Shown here one piece after another: positions 1-64,000 of a stretch of 64,000 nt of DNA; within the stretch, counting starts at the first letter, position 1, and the number at the start of each line of letters is the position of its first letter. Origin of the DNA: Armatimonadota bacterium (GTDB taxonomy: Bacteria; Armatimonadota; JADLDR01); contig JADLDR010000131.1 in the NCBI GenBank assembly GCA_020846535.1, forward strand, positions 1 through 64,000, given 5' to 3'. The translations under genes were made by a program, and so were the position numbers. A model generated the notes under the pieces. That model was not told the DNA's origin. It saw only the letters and a list, made by a program, of their open reading frames with translations, and ran no database searches.

Positions 1-283
1 ACTCCTCTAGCTCCTCGAAGCGGGTCTGGGGCGGCTCCTTGACCCGCTTGCGGTAGGCGTTGATGAAGTTGTTCATGAGGATCTTGAAGATCCAGGGCTT
101 GAAGGAGGTGCCCCGGTCGAACTGGTGAAAGCCCTGGTAGGCCTTGAGGAAGGTTTCCTGGACGAGGTCTTCGGCGTCGGTGGGGTTGCGGGTCAGGCGC
201 AGGGCGGTGCGATACAGCGAGTCCATCAACGGTATCGCCAGCTTCTCGAAATCGTTGCGCCTGACGGCATCGGTGTTTGTCAT
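1..283 (-). CDS. ECF-type RNA polymerase sigma factor (3' end outside window)
   Basis: The reverse strand from the ATG at 283 to the window edge reads as the first 94 residues of an extracytoplasmic-function sigma-70 factor. Region 2 is clear: ALRLTRNPTDAEDLVQETFL (about residues 28-47), then KPWIFKILMNNFINAYRK, the core-binding and -10-recognition helices. The protein would direct RNA polymerase to a small regulon. Region 4 and any anti-sigma gene lie beyond position 1, so the regulon cannot be named. The translation is uninterrupted and the start is preceded by a weak purine tract. Confidence 0.85.
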   Translation of the reverse strand, partial: MTNTDAVRRNDFEKLAIPLMDSLYRTALRLTRNPTDAEDLVQETFLKAYQGFHQFDRGTSFKPWIFKILMNNFINAYRKRVKEPPQTRFEELEE

Positions 284-409
284 TTTGTTCTTTTCCAATC
301 GGCGGATGCCTCCGTGCTGCTGTTTCGCCGGCGTATCGGGTTGTCCTTTCGATTTTTCAGGCGTATGGCGGCGGGATGCGCCGCAGCGCGCTCTGGCGAT
401 GTATTGATC

Positions 410-1405
410 TTATCGCGGCAGCTCGGGGCGGTGGGCGTAGACCATCGGGTTGACCAGGTGAGAGGGGCGCTGGCCCTGAAGGGCCTGGATGGCGCTGGCG
501 ATGGCCTCTTCCTGCACGGCTGCCAGCGATTCCTCGGAATACCAGGCGATATGAGGCGTCAGGATGACATTGGGAAAGGACAGAAGGGGGTGGTCGGGCA
601 GAAGCGGTTCCGTCTTGTAGACATCCAGCCCGGCCCCGGCGATCCGGCCTTCCCGGAGGGCGCTGACCAGGGCCGGTTCATTCACCACCGGGCCGCGCGA
701 GGTGTTGATGAAAAAGGCTCCCGGCTTCATGGCCCCAAACGCCCTCTCGCCGAACAATCCGGCGGTTTCCGCCGTTAAAGGGGTGTGGGCCGAGACGAAA
801 TCGCTTTCGGCAAGCATTTCCAGCAAACCCGTCCGGCGCTCCACCCCGAAGGCGGACAGCACATCGTTATGAAGGTAGGGGTCGAAGGCGAGAACGCGCA
901 TCCCCATCGCTTTTGCCTTGACGGAGAGCGAGCGGGCGACCTTGCCGAAGGCGGCCAGCCCCAGCGTTTGCCCGCGCAGCCGCCGGACAGGGGTTCCCGA
1001 AGGGTAATCCCACTGCCGGTCCCGCAATGCCCTATCGTAGATGAAGAGCTTCCGGGCGCAGGCGAGCATCAGAGCCAGAGCATGGTCGGCCACTTCATCG
1101 ACACAGTAATCGGGCACATTACAGACGAAAACGCCGCGCTCCGTGGCGGCCTCCACATCCACCGCATCGTACCCGATGCCTACCCGCACAATCACCCGGC
1201 AGCGCGGCAGGCGCTCGATGACAGAGCGCGAGGCGCGAACATGAAAATTCATCAGCGCGTCGGCATCGCGGGCGATCTCGACCACATCGGCCTCGGAACG
1301 GCACTGGCCGTCCACCACCTCCGCCCCGATAGCCCCGGCTGCATTCCGAAAAATATCCAGGGTAGGATAGGGATAGTCCGCTACGACGATTTTGAATGTT
1401 GGCAT
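410..1405 (-). CDS. D-2-hydroxyacid dehydrogenase (CtBP/phosphoglycerate dehydrogenase-like)
   Basis: This 331-residue protein is a cytosolic NAD(P)-dependent D-isomer-specific 2-hydroxyacid dehydrogenase. The catalytic triad is visible with family spacing: Arg237 in NTSRGPVV, Glu266 in DVYKTEP and His285 in LTPHIAW. The nucleotide-binding loop is slightly unusual, GLAAFGKVA near residues 149-157, where most relatives have a third glycine (GxGxxG-like). There is no C-terminal ACT domain, so serine-pathway SerA is unlikely; glyoxylate or hydroxypyruvate reductase or a CtBP-like enzyme fits better. The gene stands alone between the sigma factor and the divergent phosphatase gene. The substrate cannot be read from sequence. 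An AAAGGA tract precedes the ATG. Confidence 0.85.
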   Translation of the reverse strand: MPTFKIVVADYPYPTLDIFRNAAGAIGAEVVDGQCRSEADVVEIARDADALMNFHVRASRSVIERLPRCRVIVRVGIGYDAVDVEAATERGVFVCNVPDYCVDEVADHALALMLACARKLFIYDRALRDRQWDYPSGTPVRRLRGQTLGLAAFGKVARSLSVKAKAMGMRVLAFDPYLHNDVLSAFGVERRTGLLEMLAESDFVSAHTPLTAETAGLFGERAFGAMKPGAFFINTSRGPVVNEPALVSALREGRIAGAGLDVYKTEPLLPDHPLLSFPNVILTPHIAWYSEESLAAVQEEAIASAIQALQGQRPSHLVNPMVYAHRPELPR

Positions 1406-1529
1406 AAGATATCCTTTGCTCCTAAAAGAGAAGCCGAGCCGCTAACCGGGAAACACTATTTCGGATCAAGCAGGAAGAATCCTCCTTTTAGCCAAATATA
1501 TAAAAGGTTGATTGCGATGAGGGGGGGAA

Positions 1530-3614
1530 ATGCCGAAATTGTGGCATAATGTGGTTCTCTCAGTGCTGCTGGGGATGCTGGGGATCCTCGGGGTCTGGGC
1601 TGCCTTTCGCCTGGAAGAGAGCCAGAACGAGCATCAGATCGGGGAGCGCACTCGCCAACAGGCATCGTTTCTCCAGCGGCATATCGCCGACAGGCTGGGC
1701 CAGACGCAGGCCGGTCTGAGCCTCTATTTTCGATCTCATCCTGTCCCGTCCTCAACTGTGGAAGCGGATATCGACCATCTGCGCCGCGGGTTTCCCGCTC
1801 TCGAAAACCTCTGCTGGTTGGGTGGAGGCAGGCCGGTTCCGCCGGGACTGGAGGAGATCCACCCCCGACTCGGCAGATTCCGGGGGGCTCCGCCGGAGAC
1901 ATCTGCCTTCACCTTCCCGATAGATACCGAGCGAACCGGATTGGCTTTGCTCTTCCGCATCCAGACGCCGTTTTCGGCTGCAAGCCTGGGGCTGGCTACC
2001 CTGAGCCTGGATAACCTGATGGAAGGCTTGCCCGGATTGCAAAGCGGGCAGACGGCTCTCAAGCTGACCGATGATCAGGGCCGGGTTTTCTGGATCTCGC
2101 GCACCTTGCCCCGCGATCCCATCGAGGCTCCTTTCCATATCAGGGCCGCCAATGTGAGCTGGAGCGGTTCTCTCCTGGCGGATTCGTCTCGCAGAGATAT
2201 GAGCCAGGCAGTCTATTCGGTGATCCTGGTGATGCTGGTCTGTATGATCGGGCTGTCCTTTATCTGGAGGGGCCATTACCGGCAGGAGCAGTTCGAGCGG
2301 GCGAACGCGCTCATGGAGGCTCGCAACCGAGAACTCGCCGCCCTGAACGAGACCATCACGGCAGCCAGCCAGACGCTCGACCTGAATGTCGTCCTTCAGG
2401 TGGCCTTGCAGAAAGCTTTGAACGCCGTACATGCGGTTATGGGAACGATTCTCCTGCTGGAGCCGGAAAGCAGAGAACTCAAGCATGTGGCGTCTCTGGG
2501 CTTTACCTCCGAAGAGATCAAGGAACTCGGCAATGTGCGGGTAGGGGAGGGTGTGACCGGCCAGGCAGCAGCCCGCCGGGAGACCATTGTGGTCCCGGAT
2601 GCGCTCTCCGACCGGAGGGCGGAGAGCCCTCGCCTTCTCCGTCAGGCGAAAGGGATCGGGGTGAGGACTATCGTTTCGGTTCCCCTGGTGTCGAAAGAGC
2701 ATGTGATGGGCGTCCTCAACGTGGTGGACAAGCATCCCAGGTATTTTGCGGCGGAAAGCATCAGCCTCCTGAACGCCATGGGGCGACATCTGGGAGTGAT
2801 TATCGAAAACGCCCGCCTCTACGAACGGGAGCACCGCATCGCGGATGTCCTTCAGCGGAGCTTCCTGCCGCCGATGCCGGACCGGTACGAAGGTTTCGAG
2901 TTCGCCCAGCGATACCGGACGGCGCTGAACGAGTCGCTCATCTGCGGCGATATCTGCGATGTTTTTCCTCTACCCGATGGCAATCTGGTGGTGGTGATTG
3001 CCGATGTCTCCGGGTCGGGGCTGCAATCGGCCCTGCAAACCAACATCGTGCGCTACGCCATCCGGGCCTACACCCTGAGGAACACCAACCCTGTCGATGT
3101 GTTGAAAAACGTGAACGCCCTGCTTTGCAGCCCGATGCTGAACTGGGTGCAGGACGCGGCCCACCGCCAGAACGGGAGCGGGTTCCGGGAGGGGTTCGTC
3201 ACCGTTTTTCTGGGCATCATCGATCCGAAAACACGCCTGATGCGCTACGCCAATGCAGGCCACCAGCCTCCCATCCTCTACCGCTTCGGGCGGCAGGAGG
3301 CGGAATTTCTCAAGGTGACGGGAACGGTGGTCGGAGCCTTCGGGGACACGCAGTACGGAGCGCAGGAATGCTTCCTGAACGCCTGCGACGCGCTTCTGCT
3401 CTATACCGACGGCCTGGTGGAAAAACAGGGTCAGGATATCGCCAAAACTACCGGAGAGTTGGCCGAATTCTTCGCCCGCATCGCCGCCTGCGATCACCCC
3501 TTGAGCGATATCGCCGACTGTCTCTACGAAGGCGCTCTGGAGCTGGCCTCCGTTCCGGGGGACGATATCTCTCTGCTCTTGGTGCGGGACGGGGAAGGAA
3601 CAGAGAGCGTTTAG
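1530..3614 (+). CDS. Membrane sensor with GAF domain and SpoIIE-type PP2C phosphatase
   Basis: This 694-residue protein has a first membrane helix at about residues 7-27, an extracytoplasmic sensor region of about 200 residues, a second helix at about 227-247, a coiled linker, a GAF domain (about 285-430) and a SpoIIE/PP2C phosphatase domain (about 450-690). PP2C metal-site motifs are GDICDVF (Asp474) and IADVSGSGLQSA (Asp492). Such proteins dephosphorylate serine/threonine sites on anti-anti-sigma or similar regulators. A strong GA-rich ribosome site sits just before the ATG. It converges on the response regulator/kinase gene, and SpoIIE phosphatases are often found beside hnd-type hydrogenase operons, so a hydrogenase signalling role is possible but inferred. 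Confidence 0.85.
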   Translation: MPKLWHNVVLSVLLGMLGILGVWAAFRLEESQNEHQIGERTRQQASFLQRHIADRLGQTQAGLSLYFRSHPVPSSTVEADIDHLRRGFPALENLCWLGGGRPVPPGLEEIHPRLGRFRGAPPETSAFTFPIDTERTGLALLFRIQTPFSAASLGLATLSLDNLMEGLPGLQSGQTALKLTDDQGRVFWISRTLPRDPIEAPFHIRAANVSWSGSLLADSSRRDMSQAVYSVILVMLVCMIGLSFIWRGHYRQEQFERANALMEARNRELAALNETITAASQTLDLNVVLQVALQKALNAVHAVMGTILLLEPESRELKHVASLGFTSEEIKELGNVRVGEGVTGQAAARRETIVVPDALSDRRAESPRLLRQAKGIGVRTIVSVPLVSKEHVMGVLNVVDKHPRYFAAESISLLNAMGRHLGVIIENARLYEREHRIADVLQRSFLPPMPDRYEGFEFAQRYRTALNESLICGDICDVFPLPDGNLVVVIADVSGSGLQSALQTNIVRYAIRAYTLRNTNPVDVLKNVNALLCSPMLNWVQDAAHRQNGSGFREGFVTVFLGIIDPKTRLMRYANAGHQPPILYRFGRQEAEFLKVTGTVVGAFGDTQYGAQECFLNACDALLLYTDGLVEKQGQDIAKTTGELAEFFARIAACDHPLSDIADCLYEGALELASVPGDDISLLLVRDGEGTESV

Positions 3615-3636
3615 GGCGACAGCCCTCTGTCCCTTC

Positions 3637-5109
3637 CTACAAAGGCAAAAAGACCGAGAAAACGCTGCCTTCGTTGAGGCGGCTGCGGACTTCGAGGCGT
3701 CCGTGGTGAGCGTCGACGATGCGTTTGACGATAGAGAGGCCCAGTCCGGTTCCGGTGACCTGAAGGGTCTCGGGGCGCTTGATGCGGTGAAACTCGGTGA
3801 AGAGGCGGGGCAGATCTTCTTCCGCGATCCCCAGGCCCGTATCCTCCATATCGAGGCGCAGGAAAGACGCCTCCTGCGACAGCCGGGCGGTGACGGACCC
3901 GCCGGGCCGATTGTATTTGATAGCATTGCTGATCAAATTGGTCAGAAGGCGCGTGATCTCATCCTTATCGGCGAGGACCGCCGGGAGCGATTCAGGGATT
4001 TCCGCCGTCAGCCGAACCTCTTTTTTTTGGGCCTCCTCCTCGAAAAAGAGGACGGCTTCTTTCGCCAGGTCGCCGAGCGCCACCGGGGCCAGATTGCGCC
4101 GGATGCGCCCGGACTCCATGCGGGAGACCTGAAGAAGGTCATCGACCAGGTGCAGGAGAGAATCGGTGCGCTCTCGGGCGCGATGCATCATCCTGCGGGC
4201 CCGCTCCGGATCGTGAGCGATGAGACCGCTGAGCAGCACATCGAGGTATCCCTCCACTGCGGCCAGCGGGGATCGCAGTTCATGGGAGACCATCGAGACG
4301 AACTGCGATTTCATCCGGTCGATCTCCTTGAGGCGGGTGATATCGCGCAGGATGGCGACCGACCCCAGAAACAGCCCGGCCTCATCCCGGACGGGCGCGA
4401 TGTTGACCATCAGAACCGTGGCCTCCGGCCCCTCCCCGACCGACAATTCTCGGGAAACGCGGCGGAACTCGGTTTCCCCCTGGCTCTCCTCCAGCCAGCC
4501 GACCAGGGCAGGGCAGGGGAGCGCCTCGGCGATAGGGGCTTCCAGGGGCGGGGAGGCGGAAAGCCTCAAGAGGTGGGCCGCTGCAGGGTTGTAGAGGACA
4601 AGCTGACCCTCCCGGTTGATCACCAGCGCCCCGTCGGCCATGCAGTTGACTACCGTATGGATGCGCGACTTCTCTGCCGCCAGTTCCAGAAGGTTCCGGT
4701 CCCGCTCCTCCCGCAGCCTGCGGGACTCCACCATCAACCGGCGCGTTTCCATCCCCCGCGTAACCACAGGCAGCAGTTCGTCCGGAGCGAAGGGCTTGGC
4801 GATATAATCGTAAATCCCGCGCTTGGTGGCCTCTACGGCGCTTTCCAGGGTGGCGTAGCCGGTCATCACGATGATGCTGAGGTCGGGATCGGCTTTCCGA
4901 GCCGGTTCGATGACATCCATTCCTCCGATGCCCGGCATTTTCAAATCCAGGAGCATCATGTCATAGCCGTCCTCCCTCAGCCGCCGGATCGCCTCTTCCC
5001 CGTCGGCGGCCATATCCACTGCATACCCTTCGGGAACCAGGATGCGCCTGCACCCTTCCCGCATCCCGCGCTCATCATCGACGACCAGAATCTTGCCTTT
5101 AGCATTCAT
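3637..5109 (-). CDS. Response regulator receiver-PAS-histidine kinase hybrid
   Basis: This 490-residue soluble signalling protein has a receiver domain (residues 5-120; phospho-acceptor Asp55 in LLDLKMPG, Lys105), a PAS-like domain (about 147-265), a HisKA helix with His276 in VSHELRSPL, and a HATPase domain (N-box around Asn391/Asn395, DTGLGIA at 423-429, GTGLGLS at 453-459). No membrane helix is seen. It probably receives phosphate at the N-terminus and relays or modulates autophosphorylation. The start was placed at 5109 because CAGGAG lies 8 nt upstream; the frame stays open further upstream into repeat DNA. It lies downstream of the hydrogenase operon but is separated from it by a terminator and has its own upstream inverted repeat. 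Confidence 0.88.
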   Translation of the reverse strand: MNAKGKILVVDDERGMREGCRRILVPEGYAVDMAADGEEAIRRLREDGYDMMLLDLKMPGIGGMDVIEPARKADPDLSIIVMTGYATLESAVEATKRGIYDYIAKPFAPDELLPVVTRGMETRRLMVESRRLREERDRNLLELAAEKSRIHTVVNCMADGALVINREGQLVLYNPAAAHLLRLSASPPLEAPIAEALPCPALVGWLEESQGETEFRRVSRELSVGEGPEATVLMVNIAPVRDEAGLFLGSVAILRDITRLKEIDRMKSQFVSMVSHELRSPLAAVEGYLDVLLSGLIAHDPERARRMMHRARERTDSLLHLVDDLLQVSRMESGRIRRNLAPVALGDLAKEAVLFFEEEAQKKEVRLTAEIPESLPAVLADKDEITRLLTNLISNAIKYNRPGGSVTARLSQEASFLRLDMEDTGLGIAEEDLPRLFTEFHRIKRPETLQVTGTGLGLSIVKRIVDAHHGRLEVRSRLNEGSVFSVFLPL

Positions 5110-5188
5110 GGAATGACTCCTGTGGGGAAAGCGGAAGAGGCCCCCTCGACCCCCCCTCTTTCTTTCAAAAGCACCCCTCAACCAGAGA

Positions 5189-5229
5189 CAGCTTTACTAT
5201 ATCAAATAAAGTTTAATATAGTAAAGCTG
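5189..5229. promoter_or_regulatory. Perfect 14-bp inverted repeat upstream of the receiver-kinase gene
   Basis: Arms CAGCTTTACTATAT (5189-5202) and ATATAGTAAAGCTG (5216-5229) are exact reverse complements around a 13-nt AT-rich loop. The AT-rich block stands out from GC-rich surroundings. It lies 80 bp upstream of the start at 5109, so it could be an operator or promoter element. It lacks a flanking T-run typical of a terminator. Confidence 0.5.
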
Positions 5230-5230
5230 C

Positions 5231-5345
5231 TCATACCCCCTTGCTAAGGGGGGCTTAGACTGTGTGGTCCTTTGGTGTTCTCTCATAGGCCCCCAAGGCC
5301 GCTCCCCCGCCGAAGTCTGGCGGGGGATTGGGGGCGGTTGGCTCC
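5231..5345. repeat. Family A dispersed hairpin repeat, copy 1
   Basis: GC-rich intergenic repeat containing the hairpin CCCCCGCC-GAAGTCT-GGCGGGGG and the phrase CCCAAGGCCGCTCC. Related copies lie near 36121, 39055, 42915, 45450 and 46628. It carries no plausible gene. Confidence 0.7.
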
Positions 5346-5360
5346 TCAGCAAGGTGGATA

Positions 5361-5400
5361 CAAAAACAAGGCCGCCCGAACGATACATTCGGACGGCCTT
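5361..5400 (-). terminator. Terminator of the hydrogenase operon
   Basis: On the minus strand AAGGCCGTCCGAA (5400-5388) pairs, with one mismatch, with TTCGGGCGGCCTT (5380-5368) around a 7-nt loop and is followed by GTTTTTG. It sits 25 bp after the hndA stop codon, as expected for a Rho-independent terminator ending the hnd transcript. Confidence 0.85.
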
Positions 5401-5424
5401 CAGGAAACGCGCTTGCTTACCGGT

Positions 5425-5943
5425 TCAGGAGGTGGGTTCGACCTCCTGCGCCCGGTATTTGTGGATGACTTCGCTGACCCGGTTGGGGTTCATCTGGGCG
5501 TAGACATCGTTGTTGACGATCATGACCGGCGCGAGGCCGCAGGCCCCGACGCAGCGGGCCTCCTGAAGCGTGAAGAGTCCGTCCTCGGTGGTCTGTTTCG
5601 CGCTGATGCCCAATTCCTCCTGCAAGGTTTGCAGGATGGTGGCGGAGCCGCGCACATAGCAGGCCGTGCCTAGGCAGACCGAGATGCAGTATTTGCCTTT
5701 CGGGACCAGGGAGAAGTAGGAGTAGAAGGTGGCGACTCCGTAAATCTCCGCGGTCGGGATCTTCAGGCTCTGGGCGATATGGTTCAGGGCAGGCTGGGGC
5801 AGGTAGCCGAAAAGCTCCTGTGTCTTGTGCAGGACGCCGATCAGCGATCCCTGTGGGTGTTCGTGGTCCCTGGTCTCCTCGATAAAGGAGTCCAGCTCTT
5901 CCCAGCGGGAACGGATATCCTGACAGGATTGGGGTGTGATCAT
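5425..5943 (-). CDS. hndA: NAD(P)-linked [FeFe]-hydrogenase, NuoE-like subunit HndA
   Basis: This 172-residue [2Fe-2S] subunit belongs to the NuoE/HndA (24-kDa complex I subunit) family. The thioredoxin-like fold carries the four ligands Cys90 and Cys95 (CLGTAC) and Cys131 and Cys135 (CVGAC). It passes electrons between the flavoprotein HndC and the hydrogenase HndD. Its ATG overlaps the hndD stop by four bases (ATGA), so the two are translationally coupled. Placing hndA last is different from the A-B-C-D order of the Desulfovibrio operon. The assignment is firm; the exact electron partner of the complex is not. Confidence 0.92.
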   Translation of the reverse strand: MITPQSCQDIRSRWEELDSFIEETRDHEHPQGSLIGVLHKTQELFGYLPQPALNHIAQSLKIPTAEIYGVATFYSYFSLVPKGKYCISVCLGTACYVRGSATILQTLQEELGISAKQTTEDGLFTLQEARCVGACGLAPVMIVNNDVYAQMNPNRVSEVIHKYRAQEVEPTS

Positions 5944-7736
5944 TGGGTCACCTCCGCCTCGACTTCGGTTTCTTCATCCAGACGGAAGCCGATTCCCGGC
6001 GGGATCCGCTGGTAATAGAATGTGTGCAGCAGTTCGTGGGCCAACGGGCTGTTCGGCTCCCCGAGGAAGTCCTTGTAGAGCTGCTGGACTTCGGGATTCT
6101 CGTAGGAGCGGCGCAGCGGCTTGTCCTTGTCTTCCAGATAGAGAGCTTCGATCCGCTTGGCGAGCAGCTTCGGATCGAGCGGCAGGGCGTTGGTTCCGGC
6201 GTAGGGCTGGCCGCCGCCGCCGATGCACCCGCCCGGGCATCCCATGATCTCGATGAAGTGGTACTGTTCCTTGCCCTCTTTGACCCGTTCCAGGAGCTTG
6301 TGGGCGTTCCCCAGGCCGTGGGAGACGGCGAACCGGAGCTTGGTGCCCTCAACGTCGACTTCCATCTCCTTGACGCCCTGAAGTCCACGTACCTCGGGGG
6401 CCTCGATATTGTCCAGGTGCTTGCCGCTCACCAGGAAGTAGGCGCTCCGCATGACCGACTCGGCCAGGCCGCCGGTCACGCCGAAGATCGCGGCGGCCCC
6501 GGTGGAGAGGCCCAGCGGGTGGTCGAAATCCTCGTCCTTAAGGTTCGCGAAATCGATACCGGCGTTCTTGATCATCTTGATCAGCTCGCGGGTGGTGATG
6601 ACGGCATCCACGTATTGATACTCGCCGTTCCCCATCTCGGGACGCTTGGCCTCGAACTTCTTGGCGGTGCAGCACATGGCAGCCACGCTGTAGATGTTCT
6701 TCGGATCGATCCCGAGCTTCTGGGCGTAGAAGGTCTTGATGACCGCGCCCATCATGCTCATAGGGGACTTGGCGGTGGACATATTGCTCAGGAATTCCGG
6801 ATAGAAATGCTCGGCGAACTTCACCCAGCCCGGAGAGCAGGAGGTGATCAGCGGGATCGGGCCTTTGCCCTGGAGCCGCTTCACGAACTCCGCGCCCTCT
6901 TCCATGATGGTCAGGTCGGCGGAGAACTGGGTGTCCAGCACCTTATCGAAACCCAGATGGCGTATGGCAGCCACCATTTTGCTGGTCAGGGCGAGTCCGG
7001 GCGGATAGCCGAAACCTTCCCCGATGGCAGCCCTGACGGACGGGGCCACCTGGATGACCACATGCTTGTTCGGGTCGTTCAGGGCGTCCCAAACTTCTTC
7101 TACGCTGTCCTGCTCCACCAGGGAGGCGGTCGGGCAGACGTTCACGCACTGGCCGCAGGCCACGCAGACCGTTTTTTCGAAGGGCGCGTTGTAGGCGGGC
7201 ATCACCACGGTCTTGAAGCCCCGGTGGGCGTAGCCCAGGGCACCCACGCCCTGCACCTCGGAGCAGAGGCGAACGCAGCGATAGCAGAGGATGCATTTGT
7301 TCGGGTCCCGGATGAGGGAGGGCGAGGAGAGATCGAGCGGGTAGTGCTTGCGCTCGCCCTCGAAGAGCCGCTCCCGGACGCCCGCCTGGTAGGCCAGCCG
7401 CTGAAGCTCGCAGTTGGCGTCCCGCTCGCAGGTCTGGCAGTCCATCGGGTGGTTGTCCAGAATCAGTTCCACGATATCGCGGCGGATGCGCCGGATCTCG
7501 GGGGTGAAAGTCTTCACCTTCATGCCTTCGGCGACCGGCAGGGCGCAGGAGGCGGGCAGGTTTCGCATCCCTTCCACCTCGACCACGCAGACCCGGCACG
7601 CGCCTTCGATGCTCAGCCGGGGATGGTAGCAGAGCCGGGGAATCCGGACTCCCACCTGGTCGGCGGCCTGCATCACGGTCGTTCCCTCCGGCACTTCGAC
7701 CGGAGTTCCATCTATGGTTAAATGAATCGTTTTCAT
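5940..7736 (-). CDS. hndD: [FeFe]-hydrogenase catalytic subunit HndD (M3-type domain set)
   Basis: This 598-residue subunit reduces protons or oxidises H2. It has an N-terminal [2Fe-2S] domain (Cys36, 47, 50, 64), a His-Cys3 [4Fe-4S] site (His96, Cys100, 103, 109), two ferredoxin clusters (Cys148/151/154/158 and Cys191/194/197/201) and the H-cluster domain with the small-subunit-like tail. H-cluster motifs are variant: L1 is TSCSPGW (298-304) instead of TSCCPGW, L2 is MCCTAKK (354-360) instead of MPCTAKK, and L3 is GCPGGCIGGGGQP with Cys500 and Cys504. The ATG at 7736 is preferred over an upstream GTG because GAGGTGA sits 5 nt before it. With HndA, B and C it should form an electron-bifurcating, NAD(P)- and ferredoxin-linked complex. 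Confidence 0.93.
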   Translation of the reverse strand: MKTIHLTIDGTPVEVPEGTTVMQAADQVGVRIPRLCYHPRLSIEGACRVCVVEVEGMRNLPASCALPVAEGMKVKTFTPEIRRIRRDIVELILDNHPMDCQTCERDANCELQRLAYQAGVRERLFEGERKHYPLDLSSPSLIRDPNKCILCYRCVRLCSEVQGVGALGYAHRGFKTVVMPAYNAPFEKTVCVACGQCVNVCPTASLVEQDSVEEVWDALNDPNKHVVIQVAPSVRAAIGEGFGYPPGLALTSKMVAAIRHLGFDKVLDTQFSADLTIMEEGAEFVKRLQGKGPIPLITSCSPGWVKFAEHFYPEFLSNMSTAKSPMSMMGAVIKTFYAQKLGIDPKNIYSVAAMCCTAKKFEAKRPEMGNGEYQYVDAVITTRELIKMIKNAGIDFANLKDEDFDHPLGLSTGAAAIFGVTGGLAESVMRSAYFLVSGKHLDNIEAPEVRGLQGVKEMEVDVEGTKLRFAVSHGLGNAHKLLERVKEGKEQYHFIEIMGCPGGCIGGGGQPYAGTNALPLDPKLLAKRIEALYLEDKDKPLRRSYENPEVQQLYKDFLGEPNSPLAHELLHTFYYQRIPPGIGFRLDEETEVEAEVTQ

Positions 7737-7746
7737 CAATGTCACC

Positions 7747-9537
7747 TCACGAAACGGCGATAGCGTTCAGCTTGCACCGGCGGAAACATTCGCCGCACTT
7801 GATGCATTTGTCCTGGTCGATCACATGCACCTGGCGGGGCGCTCCTGCGATGGCGTCCACCGGGCAGTTCTTCTTGCAAAGCATGCAGCCGCGGCACTTG
7901 TCTTCCAGAACCAGGTAGCTGACCAGGGCGGAGCAGCCGTGCGCCGGACACTTGTACTCCATCACATGCGCCTCATATTCATGCCGGAAGTTTTTGACGG
8001 TGCTGAGGACCGGGTTCGGGGCCGTCTGGCCGAGGCCGCAGAGGGAGGCCCGCTTGATGGTGTTCGCCAGCCGGTCCAGCTTATCGACATCGTCCGGCTT
8101 GCCCTTGCCCTCGGTGATGCGGGTCAGGATTTCCAGCATCCGCTTGGTGCCTTCCCGGCAGGGCGGGCACTTGCCGCACGATTCGTCCTGGGTGAACTCC
8201 AGGAAGAACTTGGCGATATCCACCATGCAGGTGTCCTCGTCCATGACGATCATCCCGCCCGATCCCACGATGGAACCGGCAGCCGCCAGGGATTCATAGT
8301 CCACCGACAGATCGAGGCAGTTTTCCGGCAGGCAGCCGCCGGAAGGGCCGCCCGTCTGGGCTGCCTTGAACGCCTTGCCACCCTTGATGCCTCCCCCGAT
8401 GCCGAAGATGATGTCCCCCAGCCTGGTTCCCATCGGAATCTCGACGAGGCCGGTGTGCGCGACCTTGCCCGCCAGGGCGAAGACCTTGGTGCCCTTGCTC
8501 TTCTCGGTGCCGATGCTAGCAAACCACTCCGCGCCGACCAGCAAGATGGCCGGGACGGAGGCCCATGTCTCCACATTATTGATCAAGGTGGGCTTGCCCC
8601 ACAGACCTTTGGACGCCGGGAAGGGCGGCCTGGGCCGGGGCATCCCCCGCTTGCCTTCGATAGATTGAATAAGGGCCGTTTCCTCGCCGCAGACGAAAGC
8701 GCCCGCGCCGTACCGCAGCTCAATATCGAAGGAGAAATCCGTTCCCAGGATATTTTCCCCCAGGAGGTTCTTTTCCCGCGCCTGGGCAATCGCCGTCTTC
8801 AGGCGTTGGATCGCCATCGGGTATTCGGCGCGGATGTAGATAAAGCCCTGGTCGCTGCCGATGGTGTAACCGGCAATCGCCATGGCCTCCAGGATGCTGT
8901 GCGGATCGCCTTCCAGGGCGCTCCTGTCCATGAAGGCTCCGGGGTCGCCCTCGTCCGCGTTGCAGATGACGTATTTTTTATCGCCCGGGGCGTCCTTGGT
9001 GAACTGCCACTTCATGCCGGTGGGGAAGCCCGCCCCGCCGCGCCCGCGCAGGCCCGATGTCTTTAGGGCATCTACCACGTCCTGAGGGGTCATGCCGGCC
9101 AGGACTTTCGCCAGAGCCTCATAGCCCCGGACGGCGATATAATCGTTGATGTCTTCAGGATCGATGATGCCGCAGTTCCGCAGGGCGATCCGCATCTGCT
9201 TCCCGAAAATCTCGACCCCGCCGTAAAGCCTGATCTTGCTGGAATCGAGCGGTGCGGAGGATTGCAGCCGGGCGACGGCCTGGCCGTTTTCAAGGTGCTG
9301 TTCGATGATTTCGGGAACGTCCGTCGCCGACAGGCCGGAATAGAGGACGGCCTCCGGGTATACCAGCATGTGCGGGCCTTCGCCGCACCTGCCGAAGCAT
9401 CCGGCCTCCATGACCTGCACTCTGTCCTTCAGTCCGCGCCCCTCCATCTCGCTCAGAAGGGTCGCCTCGATCTCCTTGGCTCCGCGGGCGAGACAAGCAG
9501 GACAGACGCAAATGAGAACTTGTCGCTGTTCGCTCAT
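7747..9537 (-). CDS. hndC: NAD(P)-linked [FeFe]-hydrogenase flavoprotein HndC (NuoF-like)
   Basis: This 596-residue subunit is the NAD(P)H-oxidising or NAD(P)+-reducing entry module. It begins with a thioredoxin-like [2Fe-2S] domain (CVCPAC, then CFGRC), followed by the NuoF core with the FMN/NADH loops GLRGRGGAGFPTG and GAGAFVCGEETALI, an SLBB region, the [4Fe-4S] site ESCGKCPPCREG, and a C-terminal pair of ferredoxin clusters (CRGCMLCKKNC and CIKCGECFRRC). This long form is typical of bifurcating hydrogenases (HndC/HydB). The start has AGGAGA 7 nt upstream. Only a few bases separate it from hndB and hndD, so it is in the same operon. Confidence 0.93.
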   Translation of the reverse strand: MSEQRQVLICVCPACLARGAKEIEATLLSEMEGRGLKDRVQVMEAGCFGRCGEGPHMLVYPEAVLYSGLSATDVPEIIEQHLENGQAVARLQSSAPLDSSKIRLYGGVEIFGKQMRIALRNCGIIDPEDINDYIAVRGYEALAKVLAGMTPQDVVDALKTSGLRGRGGAGFPTGMKWQFTKDAPGDKKYVICNADEGDPGAFMDRSALEGDPHSILEAMAIAGYTIGSDQGFIYIRAEYPMAIQRLKTAIAQAREKNLLGENILGTDFSFDIELRYGAGAFVCGEETALIQSIEGKRGMPRPRPPFPASKGLWGKPTLINNVETWASVPAILLVGAEWFASIGTEKSKGTKVFALAGKVAHTGLVEIPMGTRLGDIIFGIGGGIKGGKAFKAAQTGGPSGGCLPENCLDLSVDYESLAAAGSIVGSGGMIVMDEDTCMVDIAKFFLEFTQDESCGKCPPCREGTKRMLEILTRITEGKGKPDDVDKLDRLANTIKRASLCGLGQTAPNPVLSTVKNFRHEYEAHVMEYKCPAHGCSALVSYLVLEDKCRGCMLCKKNCPVDAIAGAPRQVHVIDQDKCIKCGECFRRCKLNAIAVS

Positions 9538-9546
9538 TCTGATCTC

Positions 9547-9903
9547 CTAAATAAGTACCCAGTCCAGAAGAATCTCGTTCTTCTCCAGGTGACGCTCCAC
9601 GATGCGCTTTGCCACTTCCGGAGTGACCCGGCAGTACATCACCGGAGCCTCGCCGTCGCGCACGATCTGAACCATCGGCTCCATGTCGCAGCGGCCCACG
9701 CAACCTGTTCGCAGAACGCGCACCTCTTTCAGCCCGCGCTCGGCCACCATCTCCGCAAGGGCGGCGTAAGTGTCCCCGGCCCCTGCCGCCACGCCGCAGG
9801 TCGCCATGCCGACCACCAGATAGGTGGTGACTCCGGCCTCGGCCTCCTTGCGCTCCAGGCTGGCCTTTTCCTTCATTTCATTCAAAATCGTCAATGCACT
9901 CAT
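9547..9903 (-). CDS. hndB: Hydrogenase [2Fe-2S] ferredoxin subunit HndB
   Basis: This 118-residue thioredoxin-fold ferredoxin has MATCGVAAGA near residue 36 and TGCVGRC near residue 70, the pattern of HndB subunits of NADP-reducing hydrogenases. It probably supplies an extra electron-transfer or regulatory cluster to the hydrogenase complex. GAGGG precedes the ATG at 9903. It is the second gene of the operon, between the response regulator (27-bp gap) and hndC (9-bp gap). Confidence 0.88.
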   Translation of the reverse strand: MSALTILNEMKEKASLERKEAEAGVTTYLVVGMATCGVAAGAGDTYAALAEMVAERGLKEVRVLRTGCVGRCDMEPMVQIVRDGEAPVMYCRVTPEVAKRIVERHLEKNEILLDWVLI

Positions 9904-9930
9904 TGAAACCCTCGCTTTGTGAAAAAGTTT

Positions 9931-10347
9931 TTAGTGCGCCTCGACCTGGCTGGAAGCGGCCAGCCGGCTCACCTTCTCCAAAAACTCCTGCGGCAAGACG
10001 GGCTTGCTGATATAATCGTTGACCTGAAGCCACTCCTGCCGCTCCTCCGGGTCGCGCCCGAACTCGAAACCGGTCTCCTCCGTCACGCCGGTGACCATCA
10101 GGATCGGCGTTCCGGCCAGATGATGGTCGGCCCGGATCTGCCTTGCCACCGCAAAACCGGAGTCCCACTGCTCCATCATCACATCCAGAACCACCACATC
10201 CGGATGAAACGCCTTGGCGGTGGGCAGGGCTTCCTTCGAGCTGTGCGCCTCCCCGACTTCGTACCCGCTGCCTTCCAGAATGGCTCGATGAACTTCCGTA
10301 AAATCGGGATCGTCATCGATCAGCAGCACCTTCTTAGCTGTAGTCAT
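9931..10347 (-). CDS. Single-domain response regulator heading the hnd operon
   Basis: This 138-residue protein is a stand-alone receiver domain: acidic pocket Asp11-Asp13 (LIDDDPDF), phospho-acceptor Asp55 (VVLDVMM), the Thr in VTGVT and Lys in YISKPV. There is no DNA-binding or output domain. The start at 10347 is chosen because GAGGAG lies 8 nt upstream. It is the first gene of the hydrogenase operon, and may take phosphate from the hybrid kinase at 3637 or from the iron-sulfur kinase at 43125. Those partners are inference from proximity and theme. Confidence 0.88.
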   Translation of the reverse strand: MTTAKKVLLIDDDPDFTEVHRAILEGSGYEVGEAHSSKEALPTAKAFHPDVVVLDVMMEQWDSGFAVARQIRADHHLAGTPILMVTGVTEETGFEFGRDPEERQEWLQVNDYISKPVLPQEFLEKVSRLAASSQVEAH

Positions 10348-10377
10348 CGCGATCACTCCTCGATTGGAAATATTTAT

Positions 10378-10426
10378 TGTGATTTGTTTCACATTTATTG
10401 TAACACATTTCCATTAGCTCCGTCAA
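10378..10426 (-). promoter_or_regulatory. Promoter and Rex/CRP-like operator of the hnd operon
   Basis: The minus strand shows -35 TTGACG (10421-10426), an 18-nt spacer and -10 TACAAT (10397-10402). Three nt further downstream lies the palindrome TGTGA-N6-TCACA (10378-10393), over the expected transcription start. That placement suits a repressor; the sequence fits the Rex (NADH-sensing) consensus and also the CRP/FNR consensus. The hydG promoter has the same arrangement. Confidence 0.75.
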
Positions 10427-10592
10427 CTTTTTATTCCACAAAGTTAAGCAAAGCTAATGTTCCCTTCCCGTTCGCTTTGAGGCGGATCATCCCCTTTCAT
10501 GTAATGAAAAAACGGCCTTTTTATTATCCGATATTTGCGGGAAACAGGCAAACACGGAGAGAAAAGACGTAGGGTGGCTGCGCTCAATGGCG

Positions 10593-11650
10593 CTACCGCC
10601 CTCTCCACAACCTTCCCCGTTTTTCTTCTACCGCGCTCGCCCTGTGAATCCTGCTCTCGCCTTCTCGCTGAATCACCGTGCCGAAGACGCTTGCCAGCAC
10701 CTTGCGCGTGTTCTCCGGCACTGGACACCCCACCCGGCATTCCATCCGCCGATACCCTTTTGCCGGATCGGGTCGGCGTCGTTCCCCACCCGCACCCCAA
10801 ACCGCTCGATCTCCGCATCCGAGGCATTCCGGATCTCCACCCGGTCGAAATCGAAGAGGGTGTGGTGGGCCAGGCAGGAGACGGCCAGGCTGTCCCCGCA
10901 GGTACGGCAGCCGATGTTGTAGCAGATCGGGAACTGGTCGGGCAGGCGCAGGGTATTGAGGCGGTAGCGGGTGAGGCAGTGGGGGCAGAGGAGATGAGGC
11001 AACCGGCGGGCGAGGAGCCTCCTGGTTTCCCGAACGATAGCCTGTATGGTGCGTTTGATGCGCTTGTTGCTCTCACTTTTCGCATCGGGCCATTCGCGAA
11101 TCTGTACTTTATCCTTCATCGCTTGAATCGCCGAACCGCCCCTGTCGATGAGCGCATAATGCGCGGCTACCAGTTCCAGGCAGTATTCGCTGTTCAAAGA
11201 GGCGATGCACTGGCCGTCCGTCGCGGGCAGGGCTATCAAAGCCCCGACCCGGCTGAGCATACTGTCGAACGCTTCCGCCAGAGGACCATTGAGGTTGATG
11301 GCCCGGCGTTCATCGGAGGCTTGCTTGATAGCGCGGAGGATTTCCAGGGACGCAGGCGGAGAGGCAATAAGCCCAAGCCCATATGATATCGGGATAAGTG
11401 ATACTAAAACTAGTATTGATAAAACATAACAATGAAGGACGAATCCGAATCAAGTCGTTGGAACAAGCAATTCATCAAGAAGTTGCCTATCTGAATCAAG
11501 CCCTAGGGAGGCGAAGAAGTACTCAGCTTTTTGATCTCCTCATGAATCGCATAATCCCCCTTCAGGTTCTTCCCGCGCAGCAGCAATTGAAGAAAGTGCC
11601 GGAAAACACTGTTCTTGAAGCGCCATTGCTCGCGCCGGAGAATTTTGCGT
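10593..11650 (-). pseudogene. Decayed paralogue of the cysteine-rich membrane protein at 41717-42871
   Basis: Segments in all three minus frames match the intact gene at 41717-42871 in order: ILRREQWRFKNSVFRHF (about 11646-11596), a membrane-helix stretch with WAWAYCLS (near 11370), a long central segment ending RLLARRLPHLLCPHCLTRYR...CRTCGDS...FDFDRVEIRNASDAEIERF (11350-10780), and GCPVPENTRKVLASVFG in another frame (about 10730-10680). A one-base deletion in the A/G run at 10755-10761 causes the last shift, and others lie upstream together with stop codons. No function is known for the family; the CPHC/CRTC pair suggests a zinc ribbon. The remains sit directly upstream of the hydrogenase promoter. 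Confidence 0.75.
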
Positions 11651-11790
11651 CAGTTTTGATCGGGTTTTACGGTCGGTTTCATGGAGAGATCTGTATTGGG
11701 TTTGACCGGATGCATTTGGAAACGGCAAGGCAAATCGAGACATGAAACCGGTGGCCTGGGGCCGCGGCATGAATTCCGTCCATCCTCAGA

Positions 11791-12276
11791 CTACCGGAAT
11801 TCCATATACGGCTTCGATACCAGCTTTGCCTCTTTCTCGAATGCTGCTGCTTTGGCAGGATCGCTGTAGACGCGGAAGCGGCAGTGCGGCTCGATGCGGG
11901 ATTCCATATCCATGACGGCGTAGAGGCCCGATGCTTCCATCACCGGCTCGCACCAGCCCATGCAGTGGTCGCAGTAGGAGGCGAAGGGCGCGGCGTCGTT
12001 GTCCAGGACTTTGGAAAGGCTGGGGCATCTGTCCATCCGAAGCTCCATATAATCGGCGGTGAGGGTCAGGTCTCCCTCGCAGTTTTCTTCTTTCAGGATA
12101 CGCGCCCAATAGTCGTAGCAAGCCTGGAGGCCCCCTTCGCGAAAGCGGTCAGCCAGTTCCTTTTTCTGGAGTTCGCCCAGTTCGCGCCAGTAGCGGACCA
12201 GGTGTTCGTGGCCGTGATCCTCCAGGGCCTTGAAGACCTCGTTATAGAAACGGACGAAATGATCGCTCGGTATCAC
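11791..12276 (-). CDS. Small cysteine-containing protein, possible ATC hydrolase-like family (second of pair)
   Basis: This protein has 161 residues if translation starts at the GTG at 12276, whose first bases overlap the stop of the preceding gene (GTGA). Notable motifs are ELRMDRCPSL (about residue 75), the cluster CDHCMGWC (about 101-108) and PHCRFRVY near the C-terminus. Its build (helical N-terminal half, RCP motif, then cysteines) resembles the upstream gene product, so the two may be distant relatives. The general pattern recalls L-2-amino-thiazoline-4-carboxylate hydrolase-like proteins (PF14196), but that is a weak recollection. Translational coupling with the upstream gene suggests a joint function. 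Confidence 0.6.
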   Translation of the reverse strand: MIPSDHFVRFYNEVFKALEDHGHEHLVRYWRELGELQKKELADRFREGGLQACYDYWARILKEENCEGDLTLTADYMELRMDRCPSLSKVLDNDAAPFASYCDHCMGWCEPVMEASGLYAVMDMESRIEPHCRFRVYSDPAKAAAFEKEAKLVSKPYMEFR

Positions 12277-12731
12277 CCTTCGCTCCTTTCCGCGCCGCCC
12301 TTGCGCCGGATCGTCTGGACGCATTTGCCGCCCCCCTGAACCTCGGTCGTCACTTCGAAGGGAGAGCCTTCGGCCAGGGTTTCGTTGATCACCACCGTCT
12401 GGCGGCAGAAATGCTCCGCCACCGGAATGCCGCGCTCGTTCAGGTAGGCGATGGCCGGGCAGCGATCCACGATCATCCGGATGGTGTCCCCTTCGCGCTC
12501 CAGCCGGTACTGGCCGCCTTCCCGGTCGAAAAAATAAGCCCAGTGTTCGACCAGCGATTCGGCGTTTCCCTGCCGCATCTCCTCACGAACAGCCCGGTAA
12601 ACATCCTGCGCCGTGCGGCGGAAAATCTCGTCCAGAAATTCCCGCCCGTAATGCCGACCGATATATTCTATCGTTCCGTTCGCCGTCCGGTGGAAATCCA
12701 GATGCACTTCCCCGGTTTCCCTGTATCGCAT
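12273..12731 (-). CDS. Small protein, possible ATC hydrolase-like family (first of pair)
   Basis: This 152-residue protein contains IRMIVDRCPAIAYL (about residues 86-99), EHFCRQ (about 107-112) and GGGKCVQTIRRK (about 134-145), a pattern of conserved cysteines like that of PF14196 (L-2-amino-thiazoline-4-carboxylate hydrolase-like) proteins. No signal peptide or membrane helix is seen. It follows the aldolase gene after 31 bp and overlaps the next gene by four bases, so the three form an operon. If the family call is right, it may act on a small carboxylated amide or thiazoline; the substrate is not known. Confidence 0.55.
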   Translation of the reverse strand: MRYRETGEVHLDFHRTANGTIEYIGRHYGREFLDEIFRRTAQDVYRAVREEMRQGNAESLVEHWAYFFDREGGQYRLEREGDTIRMIVDRCPAIAYLNERGIPVAEHFCRQTVVINETLAEGSPFEVTTEVQGGGKCVQTIRRKGGAERSEG

Positions 12732-12762
12732 GATTGACTTTCTCCTGTTTGCTCGGTCACCC

Positions 12763-13698
12763 TCAGATCATCTCCCGCTCGCGCTCCAGGGCCACATCGA
12801 TCCTCCGGCGGTCTTCGTCATGGATGGGACAGCACATATGGGCAAATTCGGAAGTGAAGACGCCGAGTTTGCGGAGGGCGTATTTCAGCCCGGACATCCA
12901 GCCGCTGATATCCGGGCGAAAGAGATCGTACAGGAAAGCGTTGCTGCGGGCCTGCCACCGCTCCGCCTCATCCCTGCGGCCTTCGGCCAGGGCGGAGAGG
13001 CCGCGGGCGATCATCCCGGCGTTTAGGATGCCTGTTCCGACCAGGCAGCCATCGTAACCGGCGGCTGCGGCGGCCATGACATCGAATTCGTAGCCGGTCA
13101 GCAGGGTGAGATCGGATCGACAGGCTTTCAAAGCGATAAAATGGCGCATATACTCTTCCGATGCGCTCGAATCCTTGACGAAGCGCACCTTCGGGTGGGC
13201 TATCGCCTCATCCCAGAGCGACAAATCAAGTTCCATCCCGGGGGGAGGGGTGCGGACATAGATGCCGACCGGGATCCGGGCGGACTCTATCGGCTCCAGG
13301 AAATAGCGGCGCATGAAGGCGCGGTTGCAGAAATCGGCCACCATGAAGGGCGGGGCGATCACAACGGAATCGGCCCCTGCATCGGCCATACGGCGGATGT
13401 TGTCGGACACCCTGGCTGCCGAGGTGTCCGAAACATGGGCGGCGATATGAAGCGCCTTCCCCGCCTCTCGCTTGACCAGGCGCACCAGATCTTCCCGGTC
13501 CGCCGCTGTCATCAAGGCCCCTTCCCCGCACGTTCCGCCCACGAACAGCCCCGAAACGCCCAGCCTTAGATGCTGCTTCACCAGCCGGGTAATTCCCTCC
13601 CTGTCCAGGGAGCCGTCCGCCAGAAAAGGCGTCGGCGTGGCCGACCAGACCGTTGCGGCGGAAGGCTTATCCATCAATACGCTCATCGTTTCCTCCAT
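12763..13698 (-). CDS. Dihydrodipicolinate synthase/N-acetylneuraminate lyase family aldolase
   Basis: This 311-residue TIM-barrel aldolase belongs to the DapA/NanA family. It shows the N-terminal TPTPF, the GGTCGEGALM loop (about 54-63) that replaces the usual GTTGE, a Tyr in VGIYVRTPP, and the Schiff-base lysine in VRFVKDSSAS. The GTCGE change and the divergent C-terminus make true DapA less likely; a lyase for a keto-sugar acid or related 2-oxoacid is plausible. Either ATG (13698 or 13686) has an AGGAGG-type ribosome site. It heads a three-gene operon with the two small cysteine-containing proteins. Confidence 0.82.
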   Translation of the reverse strand: MEETMSVLMDKPSAATVWSATPTPFLADGSLDREGITRLVKQHLRLGVSGLFVGGTCGEGALMTAADREDLVRLVKREAGKALHIAAHVSDTSAARVSDNIRRMADAGADSVVIAPPFMVADFCNRAFMRRYFLEPIESARIPVGIYVRTPPPGMELDLSLWDEAIAHPKVRFVKDSSASEEYMRHFIALKACRSDLTLLTGYEFDVMAAAAAGYDGCLVGTGILNAGMIARGLSALAEGRRDEAERWQARSNAFLYDLFRPDISGWMSGLKYALRKLGVFTSEFAHMCCPIHDEDRRRIDVALEREREMI

Positions 13699-13763
13699 CA
13701 GGGCCGCCTCCTGCAGGAGCGTTCCGGCAGAAAACGAAACCCTTCGTTCGCTTGAATGGCAAC

Positions 13764-13894
13764 ATGCAGCATGATGCCATTGCGAGCAAAGCGAAGCAAT
13801 CTCCAGGCTCTCAAAAGCACGAGGGATTTCTGTTATTTATCAGCCTGGAGATTGCCACGTCGCTACGCTCCTCGCAATGACATCATGCTGCATG
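13764..13894. repeat. Family C fold-back element, complete copy
   Basis: Outer arms CATGCAGCATGATG (13764-13777) and CATCATGCTGCATG (13881-13894) are exact inverted repeats. Inside are imperfect arms of the type CATTGCGAG...GCAATCTCCAGGCT and AGCCTGGAGATTGC...CTCGCAATG. Shorter relatives occur near 34459, 58057 and 59898. The rest of the 262-bp gap between the flanking genes carries nothing recognisable. Confidence 0.75.
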
Positions 13895-13961
13895 CTGCCT
13901 CTTATCTATATTATGTTAAAAATCGCCGTGAATCCAAAGCTCTCTATAGGCTGCCCTGTCT

Positions 13962-16346
13962 TCACTCCACCTCCAGGCCGAAGCTGCGGCGGTGGGTTTT
14001 GGGCTTCGGCATGGGGATATGGCGGCCTTTGACGGAATGCCAGAGGATGCGGTTGAGGCTGTCCCAGGGGGCGGCGTCGATGTCGTCGAAATTCATCGCC
14101 ATGGAGGCTCTGGCCCCGTATGCGGTGGAGGCGTTGACCTCATCCAGCGAGATGTGTGGCGGGACCGCTTTGTAGGGCCGGTAGTCGGGAGCAGTCGTGA
14201 AGGAGGCGAACATGGGGGTGGCGGCGGCGTCGTACTGGCTCATCGGGGGCAGGCCGAGGATCAGTTCAATGGTGCGGAGCATGGAGCAGTTGTCGTAGAG
14301 GGTGCTGTCCACCGCGCCCCGGCGGGTGTAGGGGCTGATCACCAGGGCCACGGTGCGGTGGGCATCCACATGATCCGGGCCGTCCTGGGCGTCGTCCTCC
14401 ACCACGAAGATGGCGGAGGATTTCCAGTAGCGACTGCGGGAGACGGCTTCGACCAGGCGGCCCAGGGCGTAATCGTTATCGGCCACCATCGCCTGCGGGG
14501 TGGGAGCGCCGGGGCGGGTCGCCAGGGTATGGTTGTTGGGCAGGCTCATGATGGACAGGTGGGGGAGATTGCCGTTTTTCTCGAAGGCTCGGAACTCTTT
14601 GAGCCAGACATCGATCCTTTTCTGGTCGGCTTTTGCGCCCAGCCCGCCCTTGTAGTCGGGGCAGGAATGCCCCCTCAGCCCGGTCACATCGGTCATTTCG
14701 CCATAGGAGCGGTAACGCAGCTTCTTGCGGGCTGCGAAATCCCAGAGGTAGCCCGCCGAAGGGTAGGTCGCCGGGCCGTAGTCGTCGCTGCCGGTGCGCC
14801 GAAGGCCGTAGGCGGAGGGCCAGGTTTTGTCCTTGTAATCGGTGACGGTGGCCGCCGTACACCACTGATGCCCGTCCGCGCTGACCGTGCCGTCCACATA
14901 GAAGTTATCGAGCAGGACGAACTGGCGAGCCAGGGCATGGTGGTTGGGAGTGACCTTTTCGCCGAAGAGAACGTATTTCGGGTCGCCGTTTCCCTCGGTC
15001 ATATCGCCCAATACCTGGTCGTAGGTGCGGTTCTCCTTGATGATGTAGAAGATATGCTTGATGGGGGAAGGCATTCCGGCCCGGTGCGGGACAGGAAACT
15101 TCGGGCTGTGTGCGGCCAGGCGGCGGCTTTCGGCGTCGAAGCCGTTGTTGGCGCTGACCTGTGCGGCGTAGCGGCGCAACTGCTGCGGGCCGGGGACCGC
15201 CACCATGGAAACCGTTCCGCTGATCATGATGCCGATGTACTGGCGCGGGCTGGCGTTTGGACCTGCGCCCAGTCCCTTCGCATTGACCACGTAGAGCATT
15301 TTTTCGTCCGGGGAAAGACAGACCGCGCTCGGGAACCAGCCCGTAGGGATCAGCCCGGCCACCTGCCAGCGATTGGCGATGCGGTCCACCACCGCGATAT
15401 CGTGGTTGCCGCCGTTCGCCACGTAGAGCCTGCGCCCGTCCTTCGAGACGGCAAGGGCGTTCGGCATCGTGCCCCGGGGTGCGCCCGGATAAGGGGCCAG
15501 GGAGATCGTCTCCACCACCCGGTCGGTGGCGGTGTCGATCACGGAGACGGTATCGCTGTTGGCGTTCGCCACATAGAGCCTGTCTCCGGAGGGGGACAGA
15601 GCCAGGGCGCAGGGATGCTCTCCCACCCGAATCTTGCCCCGGGCCGCCAGGCTGTCCGCGGCGAGTACGGTAACGGTACCGTCTCCCCAGTCGCTGGCGT
15701 ATAGCTTCTGGCCGTTCCGGGAGATCGCCACCGCGTAGGGTGCGTGGCCGACCGGGGCGGTGGCCGTCACATGCCCTGCGGCCAGGTCGATCTTGGAGAC
15801 CGAGTGGGAGGCATTGTTGGCGGCATAGAGGAAGTCGCCGTCCGGAGAGAGGGCAACCCCGCCCGGGTAAGTGCGCTCGCTGCCGTTGCCGGTGCGGATG
15901 CGGGCGGCCAGTTGGAGGGGCCGGTCGGGGCGGTCCGTCACATCGTAGACGCGGATGTTGTGGCCGTTTCCGCCTGCGGCATAGAGCCTCTTGCCGTCGG
16001 CGCTGAAGGCCAGACCGATGAAAAGCCCGTCCGGCCGGGAGACGCCTTCATGCTGGACCGCCCTGCCTGCTCGCGTATCGATCATGGAGATGGAATGGTC
16101 GAAAACGCCGTTGTTGGAGATCGCCAGCCAGCGCCCGTCCGGGCTGAGCGCCCCGCCGAAGGGCAGTTCCCGCACTTTCACCGAGCGGCCCGCAGGCGTC
16201 AGGTCCCAATTGTAAGGGGTCACCGAGGTTCCGTCCGGGCGCGGGCCGACTGCGCGGGTCTGTTTGGGTGTGCGCGCTGCCGTCAGATAGGCCGCAGCGG
16301 ATGCGGCTAGAAGAATCGAGATCGGAATCCACCGCAGCTTTTTCAC
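13962..16346 (-). CDS. Secreted YVTN beta-propeller/phosphoesterase fusion
   Basis: This 794-residue protein starts with an N-terminal signal or membrane anchor (residues 1-24) and continues with about seven YVTN-type propeller repeats (for example ALSPDGRWLAISN, LYVANANSDTVSVIDTATD). A C-terminal acid-phosphatase-type phosphoesterase domain (PF04185 family) begins at about residue 450 with KHIFYIIKENRTYDQVLGDM and continues through DNFYVDGTVSADGHQW and VVEDDAQDGPDHVDAHR. Such proteins hydrolyse phosphate esters outside the cytoplasm. The start is a GTG overlapping the stop of the GxGYxYP gene (GTGA), so the two are coupled. The substrate is unknown. Confidence 0.87.
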   Translation of the reverse strand: MKKLRWIPISILLAASAAAYLTAARTPKQTRAVGPRPDGTSVTPYNWDLTPAGRSVKVRELPFGGALSPDGRWLAISNNGVFDHSISMIDTRAGRAVQHEGVSRPDGLFIGLAFSADGKRLYAAGGNGHNIRVYDVTDRPDRPLQLAARIRTGNGSERTYPGGVALSPDGDFLYAANNASHSVSKIDLAAGHVTATAPVGHAPYAVAISRNGQKLYASDWGDGTVTVLAADSLAARGKIRVGEHPCALALSPSGDRLYVANANSDTVSVIDTATDRVVETISLAPYPGAPRGTMPNALAVSKDGRRLYVANGGNHDIAVVDRIANRWQVAGLIPTGWFPSAVCLSPDEKMLYVVNAKGLGAGPNASPRQYIGIMISGTVSMVAVPGPQQLRRYAAQVSANNGFDAESRRLAAHSPKFPVPHRAGMPSPIKHIFYIIKENRTYDQVLGDMTEGNGDPKYVLFGEKVTPNHHALARQFVLLDNFYVDGTVSADGHQWCTAATVTDYKDKTWPSAYGLRRTGSDDYGPATYPSAGYLWDFAARKKLRYRSYGEMTDVTGLRGHSCPDYKGGLGAKADQKRIDVWLKEFRAFEKNGNLPHLSIMSLPNNHTLATRPGAPTPQAMVADNDYALGRLVEAVSRSRYWKSSAIFVVEDDAQDGPDHVDAHRTVALVISPYTRRGAVDSTLYDNCSMLRTIELILGLPPMSQYDAAATPMFASFTTAPDYRPYKAVPPHISLDEVNASTAYGARASMAMNFDDIDAAPWDSLNRILWHSVKGRHIPMPKPKTHRRSFGLEVE

Positions 16347-17866
16347 TTCTTGGCCCTCGCTTTCATCAGGCGCAGAAAATCGTAGGGGCCGACGACCTTG
16401 AAGCGGTCGGGAAGGGCCTGGGCCGCCTGGAGGACATCCTGAGGCGCTCTGCTCCAGGCGTCCACATAGACGAATATGAAGGGCCTGGAGGCTCCCAGCC
16501 CTTCGATCTGGCGGGCCATCTCTTCAGGAGACTGAGGGCCGAAGCGGATATCCTCATCGGCCACAGCCAGACTGCCGAAGACGCCTTCTATCCCCTGCCG
16601 GATGAGGAAAACGCCCTCCAGGCCCGTTTCCACGCCCATCTTCTGAAGCGTGTCTCGCAGCCGGGCTTCCGGTTCGTAATCGATGACGGTGGCGGCCCGG
16701 ATGCCGGTGGCCGCTGCGGCCTGGCGGGTCAGGGCAAAGAACGGCTCCGGTTTCGCCAGCCGGGCCGGGTTGCAATAGCCGTAGCCGCTCGGGCCCATCA
16801 CCAGGTCATCGCTTTTCGAAGCCCGGGCATCCTGAGCGTATTTGGCGAGCAGGGCCGGGGCGACTCGGGAAAGGGCAGGGGCGACCGTCCAGCCGAGGGG
16901 AATCTTGCCCCGGGCGGAGTCGCGCCAGAGGTCGAGCATCCGGTTATAGTCGAACTGCATGTTGTCCCCGTCGCTGAAGAGGAAGGTGACGTAAACGGTC
17001 TGCGGGTCGTAGCGGAGCGGGGTCAGGTGAGATCGGGTGCGGGCACGGGCGCGGAAGGCGCGGTGGTAAGAGAGGTTGGGGATGAAGTCGCTGGCTGCCA
17101 GGTGATGGCCGTATTCGGAGAGAAGGGTCAGGAAGGCGTTCTCTACCGTCACCCCGTCCTGGCCCGGCCCGGCGTATTTCCCGGAGGCCCAGCCCAGGAC
17201 TGTCGCCGATGGGGCCAGCTTCCCGAAAAGCTGCCGGAGGAGGGCGATATCCTGCGGGCTGTTCAGGGGATCGAGATCGACGGTGAAGATTTGTTCGGCG
17301 ATGAGGTAATCGCGAATATGCGGCAGGCCGCTGTCCAGAACGGCTACCATGTCCTGGCGGCACCGGGGCAGCAGCTCGTCCAGCGCCCAGCGGTAGGCCC
17401 GCTCGGGGTCGGCGAAGCGGGTGTCGGTTCTGAGGTCGTAAAGAGTCTTGATGCCCAGGTCCTTTGCGGACATGATCCCGCCGTCCAACCCGCAGAGGAT
17501 GGTCGCCAGGCTGACGGTGTGGGGTTTGGCCGGGTCGTAAAGGATCTGGCCGGCCACATAGCCGCGAAACTTTTCCAGAAGGTCGTCCACGCTCATCTCG
17601 ACCTGGCTTTTGTAGCCGTAAGTGAGGATATACTCCAGCCACCGGGGATCGTTGTCCATCAGGCGCATATAGACGAAGGGAGTTTTCATAGAGGCGTTCA
17701 GCGCCCCTTGCAGACTGACCGCCAGCAACTGCCGCTCCAATGGCTGCCGCCGCAAATCCACCACATACACCACTTTCGCTCGCCGAGGGATCGGAGGCTT
17801 TCCGGGCGCAGCCAGCCCGGAGGCCAGGGCGCAGAGCATCAGGGACAACAGGATGTAGAACCGCAT
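16343..17866 (-). CDS. Secreted GxGYxYP-domain protein (putative glycoside hydrolase)
   Basis: This 507-residue protein starts with a signal peptide (residues 1-20, AAPGK following). The diagnostic GPSGYGYCNP motif (about residues 357-366) identifies a GxGYxYP-family (PF14323) C-terminal domain, proposed to be a TIM-barrel carbohydrate-active fold; FLFSDGDNMQFDYNR lies before it. The family is uncharacterised biochemically as far as I know. AAGGAGG precedes the ATG. It is the first gene of a two-gene operon with the propeller phosphoesterase, overlapping it by four bases, which suggests joint work on an extracellular phosphorylated glycan or similar polymer; this is inference. Confidence 0.82.
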   Translation of the reverse strand: MRFYILLSLMLCALASGLAAPGKPPIPRRAKVVYVVDLRRQPLERQLLAVSLQGALNASMKTPFVYMRLMDNDPRWLEYILTYGYKSQVEMSVDDLLEKFRGYVAGQILYDPAKPHTVSLATILCGLDGGIMSAKDLGIKTLYDLRTDTRFADPERAYRWALDELLPRCRQDMVAVLDSGLPHIRDYLIAEQIFTVDLDPLNSPQDIALLRQLFGKLAPSATVLGWASGKYAGPGQDGVTVENAFLTLLSEYGHHLAASDFIPNLSYHRAFRARARTRSHLTPLRYDPQTVYVTFLFSDGDNMQFDYNRMLDLWRDSARGKIPLGWTVAPALSRVAPALLAKYAQDARASKSDDLVMGPSGYGYCNPARLAKPEPFFALTRQAAAATGIRAATVIDYEPEARLRDTLQKMGVETGLEGVFLIRQGIEGVFGSLAVADEDIRFGPQSPEEMARQIEGLGASRPFIFVYVDAWSRAPQDVLQAAQALPDRFKVVGPYDFLRLMKARAKK

Positions 17867-18093
17867 CGGTGGAACCCTCCTTGAGAATAGGGTTTGGGAT
17901 CAGGGGATAGGGTATAGTTGGGAAGGGCGGTTGTGTGGGGGCGAAATTTGGGATTTGTCTTGAGACACGCAGGTCTGCCCCTACAGGTCACCCCATGCGA
18001 TGGGTCAAGCAAAAGTCCTGGTTCTATGCCTCACATCAAGAGCCCATACCCTCGCCAACTTCCTCTACATCCTCTTCCCTAACCCCTAGACCC

Positions 18094-18807
18094 TTATCCC
18101 CTATCAACCCACGAGGGAAGGATCTGCCAGGCGTCGCGAAGCTGGCGGTCCAGGGCCTGGTAGTCCGGGATGTGGCGGCCTACCAGCTTCCAATACTGCT
18201 GGGAATGGTTGAGATGGGCGGTGTGGCAGAGTTCATGCACCAGGATATAGCGCACCATCGGCTCCGGCAGGAAAAGTAGCTTGATATTCAGGTTGATGTT
18301 TTTCTGCTTCGAGCAGCTCCCCCAACGGGTTTTCTGGGCTTTAAAGCTAATATTGTTGAAGGTGAAGCCCTTTTCCTCTGCGAGAGCGGACAGCCAGGCG
18401 GAAAGGTGTTTCTCGGCCTTCAGGCGGAGCCACCGCTTCAGGATGGCCCTCACCATTTCGATGCGCCCGGTTTCGCCGTAGACCAGGAGACGCCGGTCCG
18501 GCTGTTCCTCCAGGATGATCTTCCGGATCGGTTCATGCCGGTAGTCGATGGCCCATTCCTCGCCGACCGCCCGCAGGAGCAGCCGGTCGGGGCGGGCGTC
18601 GGGCGGGGTGGAGTCCATCAACTGGCGCTGTTCGGCAAGTTTCCGGGCTGTCCGCTCCAGCCACGCTTTCTTGGCGGCCAGCACTTCGGGTATTTTCCTG
18701 CGGTCGTAGCCCTGGGGGACGACGATCACCAGGTTGCCTTCGATGGAGAGCTTCAGGCGCACGTATTTGGCGCGGGGGCTTTCCTGAACGGTGTAGTCCG
18801 GGTTCAT
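18094..18807 (-). CDS. YgjP-like (SprT/M48-related) metallopeptidase
   Basis: This 237-residue protein belongs to the YgjP/DUF45 (PF01863) metal-dependent family. It has an N-terminal region like the family (SPRAKYVRLKLSIEGN), the signature TRWGSCSKQKNINLN and the zinc motif HELCH followed by LNHSQQYW. The family is cytosolic and often linked to restriction-modification or repair, but its substrate is not established. The ATG at 18807 overlaps the TAA of the upstream permease gene by one base (TAATG), so it is co-transcribed with a gene of unrelated role. The 227 bp downstream hold no gene. Confidence 0.85.
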   Translation of the reverse strand: MNPDYTVQESPRAKYVRLKLSIEGNLVIVVPQGYDRRKIPEVLAAKKAWLERTARKLAEQRQLMDSTPPDARPDRLLLRAVGEEWAIDYRHEPIRKIILEEQPDRRLLVYGETGRIEMVRAILKRWLRLKAEKHLSAWLSALAEEKGFTFNNISFKAQKTRWGSCSKQKNINLNIKLLFLPEPMVRYILVHELCHTAHLNHSQQYWKLVGRHIPDYQALDRQLRDAWQILPSWVDRG

Positions 18808-19643
18808 TATCGAATTGCTCCGGCAGTCAGGCCCTTGACCAGGTGCTTTTCGATGACGATAAAGAGGCAGACGACCGGCAGGGTCGCCAGGAGGGATGCG
18901 GCCATCAGGGACTGCCATTCGATGTTGTATCGGCCCACAAAGCTGTAGATGCCAACCGTGAGAGGGCGCTTGTCCTCATCGGCCACAAAGGTCAGGGCGA
19001 AAACGAACTCGTTCCAGGCGGCGATAAAGGTAAAGATGACGGTGGTGACCAGGCCGGGCAAGGCGATGGGCAGGAGGACGCGCCAGAGCGCCCCCAGCCG
19101 GGAGCAACCATCGATCAGGGCGGCCTCCTCGATATCGGCGGGAATGGCGGTCAGGTAGCCGGTCAGGAGCCAGATGGAAAAGGCCAGGGAAAAGGAGGCG
19201 TTGGCAAGGATCAGGGCGATATAGATCCGGCTTCCCTCCAGCATCCCGGCCCCGGAAAAGATCTGATAGAGGGAAATGATCAGCACAATCGGGGAAAACA
19301 TCTGGGTGATCAGCACCATATAGAGAAATAGGCTGCGACCCGGAAAGCGCAGGCGGGAGAGGGCGTAAGCCGCAGGCAGGGCACAGGCGAGGTTGATCAG
19401 GGTGGCCCCGGTGGCGATAATAAGGCTGTTGGCAAAATAGGCGGCCAGCGGGATGCGCCGGAAAACCTCCGAAAAGTTGCTGAGGGTGGGCCGGAGCGGG
19501 ATCCAGGTCGGCGGCTGCCGGAAGACCTCCTGCGGCTCCTTCAGAGCGGTAATCAGCATCACCAGAAAGGGAAAAAAGAGCGCCATCAGCAACGGCAGCA
19601 GGCAGCACAGGGATAGAATGCGGGTTGTGGGCGAGGTTTTCAT
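18807..19643 (-). CDS. ABC sugar transporter permease, MalG family (orphan)
   Basis: This 278-residue inner-membrane protein has six predicted helices. The binding-protein-dependent permease EAA loop is clear: IEEAALIDGCSRLGALWRVL (about 171-190). The N-terminal ALKEPQEVF and C-terminal KHLVKGLTAGAIR are typical of MalG-type carbohydrate permeases. The usual partners (MalF-type permease, substrate-binding protein) are not beside it; the nearest ATPase of the right class is at 33179-34282. It may therefore be a remnant of an operon or share subunits encoded elsewhere. Confidence 0.87.
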   Translation of the reverse strand: MKTSPTTRILSLCCLLPLLMALFFPFLVMLITALKEPQEVFRQPPTWIPLRPTLSNFSEVFRRIPLAAYFANSLIIATGATLINLACALPAAYALSRLRFPGRSLFLYMVLITQMFSPIVLIISLYQIFSGAGMLEGSRIYIALILANASFSLAFSIWLLTGYLTAIPADIEEAALIDGCSRLGALWRVLLPIALPGLVTTVIFTFIAAWNEFVFALTFVADEDKRPLTVGIYSFVGRYNIEWQSLMAASLLATLPVVCLFIVIEKHLVKGLTAGAIR

Positions 19644-20251
19644 GCAGTTATAGAATCGGCAAACAGCCGTTTATGGGCTGTCCATCTCGGAAGGAGCCAG
19701 GGAACCTCCGCTCTCAAAGAGGCCTGCCTGATAGATAAATCAACTAAAGATCGCGCATAAGGTGGCGTAGTTAACCCAGGTTGCTACCCACCCGAATTGA
19801 GGTGTATGCGGGGTAGGGGCGCGATGCATCGCGCCCCTACCGCGGCCAACGGGACTGGCCCCGGGCTAGGTGGCAACTTGGGTAGTAGTTATAGTTTTCC
19901 GGCTTCCACCCGATGCCACAGTGGCATGATCGGCTTATTCGGATAAGCCTGAAGCGCCTGCTGTAAATGCAAGGCTGACCCTCGGGCGTTTATCATCTCC
20001 GAGCGCAGCACCACTCCTGGCCGGCCCGCGAGGTTGCGCGTCCCGTGGAAATGGGGCAAGCCCGGCCCCGATTCACAGAATCACCGGCGTCTATCCGGCC
20101 GGGCCCCAGAGACGCATCAAGGTCGATTGCCCGGACGAGGTGAGACAGTCGTTGTCGCATCACTTATTATACGACATTTATTGGTTTTCTCAATCAGGTT
20201 CCTGACCCCGCTCCTATTCCTGACTCCTTCGCTCGCAAAAATGTCGGATGC
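19644..20251. other. 608-bp gap with a perfect 30-bp palindrome
   Basis: No convincing gene is present. Positions 19812-19841 form a perfect 30-bp palindrome (half-site GGTAGGGGCGCGATG), of the same type as repeats near 30761. Imperfect inverted arms AACCCAGGTTGCTACC (from about 19772) and GGTGGCAACTTGGGT (from about 19870) flank it. A minus-strand stretch of about 60 codons ending at 19889 is open but has no start or recognisable family; it may be a gene remnant. Confidence 0.5.
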
Positions 20252-21301
20252 TCAGCTCCCGTTTGGGAGGATCGCTTTAACACCCCGGAAGAGAGGGTTG
20301 CCCTTGCGCTCGACAGTCAGGCCGGGGGAAGAGGCGATCTCCAGAAGGACAGCCCCGGCGTCCCGGAGGGCCTGGCCGGTTCGCTGAGGGTCGAGGGTGA
20401 GAGCGATGATGGTTCCGCCCTTTCCGGCCCCGGCGAGTTTGGCCCCCAGAGCGCCGTTTTCCAGGGCGGTGGAGATCAACTCCTCATTGGAGGGGCCGGA
20501 GCCGCCCAGCTTGCGCTGGATGGCGTGATTTTCGTTCATCAGGTCGCCGAGCCATTCCCAGTTTTTAGCGAGGATGGCTTTTTTCGCCAGGCGGGCCAGG
20601 TGGGCGATGCGAAGGTAGCCGCCCACCACCTCCCGCTCTCCGTCCAGCCATCTATCCCGGATGCTCCGGTGTACCACCCCGGAGTTTCGGCTGATGCCGG
20701 TATGGGCCAGGATAAAGGGCAGAGGCCCGATGTAGGGAGCCAGCGGCTCGATCACGGCATACGGCTCATCGACATCCTGAATCATCCGTTCTTTCTCGCG
20801 AAACTCCATGAAGTTCAGGCCGCCGAAGGTCGCCATATGCTGGTCCTGGAAGCCGCAGAGGACGTTCATATGTTCGAACTCGATGTGATGCGCCGTCTCG
20901 GCGATTTCGTAGGGATTCATCTCGAACCCCAGGTAAGCCAGCACGGCCCCGAAGAGTGAGATGACCAGCGCCGTTGACCCGGCCAGGCCCGCCTGCATCG
21001 GAATCTCCGTGTGCGCCTGGAGGTGGAACTTTTGTCCGCTTTCCAGAATATCCAGAGAAAAGAGCTCGTCCAGAGCGAGCAGGATGGCCCGGGCCACATC
21101 CAGATAGTCGCCCTTCATGCAGAGGTCGCTCTCCCTACAGATCTCCTGGATCTGGCCTCCGACCTCCAGGGTCAGCGCATCGGACGGAAAAATACGGGTA
21201 TAAGCCCGTTTTACGGTAGAGCAAGAGATGACACTGCCTCCGTACATATCGGTTGGGTTGCCGACAATCCCGGCGCGCCCCGGAGCGGAACTGACAATCA
21301 T
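20252..21301 (-). CDS. GHMP-family sugar kinase
   Basis: This 349-residue cytosolic kinase has GHMP motif 1 at the N-terminus (SSAPGRAGIVGNPTDMYGG), the ATP loop PMQAGLAGSTALVIS (about 100-114) and the C-terminal motif GAKLAGAGKGGTIIAL. It phosphorylates a sugar or sugar acid C1 or C7 hydroxyl using ATP. The family includes glucuronokinase, galactokinase and heptose-7-phosphate kinase (HddA). The nearby GmhB-like phosphatase and nucleotidyltransferase-like gene favour a heptose or glycan-precursor role, but the N-terminal motif also resembles glucuronokinases. It is on the same strand as, and 140 bp after, the outer-membrane barrel gene. Confidence 0.82.
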   Translation of the reverse strand: MIVSSAPGRAGIVGNPTDMYGGSVISCSTVKRAYTRIFPSDALTLEVGGQIQEICRESDLCMKGDYLDVARAILLALDELFSLDILESGQKFHLQAHTEIPMQAGLAGSTALVISLFGAVLAYLGFEMNPYEIAETAHHIEFEHMNVLCGFQDQHMATFGGLNFMEFREKERMIQDVDEPYAVIEPLAPYIGPLPFILAHTGISRNSGVVHRSIRDRWLDGEREVVGGYLRIAHLARLAKKAILAKNWEWLGDLMNENHAIQRKLGGSGPSNEELISTALENGALGAKLAGAGKGGTIIALTLDPQRTGQALRDAGAVLLEIASSPGLTVERKGNPLFRGVKAILPNGS

Positions 21302-21441
21302 ACCTAACCCCTCCCGGCACAGGCTGAGGATGCCTGCCGTTTTGAATGCCTATTGTTATTTACCACCAATCGCGCCTATTTTAACCATCTGCGCGAAGAT
21401 TTTTCGAAGGGGCCGCCCCGATTTCGCTTTCCGCCCGGCTT

Positions 21442-22992
21442 TCAGAAATGATAGCTGCCTTCGAACTGGATGCGGTCGCCCCGGACGCTGCCGCCGCGCC
21501 CGTCGGTGATTCGGTAGGGGAGCCATTTGAAGCCTATCGTTCGGCTCGGGGCTAGGTCGTAGCTCAGGCCGATGAGTCCGATATCGCCGTCGCCGACCGG
21601 CAGGCCGGTTTGCCGCTCGTTTCGGATGAGCGCCTGCGCCGCTCCCCACAGCTTGCCGGTAAAGCGATGCTCGATCCGCACGAACAACCCCTTCGCATTA
21701 GTTCCGATAGGATGGCCCAGGAACATCTGCTCGAACGTATGGGCGACCCGGGGGTTTTTCTGGAGGTAGGTTCCCTTATCGGTCTGGATATATTCCAGCC
21801 GAAGGGAAGTGTTTTTCGTTCCGGCCTCCGGCAGGTAGGCTCCCAGCAACCATCCGGCCTTCTGGGGCGTGACGGATTTCTTGTTGTGAAGCAGGAAGTC
21901 GAAAGGGTTGCGGATATCATCTATCAACAACTCCCCGTAATATTCGTTCCCGTGTCGGTTGCGGTAGGTGAGGTCGATATTGACCAGATTGTTGAAGTCG
22001 ACTTCCCGGTCGCCCGAGATATCCTGGTAGACCACCAGGGGGGCGAAGCTGGCGGTCAAAAGGTTCGGCTGCCGTGAAGACTTCAATGTTTCGGAATAGC
22101 CGAAGCTCCATCCGCCGCTGAAGCGGTGTTCCAGCCTGCGCCCGACCAGGTAAACCCGGTTCCCCTCCTGGGTAAATGTGGTATAAAATTGCTCCAGATT
22201 CCAGCGGCCTAGAAAGCCTAAAGACATGGGAAGACGGAGGCTGAGGGCGGTCAGGTTTGGCGCATTTCCCGAAAGAAGCATTCCGCCCGTATAGGAAGGC
22301 CCCCATCGGATCGGAAACCGTCCGAAGTTCACCGTGAGTGGCCCTGCCTGGCCCCGGACAAAGGCTTTATCCAGCAACGGAAAGCGGTCTTTCAGGAAAC
22401 CGCGATCCGGAAGGGGCAAGGTTTGCTGGTCGGGCAGCACTTGCGCCGGGAAGAAGACATCCTGCGCGGTCAAAAGCTCCCGGCGTTCGTTGGTGAGAGT
22501 GACGCCGGCAAGCCAATGAGGTCCCAGGTCGGCCAGGGCGGTCGCCCGGAAGATACCGTCGAATCCGTCCGCGCTTTTATCCGAAACGTAGCGCAGTTGT
22601 CCGTAGCCAGTCAGAGTGAGCGGAGGCTTTTCGGGAGGGATGGGCAGGGTTGGCTCCGGTAGCGGGGCGGAAAGGGACTCCAGTTCCGGGGCCAGCAATT
22701 TCGACAGGCGCTTGAAAGAAGGATCGAAGGCCAGGGCGGTATCGTCCCGGGAGGCGGCGGATTCCAGGGCGCGAGTCAGGATTTGCGCCATTTCCAGGCG
22801 GGTGAAGAGTCGGTCGCCGTGGAAATAGCGGACCGGAACGCCGGTCAGGAGGCCGCGGGCCGACAGCGAGGCCATATCGTCATAGGGCCAATCGCCCCTG
22901 GGCAAGATATCGGTCGGGTTTGCGAAAAGCGGAAGAGCCAGGGCCGCTAGCAGCAGGCCGACAGCGGCTCGCATTGCAGGGAAGAATCGCAT
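21442..22992 (-). CDS. Outer-membrane protein with SLH domain and Wzi-like beta-barrel
   Basis: This 516-residue protein has a signal peptide (about 1-24, ending LFANP), an S-layer homology motif (WPYDDMASLSARGLLTG, then FTRLEMAQILTRAL) and a long beta-barrel region resembling Wzi/capsule assembly proteins (LTGYGQLRYVSD, VNFGRFPIRWGPSYTGG, C-terminal EGSYHF ending in Phe, an outer-membrane signature). SLH barrels tether the outer membrane to cell-wall polymer in several diderm phyla. AGGTGAG lies before the ATG and overlaps the stop of the heptose phosphatase gene. It probably helps attach or organise surface polysaccharide. Confidence 0.82.
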   Translation of the reverse strand: MRFFPAMRAAVGLLLAALALPLFANPTDILPRGDWPYDDMASLSARGLLTGVPVRYFHGDRLFTRLEMAQILTRALESAASRDDTALAFDPSFKRLSKLLAPELESLSAPLPEPTLPIPPEKPPLTLTGYGQLRYVSDKSADGFDGIFRATALADLGPHWLAGVTLTNERRELLTAQDVFFPAQVLPDQQTLPLPDRGFLKDRFPLLDKAFVRGQAGPLTVNFGRFPIRWGPSYTGGMLLSGNAPNLTALSLRLPMSLGFLGRWNLEQFYTTFTQEGNRVYLVGRRLEHRFSGGWSFGYSETLKSSRQPNLLTASFAPLVVYQDISGDREVDFNNLVNIDLTYRNRHGNEYYGELLIDDIRNPFDFLLHNKKSVTPQKAGWLLGAYLPEAGTKNTSLRLEYIQTDKGTYLQKNPRVAHTFEQMFLGHPIGTNAKGLFVRIEHRFTGKLWGAAQALIRNERQTGLPVGDGDIGLIGLSYDLAPSRTIGFKWLPYRITDGRGGSVRGDRIQFEGSYHF

Positions 22993-22999
22993 CGGAATC

Positions 23000-23578
23000 T
23001 CACCTTTCGATCAGACAGTCGGCTCGGGCGGCGTAAGCGAAACTCGATTTGAGGAGCCAGTCCACCGCTTCCGACAGATCGGAGCCGATATAGTCGGGGC
23101 AGATATCCCATCGCTCTATCTCCTCTATCGCGGTCTTGCCGCTCAGAACGAGGGCCGTCCGGCAGCCCACCAGACGGGCTGTTTCCAGATCGCGCCAGGA
23201 ATCCCCGATCACCACCGATTCCCTCAGGTCCACATCGAAATCGCTTCTCGCCTGGATCAGCAGGCCGGGGCGGGGCTTGCGGCAGTCGCACCCGGCGTCG
23301 GGATGGTGGATGCAGTAATAAATATGACGGATGCGGCCTCCGGCAGCCTCGATATGGTCGAGCATGTGGCGTGTGACCGCCTCCAACTGGCCCGGGCTCA
23401 TGATGCCTTTGCCGACACCGGCCTGATTAGAGACGACAAAGACCGGCACGTGCGCCTCGGCCATGCGCCGGATGGCGTCCAGCACGCCCGGCAGAAAGCG
23501 GAACTCATCGGGATTCTTGACATAATCCGGACGGTCCATATTGATAACCCCGTCCCTATCCAAAAAAACGACTCGCAA
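23000..23578 (-). CDS. HAD phosphatase, D-glycero-D-manno-heptose bisphosphatase (GmhB)-like
   Basis: This protein has 192 residues if it starts at the TTG at 23578, just before the conserved strand RVVFLDRDGVIN. HAD-III motifs are present: VFLDRDGVIN, VVSNQAGVGKG, and GDSWRDLETARLVGC. The zinc-loop signature CIHHPDAGCDCRKPRPG is characteristic of GmhB. The enzyme removes a phosphate from heptose bisphosphate in ADP- or GDP-heptose synthesis. The frame is open further upstream but would overlap the previous gene; GmhB is normally about 180-190 residues, which supports the TTG. It lies between the degenerate nucleotidyltransferase and the surface barrel genes. Confidence 0.85.
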   Translation of the reverse strand: MRVVFLDRDGVINMDRPDYVKNPDEFRFLPGVLDAIRRMAEAHVPVFVVSNQAGVGKGIMSPGQLEAVTRHMLDHIEAAGGRIRHIYYCIHHPDAGCDCRKPRPGLLIQARSDFDVDLRESVVIGDSWRDLETARLVGCRTALVLSGKTAIEEIERWDICPDYIGSDLSEAVDWLLKSSFAYAARADCLIER

Positions 23579-23595
23579 TCGGCGACCTGCCTTTC

Positions 23596-24177
23596 CTAAA
23601 GAGGTTCTTGCGCTGTCTTCATGCCAAAAAAGGGAACTGCGTCGCTCAGAAAGCGGCGGCACAGATCCGGGAAGCGGTCCGCTTCTTTTTTGAGGAAACC
23701 GAATATCTCGCTCCCCACCGTATACAGGCCCGCGTTCTGCCAGCGGGAGCCGCCCCGGGTCTCCGTCGCAGAGCCATACCGGACGACCCGGCTGCGCTCA
23801 TCGGTCAGGACAAACGGGCGGTCCGAGCCGTTCGCCGGCGAGAGGAGCAGCGCGCCCGGGCCGACGCGCTGGCTGTGAAACGCCGCCAGCATCAGGAGAA
23901 GGCCGATGTGAGGGTGGCCCAGACTCATAGCCGCAAAGGGGCCGGCGAGGAACTGCCGGGCGGCCCGGATAGCGGTCAGAAGGTCACCTCTCGCGTCCGC
24001 GTGAACAAGCCGGAGGGTAAAGGCGGTTCGAGCGTATCCAGCGGGCCGTTTGCCAGCAAAACCGCTTGTGTCGGCCAGCCGGAGAAACCAGTCCGGTGAA
24101 AGACTGCCGGGCCAGTCGGAGGCGTCGGCCCAGAGAAGCGCCCGGCGGTGGGTGGTTATCGGCATATGATATGACAT
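23596..24177 (-). CDS. Degenerate nucleotidyltransferase-fold protein
   Basis: This 193-residue protein matches the middle and end of sugar-nucleotide pyrophosphorylases: DLLTAIRAARQFLAGPFAAMSLGHPHIG (about 65-92) where active enzymes have a GTA...GD pattern, then VLTDERSRVVRYG and RWQNAGLYTVGSEIFGFL. The N-terminal GGxGTRL nucleotide loop is absent (the start reads ALLWADASDWPGS) and the metal-binding Asp is replaced in the GH position. It is probably an inactive or repurposed relative of the HddC/GDP-sugar transferases. The gene is divergent from the SAM riboswitch and is followed after 17 bp by the heptose phosphatase gene. Confidence 0.65.
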   Translation of the reverse strand: MSYHMPITTHRRALLWADASDWPGSLSPDWFLRLADTSGFAGKRPAGYARTAFTLRLVHADARGDLLTAIRAARQFLAGPFAAMSLGHPHIGLLLMLAAFHSQRVGPGALLLSPANGSDRPFVLTDERSRVVRYGSATETRGGSRWQNAGLYTVGSEIFGFLKKEADRFPDLCRRFLSDAVPFFGMKTAQEPL

Positions 24178-24222
24178 ATCTTATTGAGTTTAACATAAAA
24201 CAGGAACAGGCGTCAATACCCC

Positions 24223-24251
24223 TTGACAGCCGCAGGACATTGTGCTATAAT
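24223..24251 (+). promoter_or_regulatory. Sigma-70 promoter of the riboswitch-metK transcript
   Basis: TTGACA (24223-24228) and TATAAT (24246-24251) match the consensus exactly with a 17-nt spacer. The riboswitch begins about 20 nt downstream. Confidence 0.9.
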
Positions 24252-24270
24252 AAAAAAAATCGAATAGGAA

Positions 24271-24382
24271 CTCTTATCGAGAGTGGTGGAGGGACCGGCC
24301 CTTCGAAGCCACGGCAACCAGTCGCTAACAAGAAGAGCGATCAGGTGCTAAGTCCGAGCAGACAGGCTCTGCAAGATAAGAG
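24271..24382 (+). promoter_or_regulatory. SAM-I (S-box) riboswitch
   Basis: P1 is formed by CTCTTATC (24271-24278) and GATAAGAG (24375-24382). Between them are the S-box core elements GAGAGTGGTGGAGGGA, the GCCACGGCAACCAG-type segment and AGGTGCTAAGTCC. This RNA binds S-adenosylmethionine and, with the terminator just downstream, should switch off metK when SAM is plentiful. Confidence 0.95.
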
Positions 24383-24403
24383 AGATACCGGCCATGCGTC
24401 CAG

Positions 24404-24439
24404 GACCTCTCCTGTTTTTTTGCGGGGAAGGTCTTTTTT
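24404..24439 (+). terminator. Terminator arm of the SAM riboswitch
   Basis: GACCTCTCC (24404-24412) pairs with GGGGAAGGTC (24424-24433) around a T-rich loop and is followed by six T. It lies 20 bp after the aptamer and 50 bp before metK, as expected of the expression platform. Confidence 0.85.
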
Positions 24440-24486
24440 GTTGGGTATCCCGCCGCGTTCGATAAGATTCCTGGAAAGGAATCCCT

Positions 24487-25614
24487 ATGTCCTATAAGCC
24501 GTTCACTTCCGAATCCGTGACGGAAGGCCATCCCGATAAGCTCGCCGACCAGATCAGTGACGCCATTCTGGATGAGATGATCGCCAAAGACCGGAACTCC
24601 CGGGTCGCCGTCGAGACGTTCCTCACCCGCGGGCTGGCCGCGGTCGGCGGCGAGGTGACCACCGAATCGTATGTGGAGATCCCGGACGTGGTGCGCCGCA
24701 CCATCAACGAGGTCGGCTATACCCAGGTGCAGTACGGATTCGATGGCGATACCTGCGGGGTGATGGTCGCCATTCAGAAGCAGTCCCCGGATATCGCAGT
24801 CGGCGTCGATGCGGGCGGGGCAGGGGATCAGGGGATGATGTTCGGCTACGCCTGCACGGAAACCTCCGAACTAATGCCCCTGCCCATCATGATGGCCCAC
24901 AAGTTCACCCGCCGGATGGCCCAGGTGCGCCGCTCCCACCCGGATATCGGAATCCGCCCGGACGGAAAATCGCAGATCACGATCATTTACGAGGACGGGA
25001 AGCCCCATCATATCGATACCATCGTTCTCGCCATACAGCACGAGCCGACCCTCAAGCGGGCCGACCTGGAAGCCATCGCGCATGAATATCTTGTCGAGCC
25101 GGTCCTGAAGGAATACGCCGCTTTCCGCAAAGGGGATATCAAATACCATATCAATCCCACCGGCGTTTTCGAGATCGGCGGGCCGCAGGCCGATACCGGG
25201 CTGACCGGCAGGAAGATCATCGTGGATACTTACGGCGGGATGGCCCGACACGGGGGTGGCTGCTTCTCCGGCAAGGACCCCACGAAGGTCGACCGGTCCG
25301 CCACCTACATGGCCCGCCACATCGCCAAGAACGTGGTGGCCGCAGGGCTGGCCGAGCGGTGCGAAATCCAGTTGGCCTATGCCATCGGCTACAAAGACCC
25401 GGTCTCCGTGCTGGTCGAAACTTTCGGAACCGGCAAGATCGCCGATGAGGAGATATCCAAACGGGTCACTTCTCTCTTCGACCTGACCCCCCGGGGCATC
25501 ATCGAACATCTCGACCTTCTCAAGCCCGTCTACCGCGAGTCCGCCCGGAACGGCCACTTCGGGCGCGAGGAGTTCTCCTGGGAACAGGCCCACCATGCGG
25601 AGCGGCTGAAGTAA
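24487..25614 (+). CDS. metK: S-adenosylmethionine synthetase MetK
   Basis: This 375-residue cytosolic enzyme makes S-adenosylmethionine from methionine and ATP. Family signatures are [16 protein letters not shown] near the N-terminus, the ATP-site [12 protein letters not shown], and [20 protein letters not shown]. Length is in the usual range (380-400), at the short end. AAAGGA lies 8 nt before the ATG. Expression is controlled by the SAM-I riboswitch and terminator immediately upstream, a direct feedback loop on its product. Confidence 0.97.
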
Positions 25615-25658
25615 CCTATGCAGCCCCATCTTCCGATGTAGATTCAGGAGGAAGCATC

Positions 25659-25685
25659 AAGGGGCGGCCCAATGAGCCGCCCCTT
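25659..25685. terminator. GC-rich stem-loop after metK
   Basis: AAGGGGCGGC (25659-25668) and GCCGCCCCTT (25676-25685) form a perfect 10-bp stem with a 7-nt loop, 45 bp after metK. There is no T-run, so it is either a weak terminator or an RNA 3'-end stabiliser. Confidence 0.55.
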
Positions 25686-25815
25686 GCAAAGCCCTGTAAA
25701 TAAGGAGTCGGCTTCTTCTCCTCCCCTCCACTTTCCCCGCATTTTTCCAATAATAATCTTGAAAAAACATTCGCCGTCCTCGGCAAAAGAGGCGGCGTTA
25801 TTTTCGAGGTTATGT

Positions 25816-26766
25816 ATGGATGCTGCGATTTTGACCCGGAACCTGACCAAACGCTACCGCGCCCCGAAGCGCCAGGGATGGAGTACCGCGCTGGACGGCC
25901 TGAACCTGAACGTGCCGGAGGGCATCATCTTCGGATTCCTGGGGCCGAACGGCGCGGGCAAAACCACCACCATCAAGCTGCTTCTCGATTTCATCTCCCC
26001 GACCGCAGGGGCGGCGTTTCTCTTCGGCGCATCGACCCTTCTGCCCGAATCCCGCAGGCGGGTGGGCTACCTGCCCGAACAGCCCTATTTCCATCGCTTT
26101 CTGACGCCTGCCGAAGTGTTGAAGGTGCATGGCGCAATGCTGGGCATGCGGGGACAGGAATTGACGGAGGCGGTGGCCGCCAACCTGGATCGGGTCGGCA
26201 TCGCCTCCTATAAGGATTTGCCCCTCTCCAAGCTCTCCAAAGGAAACGCCCAGCGCGTCGGCCTGGCGCAGGCTCTTATGGGAAGCCCCCGGCTGCTCAT
26301 CCTCGATGAACCCGGATCGGGCCTGGACCCGGTGGGCCGCCGGGCCATGCGCGACCTGCTGGCAGCCCTGAAGTCCGAAGGGACGACCGTTTTCCTCAGC
26401 TCTCACCTCCTTTCCGAGATTGAATCCCTCTGCGATAGGATCGGGGTGCTGTCGGGCGGCAAGCTGGTGGCCGAGGGCGCTCCCGATGGCATCGTGCGAA
26501 CCACCTCCCGCGCCGCCATCACCCTTCGGCATATCTCGCCCGAGCTGTTTCAGGCGTTCGCCGCGCCGGAGGCCCGCATCGAGGATCGAGGCCGGGATGT
26601 CTTGGTCGAAGTTCCCACGGAGAATCTGTATGAGGCCATCCATCGGGCGGAGGCGTGCGGAGCGGAGATCGTGTCCATCGCCCCCATCCGGGAGAGCCTG
26701 GAGGAAGCCTTCCTGCGTCTGGTCGGCTCCGCCCCGGCGGGAGTTCAGCTTCCCCGGGCCGCCTGA
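25816..26766 (+). CDS. ABC-2 type exporter ATP-binding protein
   Basis: This 316-residue ATPase has Walker A GPNGAGKTT, Q-loop in VGYLPEQPYF, signature LSKGNAQRVG, Walker B LLILDEPGSGLDP and the H-loop in SSHLLSE. The LSKG signature and C-terminal extension after residue 230 are typical of CcmA/NatA-type ATPases that energise ABC-2 membrane proteins. GAGG lies 7 nt before the chosen ATG at 25816; the frame is open further upstream without a better start. The permease gene follows after 19 bp, so they form one exporter. The substrate is unknown. Confidence 0.92.
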   Translation: MDAAILTRNLTKRYRAPKRQGWSTALDGLNLNVPEGIIFGFLGPNGAGKTTTIKLLLDFISPTAGAAFLFGASTLLPESRRRVGYLPEQPYFHRFLTPAEVLKVHGAMLGMRGQELTEAVAANLDRVGIASYKDLPLSKLSKGNAQRVGLAQALMGSPRLLILDEPGSGLDPVGRRAMRDLLAALKSEGTTVFLSSHLLSEIESLCDRIGVLSGGKLVAEGAPDGIVRTTSRAAITLRHISPELFQAFAAPEARIEDRGRDVLVEVPTENLYEAIHRAEACGAEIVSIAPIRESLEEAFLRLVGSAPAGVQLPRAA

Positions 26767-26785
26767 TATCGAGGAGAAAATATAC

Positions 26786-27553
26786 ATGAGAGCGATCTGG
26801 ACGATTGCACGGTTGACTGTCATCGAGAATATCCGCAAGCAAGTGTTTCAGGCGCTGGCCCTGGTAACGTTTGCCCTGATAGCCGCTTCTACGCTCCTTT
26901 CCTTCTTCGATCTGGGGGTGCAGGTCAAGCTGCTGAAAGATCTGTGCGTGGTCAGTCTCCTCTTTTTCGGTGCGGTGATGGCGGTGGCCCTTTCGGTTTC
27001 CAGCCTGACGGGCGAGGTGGAGGGGAAAACTCTCTATCCCCTTCTGGCTCGCCCGGTGCCCCGGGCGTCGCTGGTACTGGGCAAATACCTGGGGGTGGTG
27101 CTGACCGTCTTCGCCGGGCTGTCCGCCCTGACGGGCTTTTTTCTCCTCCTGCTCCTGCGCTACCAGAACGGCGTCGAGGCCATGGCCGGGCTGACTGTGG
27201 GCTATATCTTCCTGGAAACCGCGCTCCTGGCGGCGGTCGGGATGTTCCTGTCCGCCCTGGCATCGCCTTTTCTGGCCGCAACGCTTGCCTTCATGGTCTA
27301 CCTGGCAGGCTCCGTCAAGATCGGCTACCTGGGATATATGATCGATCAGAATCCCAGCCCGGCGGCCCAAATCCCCCTGAAGCTGATCTTTCATCTCCTG
27401 CCGAATCTGGAGTCCTTTCACTTCAAGGACGCTCTGGTTCACGGCGGCCCCGTCCCCGGGGATTACCTGGCAAGCGTGGCCCTCTACGGCTTCCTTTATA
27501 CGGCCTTCCTGCTGGCCGGGACGGTGGCCCTCTTCCGGAGAAAGGAGCTGTAG
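26786..27553 (+). CDS. ABC-2 type exporter permease
   Basis: This 255-residue protein has about six hydrophobic segments, the first at residues 20-40 (VFQALALVTFALIAASTLLS), and the short cytosolic loop SSLTGEVEGKTLYPLLARPVPR that is typical of ABC-2 permeases. GAGGAG lies 10 nt before the ATG. It pairs with the preceding ATPase. The stop codon is followed immediately, without a gap, by the next ATG at 27554. Confidence 0.88.
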   Translation: MRAIWTIARLTVIENIRKQVFQALALVTFALIAASTLLSFFDLGVQVKLLKDLCVVSLLFFGAVMAVALSVSSLTGEVEGKTLYPLLARPVPRASLVLGKYLGVVLTVFAGLSALTGFFLLLLLRYQNGVEAMAGLTVGYIFLETALLAAVGMFLSALASPFLAATLAFMVYLAGSVKIGYLGYMIDQNPSPAAQIPLKLIFHLLPNLESFHFKDALVHGGPVPGDYLASVALYGFLYTAFLLAGTVALFRRKEL

Positions 27554-27772
27554 ATGAGTCGCCACCTTTTCTATCCCCTCGTATGCGCCCTTTTCCTGGC
27601 GGCTCCGGCGCTCAAAGCTGAGGAAAAGAAACACCACTGCACGAGCCATCACTGGGAAATGCCCCAGTACCGTGCCGAAACTGACCTCCAGACAAAGGGA
27701 CTGCTGGCCTCTCTCTCCCTGATGGGCGGAATGTCACTCTATCGGAACGGCGCGGCAAGGAGGAAGCGATGA
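27554..27772 (+). CDS. Small exported His/Cys-containing protein of the ABC-2 operon
   Basis: This 72-residue protein begins with a probable signal peptide (FYPLVCALFLAAPALKAEE), followed by the histidine-rich stretch KKHHCTSHHWEMP and a short hydrophobic segment (GLLASLSLMGGMSLY). I do not recognise the family. The start directly abuts the permease stop, and the end overlaps the next gene by four bases (27769-27772), so translation is coupled and the gene is likely real. The His/Cys motif could bind metal, which would be a hint to the exporter's role, but this is speculation. Confidence 0.6.
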   Translation: MSRHLFYPLVCALFLAAPALKAEEKKHHCTSHHWEMPQYRAETDLQTKGLLASLSLMGGMSLYRNGAARRKR

Positions 27773-28344
27773 AAGCCTGGCGCTGGCCCGCTCTGGCCGC
27801 CCTCCTCTTCTGCGCCCTTGCCCTGGCCGAAGGGGCGGCGCAATCCCGCTATGCCCGGCTTCAGGGCAGCAAAGGCGCTCCTGACGGGGCCGGGGTACTC
27901 CGGCAGCTTGCCGGGGAGTTCCGCCATGTGTTCGCCAACCTTCTGTGGGTGAAGGTGGACCGCTACCACCACGAGATGGAGGAGCATCACGGGAAGCTGA
28001 AAGACGACAGCAACCTGATGCCCATCATCAGGATGATCACCTGGCTGGATCCCGAATTCGTCGAGGCGTACGCCGTGGGCGGCTGGCTCCTTGTTCACTA
28101 CCTGGGCAAACCGGCGGAAGGGAAGCGGTTTTTAGATGAAGGCATCGCCCGCAACCCGCGCCGCTACGAACTCTATGAATCTCTCGGCTGGTATTATGCC
28201 AAAAGGGAGCGCAACGCCGACCGTGCCCTTCACGCCTTCCGCCAGGCCCTGGAATGTCCCATGGACGACTTTGACCGCAAACGACTGATGAAACTCTGCC
28301 GCACCATCAAGAAGAGCCACCGCAAGGCTGAGAGAGGGGCCTGA
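27769..28344 (+). CDS. Exported TPR-like protein of the ABC-2 operon
   Basis: This 191-residue protein starts with a signal or anchor (RWPALAALLFCALALAEGAA). The remainder is helical with TPR-like signatures: TWLDPEFVEAYAVGGWLLVHYLGKP and NPRRYELYESLGWYYAKRERNADRALHAFRQAL. Such proteins act as adaptors at the membrane. It ends the four-gene exporter operon and starts within the preceding gene. A similar arrangement of ATPase, permease and TPR protein is common in uncharacterised exporters of diderm bacteria; the cargo is not known. Confidence 0.75.
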   Translation: MKAWRWPALAALLFCALALAEGAAQSRYARLQGSKGAPDGAGVLRQLAGEFRHVFANLLWVKVDRYHHEMEEHHGKLKDDSNLMPIIRMITWLDPEFVEAYAVGGWLLVHYLGKPAEGKRFLDEGIARNPRRYELYESLGWYYAKRERNADRALHAFRQALECPMDDFDRKRLMKLCRTIKKSHRKAERGA

Positions 28345-28491
28345 AAAATCATTTTCTTTATCGCTAAAAAAGTATGTTAAAAGCCGGAATCGGCGTGGAA
28401 CAACTCTCACAGAACGAACTAATGACCGCCGAAAACAGGAACAGGGAAGGATCCCACCTGAAGGCACAAAAAACCAAGGAGGCTTTTCGAA

Positions 28492-28845
28492 ATGATGCAG
28501 AAGATGCGGAACCGCAAAGGATTCACGCTCGTGGAAATCATGATCGTGGTCCTCATTATCGGGATATTGCTGGCAATTGCGATCCCGAACTTCATCAAAG
28601 CCCGTGAGACTTCCCGGACCAAGTCATGTGTATCCAACCTGAAGCAGATCGACGCCGCCAAAGAGCAGTGGGCGATGGAAACCAAGCAGGCTGACGGCGC
28701 TGCCTGCGCCGCCGCGGATATCGATGGCTACATCAAGGGCGGATCCCCGACCGAGTGCCCGGCAGACAGCACCGCTACTTACACTGTGAACAATATCGGA
28801 ACAGATCCGGCATGCGGCAGCGGTATCGCAGGCCACGTTCTCTAA
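28492..28845 (+). CDS. Type II secretion/type IV pilin-like protein (pseudopilin)
   Basis: This 117-residue protein has a prepilin peptidase site MRNRKG/FTLVEIMIVVL with the conserved Glu5 of the mature form, followed by the hydrophobic helix and the KARETSRTKSCVSNLKQIDAAKEQWA segment typical of short pseudopilins. The remaining 60 residues contain four cysteines (CVSN, CAA, CPAD, CGSG) that could form disulfides. AAGGAGG lies 9 nt before the first ATG. It is the first of three pilin-like genes; none of the assembly ATPase or secretin genes is in the window. Confidence 0.9.
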   Translation: MMQKMRNRKGFTLVEIMIVVLIIGILLAIAIPNFIKARETSRTKSCVSNLKQIDAAKEQWAMETKQADGAACAAADIDGYIKGGSPTECPADSTATYTVNNIGTDPACGSGIAGHVL

Positions 28846-28869
28846 TAAGTTAGTAGCGCACGATTTCGA

Positions 28870-28901
28870 GGCACAGGTTCAGGCCTGTGCCTTTTTTATT
28901 T
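28870..28901 (+). terminator. Terminator after the first pseudopilin gene
   Basis: GGCACAGG (28870-28877) and CCTGTGCC (28884-28891) form a perfect stem, followed by TTTTTTATTTT. It lies 25 bp after the stop codon, so the first pilin gene is mainly transcribed alone, giving it a potential abundance advantage over the following two. Confidence 0.92.
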
Positions 28902-29051
28902 TACGGGCCATGGGAGAGGCCGAATGGCTTTCCGTAGGTATTTGTCGAAAAAGATGCCTCCGCTCTATGTTTTTATATGAAGGCCAGGGCCGCAATGTGG
29001 AAAAACCGTATTAATGGAAGACGATTTTACCGGATATCGAGTGAGGTAATC

Positions 29052-29396
29052 ATGAAATCTTTGGCGGCGAAAAATCAGCGAGGTTTTACCCTGGTCGAGA
29101 TTATGATCGTGGTTCTGATTATCTCGATTCTGCTCAGCATCGCGGTGCCCAGCTTCATCCATGCCCGCGAGACATCCAGGGGCAAGGCGTGCATCGGCCA
29201 GTTGCGAAACATCATGTATGCCAAGGAATACTGGGCCGCCGAAACCGGCGCTGCTGTAACCACAACCCCGACAATGGCTCAATTGATGGCAGGCTATCTC
29301 AAGGAAGCGCCGGAATGCCCTGCGAGCGGTAATTACGATATCAACGACCTGGAGCATTATCCGACCTGCACATACGGGGGAGTACACCAGCTCTGA
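29052..29396 (+). CDS. Type II secretion/type IV pilin-like protein, second copy
   Basis: This 114-residue pseudopilin is a paralogue of the gene at 28492: cleavage site KNQRG/FTLVEIMIVVL, conserved Glu5, then SFIHARETSRGKACIGQLRNIMYAKEYWAAETG. The C-terminal part has paired cysteines (CPASG, CTYG). The start at 29052 is chosen because GAGG lies 5 nt upstream and it places the cleavage site after a short positively charged leader; the frame is open further upstream without such a site. It is followed by the large pilin-like gene after 12 bp. Confidence 0.9.
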   Translation: MKSLAAKNQRGFTLVEIMIVVLIISILLSIAVPSFIHARETSRGKACIGQLRNIMYAKEYWAAETGAAVTTTPTMAQLMAGYLKEAPECPASGNYDINDLEHYPTCTYGGVHQL

Positions 29397-29408
29397 CGGA
29401 GAGGTATA

Positions 29409-30755
29409 ATGACCAAGCTCCTCAAAAACAAACGCGGCTTGACCTTCATCGAGGTGATCGTTTCCATCTTCATGATGGCGATCATCACGATGATTTTTGG
29501 CACTGTCTTTTCGGCGGCTTCCCTGGCAACCGGCAAGGTGCAGTATACCACCTACGCGCTCCACTTCGCCCAGCGGACGATGGAGGAGGTAAGGGTCTGG
29601 AACAACGCCATCTTCTCCGGAGTGGGGCAGACCGGAAAGGGGATCAACAGGAACGTCGATATCCGCGGATCGGTGTACATCCTGGGAGACGGCGAGATTT
29701 TCGCCAACAACAACGGCAACGGCGTGTGGGACGATACCGAAGCCTTCACCGATTCCAACGGCAACGGCGCTTACGACCCTCCTCTGATCGCCACGGACAT
29801 CTCTTCGGATTTCAGCGGAACGGCCTATATCGGCAACAACTACAATGGGATGCCCGCCACCCTGACCGCCAAAGTGTCGCCTCTGACGGCTCCGGACAAC
29901 TTCCTCGGCTGGGGCGGTGAAAATGTCTGCACCCCGAACACCGAGGTGCGCGTCAAGCACGGGAAAGTCAATATCTCCGGATCGGCCACTATCGGCACCC
30001 CGAACGCCACCGGCAACAACCTGAAGGAAACCGTGGACGGGATGTATGTCAACGACGGCTACGGGGGCAACCAGGGCGCGACCAGCGTCTATTCCGACAA
30101 CGGCACCGGCGAAAAGCACGACCTGGGGGATATGATCCAGGTTCCTTCCCTCTACAGCGAATACGACGATCCGGTTGCCGGCACGCATTACACGCAGTAT
30201 ATCGATTACCTGCGGAACCATTCCTACACCGTCACGCTGCCGAAACTCGATGACACCATCGCCAGCTTCACTGCGGGAGATACAACCAACAATATCACCT
30301 GGAATCAGGCGACCCGGACGCTGACGATCAACGGGATCGTCCGCATCAATGGAGACCTGGACCTGGCCCGTAAAAACAACCCGGTCAACTACCAGGGCAA
30401 TGGCACGTTCTTCGCGGAGGGCGATATCCGCATTCACGGCAATTTCCTGCCAAAGACCACTTTCCCGACCACCGATGTCGTCGGCTTGATCGCCAGAGAG
30501 CAGATGGGCCTGGCGACCGGCTCCGGGGAATCGCAGATTTACATGGCCGGAGCCTTCTACGCCGAGCAGAAAATCGTCAGCGCCAAGCAAAACCAGATCG
30601 CCGGAATCTTCGTTTCCAGCTATTTCGATATGGGAACCAACGTTCCCAACATCTACCAGGTTCCCACCCTGGCCGACCATCTCCCCTCCGGCATGCCCGA
30701 CAAAGACGCCATCTGGGTGAAGCGAATCTACAAGACCAGTTGGAGGGAAATGTAA
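29409..30755 (+). CDS. Large pilin-like protein with calcium-loop-like motifs
   Basis: This 448-residue protein begins as a type IV pilin (KNKRG/LTFIEVIVSIFMMAI, Glu5 present), but is three to four times longer than a typical pseudopilin. Residues about 100-130 hold NNNGNGVWDD and DSNGNGAYDPP, patterns like EF-hand or dockerin calcium loops. The C-terminal half is rich in beta-type, asparagine- and glycine-rich sequence (ITINGIVRINGDLDLA, GDIRIHGNFLP, AGIFVSSYFDMGTN), resembling extracellular pilus-tip or PilX/PilY-associated modules. It is probably a tip adhesin or minor pilin in an operon with the preceding pilin. No exact family is recognised. Confidence 0.8.
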   Translation: MTKLLKNKRGLTFIEVIVSIFMMAIITMIFGTVFSAASLATGKVQYTTYALHFAQRTMEEVRVWNNAIFSGVGQTGKGINRNVDIRGSVYILGDGEIFANNNGNGVWDDTEAFTDSNGNGAYDPPLIATDISSDFSGTAYIGNNYNGMPATLTAKVSPLTAPDNFLGWGGENVCTPNTEVRVKHGKVNISGSATIGTPNATGNNLKETVDGMYVNDGYGGNQGATSVYSDNGTGEKHDLGDMIQVPSLYSEYDDPVAGTHYTQYIDYLRNHSYTVTLPKLDDTIASFTAGDTTNNITWNQATRTLTINGIVRINGDLDLARKNNPVNYQGNGTFFAEGDIRIHGNFLPKTTFPTTDVVGLIAREQMGLATGSGESQIYMAGAFYAEQKIVSAKQNQIAGIFVSSYFDMGTNVPNIYQVPTLADHLPSGMPDKDAIWVKRIYKTSWREM

Positions 30756-30760
30756 GGAAC

Positions 30761-30824
30761 CGTAGGGGCGCGATTCATCGCGCCCTCTAACTCACAAGGG
30801 CGCGATTCATCGCGCCCCTACTCA
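30761..30824. repeat. Two tandem GC-rich palindromes
   Basis: Two copies of GGGCGCGATTCATCGCGCCC lie back to back here, related to the 30-bp palindrome at 19812-19841 and to the flanks of family B copies. They can form hairpins between the convergent pilin and transporter genes and may act as a bidirectional terminator. Confidence 0.6.
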
Positions 30825-30853
30825 CGGCAGGCAGCAGCCTGAACCGATGAGAA

Positions 30854-31714
30854 CTACTCTCGCACCGCCAGCATCAGATAGGCGCACGATCCCAGAACCA
30901 GGAGGCCGCCCAGAACGAGTGCCAGCGTGAACGGCTCCTGGAAGACAAAATGGGCGGCGACGGCGGTAAACACCACGCTGGACATGGAGAGGATACCGCC
31001 TTCGGCGGTGCGGCAGAAGCGGAAAGCGTAGGTCATGAGAAGCTGGGCCGTCGTGCCGGTGATCCCGACCATGAGGAGGAGAAAGACATCGAGCCTGCCG
31101 GGGATTTTGGCCCCCCCGAAAAGGAGCAATCCGGCAAACAGGGATCCGATCATGCACAGGTAATAGAGGATCGTCCACGAGGATTCGGTGCGCCTCAATT
31201 CCCTCACGAAGACGATGGCGGCCCCGCCGAATACCCCGGAGATCAGGCCCAGCGCATCGCCCCACCGGATATGGTGAAAATCGGGCTGGATCACCAGGTA
31301 CATCCCGATGAAGGAAACCACCACCGCCGCCAGGGTGCCCGCGCGCAGCCTCTCCTTCAGGTAAAAAACCGAAAAGATCGTCCCGAAGATCATATAGGTG
31401 GAGCTGAGCAAGGAGGCGTTGGTCAGGCTGCCCAGAGACATGGCGGCGAAAAAGAGTATGATGGCGATTCCCCCGAAGACCCCTCTGGCGATCAAAAGCC
31501 TCCGGTTGTCGCTGTGAAGGCGGATCGCCCCGGCCCGCCCCAGCATCCCGATCAGCGCCCAGCCGAACGCAAACCGCGCGAAGGTCACCTGCGCCGACGG
31601 CAGGCCCAGGGAAGCCGCTTTCGCGAACAGATTCATCCCGGAAAACAAAATTGCCGACAGCAGCATCACCGCCGGCCCCACCCGCCACCGGAATCCGGTT
31701 TTTTGCAACGACAT
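30854..31714 (-). CDS. EamA/DMT-family transporter
   Basis: This 286-residue inner-membrane protein has about ten hydrophobic segments forming two EamA repeats. Repeat landmarks are RFAFGWALIGMLGR and NASLLSSTYMIFGTIFSVFYLKERLRAG in the first half, and QLLMTYAFRFCRTAEGG...VFTAVAAHFVFQEPFTLALVLGG in the second; the FxLKERL and FQEPF turns are family signatures. It probably exports a metabolite or amino-acid-like compound. AAAGGA lies 6 nt before the ATG. It is monocistronic and followed downstream by the palindromes before the pilin operon end. Confidence 0.88.
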   Translation of the reverse strand: MSLQKTGFRWRVGPAVMLLSAILFSGMNLFAKAASLGLPSAQVTFARFAFGWALIGMLGRAGAIRLHSDNRRLLIARGVFGGIAIILFFAAMSLGSLTNASLLSSTYMIFGTIFSVFYLKERLRAGTLAAVVVSFIGMYLVIQPDFHHIRWGDALGLISGVFGGAAIVFVRELRRTESSWTILYYLCMIGSLFAGLLLFGGAKIPGRLDVFLLLMVGITGTTAQLLMTYAFRFCRTAEGGILSMSSVVFTAVAAHFVFQEPFTLALVLGGLLVLGSCAYLMLAVRE

Positions 31715-31738
31715 GGAGTTCCTTTGTCAATTATAGAA

Positions 31739-32034
31739 GGGCGACCCGCCGGGTCGCCCCATAGCGATCCAGATCAGGGTGACTGTCCCGCCGGGGCGGG
31801 GTGCGGGACTTGGGGAGACCGTTCCCTAACCCCCCGGCCCCCTTCCCGAAACGGGCAGGGGGAGTGGATGGGGGGGGGCAAGTGCCGCACACTCTGTCCC
31901 CCTCTCCCCGCTTCGGGGAGAGGGGTTAGGGGAGAGAGGGAACCCATCCCAGGGGAGAGCGGTCCCCCCTCCCCCAGGAGCGGAGAATGTTTCCCCTTAT
32001 CTGGATAGCGATGGGCGACCCGCCGGGTCGCCCC
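31739..32034. mobile_element. Family B miniature element, copy 1, with 22-bp direct repeats
   Basis: The element core is 31761-32012. It begins ATAGCGATCCAGAT and ends ATCTGGATAGCGAT, near-perfect inverted ends. An identical 22-bp sequence (starting GGGCGACCCGCC) flanks it at 31739-31760 and 32013-32034. The interior contains the palindromes TCCCGAAACGGGCAGG and CTCCCCGCTTCGGGGAGAGG and no gene. Together the ends and the direct repeat look like a transposed MITE-like unit with target duplication. It fills the gap between the two flanking genes. Confidence 0.8.
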
Positions 32035-32048
32035 TACGGCCCTGCCGC

Positions 32049-33029
32049 TTATCCCACCTCAACCGCCCGGCCCGTCGCCGCGGATTGATAGGCGGCCTCG
32101 ACGATGGCGATGGCAGCGCGGCCATCGAGGGCGGTCACAATGGGCGGCGTGCCGTCCAGAACCCATTCCAGGAAGCTGCGGATCTCGCGATGAACGCCGT
32201 CCTCCTGGGGCCATTCGGAGGGATCGACCGTCACCTTCTCCTCTCCGGGGCGCTTGTAGTCAAGGAGTCCCGTCCCCCAATTATAGGCGACCGTGCCCCC
32301 GGCGCATTGAATGATGCCGTCGGTGGATCCTATCTCCACGGCGCGGGAGGCGTAAAGATGGCCGACCGCCCCGCTCTTGAATTTCAGATTAACCAGGATG
32401 GTGTCCTCATAATCGAGGACGTCTCCGGGGTTTTGCCGGGAGACCGCATAGACGGAGGCCACCTCCCCGGCCACGGAGCGCATGAAATCCAGTTCATGGA
32501 CGCTGACCTCGAAGAGCAGCCCGCCCACGGTCTCCTTGCGGCTGCGCCACCCGGAGAAGCCGCCGCCGTGGATGCGGGTGATGGCAAGGCAGGCCGGTTC
32601 GCCCACCAGCCCTGAAGAGACGATCTCCCGGATTTTGGCGAAAAGAGGGATCAGGCGCAGCACCTGGCCCACCATCAGCTTCACCCCGCCCGCCTCCGCC
32701 GCCGCGATCATCCGGTCGCAGTCGGCCACGGTCAGGGCCATCGGCTTTTCGCAGAAGATGTGCTTGCCCGCCGCCGCAGCGGCCTCCGCCACCTCCCGGT
32801 GCAGGTGGTTCGGGACGCCCACCAGAACGGCCCCGATGTCCTCATTCGCCAGCAGTCCCCGGTAATCGCCGTAGCCGGTCGCCCCGAATTCGGCAGCTGC
32901 CTTCTCCCGCGCCTCCGGCGAGGCGTCCGCAACCGCCGCGATCCGGCCCCGTTCGATGCCGTGAAGCGTTCGGGCCAGATGGGTTCCCATCCCCCCGCAC
33001 CCGATCAACGCCGCTTTCAACTCGCTCAT
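32049..33029 (-). CDS. Gfo/Idh/MocA family oxidoreductase
   Basis: This 326-residue NAD(P)-dependent oxidoreductase has the Rossmann loop IGCGGMGTHLART (about 8-20), the catalytic lysine motif CEKPMALT (about 93-100) and a C-terminal alpha/beta domain with GGFSGWRS and FEVSVHELDFMRSV. Relatives act on inositol, glucose-fructose or other sugar substrates. GGAGG lies 5 nt before the ATG at 33029. The gene follows the ATPase gene on the same strand with a terminator between, so it is transcribed separately. Substrate unknown. Confidence 0.9.
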   Translation of the reverse strand: MSELKAALIGCGGMGTHLARTLHGIERGRIAAVADASPEAREKAAAEFGATGYGDYRGLLANEDIGAVLVGVPNHLHREVAEAAAAAGKHIFCEKPMALTVADCDRMIAAAEAGGVKLMVGQVLRLIPLFAKIREIVSSGLVGEPACLAITRIHGGGFSGWRSRKETVGGLLFEVSVHELDFMRSVAGEVASVYAVSRQNPGDVLDYEDTILVNLKFKSGAVGHLYASRAVEIGSTDGIIQCAGGTVAYNWGTGLLDYKRPGEEKVTVDPSEWPQEDGVHREIRSFLEWVLDGTPPIVTALDGRAAIAIVEAAYQSAATGRAVEVG

Positions 33030-33109
33030 CTTTGCCTCCGTTGGATATGTCATTTGCAGGATTTCCCCGCCTGTCCCCGCGATGACAGGGCGGGGCGCAT
33101 TTCGTGCAA

Positions 33110-33142
33110 ATAAAAAGACCCCGGCGCGTGGCACGAGGTCTT
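33110..33142 (-). terminator. Terminator after the MsmK/UgpC-type ATPase gene
   Basis: On the minus strand AAGACCTCG (33142-33134) pairs with CGGGGTCTT (33123-33115), followed by TTTAT. It lies about 35 bp past the stop of the gene at 33179, a typical Rho-independent terminator. Confidence 0.8.
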
Positions 33143-33178
33143 GGTAATCGAAAACCGGCCCCAGCGCCGGGTGGAAAT

Positions 33179-34282
33179 CTAGTAGATCGCTTTTTCAGTG
33201 TCTTTGTCGAAGAGATGGGTCTTGCCCATATCCAGAACCACATCCATCTCTTCGGTTTCTTTGGCTTTCGTTTCCGCATCGATGGTGGCGACCAGAAGGT
33301 TGCCGCCGCTCAGCAGGTTCATGGTGACGATGGAACCCATCGGCTCGGTCACGTCCACGACCACCCGGATGGTGTTGTCCGGGGTGGGGGGAACCATGCT
33401 GATAGCCCTGTCGAAAATATCCTCCGGGCGGACACCGAAGAGGATCGGTTTCTCCAGGTAGGGCTTGAGGGCTTCCGAACGGTCCGTCGGGGCCTTGACC
33501 TTGAAGGTGACCGCATCGACCCATATCCCTTCACCGTTGCTGCGGAGGGTGGCATCGATGAAGTTCATCGGCGGACTGCCGATAAACCCGGCGACAAAGG
33601 TGTTGGCCGGCTTGTTGTAGATGGCGAGCGGGGTGTCCACCTGCTGGAGAAGCCCGTCCTTCATGACGGCGATCCGGTCGCCCATGGTCATGGCTTCCAC
33701 CTGGTCGTGGGTGACGTAGATGGTGGTGATCCCCAGCCGCCGGTGGAGCTTGATCAGTTCAGCACGGGTCTGGACGCGCAGCTTGGCGTCCAGGTTGGAG
33801 AGCGGCTCGTCCATCAGAAAGACCTTCGGCTCCCGCACGATGGCCCGGCCCAGGGCCACGCGCTGCCTCTGGCCGCCGGAAAGCTCTTTGGGCTTGCGGT
33901 GGAGCAACTCGCCCAGGCCCAGCATATCGGCGGCCTCTTTGACCCGCCTCTGGATCTCCTGCTTGGGGAACTTTCTCAGCTTCAGTCCGAAGGCCATGTT
34001 GTCATAGACATTCATGTGCGGGTAGAGGGCATAGTTCTGGAAGACCATGGCGATATCGCGATCTTTGGGGGAGACATCGTTCACCAGGCGGTCTCCGATA
34101 AAGATCTCGCCCGAAGTGGCCTCCTCCAACCCCGCCACCATCCGGAGCGCGGTTGTCTTGCCGCAGCCGGAGGGGCCGACCAGCACCAGGAATTCCTTGT
34201 CGTAGATCTCCAGGTCGAGACTGTTGACCGCCACGACAGCCTTGAATTTCTTGGTCAGACTCTTGAGGGAGACGCCAGCCAT
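33179..34282 (-). CDS. Sugar ABC transporter ATPase, MalK/UgpC/MsmK family
   Basis: This 367-residue ATPase has Walker [19 protein letters not shown], signature [14 protein letters not shown], Walker [15 protein letters not shown] and H-loop [14 protein letters not shown], then an OB-type regulatory domain ending in [15 protein letters not shown]. This family powers several carbohydrate importers at once, and stand-alone genes such as msmK commonly serve multiple permeases. AGGAGG lies 9 nt before the ATG at 34282. Its orphan position fits such sharing, possibly with the lone permease at 18807. Confidence 0.95.
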
Positions 34283-34345
34283 GCCTTGCCAACCTCCTGA
34301 AATGGAAAACGTATCGAGCAGCCCCCTTGCTTCCGGGCTTTCCCT

Positions 34346-34375
34346 ATTATAAGCCTGGGCGGGAGCAAATGTCAA
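34346..34375 (-). promoter_or_regulatory. Sigma-70 promoter for the MalK-type ATPase gene
   Basis: Minus-strand TTGACA (34370-34375) and TATAAT (34346-34351) match the consensus exactly with an 18-nt spacer. The start codon lies 64 bp downstream. Confidence 0.85.
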
Positions 34376-34396
34376 TACTTACTTTGCAGAGTCGTT

Positions 34397-34426
34397 TTGA
34401 CTTTTGCCAACCCTTTGTGTTATCCT
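34397..34426 (+). promoter_or_regulatory. Possible promoter for the sugar catabolic cluster
   Basis: TTGACT (34397-34402) and TATCCT (34421-34426) with an 18-nt spacer face the SDR gene at 34524. The match to consensus is fair only. It is followed by a fragment of a family C repeat. Confidence 0.4.
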
Positions 34427-34458
34427 TCATCGATGACGGCTGCTTATTGACATTATGC

Positions 34459-34496
34459 TGGAGATTGCCGCGCCGCTGCGTTCCTTACAATGACAG
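34459..34496. repeat. Family C repeat fragment
   Basis: CTGGAGATTGCCGCGCCGCTG and the end ACAATGACA match one half of the fold-back element at 13764-13894 and that at 59898-59992. Here only one arm is present, between a possible promoter and the SDR gene at 34524. Confidence 0.6.
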
Positions 34497-34523
34497 GCAG
34501 GCGAAAAGGAGCCGAACATAGGT

Positions 34524-35252
34524 ATGACAGACTCATTTTTGACCGGTCGGGTGGCGGTGGTGACCGGGGCCGGGCGCGGCATCGGGCGGGCGACCGCCAT
34601 CACCCTGGCGCAGGCAGGGGCAGATCCGGTCATCGCCGCCCGCACGGCCTCCGAACTGGAGGAAACGGCGCGAGAAGTGGAATCGGCAGGCCGATTTTGC
34701 CTGCCTGTCGTAACCGACATCACGGACGAGGCGGCCTGCGACCGCCTGATCGACCGGGCGCTGGAGCGATTCGGGAAGATCGATATCCTCATCAACAACG
34801 CGGGCGCGGCCCGGTTCGGGGCGGTCTGGGATCTCTCTACCGCCGATTTCGATTTCAACCTCGATGTCAACCTGCGCGGAACTTTCTTCTGCTCGCGGGC
34901 CGCGCTCCGGGCCATGATGCCGCGCAGAAGCGGCCATATCGTCAATATCGCCTCCTCCTCGGGCAAAAAGCCGTATGTGTCCCAGGGGGCCTACTGCGCC
35001 TCCAAAGCGGCGGTGATCTCCCTGTCCAAAGTGATGGCCCTCGAACTGAGGCCCTACGGCATTCGGGTGAATGTCATCTGCCCCGGGGGGGTCGACACCC
35101 GCATGGCCGAAGAGATCCACCCCACCCGCGACAAAACCGGCTGGATCCGTGCGGAGGATGTCGCGGGCGCGGTCGTCTATCTGCTGTCCGCCCCTTCCAA
35201 CATCGTCCTGGACGAACTCGTGATCCGCCGCTTCGAGTCCGAGCCGATGTAA
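34524..35252 (+). CDS. Short-chain dehydrogenase/reductase (SDR), sugar cluster
   Basis: This 242-residue classical SDR has the cofactor motif VVTGAGRGIGRATA (about 12-25), NNAGAA, catalytic Ser/Tyr/Lys in NIASSSGKKPYVSQGAYCASKAA and the PGGVDTR loop. It oxidises or reduces a hydroxyl or keto group with NAD(P). The C-terminus LDELVIRRFESEPM is unusual, resembling SDRs that contact a partner. It is the first gene of a plus-strand catabolic cluster ending at 40543 and precedes the class II aldolase gene by about 100 bp. Confidence 0.87.
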   Translation: MTDSFLTGRVAVVTGAGRGIGRATAITLAQAGADPVIAARTASELEETAREVESAGRFCLPVVTDITDEAACDRLIDRALERFGKIDILINNAGAARFGAVWDLSTADFDFNLDVNLRGTFFCSRAALRAMMPRRSGHIVNIASSSGKKPYVSQGAYCASKAAVISLSKVMALELRPYGIRVNVICPGGVDTRMAEEIHPTRDKTGWIRAEDVAGAVVYLLSAPSNIVLDELVIRRFESEPM

Positions 35253-35351
35253 CGCGCTTTTTGTCAGGGCAGGAAATCGGGAAAGGCAACAAGAATAAGA
35301 GGGAAACAGGCAGGAGCCGTGTGGCGGCTCCCGGAGAAAGAGGGCGATTGT

Positions 35352-36119
35352 ATGGCCGATAAAGGGGTTGTTCTGGCCCAGCTTGTGGAGATGTCTAATC
35401 TGCTGGGCGCGCCGGAGATGGACTGTACCATTCTGGGGGAAGGAAACACCTCGGCAAAGGCCGATGAAAAGTCGTTTTTTATCAAAGCCAGCGGCACACA
35501 GCTTTCGGATATCACCGAGGCGGGCTTTGTGGAGATCGCCTTTGATCGGGCGAACGAAATCCTGAACCACGACCGCCTGACCGATGAAGAGATCACCCGC
35601 CTCATGATGGCGGCCAAGGCGGACCCGGAAGATCCGCGCCGCCCGTCGGTGGAGGTCGGTTTCCATGCCGCGCTCCTGTCGTTCGAGGGCGTCCGGTTCG
35701 TGGGACACACCCACCCGGCGGCGGTGAACGCGATCCTCTGTTCCAAAAGATGGCGCGAAGCTCTCAGCGGTCGCCTCTTCCCCGATGAAATCGTCTGCTG
35801 CGGTATCGAGCCGGTCCTGGTTCCTTATGTGGACCCCGGTCCTCCCCTCGCCAAGGCCATTCGCAAAGGAGTGGAGGACTTCATAGATCGGCACGGCGCG
35901 ATCCCCAAGACGGTGATGATGCAAAACCACGGCCTGATCGCCCTGGGAGCCACCCCCAAGCAGGTGCAGAGCATCACCATGATGGCGATCAAGACCGCCC
36001 GCATCCTGGCCGGAACCTACCTCTTCGGCGGCCCCAATTTCTTCACTCCTGAAAACGTAGATCGCATTTACACCCGCCCCGACGAGAAATACCGGGAAAA
36101 GAATATCGAAGGGAAATAG
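35352..36119 (+). CDS. Class II aldolase/adducin family protein
   Basis: This 255-residue protein has the family zinc motif HTHPAAVN (about 120) and a later histidine in MMQNHGLIALG (about 187). The N-terminal GEGNTSAK is like the GNLS/GNxS substrate loop of fuculose- and rhamnulose-phosphate aldolases. It should cleave a ketose phosphate into dihydroxyacetone phosphate and an aldehyde, or act as an epimerase. GAGGG lies 7 nt before the ATG at 35352. Its place between dehydrogenases and a TIM-barrel epimerase supports sugar-phosphate breakdown. Confidence 0.85.
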   Translation: MADKGVVLAQLVEMSNLLGAPEMDCTILGEGNTSAKADEKSFFIKASGTQLSDITEAGFVEIAFDRANEILNHDRLTDEEITRLMMAAKADPEDPRRPSVEVGFHAALLSFEGVRFVGHTHPAAVNAILCSKRWREALSGRLFPDEIVCCGIEPVLVPYVDPGPPLAKAIRKGVEDFIDRHGAIPKTVMMQNHGLIALGATPKQVQSITMMAIKTARILAGTYLFGGPNFFTPENVDRIYTRPDEKYREKNIEGK

Positions 36120-36120
36120 A

Positions 36121-36260
36121 GAAAGCCCCCAACCCCCCCCCGGCTTCGGGGGGGGCTGAGAGGGTGCGTTCTCTTAGTACATTTATTAAAGCACCCCAAG
36201 GCCGCTCTCCCCGCCAGACTTCGGTGGGGGGCTGGGAGGACGGCTGGCTCTTAAGTAAGG
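36121..36260. repeat. Family A repeat, copy 2 (inverted relative to copy 3)
   Basis: Contains GGGTGCGTTCTCTTAGTACA, then TTTATTAAAGCAC and CCAAGGCCGCTC, with two strong hairpins. The whole block reappears in inverted orientation at 39055-39182, on the far side of the two dehydrogenase genes. Confidence 0.8.
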
Positions 36261-36329
36261 CCGGGGGACGGTTGGCTTTTTAGGGAGGTTTCCTTTAAAG
36301 CATACAAACAGGGCAGTAAGGAGGATTCC

Positions 36330-38099
36330 ATGTCGGATGTTTTGGAGCGTTATCAAAAGGTTCGGTACGACCTGCCGGAAAAGGCGCATCGCTGGCATCT
36401 CTACGGGGCCGGAATGGATCGGCTCGGCGACGACGGCGGGCCGGCAGAGATCGCGCTGCCGGAGCCGGGGCCGGAGGAGATTCTGGTCCGCAACGATGCG
36501 ATGGGGATCTGTTTTTCGGATATCAAAATCATCAACCTCGGGCCGGACCATCCCCGGTTGCAGGGGCGTGACCTGGCAAAAAAACCTGTCGTGCTGGGCC
36601 ACGAGGTCAGCCTGACGGTCGTGGTTGTGGGGGAGAATTACAGGAACCGTTTCAAGCCGGGCGACCGTTTTATCGTGCAGGCCGATGTGATCTATAAGGG
36701 AACGCCGATGGCCTATGGCTACATGCTGCCGGGCGCTCTGGCGCAGTATGGGATCATCGGCAAGGAGATCATCGAAGGGGACGAAGGGTGCTATCTGCTG
36801 CCGGTCGATCCCGGCCTGGGATATGCGGAGATGGCCCTGACAGAGCCGTGGGCCTGCGTGGAAGCCTCTTACCACATCGAACACCGCAAATCGCTCAAGC
36901 ATGGCGGGACGCTCTGGGTGATCGGCGCGGAGGGCGCGGACTGGGCGAACCTGCGGCTGGGCGAGGGGATGCACGAGGAATGCCATCCCCTCAAAGTGCT
37001 TCTGTCGGATGTGCAGGGAGCCGTGCGGGACGCCCTGCTGGAGAAGGCCCGCGATCTGCAAGTCGAGATCGCGGTTCAGGATGGGGTTTCCGGCTGGACT
37101 GTGGAGGATGTGGAGCGCATCGCCAGAGAACTGGGCGGCAGCCGCGGGATCGATGACATCATCCTCCTCGGGGCAGGCAACGCCGATATCGTGGAGCGGG
37201 CCAGCCTTTTCCTGGCGAAAGGCGGCATCATGAATATCGTGGCCGATTCCCCGATGGCCCGCAAGGTTTCCATCGATGTCGGAAGCGTCCACTATGCGGC
37301 GCAAGCCTATATCGGATCCATCGGCCCGGATATCCTGTCCGCTTACCCGAAGGAACAATCCAGCCAGATCCAGGCGGGGGGAACCTCCTGGTTCCTGGGG
37401 GCGGGCGGCCCGATGGGCCAGATGCACGTCCAGCGGGCCTGCCAGATGGACAACGGCCCCTCCGTGGTGGTGGCGACCGATATCGATAACGAGCGCCTCC
37501 AGCACCTCGAAAACTACTTCGGCAAGATCGGGCGCGAAAAAGGCCGCGCCTATATCGGCATCAACTCGCAGGAACTCTCCCCCGATGCCTTCAAGGCGAA
37601 AATGCTGGAGATCACCGGCGGGAAGGGCTTCGATTATATCGTGGTGCTGGCCCCTGTCGCCGCCCTCATCGAGCAGGCCGCCGATTTTCTGGCTCCTGAC
37701 AGCATCATGAATATCTTCGCAGGCGTTCCCCGAGGCACGATGGCGAAACTCGACCTGTCTTCCGCTTACATGGGGAAGGCCCGCTACTTCGGCAGCAGCG
37801 GCTCTCTCCTGGCCGACCTGGCCGCCGCGCTGCATATGGTGGAAACAGGCCAGATTTCCCCCAACAAATCGGTGGCCGCCATCTGTGGCCTGAATGCCGC
37901 CAAAGAAGGGCTGATCGGGGTGAAGGAAAGCAAATTCCCCGGCAAAGTCCTGATCTTCCCCCACATCCCGGACCTGCCCGTCATCACTTTAGGCGAGATG
38001 AATGACCGCCTCCCCGAGGTAGCCGCCCATCTCGCCGAGGACGGCAGTTGGACAAAAGCAGCGGAAGAGGCCCTGCTCACGCAGCATTTGAGGGTATAG
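36330..38099 (+). CDS. Long zinc-type alcohol dehydrogenase (sorbose-1-phosphate reductase-like)
   Basis: This 589-residue protein is far longer than the usual 340-400 of medium-chain dehydrogenases. The N-terminal GroES-like catalytic region has NDAMGICFSDIKI (about 54-66, where relatives carry CxSD), GHEVSLTVVVVG and EPWACVEASY. Two stretches then look Rossmann-like: GGTLWVIGAEGADWANL to DDIILLGAGNADIVERASLF, and WFLGAGGPMGQMHVQRACQ to MNIFAGVPRG. It resembles sorbose-1-phosphate reductase-type enzymes (SorE) that reduce a sugar phosphate. TAAGGAGG precedes the ATG. It is followed by an SDR, and both are bracketed by inverted family A repeats. Confidence 0.72.
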   Translation: MSDVLERYQKVRYDLPEKAHRWHLYGAGMDRLGDDGGPAEIALPEPGPEEILVRNDAMGICFSDIKIINLGPDHPRLQGRDLAKKPVVLGHEVSLTVVVVGENYRNRFKPGDRFIVQADVIYKGTPMAYGYMLPGALAQYGIIGKEIIEGDEGCYLLPVDPGLGYAEMALTEPWACVEASYHIEHRKSLKHGGTLWVIGAEGADWANLRLGEGMHEECHPLKVLLSDVQGAVRDALLEKARDLQVEIAVQDGVSGWTVEDVERIARELGGSRGIDDIILLGAGNADIVERASLFLAKGGIMNIVADSPMARKVSIDVGSVHYAAQAYIGSIGPDILSAYPKEQSSQIQAGGTSWFLGAGGPMGQMHVQRACQMDNGPSVVVATDIDNERLQHLENYFGKIGREKGRAYIGINSQELSPDAFKAKMLEITGGKGFDYIVVLAPVAALIEQAADFLAPDSIMNIFAGVPRGTMAKLDLSSAYMGKARYFGSSGSLLADLAAALHMVETGQISPNKSVAAICGLNAAKEGLIGVKESKFPGKVLIFPHIPDLPVITLGEMNDRLPEVAAHLAEDGSWTKAAEEALLTQHLRV

Positions 38100-38189
38100 G
38101 GTACTGTGGCGAAAGATTCCGATATATGCACAGCCCGTTTTCTATGCCCTATACCCTGACCCCTACGCTCTAATCATGGAGGAGATTTA

Positions 38190-39008
38190 ATGAACGATAC
38201 GCATATAACGCTTCGACCCGCTCCCAGGCTTGTCGGGAAGTCGGCGGTGGTGACGGGGGCGGCGCAGGGGTTGGGGGCGGCGCTGAGCCGCCGGCTGGTG
38301 GAGGAAGGGGCCAGGGTGGTAGTGGTCGATATCAATGCAGAGAAGGCGGAGCAGGTGGCCGCCTCTCTGGTGACGGAGGATGGGCCGCAGGCAGCGTCTG
38401 TTCTCGCTGATGTGACCAGCCCTGCCGATGCAGAGGCGATGGTGAACCTGGCCGTCAGCCGCTTCGGAAAGCTCGATATCCTGGTCAGCAATGCTGGCAT
38501 TCTACACGCCCACGATATTCTCGAATTTCCGCCCGACCAGTGGCGAAAAGTGATCGAAGTGAACCTGATCGGCTATTTCGTGTGCGCTCAGGCGGCGGCG
38601 AAGGTGATGGCGGAGCAGAAAAGCGGGGTGATCATCCAGATCAACTCCAAATCGGGCAAGAAGGGCAGCTTCCGCAACTCCGCCTATGCCGCCAGCAAGT
38701 TCGGGGGAATCGGCCTGACCCAGAGTATCGCCCTGGACATGGCCCCTTACGGCGTCCGCGTCAATGCCATTTGCCCGGGCAACCTCCTCGATTCTCCTCT
38801 GTGGAAAGACAGCCTCTACGAGCAGTACGCCCGCAAATGGGGCATCACAGTGGAGGAGGTGCGCCGCAAATACCTGGAGCAAGTGCCCCTGGGCCGGGGC
38901 TGCGATTACGAGGACGTTGCCAATGTGATGGTCTTTTTGTGTAGCGAAGAGGCCAGCTATATGACCGGCCAGGCTATCAACATCACCGGCGGTCAGGAGA
39001 TGCGGTAA
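38190..39008 (+). CDS. SDR, sorbitol-6-phosphate dehydrogenase-like
   Basis: This 272-residue classical SDR has VVTGAAQGLGAALS (about 20-33), VSNAGI, catalytic residues in INSKSGKKGSFRNSAYAASKFGG and an NxxCPGNLLDSPLWKDSLYEQYA loop resembling sorbitol-6-phosphate 2-dehydrogenases. It likely interconverts a polyol phosphate and ketose phosphate with NAD(P). GGAGGAG lies before the ATG. Together with the preceding SorE-like enzyme it suggests a sorbose/sorbitol-type route, but no PTS or kinase gene is in the window, so the substrate remains open. Confidence 0.82.
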   Translation: MNDTHITLRPAPRLVGKSAVVTGAAQGLGAALSRRLVEEGARVVVVDINAEKAEQVAASLVTEDGPQAASVLADVTSPADAEAMVNLAVSRFGKLDILVSNAGILHAHDILEFPPDQWRKVIEVNLIGYFVCAQAAAKVMAEQKSGVIIQINSKSGKKGSFRNSAYAASKFGGIGLTQSIALDMAPYGVRVNAICPGNLLDSPLWKDSLYEQYARKWGITVEEVRRKYLEQVPLGRGCDYEDVANVMVFLCSEEASYMTGQAINITGGQEMR

Positions 39009-39054
39009 GGGATATACGGCTACCGGCTTAACGCAACCGCCTCTCGGTCTCAAA

Positions 39055-39182
39055 CCAACCGTCCCTCCCCCAGCCCCCGCCGAAGTCTGGCGGGGGAGCG
39101 GCCTTGGTGTGCTTTAATAAATGTACTAAGAGAACGCACCCTCTCAGCCCCCCGAAGCCGGGGAGGTTGGGGGGCTTCCCAA
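39055..39182. repeat. Family A repeat, copy 3 (inverted relative to copy 2)
   Basis: Reads GAGCGGCCTTGG, TGTGCTTTAATAAATGTACT, AAGAGAACGCACCCTCTCAG, the reverse complement of copy 2, with about 90% identity over roughly 120 bp. Arms CCCCCGCCGAAGTC and GGCGGGGG form a hairpin. Confidence 0.8.
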
Positions 39183-39234
39183 AAGGGGCGCTTCCGCCAA
39201 ACCCAACAAATCAGCTTTTTAAGGAGCCAAACAA

Positions 39235-40239
39235 ATGCCAGAACGTACTGTAAGCCTCGATATCGGAGTGAACGGAGCGTTTATCACGCGGCGATGGGAA
39301 GAGCCGGAGAGCTGGATGCGCCTGACAGCGGAACTGGGGTATCCCTACCACGAGTTCTGCGGGGATGTACTCGATCCGTTTTTCAGCGGCAACCGGGCCT
39401 ATCAGCTGGAGGCGGCGGCGCAGGTGAAGGGGTACGCGGCTGAGTATGGCGTACGCATCTGCGATATCTATACCGGAATGGCAACCCACCGCTTTCACGG
39501 GCTGTCCCACAGCCATCCGGTCGTGCGGGACCGGATGAAGGAATGGATCGTGGAGTGCATGGATATCGCCCTGGCAATGGGCACGGATCGGGTAGGGGGC
39601 CACTGGGACGCTTTCTCGGTGGAGGTGTTGAGCGATCCTGAGCGGAAAGCCTGGGCCTACGAAAACCAGCAGCAGATCTTTCGCGAGCTGGCAGCGGTCG
39701 GCAGGGAGAAGGGCATCCAGGGCATCTACCAGGAGCAGATGTATATCCCCAGCGAAGTGCCCTGGACATTCACCGAATCGGATGCGTTCCTGATCGGGGC
39801 TAACCGCGGCGGGAAAGGCTGCCCGGTCTATCTGACTGTAGATGTGGGGCACATGGCAGGCCAACATTACGGGCTGTCGGGGGACGAAATCTCCTATATC
39901 AAATGGTTGGAGCGCCTGGCCGCCTTTTCCGAGATCGTCCATCTCCAGCAGACGACCCCCGATGCCAGCCACCACTGGCCTTTCACCGAAGAATACAACA
40001 AGCGCGGCCATGTGCAGATGGAAAAGGTGCTGGAGGCCATCCGCTACTCCCATGCCCATGCCCATGAATCGCCGGTGGCGGCCTACCTGAAGCCGGTGGA
40101 TCGGACGATTCTGGTGGCCGAGATCATCCCCGGCTCCACGAAAGCCGAGGACAAACTGCTGGAAGAACTCAAGATCACCTCGCAGTTCCTCCGGAAGTTC
40201 GTTCCAGAGGGCGGACTTCGCTTCTCGGTGGGAGCATAG
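39235..40239 (+). CDS. TIM-barrel sugar phosphate isomerase/epimerase
   Basis: This 334-residue protein belongs to the AP-endonuclease family 2/xylose-isomerase-like superfamily. Metal-ligand-type motifs are GIYQEQMYIPSEVPW, YLTVDVGHM (Asp and His), VHLQQTTPDASHHWPF and a late Glu in ILVAEIIPG. Relatives are epimerases for tetrulose, hexulose or hexuronate (phosphates). AGGAG lies 9 nt before the ATG. The gene belongs to the catabolic cluster that includes the class II aldolase, for which it could supply the correct ketose stereoisomer. Confidence 0.83.
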   Translation: MPERTVSLDIGVNGAFITRRWEEPESWMRLTAELGYPYHEFCGDVLDPFFSGNRAYQLEAAAQVKGYAAEYGVRICDIYTGMATHRFHGLSHSHPVVRDRMKEWIVECMDIALAMGTDRVGGHWDAFSVEVLSDPERKAWAYENQQQIFRELAAVGREKGIQGIYQEQMYIPSEVPWTFTESDAFLIGANRGGKGCPVYLTVDVGHMAGQHYGLSGDEISYIKWLERLAAFSEIVHLQQTTPDASHHWPFTEEYNKRGHVQMEKVLEAIRYSHAHAHESPVAAYLKPVDRTILVAEIIPGSTKAEDKLLEELKITSQFLRKFVPEGGLRFSVGA

Positions 40240-40243
40240 GGCG

Positions 40244-40543
40244 GTGGCGGACGAGGGCATCGACTGGCGGAACCTGTCCCGGGAGGAAGTCCGGTGGCAG
40301 GGAACTTATGTCGGCCCCATGTGGGTGATCGGCGAGGTCTACCGCTACCGGGGTCAGGCCGTTCTCATGGTCAATAACGAGAGGGTCTGGGAGTGCTGGA
40401 TGGCGGTCGCCCGCAGCCGCAAGCGCCTCTACATCCGGGAAGAGGTGGAGCGCCAGGACCCGGAGGCCGGAACGCCCAGCTTCGGCCCGAAAGAAGCCTT
40501 GGACGCCATCGCCGCCGCTATACACGGCATGGTCTTCCGATAG
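40244..40543 (+). CDS. Uncharacterised 99-residue protein
   Basis: This small soluble protein starts at a GTG four bases after the stop of the epimerase gene. It contains GPMWVIGEVYRYRGQAVLMVNNERVWECWMAVARSRKRLYI, predicted mostly beta, and a C-terminal helix (ALDAIAAAIHGMVF). I do not recognise a family. The tight spacing and the terminator immediately after it support real expression as the last gene of the sugar cluster. Confidence 0.6.
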   Translation: MADEGIDWRNLSREEVRWQGTYVGPMWVIGEVYRYRGQAVLMVNNERVWECWMAVARSRKRLYIREEVERQDPEAGTPSFGPKEALDAIAAAIHGMVFR

Positions 40544-40546
40544 GCG

Positions 40547-40572
40547 CAGGGGCCGGTAAACAACCGGCCCTG
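40547..40572. terminator. Bidirectional terminator between convergent genes
   Basis: CAGGGGCCGGT (40547-40557) pairs with ACCGGCCCTG (40563-40572), followed on the plus strand by TTTCATTT. It ends the sugar cluster and lies right after the stop of the minus-strand gene. Confidence 0.85.
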
Positions 40573-40574
40573 TT

Positions 40575-41648
40575 TCATTTGATCAGCGATTTGAAATAAT
40601 CGTACACCGGCGAAAAAGAGCCGTCCGGGCGGATGAGCCAGAAGCCCCGGCACTGATCGTTCGCGGGGCGGCTGCCTTTGGGAGCGCCGCCGTTTCGCGG
40701 CTCGTTGCAGTAAAGCTCCCAGTAGAGCATATAGGGAATATCCATCTCCAGGCTGGCTTCCACCACATTGCGGACATGCTGCAGGGCTTCCTGCGGGTTG
40801 AAGTCCATTTCGGGCCAGCCGAACTCGCCGATATAGACATTGTTCTCCCCGAAGGCTCTGGAGTCAGGAGCTTTCGAGCGGATGAAGGCGACTGCCTTCT
40901 TGAAAAGCTCCCGGTCGGTGAGAGTGTCGTAGGCGGAGTAGGAGTAGAGGTCGCACCGGGTTTTCGGAAGAACATCGGTGGTGACCGATGGCCGGCCCTC
41001 CATCCCGATCTTCACCAGGTTCACCTCCGCGGCATGGTAGACGCGGACGCCCTTTTCCCCGACTTCCCTTTTCGCCCGGTCCAGCCCGTCCTGACGGGCG
41101 TTCAGCCATCGCTCCATCCCGGCCAGCGCCTCCGGCGTCGGATCGACAGCCAGATCGGTCTTCTCGCGGGCGGCCCAGTCGCCTTTCCAGTTCTGGAAGA
41201 TAAAGGTTTTGTTCGTCCTCCTGTAAGCTGTCAGCAGGTAGCGGGCGGCCTCGTACATCTGCTCTCCCGCATCCCTGACCTCCGCTTCGGAATAACGTCC
41301 CTCACCCGGAACCGGCGTGTGAACCGGAAACGCTTCCAGAACATAGGTGGAGAAAGGCTTTTTGAACACCTTTTTGAAATACGGTGCCTTCAGAATATCC
41401 GCCATCGTCTTCACCGGCGGCCACTGAGAGTGGAAAGGATAATCGGACGAGGGGTTCACGCACCACAGCTTGATAACGCGGGTTCCAAGTTTTAGCAGGG
41501 CATCCGCCCCTTCGTTCAGATAATCCTTTTCGGTCAGGGCATATTTTCCCGCCACATGCGTGACCCCGATCCGGTCCGCCACAGGCTTTGCCAGAGCTTT
41601 GCCTCCGATGAGTATGAATGTGATAATCAGATAGAGATAGATTCGCAT
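40575..41648 (-). CDS. Secreted glycoside hydrolase-like protein
   Basis: This 357-residue protein begins with a signal peptide (MRIYLYLIITFILIGGKALA). Sequences such as GTRVIKLWCVNPSSDYPFHSQW, AAEVNLVKIGMEG and VYIGEFGWPEMDFNPQEAL, with Glu at the ends of predicted strands, suit a TIM-barrel glycosidase of clan A (acid/base Glu in AAEVNL, nucleophile Glu in GEFGW); YMLYWELYCNEP follows. I cannot name the GH family. The frame is open upstream of the chosen start into the 3' end of the next gene, but the signal peptide defines the start. It likely acts on an external polysaccharide. Confidence 0.72.
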   Translation of the reverse strand: MRIYLYLIITFILIGGKALAKPVADRIGVTHVAGKYALTEKDYLNEGADALLKLGTRVIKLWCVNPSSDYPFHSQWPPVKTMADILKAPYFKKVFKKPFSTYVLEAFPVHTPVPGEGRYSEAEVRDAGEQMYEAARYLLTAYRRTNKTFIFQNWKGDWAAREKTDLAVDPTPEALAGMERWLNARQDGLDRAKREVGEKGVRVYHAAEVNLVKIGMEGRPSVTTDVLPKTRCDLYSYSAYDTLTDRELFKKAVAFIRSKAPDSRAFGENNVYIGEFGWPEMDFNPQEALQHVRNVVEASLEMDIPYMLYWELYCNEPRNGGAPKGSRPANDQCRGFWLIRPDGSFSPVYDYFKSLIK

Positions 41649-41716
41649 GGGTTTTGTCGGATAAACGGCCTTACGGCGCGAGGGAACGCGCGGAAGGCGA
41701 GATGGGAAATCAACCC

Positions 41717-42871
41717 CTACAACCGTCGATTCAGCCATATCTGCCCTTCTCCATCCGTTCCTTTCCTGAAGCTTCGCATCTCTCCTGCTTCACACCGAAC
41801 CCGACCGAAGATACTGTCCAGGATGCGTCGGGTGTTCTGCGTGATCGGGCATTCCACAGTGCAGGGCATTTCCCGGTAACGTTCGCGGCGAAAGGAATCC
41901 ATATCGTTGCCTGCCTGCACGGCAAAGCGTTCGATCTGGGCATCAGAGGCGTTCCGGATAAGAATCCGGTCGAAATCGAAGAGATCGCCGCGGGCAAGCC
42001 AGTTGACGAGAAGGCTCTTTCCATCCCGAGCCAGATCCGGCCCGGCGGCGGCATCCAGGAGGGCGACCGCGTCAGGGCATTCCAGGAAGTCCTTGCTGTC
42101 CTGGCAGGTTCGGCAGCCCCAGTAAGCGGCCCGGAAGAGGCCGCCCAGCCGCGCTTTGAAGCGCCGGTAACGGGTCAGGCAATGGGGGCAGAGCAGCGAA
42201 GAGGCTTTTCTCGAAAGCCTTCGGGAAGTCTCCTGACCGATGCGCTTGAGGGTCCGTTTGATCCACAGTCGCACCTGGGCATCGTTTTGATCCCATTGGA
42301 AATTCTCCTCGGCTTCCAGCAGGGGTGCGACCGCTTGACCGCCCCTTAGAGTGAGGGCATAATGGGCTGCCGTCTGATCGAGCGTATCCGGGGAGCTGAA
42401 GCTGTCGATCAACAAAATCGGGGACTGCTCTTTCTGCATGGCGGCTATATCGGCGAGAAGGGCATCGAGCATGGCAGCGACGGTATCGATTTTCCGGGCA
42501 GCGGAGGCTTCCTGAAGGGCCTGGATCGCTTCTGAGACGAGAGGCGGGCGTTGCCACCAGAAGCAGAGCCAGCGGTTGGGAAGAGGCAGGCTTAATAAAT
42601 TGAGCCATGCCCAGTAATTCCAAAAAGCCTGGAAATCGGATTTTCTTACGATGAATATGATGACAATAACAAAAAAGGAAAATATATAAGCAATCGTTTT
42701 GGCGGCACATCTCATATTTACCAGGCTATCAACATAATCCTCTACCGAATGAGCATCCTTTTGTCTGCCACGCCGGACAGCCAGAAATAAACGGTGGGCT
42801 AATGCGCCGTCCTTACAATTCCGCCATTCTCGCCAGAGGATGCTGCGCCAGTTATGGGAGTGTTGGGCCAT
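41717..42871 (-). CDS. Uncharacterised membrane protein with CPHC/CRTC zinc-ribbon-like motif
   Basis: This protein of about 384 residues has one or two membrane helices (IAYIFSFFVIVIIFIV, then WNYWAWLNLLSLPLP), a coiled or helical region, the motif SSLLCPHCLTRYR...YWGCRTCQDS (two CxxC pairs, likely zinc), and a conserved tail LFDFDRILIRNASDAQIERFAVQAGNDMDSFRRERYREMPC...CPITQNTRRILDSIF. I do not recognise the family. A decayed paralogue lies at 10593-11650. The start is uncertain (ATG at 42871 or 42913), because upstream sequence is repeat DNA. It neighbours the hydrogenase maturation genes, whereas the paralogue neighbours the hydrogenase operon. Confidence 0.65.
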   Translation of the reverse strand: MAQHSHNWRSILWREWRNCKDGALAHRLFLAVRRGRQKDAHSVEDYVDSLVNMRCAAKTIAYIFSFFVIVIIFIVRKSDFQAFWNYWAWLNLLSLPLPNRWLCFWWQRPPLVSEAIQALQEASAARKIDTVAAMLDALLADIAAMQKEQSPILLIDSFSSPDTLDQTAAHYALTLRGGQAVAPLLEAEENFQWDQNDAQVRLWIKRTLKRIGQETSRRLSRKASSLLCPHCLTRYRRFKARLGGLFRAAYWGCRTCQDSKDFLECPDAVALLDAAAGPDLARDGKSLLVNWLARGDLFDFDRILIRNASDAQIERFAVQAGNDMDSFRRERYREMPCTVECPITQNTRRILDSIFGRVRCEAGEMRSFRKGTDGEGQIWLNRRL

Positions 42872-42914
42872 GGGTGGTTGTAGGTAATGAGGAGGCGTCA
42901 ATGTATCGGGCATC

Positions 42915-43045
42915 CGCAACCGCCCCCTCCAGCCCCTCGCCGGACTTCGGCGGGGGGAGCGGGCTTGGGGCCTTTGCGAGAGTGCTAAGAGCAGGCACGA
43001 TCTCAGCCCCCTTAACAAGGGGGCTGGGGGTGTTTTCCCCCATAT
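42915..43045. repeat. Family A repeat, copy 4
   Basis: Contains CTCGCCGGACTTCGGCGGGG and CCCCCTTAACAAGGGGGCTG hairpins with the GAGCGGGCTTGG phrase in the same orientation as copy 3. It occupies much of the 253-bp gap upstream of the membrane protein gene and may supply part of its leader. Confidence 0.7.
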
Positions 43046-43124
43046 CCTTTCCCGCTCTCCGAATAAATTAATCCTGCCTGAATATTCGCTGTAAATCGGA
43101 AAATCCCTGCTTGGGACGAAGGGG

Positions 43125-45122
43125 CTATCGGGGAGACTGCCTTTTGGGGAGGGAGAGGGTGAAGGTGGTGCCTTCGCCCGCTTTGCTGGCGACCTCGATG
43201 CCGCCGCGGTGCATTTTAATGATGCCGTAGGCGACGGCAAGACCCAGGCCGGTGCCTTTGCCGATGTCTTTGGTGGTGAAGAAAGGGGTGAAAAGCTTGG
43301 AGATGTTTTCCTCCGGGATGCCTTTGCCGGTGTCGGAGACGACTATCTCCACTCGCTCGGCGTCGGAGGAGAGGCGGGTGATGACGGTGAAGGTTCCGCT
43401 GTCGGGCATGGCTTCCCCGGCGTTGGTGAAGAGATTCAGAAGAACCTGCTTGATCTGCCTGGGATCGACCGGGATGGGCGGAAGGTCGGCGGCCAGGTCG
43501 GTATGAACCTGGATGTGGTCATAGACGGGGAGCTTGGTCGCCATCGCTAAAGAATCCCGGATGAGATCGTTCATATCGGTCGGCTCCAGGGAGAGCTTGC
43601 TTTTGCGGGCGAAATCGAGCAGCCCGGCCACGATCTCCCGGCACCGGGCGGCCTCCTCGACCACCATTTTCAGATCCTCCCGCTTTTCGTCTTCCGCAGG
43701 AAGGTCGCGGTAGACCAGATTGGAATAGATCATGATGGTTCCGAGCGGGTTGTTGATCTCGTGGGCGATGCCTGCGGCCAGTTGGCCCATCGAGGCCAAC
43801 TTGGCGGACTGGATGAGCTGCTCCTCCGTGTCCTTGAGGGTTTGGTTGACCTGTTTCAGCCGCTCGATCATATAGGGAAGGCACATGGTCAGTTCGGCCC
43901 GCCCGTGAAAGACGGCGATGGCTTTCTCCTGACACGATTCGTACCCGCAGGCTCCGCAGTTGAGCTCATCGGCCCGGCTGAGCTTGTTGATCTTCCGTAG
44001 AATGGAGCGCAGCTCGTCCTCGGTCGGGGTGCGGAGGGGCTGGTTTTCGTCGGTAAAGGTGCGGGAAAGATCGATGGCAGCGCAGGCGTCCAGTTCGCGC
44101 TCCAGTTCGGCAGGGCTGGTGGCGGCGCAGGCTTCGCGGGCGTAGTGGGCTACGATCTCGCGGCGGGAGAAGACGTGGAGGTCATTGGACATCATCGGCC
44201 CGTCGATGCAGCCGTTGCAGATTAGGACATCGAGGAAGCGGGGCCGGATGATATCCTGGATCAGCTCTTCCAGGAGATCCATCGAGCGGTCGGCTCCTTC
44301 GGTTACCACAATATCGCTTTCCAGCACATCGCCCTGGAGCATAGCCGTCCTCAGCAGCCCGCCCGAAACCGGGAAGATGCGCCCCACCCGCGGCACCGGG
44401 GGGCTAGGATCGGATTCCTCCAGGGCCGAAAGATCGATCTCCTGACGGTAGAATATCCCTTCCAGTTCGATATAGGTCAGCACGGAATCGATGGCCCCGG
44501 TGAGGGAAGGGCGGCGGATCTCCGCCTTTTTCGCCAGGCAGGGGCCGATGAAAACGACCTTCGCATCGGGCCGGTAACGCTGTTTGAGGGCTCGCCCCAT
44601 GGCGATCATGGGCGAAACGATGGGGGCGAGGTGGGGGATGAGCTGAGGGCGGTGGCGCTCCACATAGGCGACCAGGGCGGGGCAGGGCGTGGTCAGGATC
44701 GTTTTGGAGCCGTTCTGCCGGAGGAGCCGGGCATAGGCGCGGGCCACCATCTCCGCCCCGAAGGACACCTCATATACCCCGTCGAAACCGAGGCGCTTCA
44801 GCCCTGCAATCACCTGCCCGGGCCGTACATCGTGAAAGGCTGCCGGGAAGGAGGGGGCCAGGCAGGCCACCACCGGCTCCTTCTCGCGCAGCATTTGAAG
44901 GACTTCGGGAACAGCGGATTCGACCTCTTTGGCGTCCTGGGAGCAGACGCGAACGCACCTGCCGCATGCGATGCAGCGGTCGTCCATCACCTTCGCCCGG
45001 CCTTCCAAAACCTGTATGGCTTTGGCCGGGCAGTGCCGCACGCACGCATAGCACTGCTGGCACCGCTCTTTGATCGTACGCACCACGCCTGCCGGTTTGG
45101 CAGAAGATGTCAGGTTCGCCAT
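43125..45122 (-). CDS. Iron-sulfur hydrogenase-like sensor histidine kinase
   Basis: This 665-residue protein has two N-terminal ferredoxin clusters (Cys21/24/27/31 in [22 protein letters not shown]), an [FeFe]-hydrogenase large-subunit-like domain (about 85-340) with degenerate motifs [15 protein letters not shown] and CNGCIDGP, a further four-cysteine domain (CGACGYESC...C, near 390-415), and a kinase core with HEINNPLG (phospho-His), a predicted N-box and DTGKGIP / [11 protein letters not shown]. No membrane helix is seen. It likely senses H2 or redox state through its clusters and phosphorylates a response regulator, perhaps that at 9931. GGAGG precedes the ATG at 45122. The absence of a partner gene beside it is notable. 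Confidence 0.88.
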
Positions 45123-45150
45123 AGAGGTCGCCTCCGGCTGTGGAGAGGAT

Positions 45151-45449
45151 GGGAGGGCGGAAAAGCACCCCCCATAGGTATCCCGATCAGGGTGACTGTC
45201 CCGCCGGGGCGGGGTGCGGGACTCTGATAGACGGTTACCTAACCCCCCCGCCCCCTTCCCGAAACGGGCAGGGGGCGGAGATGGGGGGGTCAAGTACCGC
45301 ATCCTCTGTCCCCCTCTCCCCGGAGGCGCTCCGGCGCATCCCTTGGGTTTCGGGGAGAGGGGCCAGGGGAGAGCGGTCCCCCCTCCCCCAGGAGCGGAGG
45401 ATCTTCCCCCTTCTCTGGATCGCTATGGGAGGGCGGAAAAGCACCCCCC
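45151..45449. mobile_element. Family B element, copy 2, with 23-bp direct repeats
   Basis: The core is 45174-45426, starting ATAGGTATCCCGATCAGGG (a variant of the copy-1 end) and ending CTCTGGATCGCTAT. A 23-bp sequence beginning GGGAGGGCGG flanks it at 45151-45173 and 45427-45449. Interior palindromes and order match copies 1 and 3. It lies next to family A copy 5. Confidence 0.8.
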
Positions 45450-45560
45450 CCTCTCCCCTGGCTTCGGGGGGCTTAGAGCGTGCGTGCTTTTGATCAGTTG
45501 ATCAAAGTCCCCCAAGGTCACTCCCCCGCCTTACTAAGGCGCGGGGCTGGGGGCGGTTGC
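45450..45560. repeat. Family A repeat, copy 5, overlapping the hydE 3' end
   Basis: GGCTTCGGGGGGCTTAGAGC followed by GTCCCCCAAGGTCACTCCC and hairpin-forming CGCCTTACTAAGGCG is a family A unit. Its distal half is read as the last 19 codons of hydE. Confidence 0.7.
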
Positions 45561-46614
45561 TTATCACCTTTGGGCTGTGCCCCGCATCGGTTCCCACGGT
45601 CCGGCCCAGGGATTGGATGATGGCCTGGATGCAGTCCCGGCAGTCGCCCGGCTCTTCGCCCAGGCAGATTTTGTCCGGGTAGATCTGGTAGTGCTGGCGG
45701 TAGTGGAGGGGCGTGACATTGGGCATGACGACATTGGCCCCGGCCTTGAGCGCCTTCTGCCTGCCGAACGGGTCGAGCGTGCCGGTGGCGGTGGTGGCCG
45801 GGAGCATGGCCCCGGGCATCAGGAGCCGGGCGGTGGCAAGAGTCTTCAGCGTCATGTCCAGATTGCCCCGGGGGTGGCTGGCGAGCGGGGTGTCCGCGTT
45901 CGGGATGAAGGGGCCGATGCCCGCCATTTCCACATCGAGCCGCTTCATCAGCAGGATATCTTCGGCCAGAATCTCAGGCGTCTGGCCCGGAATCCCCACC
46001 ATATTGCCGGAACCCACCTGAAAGCCGAGTTCCCTCAGCCACTCCAGGCAGCGGATGCGGTTTTCGAACTGCATATCGGGATGAAGGGACGCATAGAGCG
46101 CGGGATCGGCGGTCTCGTGCTTCAAAAGGTAGCGGTCCGCGCCCGCCTCTCTATAGTGTCGGTATTCTTCGTGAGATTTTTCACCCATGCAGAGAGTAAT
46201 CACAACATCCATAGCCTTGATTTCCCGGATGATATGGCACATTTTCTCCGGGTCATACCAGATATCCTCCCCGGACTGGAGGACGACCGTTTTGTATCCC
46301 AGCGCGACCGCCTGACGGGCGATCTCGATGATTTCCTCTGGCTCCATCCGGTAACGGTGAAGTTCCGGGTTCGGGGCGCGAAGCCCGCAGTAGACGCACT
46401 GACGGGCGCAGCGGTTGGAAAACTCGATGATGCCGCGCAGATGCACCGCATCGCCATGCACCCGCTTCCTTACGGAATCCGCCGCCTGAAAGAGCTTCAC
46501 CATCTCCGCCCTGTCCTCCAGCCGCAGCAGGACAGCGATTTCATCCTTAAACAGCATGGCTTCGGCGCAGGCTTTTTCAAGGAGATATTCGGTTGTGAGG
46601 TGGGGAATTGGCAT
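45502..46614 (-). CDS. hydE: [FeFe]-hydrogenase maturase HydE
   Basis: This 370-residue radical-SAM enzyme has the cluster motif Cys69-x3-Cys73-x2-Cys76 (CARQCVYCG), MEPEEIIEIA, GGE/GSGNMVGIPGQT and a C-terminal CLGEEPGDCRDC that can bind an extra cluster. HydE acts with HydG and HydF to build the diiron part of the H-cluster. The last about 19 residues (after SPK) are encoded by a family A repeat and look non-native. hydG is the next gene upstream on the same strand (about 155 bp away, across a repeat), so the two may be co-transcribed. Confidence 0.93.
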   Translation of the reverse strand: MPIPHLTTEYLLEKACAEAMLFKDEIAVLLRLEDRAEMVKLFQAADSVRKRVHGDAVHLRGIIEFSNRCARQCVYCGLRAPNPELHRYRMEPEEIIEIARQAVALGYKTVVLQSGEDIWYDPEKMCHIIREIKAMDVVITLCMGEKSHEEYRHYREAGADRYLLKHETADPALYASLHPDMQFENRIRCLEWLRELGFQVGSGNMVGIPGQTPEILAEDILLMKRLDVEMAGIGPFIPNADTPLASHPRGNLDMTLKTLATARLLMPGAMLPATTATGTLDPFGRQKALKAGANVVMPNVTPLHYRQHYQIYPDKICLGEEPGDCRDCIQAIIQSLGRTVGTDAGHSPKVISNRPQPRALVRRGSDLGGL

Positions 46615-46627
46615 GGTCTATTGTCCC

Positions 46628-46765
46628 GAAGGGGAAGAGTGCCCCCCCAACCCCCTCGGGCTTCGGGGGGGCTTAGACTGTGCGGTCTCTTGGTACTCTC
46701 TCAAAGGCCCCCAAGATCGCTCCCCCCGCCGAAGTCCGGCGGGAGGCTGGGGGGCAGTTGCCTCT
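46628..46765. repeat. Family A repeat, copy 6
   Basis: Contains the CTCGGGCTTCGGGGGGGCTT hairpin, TAGACTGTGCGGTCTCTTGG and CGCCGAAGTCCGGCG, closest to copy 1. It fills the gap between hydG and hydE and can form hairpins in the joint transcript. Confidence 0.7.
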
Positions 46766-46769
46766 CTCT

Positions 46770-48170
46770 TTACATATAAATATCCCGCCCGCCCTCTTCC
46801 ATTTCCTGCAAGGATTTCTCCAGGTGGCGGCGGACTTTGGTGTTGAGGACGCGGCTGACGTGTTCGGAGAGAACTTTTTCGCCCAGGGCGCGGGTGGCCG
46901 GGGAGGCGTAATCGAGCAGGTATTCCTTGAAGGTCAGGATGGCGTTGGGAGTACAGAAATCCTGGATGAAGCCGATTTTCGCCAGCCCCATGAAGTCGTG
47001 GCCGGTGCGGCCCTGGCGGTAGCAGGCGGTGCAGAAGCTGGGCATGTGTCCGGCCTGACAAAGTTCATGGATGATCTCGTCGGGCGTGCGGTGGTCGCCC
47101 AGGGTGAACTGTTCCATGATATGCTCTCGGGTGGCGTCCTTGTAGGCCCCGGGGGAGGTTTTGGACCCCGCGCTGATCTGGGAGATACCCAGGCGGAAGA
47201 GTTCGTCGCGGAACTCGGCGCTCTCGCGGGTGGAGAGGATCATGCCAGTATAGGGGACGGCCAGGCGGAAGATGCAGACGATCCGCCGGAAATCGTCATC
47301 GGAAACCATATGGGGCGGGTGTTCCGCGACGGGAGCATTCAAAGCTGGCTCCAGGCGCGGCATCGAGATGGTGTGCGGCCCCACGCCCAGCTTATCTTCC
47401 AGATATTGCGCGTGGGCCACGGTCGCCATCACCTCGAACCGCCAGTCGAAAAGGCCGAAGAGAGGGCCGATGCCCAGATCGTCCACCCCGCCCTCGAACG
47501 CCCGGTCCGGGGCCGTGATGCGCCAGTCGTAATCGGACTTTGGGCCGGAAGGATGCATCCGGGCGTAGGTTTCCCGGTGGTAGGTCTCCTGGAAAATCTG
47601 GAAAGTGCCGATGCCGGCCTCGTGCAGGAGGCGGAAATCGCCCGCCGTCCGAGGGGCGCAGTTCACATTCACCCGCCGGATCTCGCCCATCCCGGTTCGG
47701 GTGGCGTAAACAGTCTCGATAGTTTTCAGCATATACTCGATGCTGTCATCGGCTCCCTCGCCGTAGACCAGCAGGAGCCGCTTGTGGCCCATCCGCTCCA
47801 GCAGGCGCACCTCTTCGGCGATCTCCTCCATGGTCAGGCGCTTGCGGATCAGCTCCTTGTTGGAACTCCGGAAGGCGCAGTAAAGGCAGTCGTTGCAGCA
47901 CTCGTTGGTCACGTAAAGAGGGGCGAACAGCACCATTCGCTGGCCGTAAATGGCCGCCTTGACCTTGATAGCCGCCGCATAGAGGGTCTCACGCACCTCC
48001 GGGGTATCGGTTTTAAGCAGCACGGCCACTTCCGCGGTGGTCAGGCCGCGCAACTCGCGGGCCTTGTCGATGATATCGAGCGCCTTTTCCGCAGGCGACT
48101 GTCCGGCGGCATCAATCTCGCTGAAGAGTCGTCCCTCGTCGATCACATGGCTTCGTTCCAGAGTTTTCAT
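46770..48170 (-). CDS. hydG: [FeFe]-hydrogenase maturase HydG (tyrosine lyase)
   Basis: This radical-SAM enzyme (about 466 residues) splits tyrosine to give the CO and CN ligands of the H-cluster. The SAM cluster motif is Cys92-x3-Cys96-x2-Cys99 (ECCNDCLYCAF, numbering from the upstream ATG). The C-terminal second cluster motif CTACYRQGRTGHDF with a later FIQDFC is diagnostic for HydG versus ThiH. The second of two ATGs (48170) is preferred, 5 nt after GAGG. Its promoter carries the Rex/CRP-like operator also seen at the hydrogenase operon. hydF is missing from the window. Confidence 0.94.
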   Translation of the reverse strand: MKTLERSHVIDEGRLFSEIDAAGQSPAEKALDIIDKARELRGLTTAEVAVLLKTDTPEVRETLYAAAIKVKAAIYGQRMVLFAPLYVTNECCNDCLYCAFRSSNKELIRKRLTMEEIAEEVRLLERMGHKRLLLVYGEGADDSIEYMLKTIETVYATRTGMGEIRRVNVNCAPRTAGDFRLLHEAGIGTFQIFQETYHRETYARMHPSGPKSDYDWRITAPDRAFEGGVDDLGIGPLFGLFDWRFEVMATVAHAQYLEDKLGVGPHTISMPRLEPALNAPVAEHPPHMVSDDDFRRIVCIFRLAVPYTGMILSTRESAEFRDELFRLGISQISAGSKTSPGAYKDATREHIMEQFTLGDHRTPDEIIHELCQAGHMPSFCTACYRQGRTGHDFMGLAKIGFIQDFCTPNAILTFKEYLLDYASPATRALGEKVLSEHVSRVLNTKVRRHLEKSLQEMEEGGRDIYM

Positions 48171-48213
48171 CATAACCTCGCATCCGGCTCCCCGGACGCT
48201 CCATCCCCCCTAT

Positions 48214-48261
48214 TGTGATATTTTTCACTTTTATTATACTACGATTTCCCGACAGAGTCAA
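48214..48261 (-). promoter_or_regulatory. Promoter and Rex/CRP-like operator of hydG
   Basis: Minus-strand -35 TTGACT (48256-48261), 17-nt spacer and -10 TATAAT (48233-48238). Three nt downstream is the palindrome AGTGA-N6-TCACA (48214-48229), at the same distance from the -10 box as in the hnd promoter. Confidence 0.78.
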
Positions 48262-48340
48262 CGATTTTCGGGGGTTGTTTCGAGTTTTATTTCACGAATG
48301 AGCCGGGATGAACCACAAGCCGGATATAATGTTGCAGCTA

Positions 48341-49877
48341 ACCTAAGTCTACAACGATGGTTCGGTGGAACGGGTTCTGAGAATGGGGTATCCTCACAAG
48401 AGAACATCACCGAACGAACTCTTGCGGAGGATTCTCTGATGTATGCTACGCCAGGCATAGCCCCAGACCCTCCTGCAAGGCGGCAAACGCCGCTCGTGCT
48501 GCGCGTGCAGCCGGAGCAGATGGAGGGGTTGCGGGAGCCGCTGGAAGCGTTCTGGCAGCGCTTTGCCCCGCTGCTCCAACGGCGGGAGCAACGAGAATGG
48601 GGGTGGAAATACCTGCAAGGCCACCTGCCCTACACAGCCGCTGGCCCGCAGTTGGGGGGAACGCAACGGGCGCTGTCTGCAACCCTTCGTAGGGGCGGCC
48701 CCCTGGGACGATACCGCCTTGCTGGCCGAACACCAGCGGGCCGTGCAAGAACGCCTGGGCGACCCGGAGGGGGGGTGATCCTGGATGGGACGGGTTTGCC
48801 CCGGAAAGGAACAGCCTCGGTGGGGGTGGCCCGGCCATACGGCAATCAGACGGGCAAAATCGACAACTGCCAGGTCGCCCTGTTGGCCGTCTATGCCAGC
48901 GAGAAGAGGCATGCACGGTTGGACCGGCAGTTGTATGTGCCATCTGTCTGGTTTGGGGAGGACTATGCCCCGCTTCGGGAACGCTGTGACATCCCCGAAG
49001 AGGTCGGCTTCCAGACCCAACTGATGTAGGCCGCCCAGAGGCTGCACGGGTTGGCGGACCGGAAGCAAGTAACCTTTCGGTGGGTGTTGGGCGATGAAGC
49101 CTTCGGGCGAGATCGCCCTCTGCTGGATCAGATCGACGCGCTGGGCAAGTGGCACTTCATGGAAGTGCCCTCCGACACCCAGGTGTGACCGCAACGGCCC
49201 CCGACGCTGGCTCCGACCTGGCGCGGACAAGGACGCCCGCCCACGCGGACACGACGGGCCCCGGATGCGCCCCGACCGGATCCCGTGAGTCAAATCGCGG
49301 CCCGGGTAGCGCCGGAACGCTGGCAATGCTACACCTTGCATGAGGGGCACAAAGGCCCCCTGGTCGCCGACATTACCTGTGTGCGGATGATTGCGGTCCG
49401 GGAGCGCTTGCCGGGCCCCGACGCCTGGCGGGTGTTGCGTCGGGATGTCCTGACCGGGGAGATCAACTCCTTCCGGAGCAATGCTCCGGCGGACATGGCC
49501 CCGGTGCGCTTGGCGGGGCTGACCGCCGCCCGATGGCCGGTCGCACAGTGCATCGAGGAGGCCAAAGCCGCCTTGCACGGGAACCCGTATGCCGCGCGGA
49601 GTTGGCGGGGCTGGTATCATCCTGTCACCTTGATCCTGATCGCCCATCTGTTTTTGGTCACGGTGCAGCAAGCCTTCCAGGCGCAAGCGCCGGCGTTGAC
49701 CGTGCCTCAAGCCCGATGGTTATGGCAAGTCGTCTTGCCCAAGCCGTGTTCGACGTCCCCGCCGCCTTAAGGGTGTTGCACCAGATCCAGCAGGCCAACT
49801 ACGCGGCCTATCGCTCGCATCGGCAGCGCACCTTGCGGAAACTGGGGGCAACCTGAACCATCGTTGTAGAATTAGGT
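48341..49877 (+). mobile_element. IS701-family insertion sequence, degenerate
   Basis: Terminal inverted repeats at 48341-48363 and 49855-49877 match in 22 of 23 bp; the inner 16 bp (TCTACAACGATGGTTC and its complement) are perfect. The enclosed transposase gene has several frameshifts and stops. No convincing target duplication was found. The element sits between hydG and the tRNA cluster, near but not inside a tRNA gene. Confidence 0.85.
48439..49855 (+). pseudogene. IS701-family DDE transposase, inactivated
   Basis: Matching pieces occur in order across frames: ERNGRCLQPFVGAAPWDDTALLAEHQR (second frame, about 48640-48720), VILDGTGLPRKGTASVGVARPYGNQTGKIDNCQVALLAVYAS with the first catalytic Asp, LDRQLYVPSVWFGEDYAPL, FRWVLGDEAFG with the second Asp, GEINSFRSNAPAD and AARWPVAQCIEEAKAALHGN with the late Glu. 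In-frame stops at about 49027 and 49186 and frame changes near 48660 and 49740 prevent a full product. The element is therefore immobile unless complemented. Confidence 0.85.
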
Positions 49878-49938
49878 GGCTTAATTCCTCCGCATTTCTC
49901 TCTCCCCAACTCTGAACTCTTACCCCCCGATAAAACAC

Positions 49939-49967
49939 TTGACTTTCTCGGGCAATTGTGGTATATT
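49939..49967 (+). promoter_or_regulatory. Promoter of the tRNA cluster
   Basis: TTGACT (49939-49944) and TATATT (49962-49967), 17-nt spacer, 29 bp upstream of the first tRNA gene. Confidence 0.8.
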
Positions 49968-49995
49968 ATAAGCCGATGCGCCTTGCGTGTCGGAG

Positions 49996-50071
49996 GGGCG
50001 AATAGCTCAGCCGGGAGAGCGTCTGGTTTACACCCAGAAGGTCACAGGTTCGAGCCCTGTTTCGCCCACCA
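49996..50071 (+). tRNA. tRNA-Val (anticodon TAC)
   Basis: Acceptor stem GGGCGAA/TTCGCCC, anticodon stem TCTGG/CCAGA with loop TTTACAC, T-loop GGTTCGAGCC, and encoded CCA. Confidence 0.95.
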
Positions 50072-50082
50072 ATCAGCGCCGT

Positions 50083-50159
50083 GGGGGCGTAGCGCAGTCG
50101 GTTAGCGCACCTGGCTGTCAATCAGGAGGCCGCGGGTTCGAGTCCCGTCGTCCCCGCCA
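50083..50159 (+). tRNA. tRNA-Asp (anticodon GTC)
   Basis: Acceptor GGGGGCG/CGTCCCC (one G-T pair), anticodon stem CCTGG/TCAGG with loop CTGTCAA, GGTTCGAGTCC T-arm, encoded CCA. Confidence 0.95.
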
Positions 50160-50160
50160 C

Positions 50161-50185
50161 CGGGGGAAGGCAACTTCCCCCGTTT
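50161..50185 (+). terminator. Terminator inside the tRNA cluster
   Basis: CGGGGGAAG and CTTCCCCCG form a perfect 9-bp stem with a 4-nt loop (GCAA), followed by TTTTC, between tRNA-Asp and tRNA-Phe. Confidence 0.8.
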
Positions 50186-50191
50186 TCATAT

Positions 50192-50267
50192 GCCGAGGTA
50201 GCTCAGTTGGTAGAGCAGTGGACTGAAAATCCACGTGTCCGCGGTTCGATTCCGCGCCTCGGCACCA
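50192..50267 (+). tRNA. tRNA-Phe (anticodon GAA)
   Basis: Acceptor GCCGAGG/CCTCGGC, anticodon stem TGGAC-type with loop TGAAAAT, GGTTCGATTCC T-arm, encoded CCA. Confidence 0.95.
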
Positions 50268-50274
50268 TTTTTAG

Positions 50275-50346
50275 GCCGGCGTAGCTCAGTGGTAGAGCAG
50301 CGCATTCGTAATGCGCGGGTCATGGGTTCGAGTCCCTTCGCCGGCT
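50275..50346 (+). tRNA. tRNA-Thr (anticodon CGT)
   Basis: Acceptor GCCGGCG/CGCCGGC, anticodon stem GCGCA/TGCGC with loop TTCGTAA, T-arm GGGTTCGAGTCCC. CCA is not encoded, unlike the three other tRNA genes here. Confidence 0.93.
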
Positions 50347-50364
50347 CTCAGAGTGCACACTCAG

Positions 50365-50386
50365 GGCCGCTTCAGGCGGCCTTCTT
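50365..50386 (+). terminator. Terminator after the tRNA cluster
   Basis: GGCCGC (50365-50370) and GCGGCC (50376-50381) with a TTCAG loop, followed by TTCTT. It lies 18 bp after tRNA-Thr. Confidence 0.7.
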
Positions 50387-50480
50387 GCTGCATAAGGCTA
50401 TTCGCCGCCGGGGAGACGACTGCATGAAACATCCCCGCCACCTGCGGAATACTTCCATAAAGCACCGGGGGACCCGATAG

Positions 50481-51272
50481 ATGCCCCCTGTCTCGCAAAT
50501 AACCATCAACACCGCGGTTCTCCCGGTCGCCGGGCTGGGAACCCGGCTCCTGCCTCTCTCCGCCGCCGTCCCCAAAGAGATGCTCCCTGTGGGCCGCCTG
50601 CCCGCCATCCACCGCATCGTCGAAGAGCTTCTCGCCTGGAACATCGACCGCCAACTGCTCGTCGTCCGGAAGGGCAAGATTTCCATTGCCGACTACCTGG
50701 AGGAATCGCCGGAGTTTAAAGGCCGGGGGCGTTTTGCCTATGTATTCCAGCATGATCTGCGCGGGCTGGGCCACGCGGTTCTCCAGGCCGAAGGGTGGGT
50801 GGGCGACGGCCCCTTCCTGGTGGCCCTGGGGGATGCCGTGATGAACTCCCATGCCCTGCTGGGCCGGATGCTGGCCGCTTTCCGGGAGGAAACGGTTTCG
50901 GCAGTGGTTGCCTTTGAAGAGGTTTCCCGCGATAATGTCTTCCGCTACGGCATCGCCGATCCCAGGGGTAACGGGGATGTGTTCGAGCTTGCGGGCGTGG
51001 TGGAAAAGCCTTCCCCCGAAAGCGCCCCCAGCAATCTTGCCATCTCCGCCCGCTACCTTCTGACCCCCGCAATTTTCGAGGAACTGTCCGCCGCCTCCCC
51101 CGGCCACGGCGGGGAGATCCAGCTGACGGACGCCATCCATCGGCTGATCCAAAAAGGACGCAGGGCGCTGGGCGTGAGGCTTCTCCCCGACGAGCGCCGC
51201 TACGATATCGGCAGCTTCGAGAGCTTTCGAAAAGCGTTCGACGATTTCGCAGAGCGAGAGGGGCAATCATGA
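50481..51272 (+). CDS. galU: UTP-glucose-1-phosphate uridylyltransferase GalU
   Basis: This 263-residue enzyme makes UDP-glucose. Motifs are VLPVAGLGTRLLPLSAAVPKEMLPVG (nucleotide binding), GLGHAVLQAE, LGDAVM, GVVEKPSPESAPSN and GHGGEIQLTDAI, all typical of bacterial GalU. Length is slightly short but complete. The stop overlaps the next ATG by four bases (51269-51272), placing it first in a four-gene nucleotide-sugar operon. UDP-glucose feeds the UDP-sugar decarboxylase-type enzyme that follows and surface polysaccharide synthesis. Confidence 0.93.
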   Translation: MPPVSQITINTAVLPVAGLGTRLLPLSAAVPKEMLPVGRLPAIHRIVEELLAWNIDRQLLVVRKGKISIADYLEESPEFKGRGRFAYVFQHDLRGLGHAVLQAEGWVGDGPFLVALGDAVMNSHALLGRMLAAFREETVSAVVAFEEVSRDNVFRYGIADPRGNGDVFELAGVVEKPSPESAPSNLAISARYLLTPAIFEELSAASPGHGGEIQLTDAIHRLIQKGRRALGVRLLPDERRYDIGSFESFRKAFDDFAEREGQS

Positions 51273-52219
51273 ACATACTGCTTACAGGAGGCTGTGGGTT
51301 CATCGGCTCTCACCTGGCCGAAAGGCTCCTTGCCGAAGGGCATGCGGTCACCTGCATCGATAACTTCCTCACCGGTAGCCGGGCCAATGCGGAAATTCTG
51401 GGCCGCTTCCCGGCTTTCCGCCTCATCGAGCAGGATGTCTGCGAGCCGCTCCGGGAACGGGTGGATTGCGACTGGATATTCCACCTCGCCAGCCCGGCCA
51501 GCCCGGTACACTACCGGAGGTTTGCGGTCGAAACCCTGCTAACCAACTCGCAAGGGACGTACCGGATGCTGGAGACCGCACGGCAGCAAAGGGCGCGATT
51601 CCTGGTGGCCTCCACCTCCGAAAGCTACGGAGACCCCGACATCCACCCGCAGCGCGAGGACTACTGGGGCCATGTGAACCCGGTCGGGGAGCGGAGCTGC
51701 TACGACGAATCGAAGCGTTTTTCGGAGGCCATCACCATGGAATACTGGCGCACCCACGGCACGGATGTGCGGGTGATGCGCTTTTTCAACACCTACGGCC
51801 CCCGGATGCAGCGGGACGATGGCCGGATCGTCCCCAATATGATCGGCCAGGCCCTGTTGGGGAAGCCACTCACCGTCTACGGGGACGGGATGCAGACCCG
51901 CTCTTTTTGCTATGTCTCCGACTTGGTGGACGGCATCATCCGGGCCATGTGGTGCGAGGAGGCGAAGGCCGAGGTCATCAACCTGGGAAACCCCGATGAG
52001 TTCACCGTGATGGAGTTTGTCGAAACATTGAAGCGCCTGCTCGAAAAGCCTCTGGAGGTAATCTATAAGCCTCTTCCCTCAGACGATCCCCGGCGGAGGA
52101 AGCCCGATATCGGGAAGGCGCGCAGGCTCCTGGGGTGGGAGCCGACCATCAAGCTGGAGGAAGGATTGCACAGAACGATGAAGTGGTTCGAAGAGACGAT
52201 GGGGGAGGCGGCTTCTTGA
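51269..52219 (+). CDS. UDP-glucuronate decarboxylase-like NAD-dependent epimerase/dehydratase
   Basis: This 316-residue extended SDR has GGCGFIGSHLAERL, IDNFLTGSRAN, the UXS-type signature HLASPASPVHYRRFAVETL, catalytic Tyr/Lys in ERSCYDESKRFSEA and RFFNTYGPRM. The signature points to UDP-xylose synthase, which converts UDP-glucuronate to UDP-xylose; dTDP-glucose dehydratase is less likely. No UDP-glucose dehydrogenase is in the window. It is coupled by overlap to galU and to the following DegT gene. Confidence 0.87.
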   Translation: MNILLTGGCGFIGSHLAERLLAEGHAVTCIDNFLTGSRANAEILGRFPAFRLIEQDVCEPLRERVDCDWIFHLASPASPVHYRRFAVETLLTNSQGTYRMLETARQQRARFLVASTSESYGDPDIHPQREDYWGHVNPVGERSCYDESKRFSEAITMEYWRTHGTDVRVMRFFNTYGPRMQRDDGRIVPNMIGQALLGKPLTVYGDGMQTRSFCYVSDLVDGIIRAMWCEEAKAEVINLGNPDEFTVMEFVETLKRLLEKPLEVIYKPLPSDDPRRRKPDIGKARRLLGWEPTIKLEEGLHRTMKWFEETMGEAAS

Positions 52220-53331
52220 ACGTTCCGATGGCAGACCTGCGGGCGCAGCACCGCCGGATCCGCGCCGAGATCGATGCGGCTATCGGCGAGGTGCTGGACA
52301 AGGGGAGCTATATCCTGGGGGAGAATGTTTCCCTGCTGGAAAAGGAGATCGCGGCCTATACGGGCGTCCGCCACGGCCTGGGGGTGGCCTCCGGAACCGA
52401 TGCGCTCCTCCTGGCGATGGCGGCCCTGGATATCGGGGAGGGCGATGAGGTCGTCACCACTGCCTTCACCTTTGTCGCCACCATCGAGATGATCACCGCG
52501 CTCCGGGCCGTTCCGGTCTTCGCCGATATCGACCCGGTCACCTTCAACCTCGACCCGTCTTCCCTGGCGGCGAAGATCACCCCTCGCACGAAGGCTATTA
52601 TCCCCGTCCACCTCTACGGCCAGGTGGCCGATATGAAGGCGGTCGGAGAGACCGCCCGCAAACACAGCCTTTTTATCATCGAGGATGCGGCTCAGGCCAT
52701 CGGAGCTTCCCTGAACGGCAGGCGGGCCGGGGCGTTCGGCCATGCGGCGGCCCTGAGCTTCTACCCCACCAAAAATCTGGGAGGCTGTGGGGACGGCGGC
52801 ATGGTGCTGACCGATGACGAATATATCGCCGAAAGGGTGCGCCTCCTCCGCTTCCACGGGAGCGGGGGAACCTACCTCTACCGATATCGGGGATTCAACA
52901 GCCGTCTGGACGAGATGCAGGCCGCTATCCTCCGGGTCAAGATGCGCTACCTCGACCTCTGGAACGAGCGGCGGAGGGCCAATGCCGCGCTCTACCGGGA
53001 CCTGCTTGCCGATATCGATCCTGCCATCCTGTCTCTTCCGGCGGAAGCCCCCGGGGGCCAGCACATCTATCACCAGTTCACCCTGCGCTGCGCCCGGCGC
53101 GACGACCTGAAGGCTTACCTGCAATCGCAGGGGTCGGGGTCGGCGGTCTTCTACCCGCTGCCGCTCCACCTACAGGACGCTTACCGCTACCTGGGCTGCC
53201 GCGAGGGCGACTTTCCGGAAAGCGAGCGGGCCGCAAGGGAGGTGCTTTCCATCCCGGTCTATCCGGAGATGGAGCGCTCGCAGGTAGAGGCGGTGGCGCA
53301 GGCGATCCGCCGTTTCGCGAAAGGAGAATAA
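52216..53331 (+). CDS. DegT/DnrJ/EryC1 family PLP-dependent sugar aminotransferase
   Basis: This protein has 371 residues if it begins at the TTG at 52216, whose TTGA overlaps the preceding stop; the N-terminus NVPMADLRAQ then matches the family's usual NVPFxDL start, and GGGGAGG lies 7 nt upstream. The PLP-binding region reads EDAAQAIGASLNGRRAGAFGHAAALSFYPTKNLGGCGDGG, with the lysine in YPTKN. It transfers an amino group to a keto-sugar nucleotide (C3 or C4). Its position indicates amino-sugar synthesis for a cell-surface glycan. Confidence 0.92.
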   Translation: MNVPMADLRAQHRRIRAEIDAAIGEVLDKGSYILGENVSLLEKEIAAYTGVRHGLGVASGTDALLLAMAALDIGEGDEVVTTAFTFVATIEMITALRAVPVFADIDPVTFNLDPSSLAAKITPRTKAIIPVHLYGQVADMKAVGETARKHSLFIIEDAAQAIGASLNGRRAGAFGHAAALSFYPTKNLGGCGDGGMVLTDDEYIAERVRLLRFHGSGGTYLYRYRGFNSRLDEMQAAILRVKMRYLDLWNERRRANAALYRDLLADIDPAILSLPAEAPGGQHIYHQFTLRCARRDDLKAYLQSQGSGSAVFYPLPLHLQDAYRYLGCREGDFPESERAAREVLSIPVYPEMERSQVEAVAQAIRRFAKGE

Positions 53332-53338
53332 GCGACGC

Positions 53339-54382
53339 ATGAGGGCTATGGTTCTAGCTGCAGGGGTCGGCTCCCGGCTCGACCCGCTCACCCGCAGTGT
53401 CCCCAAGCCGATGGTGCCGGTGGTCAACAAGCCGGTGCTGGCCTATATCCTGGAGCTGCTGCACAAACACGGCTTCCGGGAGATCGTGATCAACCTTTAC
53501 TACCTGGGCGACCAGATCGAGGAGTATTTCGGGGACGGCTCGGGCCTGGGGCTGAAGATTACCTATATGAAGGAGGAGAAGCTCTACGGCACGGCGGGGA
53601 GCGTCAAGCGGGCGCAGGAGTTCTTCGACGATACCTTCATGGTGGTCGGGGGCGACGATCTGACCGACCTGGACATCTCGCGGATGCTCAAATACCACAA
53701 GGACAAGCGGTCCCTGGCGACCATCGCCCTCTCTCTGGTGGACGACCCGGCCCAGTACGGCATCGCCCTCCTGAACGAGCGCGGGCGGATCAACCGGTTT
53801 CTGGAAAAGCCGCGTGGTGAAGCCATCTTCAGCAATGCGGCCAATACGGGGGTCTATATCTTCGAGCCGGAGGTCTTCGACCTCATCCCGGCAGGTCAGT
53901 TCTACGATTTCGGGCGCGACCTCTTTCCCCTCCTCCTTTCCCTCCGGAAGCCCTTCTACGGCTGGCTGACCTCCAGCTACTGGCGCGATATCGGGAGCCT
54001 GGACGAATACCGGCAGGCCCACTACGATTCCCTCCAGGGCCGGGTCGCCATGAAGATGCCCCTCCCGGAGGTGCGCCGCTTCGTCTGGATGGGGGAGAAT
54101 GTGGAGATCGACCCCACCGCGGAGGTGGGTTATCCGGTGGTGATCGGGCACAACTGCCACATCGAGGCCGGGGCGAAGGTGCTGGAGGACAGTATCCTGG
54201 GGGACAACTGCATCGTGGAGAACAACGCCGTCGTCAGCCGCAGCATCCTGTGGGAAGGGGCCCGGGTCATGCGGAACACTATGATCGAGGGCTGCGTGGT
54301 CGGAACCGGCTGCCAGGTCAAAACCAATGCCGCCGTCTTCAACGGGGTCATCATCGACCCGGCTCGAAATGTGGGCGGATAG
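53339..54382 (+). CDS. NDP-sugar pyrophosphorylase with left-handed beta-helix (mannose-1-P guanylyltransferase-like)
   Basis: This 347-residue protein has the nucleotidyl loop MVLAAGVGSRLDPLTRSVPKPMVPV, YGTAGSVKRA, the metal site VVGGDDLTDLD, FLEKP and NTGVYIFEPEVF, then hexapeptide repeats (IDPTAEVGYPVVIGHNCHIEAGAKVLEDSILGDNC). It activates a sugar-1-phosphate, probably with GTP or another NTP; the substrate sugar cannot be set by sequence. It ends the galU operon, seven bases after the aminotransferase stop codon. Confidence 0.9.
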   Translation: MRAMVLAAGVGSRLDPLTRSVPKPMVPVVNKPVLAYILELLHKHGFREIVINLYYLGDQIEEYFGDGSGLGLKITYMKEEKLYGTAGSVKRAQEFFDDTFMVVGGDDLTDLDISRMLKYHKDKRSLATIALSLVDDPAQYGIALLNERGRINRFLEKPRGEAIFSNAANTGVYIFEPEVFDLIPAGQFYDFGRDLFPLLLSLRKPFYGWLTSSYWRDIGSLDEYRQAHYDSLQGRVAMKMPLPEVRRFVWMGENVEIDPTAEVGYPVVIGHNCHIEAGAKVLEDSILGDNCIVENNAVVSRSILWEGARVMRNTMIEGCVVGTGCQVKTNAAVFNGVIIDPARNVGG

Positions 54383-54712
54383 CGGCTGAAGGGGCGGGCG
54401 TGAAGAACCCATATGCAAACTGAGAAACAGATGGTGTGAAAAGCCAACCTCCGCGCCAGCCAGATCCAATGGAAGCAACCTCGCTCATGGGGAAACCCGG
54501 GGCGAGGTCGCTTCGTTGTATGTGAGATTCCGAGTTTTACTTCGTCTGAAAACCGATCCTGTGTTCGGTCGGGTTGCTCCCTGCCGCTCTTGCATTGCGC
54601 CGCAATAGAACCCCCTGTCATTTTCATCACCCCATTCCCGCACGAAGGAATTCTCCCCTCTCTCCCGAAGAAAGCATCCGAACGGCAGGAAACCACGACA
54701 GGAGGAGATATT
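54383..54712. other. 330-bp intergenic region with one hairpin
   Basis: No gene is seen. ACCTCGC (54478-54484) and GCGAGGT (54502-54508) form a stem around ATGGGGAAACCCGG; the following CGCTTCGTTG is only weakly T-rich, so it may be a weak terminator of the sugar operon. Nothing else stands out before the ribosome site at 54700. Confidence 0.45.
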
Positions 54713-55780
54713 ATGAACTCACGCGAGCGGTTTCTGGCGACAGCCTGCTATGCCTCGCGAGACCGTCTCTTTCACTGGGAGATGGGGCCTTATGAGGAAA
54801 CCCTCAAGCGGTGGCGGGCCGAGGGCCTGCCCGACGATTCCGGATGGTACTGCTACGGGGGCTACGACCGCTTCGAGGTGGCCCCGGTGCATATGGGTCT
54901 CTGCCCCGGCTTCGAATACGAATCCCTGGGCATCGAAGGGGAATACGAGATCTACCGCGACGGAGACGGGGTGATCAAAAAGAATCTCAAGGACGTGCCG
55001 CCTCCTGCCATGCCACAGTATTTGAAATATCCCCTCCAAGGCCGCGAGCAGTGGCCCGATTTCAGGCGGCGGCTCGATCCCGACAGCCCGGCCCGCTTCC
55101 CCGCCCACTGGGAGAGCGTCAAAAAGCAGTACCGGGATCGCGACTTTCCCCTCGGTGTCAACTGCGGCAGCCTCTACGGGTGGCTGAGGAACTGGATGGG
55201 CGTGGAGGATATCAGCCTGACCGTCTACGATGACCCCGCCTTTCTGGAGGCGGCGGCGGGCGAAATGACCGACTGCATCCTGGTCGTCCTGGAGCGGGCG
55301 CTGGAGGGGATGGACTACGATTTCGCCCTCTTCTGGGAGGATATGGCCTACAAGACAGCCTCCCTCATCAGCCCCGCGCACTACCGCAAGCTCTTTCTAC
55401 CCCACTACCGCCGCCTCACCGAGCGCCTCCATCGGGCCGGCATCGATATCCTGATGCTGGACAGCGACGGCAATGTGGAGGAACTTCTCCCCTGCTGGCT
55501 CGATATCGGGATCAATTTCATCTATCCCTTCGAGGTGGCCGCGGGCATGGATGTGACCCTTCTCCGTAAAAAATTCGGCAAGGAACTCCGCATGGGGGGC
55601 GGCATGGACAAGCGCATTCTGGCAGGAGACCGGGCGGGCATCAAGAAGATGGTGGAAGAGAAAATCCCCCTGATGCAGGAAGGCGGCTACATCCCGGGCT
55701 GCGATCACGCCATGCCCCAGGACATTCCGTGGGGAAATTACCTTTACTACAGGGAACTGCTGAGGGACGTAAAGCCATAA
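54713..55780 (+). CDS. Uroporphyrinogen decarboxylase-like protein (URO-D/MtaA fold)
   Basis: This 355-residue protein has the URO-D superfamily TIM-barrel layout: MNSRERFLATACYA, GVNCGSLYGWLRNWMG, FALFWEDMAYKTASLISPAHYRKLFLPHYRRL, DSDGNVEELLPCWLDIGINFIYPFEVAAGMD and a C-terminal RMGGGMDKR...GGYIPGCDHAMPQD. The N-terminal arginines of true HemE are absent, so it belongs to the large group of corrinoid methyltransferase-like or sugar-associated members common in anaerobic or plant-polysaccharide degrading bacteria. GGAGGAG lies 7 nt before the ATG. No partner gene identifies the substrate. Confidence 0.85.
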   Translation: MNSRERFLATACYASRDRLFHWEMGPYEETLKRWRAEGLPDDSGWYCYGGYDRFEVAPVHMGLCPGFEYESLGIEGEYEIYRDGDGVIKKNLKDVPPPAMPQYLKYPLQGREQWPDFRRRLDPDSPARFPAHWESVKKQYRDRDFPLGVNCGSLYGWLRNWMGVEDISLTVYDDPAFLEAAAGEMTDCILVVLERALEGMDYDFALFWEDMAYKTASLISPAHYRKLFLPHYRRLTERLHRAGIDILMLDSDGNVEELLPCWLDIGINFIYPFEVAAGMDVTLLRKKFGKELRMGGGMDKRILAGDRAGIKKMVEEKIPLMQEGGYIPGCDHAMPQDIPWGNYLYYRELLRDVKP

Positions 55781-55784
55781 CGTA

Positions 55785-56073
55785 GGGGCACGGCATACCG
55801 TGCCCCATAGCGATCCAGATAAGGGGAAAGATCCTCCGCTCCTGGGGGAGAGGTGACCGCTCTCCCCTGGCGTGGGTGACCGCTCTCCCCTGGCCCCTCT
55901 CCCCGAAACGGGGAGAAGGGGATAGATCGTGCGGTCATTGACGGCCTCATCCACTCCCCCTGCCCGTTTCGGGAAGGGGGCGGAGGGGTTAGGTAACCGT
56001 CTATCAAAGGCCCGCACCCCGCGGGACAGTCACCCTGATCTGGATCGCTATGTGGCACGGCATACCGTGCCCC
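55785..56073. mobile_element. Family B element, copy 3 (opposite orientation), with 22-bp direct repeats
   Basis: The core is 55807-56051, beginning ATAGCGATCCAGAT and ending ATCTGGATCGCTAT. A 22-bp sequence flanks it at 55785-55806 and 56052-56073 with one mismatch; this sequence differs from the flanks of copies 1 and 2. Interior palindromes are in reverse order. It fills the gap before the PhyH gene. Confidence 0.82.
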
Positions 56074-56115
56074 GCCTACAACATCGGTATATCACAGAAA
56101 AGAGAGGAGGCGATT

Positions 56116-56967
56116 ATGATCCCCGCAAAAGATACCTTACGCTATCGGCATCTGGTGGATTCCGGTTATTGCGTTTTCGAGAATGTGCTGGATAGAGAAA
56201 TGCTGGACGGATTGTCCGAGGCGACGGAGCATCTGCTGGCGATGCAGTCGCCGGAAGAGATGGAGCGATACCGCTACCAGGGAAGCAACATCCAGCTTTC
56301 CTATCAGCATCCGGTCTTTGCCCGCCTTTTCGCCTGGCCGGAGGCGTTGGAATCGCTGAAGGCGCTCGGTTTCGATGAGCCGAAGTGGTGGAGCGCGTTT
56401 CTTCTGAGCAAGCCGCCCCACGCCCCGCCGCTTTACTGGCATCAGGACTGGTGGGCTTGGGATGACCCCTGCTCCGCCGGCGAGATTCCGCCCCAGGTCT
56501 TCCTGATGTACTACCTGACCGACACCTCGCCGGAGAACGGCTGCCTCCGGGTTATCCCCGGCACGCACCGGAAGCGCATCCCGCTTCATGACGAACTCCC
56601 GGCGGCCCACACCGAGGAGACTTACCGGGCCAATGCCGATTCACCGCTGTTTGCACGCCATCCTGACGAAGTAGATCTCGCCGCCAAAGCCGGGGATCTG
56701 GTCATTGGAGATGCCCGCCTCCTTCATGCCGCCCACGCCAATCAGACTGACCGGCGCAGGTCGTGTCTGACCCTCTGGTATTTCCCGGATTATGAGGGCC
56801 TTTCCGATGCCATAAAAGCCTTCGTCTCACGCAAGAAACCCCTGGCCCCGCCGGACTGGTGGGAAGGCAGTGCCGGACGTATTGTAGAGCCTCTTATCCC
56901 TTATTACTCCGGGAGCGAGGCCCCTGCGGTTTTTAACCGCAATCCGGGCCAATGTCTGAAGAGGTAG
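56116..56967 (+). CDS. Phytanoyl-CoA dioxygenase (PhyH) family protein
   Basis: This 283-residue non-haem Fe(II)/2-oxoglutarate-dependent oxygenase has the iron facial triad in YWHQDWWAWD (His and Asp) and DARLLHAAHAN (distal His), with the 2-oxoglutarate arginine in TDRRRSCLTLWY. It hydroxylates an unknown substrate and needs O2, so the organism probably sees some oxygen despite its hydrogenase. GAGAGGAGG lies 5 nt before the ATG at 56116. No operon partner. Confidence 0.87.
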   Translation: MIPAKDTLRYRHLVDSGYCVFENVLDREMLDGLSEATEHLLAMQSPEEMERYRYQGSNIQLSYQHPVFARLFAWPEALESLKALGFDEPKWWSAFLLSKPPHAPPLYWHQDWWAWDDPCSAGEIPPQVFLMYYLTDTSPENGCLRVIPGTHRKRIPLHDELPAAHTEETYRANADSPLFARHPDEVDLAAKAGDLVIGDARLLHAAHANQTDRRRSCLTLWYFPDYEGLSDAIKAFVSRKKPLAPPDWWEGSAGRIVEPLIPYYSGSEAPAVFNRNPGQCLKR

Positions 56968-57190
56968 CGCGGAAAGTATATTCAGGGCTTTTGCTTGATG
57001 TATTAATATATTCTTAAGGGTGATGTTGAGGGGCGACCCAGCGGTTCGCCCTTGAATGATTTTCCGGCCTGCCCGAGTGGAACCCTCTTCTCCTTTTTGG
57101 CATCCAAGATATAGAAAGCGATCTCGATACCACCCGGAACATGTGATGATGCCGGGAGCCATATCAGGCGGGAAGGGGTGCGTTTCCTTG

Positions 57191-57262
57191 ATGGGGGAGG
57201 ATGGCCCGCTGGTTGACAGGTTCCTCCGGGGAGAGGAAGCGGCTTTCGACGTTAATTTGATA
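57191..57262 (+). pseudogene. Possible remnant of an ECF sigma factor start
   Basis: An in-frame stretch reads MGEDGPLVDRFLRGEEAAFD, the typical N-terminus of ECF sigma factors, but similarity stops within a few codons. It lies in a 373-bp gap (56968-57340) that otherwise holds no gene. Its brevity makes this tentative. Confidence 0.3.
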
Positions 57263-57340
57263 TCACAAGCCACAGACGAAGCCCTCCGGCTCCGTCCTTT
57301 TCACAACCATTCGATTCCTTCCATGCAAGGCTGGATGCCG

Positions 57341-57934
57341 TCATACCAATCCCAGCGTTTTCAACGCCTCCATCAAAGGCGGCAGCGGCTCCTGGTAAAG
57401 CCATTCAACCGGGAAGGAGAATCCCTTCAAGGCTTCGCTGTGATACCAGCCCGCTTCGTCCGGCAGGCGAGGGGCATACCGCCCCTTGTACAGCGCGTAA
57501 AACTCTGCCTGCTTTGTCTCCGGATCGATCAACCAATATTCGCGAACGCCCTCGGCCCGGTATTCCGCGAACTTCTCCTTCCGGTCGCGCTCGGCGCTCT
57601 CGGGGAAAACGATCTCCACTACCAGGTCGGCCGGCCCATCGATATAGGTAGGGGTAATGCGATCCAGGCGTTCGCTGGCGACGAATAAAATGTCGGGCTC
57701 GCGCCCCCGCCTGACCTTGCTCAGGCGCATCTGCATCGGGGCGTCCAGCACTTCTCCCAGTTGATCGCGCTCCACATAAAAGCTGAACAGATTCACCAGG
57801 AACCGCTTGATCCGCTGATGTCTCGTATTCACTGGACTCAAAAAGATCACCTCTCCGCCCACCCACTCGGCGTGAGCGCCATCAGGAACTGAAGCCAGGA
57901 ATTCTTCGTAAGTGATGTATTTAACTGCTACCAT
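57341..57934 (-). CDS. Uma2-family (DUF820) putative restriction endonuclease-like protein
   Basis: This 197-residue protein matches the Uma2 family: YEEFLASVPDGAHAEWVGGEVI, REPDILFVA and DLVVEIVFPESAERDRKEKFAEYRAEGVREYWLIDPE, giving a PD-(D/E)xK nuclease-like core (Asp in EPDILF, Glu in VVEIV, Lys in EKFAEY). Function is unproven; members are abundant in cyanobacteria, Chloroflexi and Armatimonadota. It has its own consensus promoter and a GGAG site. It is not paired with an obvious methylase or antitoxin. Confidence 0.88.
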   Translation of the reverse strand: MVAVKYITYEEFLASVPDGAHAEWVGGEVIFLSPVNTRHQRIKRFLVNLFSFYVERDQLGEVLDAPMQMRLSKVRRGREPDILFVASERLDRITPTYIDGPADLVVEIVFPESAERDRKEKFAEYRAEGVREYWLIDPETKQAEFYALYKGRYAPRLPDEAGWYHSEALKGFSFPVEWLYQEPLPPLMEALKTLGLV

Positions 57935-57965
57935 AGGCTGTACTCCTTCATGAACTCTTGAGAAT

Positions 57966-57994
57966 ATTATACCAATAAATTAAGAGCCTGTCAA
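57966..57994 (-). promoter_or_regulatory. Sigma-70 promoter of the Uma2 gene
   Basis: Minus-strand TTGACA (57989-57994) and TATAAT (57966-57971) with a 17-nt spacer, 31 bp from the start codon. Confidence 0.85.
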
Positions 57995-58056
57995 GCCGGA
58001 GAGTGTGAAGAGGTAAATCCTGACGATGGCAAACAGCCCTATCCATGCAGTCTGGG

Positions 58057-58125
58057 ATGAGCGTTAGCGACGAAGCAATCCCACTTCTCAGACGAGATTG
58101 CTTTGCTTCGCTCTCGTTGTACAGG
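58057..58125. repeat. Family C repeat, degenerate copy
   Basis: CGTTAGCGACGAAGCAATCCC and GATTGCTTTGCTTCGCTCTCG resemble the arms of the element at 13764-13894 in a rearranged form. Confidence 0.5.
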
Positions 58126-58165
58126 CCCTGACCTAAAGCCGGAAAGCGATCACATCAAGTTCCTT

Positions 58166-58242
58166 GGCTGCATGATCTCCGCAATCCCGCCATCGATTGC
58201 CAGGGCGTTGCCGGTCATAAAGGCGGCGTCGTCGGAGGCCAG
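58166..58242 (-). pseudogene. Duplicated 3' end of the SDR gene (25 codons)
   Basis: This 77-bp stretch matches 59101-59177 with three differences and in the same orientation. It encodes the SDR C-terminus (FMTGNALAIDGGIAEIM) but has no gene upstream; instead the nucleotidyltransferase pair is inserted between the two copies. The upstream sequence diverges immediately at 58243. Confidence 0.85.
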
Positions 58243-58252
58243 AGGGTAGATA

Positions 58253-58831
58253 TTAGATAGCAGCGCAACCGGCGATATCATCCCAAAGCTCCGGCATTTC
58301 AAGGGCCTCGGCGAATTGCCTGACCCAATACTCGATCCGTCTGCGATCCAGATCAGGATAATTTTCGATAATCCCCTGTATATCCAGCAGGTCTTTGGAA
58401 CGATGCGCTACTGCTTTAAGAATGATAAGATCCTCAGGTGTGGGGAGACGAAGCGGTATCGGATCAGTCCTGTGGAGAATGCTGCGATCCACTACCTCTT
58501 CTTCAAACGGCAATATACCCAGAGAGATATCGATGTTTATCCCACTTGCCGAGTGACGCAGCAATAAAACTCGGTGCTGGCGGGCAAAATCCTCGGCCTC
58601 TTTGATTCGTGGCGACATCCCTTCCTGTGAGGCAATTTCAATCAAATCATGTATTTGCTCTATGGGGACAAGGAAAAGAGCATCTAAATCAGCCGTCAGG
58701 CGGGGCTTCCCCATCAAGCTGGCGGCTATGCCTCCGATAAGAACTCCCCGGTCGCCACAACGTGACAACAGCCGGTCCAAAGCGATAAGCGGTTGCAAGA
58801 AATGTAAAATAATATCATCCGGTTCGCTCAT
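58253..58831 (-). CDS. Nucleotidyltransferase-fold protein (AbiEii/DUF6036-like)
   Basis: This 192-residue protein has the minimal nucleotidyltransferase signature VLIGGIAASLMGKPRLTADLDALFLVP (about 29-54; GG, then TxDxD) and LPTPEDLIILKAVAHRSKDLLDI, as in AbiEii-type toxins and related transferases. Such proteins add nucleotides to RNA or protein targets. It overlaps the small gene at 58815-59039 by 17 bp, with GAGGG 6 nt before its ATG, as in two-gene toxin-antitoxin modules. Activity on any particular target is unknown. Confidence 0.75.
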   Translation of the reverse strand: MSEPDDIILHFLQPLIALDRLLSRCGDRGVLIGGIAASLMGKPRLTADLDALFLVPIEQIHDLIEIASQEGMSPRIKEAEDFARQHRVLLLRHSASGINIDISLGILPFEEEVVDRSILHRTDPIPLRLPTPEDLIILKAVAHRSKDLLDIQGIIENYPDLDRRRIEYWVRQFAEALEMPELWDDIAGCAAI

Positions 58832-59039
58832 GGCTGGCCCTCAATTTATCCCATCTATGCAGGATAATTTCCTGGTCTTCCTCCGGGCGATCCGGCATCA
58901 AGCCCAGAGCAGTCGCCAGACTGTAAAGCCTGTTGACCTGCTGCCAGCGCCATTCGATAGAAGCCTCCCTTATCTCCCGCCTCTCGATCTCCTCGACGGC
59001 AGTCCAACGATCCCGATAAGCTTTGAGTGTTTCGTCCAT
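58815..59039 (-). CDS. Small helical partner of the nucleotidyltransferase (possible antitoxin)
   Basis: This 74-residue protein is almost wholly helical and charged (YRDRWTAVEEIERREIREA, EWRWQQVNRLYSLATALGL). No DNA-binding motif is obvious. It precedes and overlaps the nucleotidyltransferase gene and has its own consensus promoter, making it a candidate antitoxin or cofactor. The family name is not known to me. Confidence 0.65.
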   Translation of the reverse strand: MDETLKAYRDRWTAVEEIERREIREASIEWRWQQVNRLYSLATALGLMPDRPEEDQEIILHRWDKLRASHERTG

Positions 59040-59065
59040 GTTCCGATGCTTTACCCTCCGGGTAT

Positions 59066-59094
59066 ATTATACCTATAACGTTCATCCCTGTCAA
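59066..59094 (-). promoter_or_regulatory. Consensus promoter of the nucleotidyltransferase pair
   Basis: Minus-strand TTGACA (59089-59094) and TATAAT (59066-59071), 17-nt spacer, squeezed between the SDR stop codon (59103) and the small gene start (59039). Confidence 0.88.
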
Positions 59095-59102
59095 GCCGAG
59101 GG

Positions 59103-59867
59103 CTACATGATCTCCGCAATCCCGCCATCGATTGCCAGGGCGTTGCCGGTCATGAAGGCGGCGGCGTCGGAGGCCAGATAGAGGGCGGCTTCGGCGATCT
59201 CTTCCGGGGTTCCCAGCCGGCCGATGGGCTGGCGCGATTCGTACTGCCTTCGGGCCGCAGCCGGGTCGGGGGCCGAGGCGATCCTGTCCCTCAGGGAAGG
59301 GGTTTCGATGGTTCCGGGGCAGATGCAGTTCACCCGGATATTGTCCCCCACATGATCGGCGGCCACGGCGCGGGTGAGGCCGATCACCCCGCCCTTCGAG
59401 GCGGAGTAGGCGGCCCGGTTCCTGATGCCGATGATCCCGGCGACAGAGGCCATATTGACGATCACCCCGCCCCCCTGCGCCCGCATCACCGGCACGGCGT
59501 ACTTGCATCCCAGGAATACGCCCTTCAGGTTGATATCGATCTGCCGGTCCCACTCCTCCTCCGAGGTATCCTCCACCGATCCCTGAACTACGATCCCCGC
59601 ATTGTTGAAGAGGATATCGAGCCTGCCCCAGCGGGCCGCCGCCTCCCGGATCATGGCCTCCGCGCCCGCCGGGCAGGCTACATCGGCCCGGATGAAAAAC
59701 GCCTCCCCGCCCGCCTGTCGGATCAGGGAGACCGTTTCCTCCCCTGTCTCGGGGGCGCAGTCCACCGCCGCCACTTTCGCCCCTTCCCGGGCGAAGAGGA
59801 GAGACGCCGCCCTCCCCATCCCGGCCCCCGCTCCGGTGATCAAGGCCGTTTTGTTTCGTAGACGCAT
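59103..59867 (-). CDS. Short-chain dehydrogenase/reductase
   Basis: This 254-residue classical SDR has the cofactor motif LITGAGAGMGRAAS (about 8-21), NNAGIV, catalytic MASVAGIIGIRNRAAYSASKGG and PGTIETPSLRDR. Its C-terminal motif FMTGNALAIDGGIAEIM is standard for glucose dehydrogenase/3-oxoacyl reductase-like enzymes. GGAGG lies 7 nt before the ATG at 59867. The last 25 codons are duplicated at 58166-58242. Substrate unknown. Confidence 0.9.
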   Translation of the reverse strand: MRLRNKTALITGAGAGMGRAASLLFAREGAKVAAVDCAPETGEETVSLIRQAGGEAFFIRADVACPAGAEAMIREAAARWGRLDILFNNAGIVVQGSVEDTSEEEWDRQIDINLKGVFLGCKYAVPVMRAQGGGVIVNMASVAGIIGIRNRAAYSASKGGVIGLTRAVAADHVGDNIRVNCICPGTIETPSLRDRIASAPDPAAARRQYESRQPIGRLGTPEEIAEAALYLASDAAAFMTGNALAIDGGIAEIM

Positions 59868-59897
59868 GAGAATACCTCCAGGCTTTTCTTTAAATAT

Positions 59898-59992
59898 CGA
59901 TGCAGTCTCCAGGCTTACAAAGGCCGAGGGAGCTTCGTACTCATATAAATCTGGAGATTGCCGCGCCGTTGCGCTCCTCGCAGACTGCATCG
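59898..59992. repeat. Family C fold-back element, short copy
   Basis: Arms CGATGCAGTCT (59898-59908) and AGACTGCATCG (59982-59992) are exact inverted repeats; CTGGAGATTGCCGCGCCGTTG inside matches the other family C copies, while the left inner arm is mostly missing. Confidence 0.75.
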
Positions 59993-60040
59993 ATGACGGT
60001 CAACGGTGCAAAACTGCTGCATCGGCTCAAACCCGCCCCT

Positions 60041-63000
60041 TCAATCCCGGAAGATCAGCCGCTTTTCCGCAGACTGGCGCATGACCTTCATTTTGCCCTG
60101 TTCCCCGATCAGGATGATATTGAGGGCTTCGAGGGAGTCGATTTCCATATGGAGGTCGTCCCCGGAGAGGCGCAGGGAGGCGGCCCCTAGTCGCTTCCAC
60201 TGGCCGCCGGAAAATTCGCCCACCTCGGCTGCCGGACGCCTCCACCGGGCATCAGTGTTGAGCGAAAGGCGGGACGGCTCGAAGGGGAGGAGCATGAGGG
60301 AGCGCGATTTGCGAATGTCCTCCCCGTCCAGAGAGCAGAGGGCGACATGGCCGGAGCCGTCCCACAGAATTTCGCCGTCATAGGACACGCGCCCCTGGGC
60401 CTCTGCCGCCAACAGGCTCCCCTTTCTGCCTGTTTGAAGGAGCGCAGGATGGCGCGGCCCCACGGTCAGCAACACCTCGCGCTTGCCGATGCGGAAGGTG
60501 GCGGTTTGCTCCGCCTCGCCGTGATTATAGAGAATATACACCTGTCCTCCGTCCGCCGGCAGGGAAAACGCCTGGAGCGATGGCGTGTCGGGAGCGACTT
60601 CCAGGCGCTTTTCACTGGCAAAGGCCAGAAAGCGGCTGTAGAGGGCGGCAGGGGCGTCTTCCAGTTCGGCAGGCCGGGCCGCGAAGAATACCTTGCCTTT
60701 GCCGAGTTTGTTCGTCCAGGCATTGCCTTCCAGAGCGGAGGCTCCCGCAGAGCGGACGGCCAGCGGGGCCATCGGCCCGCTTTCCGCCGCCGGTTCCACC
60801 CCGCACAGTTCGCGCAATCGATCCTCACGGGTGCGGCGGCGCAGGTCGTCATAGGAGAGGTCGCCGGAGAGATAGAGGGAGCCGCCCTGTTCCACGAACT
60901 TTTTGACGCGGGCATAGGTTTCGTCGCGAGGGCAGTAGGGCAGAGGCCAGAAGAGCGTCCGGGCCGCCTTCGGCAGCCGGTCTAGGTCGAACTCGCCTAT
61001 CACATCGAAGGGAACCCGGCAGGCCAGAAGGCCGTCTATGGCGTTCAGGACGGCGGCATGAACCCGATCCCAGGATGCGCCCAGCCGGTGGCTGTCGGGA
61101 ACCAGCAGGCAGACGGAAGGGGAGAAGTTCACGGGATGGATTCCCCGGAAGAGGAGCGCCATATTCCGGTAAGCCTTTAGAACGTCCTTGGGCACATTGT
61201 CCCCGGGATGAAGAAGGCCCCAGGGGAAGACGCATGACTCGAAATCCTTCCAGTCCCAGCTTTCGATGAAGGAGGCTCCCATCCCTAAAGCCAGGTGGCC
61301 GTAGAGGAGGAATCGCTCGATGGACTGCTGAGGGCGGTCTCCGGTCTGCCCCTGGGTGCGGGCATCGTGCGCCTCCTGCGCCCCGAACTCCCCCAAAGAG
61401 AACGATTTGCCCTCGAAGCGCCGGTCGGTCAGCTTGAACTGGCGAGCGAAATCGGCCAGACTGCCGTAGTAATGCATGTCGCTGAAATCGGTGTGGCGGT
61501 TTCCCAGCAGCTTGTCCGCAGGCTGCATCCATGGCAGATAGCCCACCGTGATATTGTGCCCGGGCGAACCCTTCTTCATGCCCTCCACATTGGCCTTCAC
61601 CCAGCGGTTCAGGGTGAGGACTTTGAAATGGTTCGCGTCATAGGTTTTGAGGTCGTCCCAGGCTTCGCTGCCGTTTTCCACATCGATCTCGCCGAAGGGC
61701 TTCTCAGGGGGGCTGTATTTCCAGGCGGCCCGCAGGGCGTCTTCGGTCCGGTATCTCTCCTTTAAGTAGTCGTTCCAGAGGCGCTTCAGGTCGGGGATGT
61801 TGGAAAGGGAAACCGAAGGCTCGTTCTGCACGTCGTAGAGGATGCCGGGGACGTCCCTGTAGCGTTCGGCCCAGAAAGCGTTCCAGTCGCGCTGGGCGGC
61901 AAGCTCCTCATCGGATATTTCTACCGGCAGCCAGTCGTGCAGAGCCAGGAAAAGAGCGATCCGGTATTTCTGGCACAATTGCACTACAGCATCGGTCTGG
62001 CGCACCAGGCGGGCCGGGCGGTTTTTGAGGTCGAGGGAGGAATGACCTCCCTGGCCTTCATAGCCCTTCGCTGCAAAGGGCGAGAAGTGGAGGATGCGAA
62101 GAAGGTTCAGGCCGTAGTCGCGCATGGCCTTCAGGTCGCGCTCCCAGACAAGCGGGTTCTCATCGGCAGAATAGAACATCATGCCGGTCTGGTTCGTTCC
62201 GGTCAGGAACTCCTGGGTGGCCCCGCTGCGGAAGTAGTTCCCCTTCAGGCGCAGAGGAATCCCTGCGCCCACCGTTTGCGGATTCCAGACCACGAAGCCG
62301 GTCTCTATCCGGTCTGCCGCGCCCTGCGCGTCGCCTATCTCCGCCTCGATCCGGTAGAAATCGCTGTCGAACCGCTTGGGCTTCCATGTGAACGAAAATT
62401 CGGCTGTTTCTCCCGGCGCGAGGGACGCCTTCTTGCGGGCGCGAAAAGCTATCGGCCCCTTTTCATCGCTTATAACCTTAATCGATACCCCGCCCTCGCG
62501 TCCCGACGGCCCGAAGTTGGAGGCTTTGACGGTGATTTTGACCTCTTCCCCCTGACGGTAGCAGGCCAGGTCGGTCTCAAGCCGGTGCAGGAAGGTTCTG
62601 GCGAGCAGAGCGTCCACTGTGCGGAAGAGAAGCCTTTCCATCTCCGGCAGGGCGGCGGGGCCGAAGAGGTCCTGGTTGGTCACTCCGAAGAAAGCCCAGG
62701 AAGAGCGGGCGTACGGCCCTGCATAGTGATGCATCAGAGCGCCCGCGCTGCCGCGCAGCCGTCCGTAGGCGTCGTAAGCGTTCACCAGGGGGATCCTTCG
62801 CGCCCATATATCGGGGAAGACGGGGCTGTTGCTCCCGGTCAGCCCGCTGGCGGCAAAGCCCTCGAAACTACCCCGGATGTTGAGGCTCTCCGGAGCGATG
62901 CTCTGTCCGGGCGCTGCCGCCAGCCGCACAGCCTGCTTGAGTTCGAAGGACGGATCGAAGGCCCCGATCTGCTCGGGCTGGAGGCCGAGCGCGTCTCCGG

Positions 63001-63991
63001 GCCTGCCGAAGCGTGTGTTGAGGAAAACCGTCTCCTTCTCGCTGTCCATCTGCGAGGCGGTTGAGCCGGCAGGCGCATCCGTCCACTCGCCGTTCTCGAA
63101 GCGGAGCAGGCGGTCGAAGGCATAGCCTCCGAGGGATAAAAAGGCCCCGCCTGCCTTCAGATAGGCCACCAGCGCCTCCCTGCCGTCCGCAGGATAGGCC
63201 GGGCCATAAGGAAGAAGCAGCAGGTCGAAATTGGATCGTGTCAATACAGCCGGATCGCACAGGTCGGCGGCCCTGAGAGGCGTGACGCCGTAACCGGCCT
63301 CTTCCAGCAGGGCGGTCAGGCCGGTCGGCGAGGAGGCCCCTGCGGAGGCGGGGAGGGCGTCATTCAACATGGCGATGCTTCCCCTGTCGGTTCGGTTGAC
63401 GGACAGATTCTCGGTGCGCGGCGGAATGCTCACAGCAGTTTCCTCCTTCAAAATGAACCGCCCGGCGGCCAGATTGATCTCCAGACCGGCGTAGTTGCAG
63501 CCGACCAGCAGGCGGTCGGCGGTCAAAAGCTCCCGTTTCCGGTTGCCCCTGGGGTCGAAGCGGAAGCCCGCCATCGGCAGGCGGACCCCCTGCCAGCCGG
63601 TCGGCATCTGGCCCAAAGGTTTGCCCTCCGCGCGGATTTCCTGCACCCAGCCGTCTCCATCGGCCTCGAAAAGCCAGAGGTGCATGGCCGCCTCCGGCCT
63701 GGCAGCGGCCTTGTAAAGCTGGAACTCCAGCGCGGTCGCCTGCGGCGGAATTTGAACGGAATGGCTGAGGTTGCCCCAGTGCGGAGACTGATCGGTATAG
63801 GTGAGGCGCAGGGAAGGCTTTCCCTCCCGGGGGCGTCCGGAATCGGCGGCGAAAGCGGGCGCGTGGCCGCCGTCCGGGTTGGGCGACCATCCCGACGGGT
63901 CTTCCCAGTTCAGTAGAGATTGTGGCGAACCGGCACAGAAATAGGCTATAATAAGAGTGAGACAAGCAGACATGAAGAGATATCGGAGCAT
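60041..63991 (-). CDS. Large multidomain extracytoplasmic glycosidase-like protein
   Basis: This 1316-residue protein starts with a signal peptide (MSACLTLIIAYFCAGSPQ). An N-terminal carbohydrate-binding-like region is followed by a flavodoxin/amidotransferase-like segment (FDLLLLPYGPAYPADGREALVAYLKAGGAFLSLGG, about 250-285). A CARDB-like beta domain (EVKITVKASNFGPSG) and a clan-A glycosidase barrel come next: RILHFSPFAAKGY, ILYDVQNEPSVSL (acid/base Glu) and SLGEFGAQEA (nucleophile Glu). A second amidotransferase-like domain (KFVEQGGSLYLSGDLSYDDLRRR) resembles the trimerisation domain of GH42 beta-galactosidases. The ATG at 63991 is near the window edge; the signal peptide supports it. Substrate is unknown. 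Confidence 0.82.
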   Translation of the reverse strand: MLRYLFMSACLTLIIAYFCAGSPQSLLNWEDPSGWSPNPDGGHAPAFAADSGRPREGKPSLRLTYTDQSPHWGNLSHSVQIPPQATALEFQLYKAAARPEAAMHLWLFEADGDGWVQEIRAEGKPLGQMPTGWQGVRLPMAGFRFDPRGNRKRELLTADRLLVGCNYAGLEINLAAGRFILKEETAVSIPPRTENLSVNRTDRGSIAMLNDALPASAGASSPTGLTALLEEAGYGVTPLRAADLCDPAVLTRSNFDLLLLPYGPAYPADGREALVAYLKAGGAFLSLGGYAFDRLLRFENGEWTDAPAGSTASQMDSEKETVFLNTRFGRPGDALGLQPEQIGAFDPSFELKQAVRLAAAPGQSIAPESLNIRGSFEGFAASGLTGSNSPVFPDIWARRIPLVNAYDAYGRLRGSAGALMHHYAGPYARSSWAFFGVTNQDLFGPAALPEMERLLFRTVDALLARTFLHRLETDLACYRQGEEVKITVKASNFGPSGREGGVSIKVISDEKGPIAFRARKKASLAPGETAEFSFTWKPKRFDSDFYRIEAEIGDAQGAADRIETGFVVWNPQTVGAGIPLRLKGNYFRSGATQEFLTGTNQTGMMFYSADENPLVWERDLKAMRDYGLNLLRILHFSPFAAKGYEGQGGHSSLDLKNRPARLVRQTDAVVQLCQKYRIALFLALHDWLPVEISDEELAAQRDWNAFWAERYRDVPGILYDVQNEPSVSLSNIPDLKRLWNDYLKERYRTEDALRAAWKYSPPEKPFGEIDVENGSEAWDDLKTYDANHFKVLTLNRWVKANVEGMKKGSPGHNITVGYLPWMQPADKLLGNRHTDFSDMHYYGSLADFARQFKLTDRRFEGKSFSLGEFGAQEAHDARTQGQTGDRPQQSIERFLLYGHLALGMGASFIESWDWKDFESCVFPWGLLHPGDNVPKDVLKAYRNMALLFRGIHPVNFSPSVCLLVPDSHRLGASWDRVHAAVLNAIDGLLACRVPFDVIGEFDLDRLPKAARTLFWPLPYCPRDETYARVKKFVEQGGSLYLSGDLSYDDLRRRTREDRLRELCGVEPAAESGPMAPLAVRSAGASALEGNAWTNKLGKGKVFFAARPAELEDAPAALYSRFLAFASEKRLEVAPDTPSLQAFSLPADGGQVYILYNHGEAEQTATFRIGKREVLLTVGPRHPALLQTGRKGSLLAAEAQGRVSYDGEILWDGSGHVALCSLDGEDIRKSRSLMLLPFEPSRLSLNTDARWRRPAAEVGEFSGGQWKRLGAASLRLSGDDLHMEIDSLEALNIILIGEQGKMKVMRQSAEKRLIFRD

Positions 63992-64000
63992 CCTTGTCGG

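Follow-up and report, generated by a model that had tools for sequence, protein, structure and literature searches.

A histidine kinase with a group-C-type [FeFe]-hydrogenase domain in an Armatimonadota bacterium: a candidate redox sensor

The stretch of Armatimonadota DNA analysed here (contig JADLDR010000131.1, 64,000 nucleotides, hereafter the window) encodes a protein in which an iron-sulfur domain of the hydrogenase type is joined to a histidine kinase. The reading that we hold, with slightly better than even confidence, is that a group-C-type [FeFe]-hydrogenase remnant serves this protein as the input module of a soluble two-component kinase, that the signal is a redox signal, and that the output controls the bifurcating hydrogenase encoded by hydCBA. 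Because close relatives occur in bacteria that are unable to build the hydrogenase cofactor, the kinase family probably reads electron pressure and not H2.

Domain organisation of the kinase

The gene runs from an ATG at 45122 to a stop codon at 43125 on the minus strand, and its reading frame is intact (Table 1). The sequence-only reading had placed two ferredoxin clusters, a hydrogenase-like domain, a further four-cysteine domain and a complete kinase core on one polypeptide, and the Pfam matches and the alignment bear this out. The kinase core comprises a HisKA domain with the phosphoacceptor histidine and the N, G1, F and G2 boxes (AHEINNPL with H454, N567, DTGKGI and GTGLGL in the alignment). 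The cysteines of the C-terminal domain (C389, C392, C397 and C414) match exactly the Cx2Cx4Cx16C motif given for groups C and D of the [FeFe]-hydrogenases (PMC8163306). Pfam found no PAS domain in the 665 residues; the same search detects PAS in the relative L005. Full-length orthologues with 41-47% identity occur in several phyla, and the domain arrangement is thus not a product of chance. An artefact or a pseudogene is ruled out by the intact frame and by the conservation of the L3 loop across phyla. A search among viral contigs returned no relatives.

The AlphaFold2 monomer model, built on a 21-sequence alignment, has a mean pLDDT of 85.7, with values in the 60s across the linker helix. In this model, weak as it is across the linker, a single helix (residues 415-473) starts beside C414 and contains H454. 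The closest solved folds are those of [FeFe]-hydrogenases for the front half and of ZraS for the kinase.

Table 1. Features of the kinase gene and of the hydrogenase and maturase genes in the window.
Feature	Positions	Strand	Basis
Hydrogenase-derived sensor histidine kinase, 665 aa	43125..45122 (stop codon included)	-	Open frame; GGAGG 8 nt before ATG; Pfam
Two [4Fe-4S] ferredoxin motifs, residues 17-64	44931..45074	-	Pfam Fer4_10/Fer4
H-domain (Fe_hyd_lg_C), residues 83-309	44196..44876	-	Pfam, 173 bits (cut-off 22.1); genome search
L1 motif TTPCP	44679..44693	-	Alignment: [4Fe-4S]H ligand C147 retained, proton-relay Cys replaced by Pro
L2 motif GPCLAKK	44526..44546	-	Alignment: C195 retained; Gly at the M353 position, a group C feature
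L3 motif C302-N-G-C305 (LICNGC)	44208..44219	-	Alignment: Cx2C, one residue shorter than Cx3C
C-terminal four-cysteine domain Cx2Cx4Cx16C, residues 387-416	43875..43964	-	Pfam FeS PF04060
HisKA dimerisation/phosphoacceptor domain, residues 445-507	43602..43790	-	Pfam, 52 bits; alignment
H454 phosphoacceptor codon	43761-43763	-	Alignment
HATPase_c catalytic domain, residues 553-661	43140..43466	-	Pfam, 92.5 bits
hydE, H-cluster maturase	45502..46614	-	NCBIfam TIGR03956, 393 bits
hydG, H-cluster maturase	46770..48173	-	NCBIfam TIGR03955, 534 bits
Single-domain response regulator, first gene of the hydrogenase operon (likely start codon at 10347, ATG)	9931..10392	-	Pfam Response_reg; best genomic match of L004 receiver
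hydC-like 2Fe-2S subunit of bifurcating hydrogenase (inferred from sequence and position)	9547..9903	-	
hydB (NuoF-like) subunit	7747..9537	-	NCBIfam
hydA, group A catalytic subunit	5940..7745	-	NCBIfam FeFe_hydrog_A6, 847 bits

The H site and its relatives

The H-cluster motifs had been described as partly lost. The motif letters TTPCP, GPCLAKK and CNGC are as stated in that description; however, all four cysteines that hold [4Fe-4S]H are present, and a simple loss of the H-cluster motifs is ruled out for the window kinase. Its H site deviates in that one residue fewer lies between the last two cysteines and that the proton-relay C299 is replaced by proline. AP-S, SP and AKKxE are kept, and the residues of AP-S and AKKxE contact the diiron site in CpI. 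Among the Armatimonadota members the four H-site cysteines are strictly conserved; those of Fer4 and of the C-terminal domain are so across the whole of alignment A2.

The Cx2C form of L3 is present in 33 of 34 distinct kinase-fused homologues and Cx3C in none of them, the remaining sequence (G227) being without the first L3 cysteine. The 34 sequences are the sum of 22, 4 and 8 from three alignments; L047, among the first 22, ends at a contig edge before the kinase and was counted by its position in the tree. The Cx2C kinases belong to Armatimonadota, Dehalococcoidia, Planctomycetota, KSB1, Krumholzibacteriota and Bacteroidota. All 14 PAS- or sigma54-linked relatives (L005-L010, L048, L051, L054, L056, L058 and L064-L066) have Cx3C and none has Cx2C, where the domains were scanned for L005, L054 and L066 and the other sequences were grouped by length and tree. 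Cx2C also occurs in the GGDEF-linked L057 and in five Bacteroidota relatives of about 620 amino acids that have no kinase domain. Chance or a misplaced alignment gap at L3 is ruled out, since the count of residues between the cysteines does not depend on gaps. Across the sequences compared, Cx2C is fixed in the kinase-fused clade, and the H site has changed there as one block.

The window kinase was aligned with sequences of group A, of PAS-type group C and of a group D-like type; the sequence-only reading had put forward an alignment with sensory group C and D proteins. A sensory, group-C-like character of its H-domain is supported. A tree that excludes the L3 columns places the kinase-fused, sigma54-linked and degenerate Bacteroidota proteins in a single clade (92/90). 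Its neighbour is the PAS-type group C clade (99/97), and it is well separated from group A and from the group D-like sequences; branching inside the first clade is not firmly resolved, and the tree does not fix the number of origins of Cx2C or of the kinase fusion. The window kinase shares with group C the two N-terminal [4Fe-4S] motifs followed by an H-domain, the Cx2Cx4Cx16C motif, the replacement of C299, glycine in place of M353, and the placement in the tree. It lacks the canonical Cx3C ligand spacing in L3 and the PAS domain after the C-terminal cluster. Group D has serine or threonine at M353, where the window kinase has glycine.

The sensor core is attached to a range of outputs: a kinase in the window, a kinase with a receiver in other Armatimonadota, a sigma54 activator with a Fis-type HTH (L054 and L066), GGDEF (L057) and PAS (L005). 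The sigma54-Fis HTH fusions (L054:6466-8763 and L066:7965-10280) are from Pelobacter, Deltaproteobacteria, and the GGDEF fusion (L057:7980-9731) is from Actinomycetota; sigma54 and GGDEF outputs lie outside the HydDB group C subtypes C1-C3.

Genome context and candidate partner

The kinase does lie beside hydE and hydG, as had been noted; both genes are upstream of it and run in the same direction. With hydF on contig C5, HydE, HydF and HydG are all encoded in the window's genome (6.1 Mb, 96% complete, 8% contamination). Two H-domain proteins were detected in this genome, the kinase and the group A HydA, whose gene is preceded in order by that of the single-domain receiver, the inferred hydC and hydB. 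HydA itself has TSCSPGW, with serine at a position that is a cluster ligand in CpI, and AMCC in L2. Near hydG, hydE and the kinase, the gaps between genes contain scattered G+C-rich repeats (39067-39174, 42925-42975, 45425-45552 and 46643-46754). An uncharacterised protein family with LLCPHCLTRYR and NASDAxIERF motifs has one member next to the kinase (about 41720-43000) and another next to the receiver (10674-11060). This family was dropped as a link between the two loci: more copies are present on contigs C111 and C114, and the receiver-side copy is frameshifted.

The window kinase carries no fused receiver, and 33 kb separate its gene from that of the regulator at 9931-10392, which had been proposed as its target. 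The receiver that is fused to the orthologous kinase in L004 finds its best match in the window's genome in this regulator (102 bits, 44%; next match 51 bits). On this genomic argument, the regulator is the probable phosphotransfer partner of the window kinase, and the proposal stands to that extent. In Bacteroidota and KSB1 a stand-alone receiver is encoded directly downstream of the kinase. The Bacteroidota layout is hydB, hydA, kinase, receiver and second kinase; in Armatimonadota it is hydB, hydA, a hydG paralogue, the kinase-receiver fusion and a second kinase; and in KSB1 two copies of the kinase are followed by receivers and a second kinase.

Kinases in genomes without maturases

HydG is absent from all nine Dehalococcoidia genomes that have the kinase (G064, G065, G068, G070, G079, G272, G262, G167 and G227). 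In the first five of these, HydE and HydF were also searched for and are absent from each, and the kinase is the sole PF02906 protein; one of the five, G068 (CP070842), is a single-contig chromosome. Retention of the kinase in the HydG-less genomes implies that it has been kept, in at least one lineage, without a known route to the native diiron cofactor; the HydG-less Dehalococcoidia form a single lineage and hence count as a single event. In this group AP-S is replaced by SS (once by DY), and two of the nine have lost a cysteine at the H site (the L2 cysteine in G167, which has APS, and the first L3 cysteine in G227). The motif of the C-terminal cluster has been preserved in these kinases, and so has AHExNNP. 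Judged by these substitutions, the H site of the Dehalococcoidia kinases has begun to decay.

In most other genomes examined, HydG accompanies the kinase. Of 291 Armatimonadota genomes sampled, 14 have a long model match (one of the 14, G519, is without the kinase half), and each of these has HydG. The maturase is likewise present in the kinase-bearing genomes of Planctomycetota, Bacteroidota and Krumholzibacteriota, and in one of two KSB1 genomes. HydG was also found in 13 of the 14 genomes with Cx3C relatives. The Krumholzibacteriota genome G072 retains hydEFG, and the kinase is the only H-domain protein detected there; its gene is flanked in G072 by a formate-dehydrogenase-like gene and by one for NuoF-GltD.

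In Dehalococcoidales (L072) the gene order is a sigma54-type gene, the kinase, an NtrC-type regulator, a receiver protein, NuoE, NuoF and a receiver-2Fe-2S fusion, and two further Dehalococcoidia kinases (L073 and L076) lie near HdrA2-like genes. The location of the kinase among sigma54/NtrC-type genes and bifurcation genes of the NuoE/NuoF/HdrA type suggests that its output matters without any [FeFe]-hydrogenase. The product of the last gene of the L072 order (9756-10778) joins a receiver domain to a 2Fe-2S NuoG-like protein, and phosphorylation might here control electron transfer directly.

What the kinase may sense

The sequence-only reading had offered H2 or redox as the signal. A sensory group-C-like domain on an active-looking kinase fits a sensor, but H2 as the ligand is in doubt given the Cx2C loop and the HydG-less orthologues. 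A redox ("electron pressure") sensor is no less likely than a sensor of H2, and the best explanation, to which we give a little more than half of our credence, is an Fe-S redox-sensing kinase that controls the bifurcating hydrogenase. For the Cx2C kinase clade as a whole, we see an even chance that its members are hydrogenase-derived sensors that no longer need or hold the diiron cofactor, read the redox state of ferredoxin/NADH bifurcation, have spread to bacteria without [FeFe]-hydrogenase or maturases, and control bifurcating oxidoreductases via sigma54 regulators. As to the H site of the window kinase itself, the loop change and the HydG-less orthologues favour a cubane alone; the kept pocket residues and the available maturases favour a modified H-cluster, and this protein may yet bind a cofactor.

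Since the genome encodes HydEFG and the residues of the cofactor pocket are conserved, we also allow, as a tentative and somewhat doubtful alternative, that the window kinase is a genuine H2 sensor, in which HydEFG supply a complete H-cluster of slightly altered shape, H2 reduces it and the kinase responds. The four cluster cysteines, AP-S, SP and AKKxE are all in place, hydE and hydG adjoin the kinase with HydF elsewhere in the genome, HydG occurs in every kinase-bearing Armatimonadota genome, and G072 retains hydEFG with no other H-domain protein detected; moreover, TmHydS and TamHydS, which have altered second-sphere residues, bind the H-cluster and turn over H2 (PMC10055695, PMC8163306). 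However, Cx2C alters the loop of the bridging cysteine and was never seen in the PAS- or sigma54-linked members compared, orthologues persist in HydG-less genomes, and the maturases of the window's genome are required for HydA anyway. It is improbable that the H-domain has no working cluster and is only a docking surface, the signal being contact of the kinase with HydABC or with some other Fe-S protein: the frequent operon linkage with HydBA and the Bacteroidota proteins L061-L063, which have lost H-site cysteines and kept the remaining protein, agree with such a role, but the H-site cysteines are strict in Armatimonadota and the Fer4 and C-terminal cysteines are strict throughout alignment A2. 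Least probable is a catalytic hydrogenase of group B or D with an incidental kinase domain. The best NCBIfam hydrogenase model is indeed FeFe_hydrog_B1, but its 212 bits are far under the cut-off of 450, the proton-relay cysteine is missing, glycine stands at M353, and the tree sets the protein apart from group A and group D-like sequences; motifs, HMM score and tree thus rule this assignment out.

Under the redox reading, the N-terminal pair of clusters would take up electrons from ferredoxin or another low-potential carrier and pass them to a site in the H-domain that is cubane-only or modified in some other way; H2 acting at a modified H site could be one electron source in the window's lineage. 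The change would be relayed through the C-terminal four-cysteine cluster, whose C414 is predicted to start the helix that runs into the phosphoacceptor helix with H454, and would reset the balance of kinase and phosphatase activity. Phosphate would then pass to the single-domain receiver (9931-10392) and tune the hydCBA bifurcating hydrogenase to the cell's state of reduction. H2 does not reduce the C-terminal cluster of TamHydS but does alter the secondary structure of that protein (PMC13104023). This suggests that the transmitting step may be conformational and not a change in cluster charge, and by analogy the role of the C-terminal cluster in signalling may be structural.

Comparison with known systems

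The kinase core is closest, by sequence and by fold, to ZraS/AtoS-type histidine kinases; however, sensing by ZraS is membrane-linked and periplasmic, whereas the window kinase has a soluble Fe-S input. The regulatory [NiFe]-hydrogenase and HoxJ provide a case in which a hydrogenase-derived sensor feeds a histidine kinase, but the metal site is unrelated and the subunits are separate, whereas the window kinase is one polypeptide. That system belongs to the background of PMC5707799.

Within the [FeFe]-hydrogenases, HydDB lists group C1 as "Histidine kinase-linked (putative)" (PMC5037454), and the window kinase can be likened to it by description, as a sensory-type H-domain linked to a histidine kinase. 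The C1 proteins of Hydrogenedentota have the HATPase in the same polypeptide, as the window kinase does, and some of their genes adjoin group A3 hydrogenase genes; their H-cluster signatures are unrecognisable and their H2 sensing has been called unclear (PMC11406978). The HydDB reference nearest to them is without a HATPase domain. TmHydS of Thermotoga maritima (group C, M2f) resembles the window kinase in its two N-terminal clusters, in the replacement of C299 and M353, and in the C-terminal Cx2Cx4Cx16C (PMC8163306, PMC10055695), but has a PAS domain and conserved H-cluster cysteines. In the window protein, by contrast, L3 is Cx2C, PAS is missing and a kinase is built in. TamHydS of Thermoanaerobacter mathranii (group D, M2e) shares the C-terminal four-cysteine cluster and the lack of PAS (PMC8163306); in contrast, group D has serine or threonine at M353 and no kinase domain, and forms a separate branch of the tree, as represented by L011 and L012, which were assigned to group D by motif.

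Kinase-linked group C hydrogenases, and HATPase-bearing C1 proteins without recognisable H-cluster motifs, are already known, and the window kinase is a variant of these. In the open-access papers searched we found no description of a hydrogenase-derived redox kinase or of maturase-free members, of the fixed Cx2C signature and its tie to the kinase fusion, of the maturase-free lineage with its sigma54/bifurcation neighbourhood, or of the match between the receiver and the hydCBA regulator. These proteins bear on the question of what "sensory" [FeFe]-hydrogenases detect and by what route they pass the signal on. Detailed studies have, to our knowledge, covered a single enzyme of group C and a single one of group D, neither with a readout of its own. 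The built-in kinase and the predicted partner make the question directly testable by autophosphorylation, and the HydG-less orthologues are a control supplied by nature in which the diiron cofactor is missing. Should the redox reading be right, these would be dedicated histidine kinases for the low-potential electron pool, for which we know of few sensors.

Variant members of the family

Some relatives depart further from the hydrogenase or the kinase pattern. In three Bacteroidota proteins (L061:7932-9857, L062:3405-5270 and L063:7983-9833) most of the H-site cysteines are gone, in L062 all of them; the ferredoxin and C-terminal four-cysteine domains are retained despite this loss. In Armatimonadota relatives a divergent second HydG paralogue (245-334 bits) is encoded directly before the kinase (L004:3-1421, L034:6400-7872, L035:4221-5654, L045:6410-7915 and L046:5181-6725). 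It keeps the radical-SAM CxxxCxxC motif, and some copies have lost the C-terminal auxiliary-cluster cysteines; this paralogue is absent from the window's genome. In the Armatimonadota kinase-receiver fusions L034, L035, L045, L046, L081, L089 and L095 the phosphoacceptor histidine is replaced by A, S, E or Q and the ATPase domain stays. This pattern suggests that in these fusions phosphotransfer occurs in trans or that kinase action has been lost.
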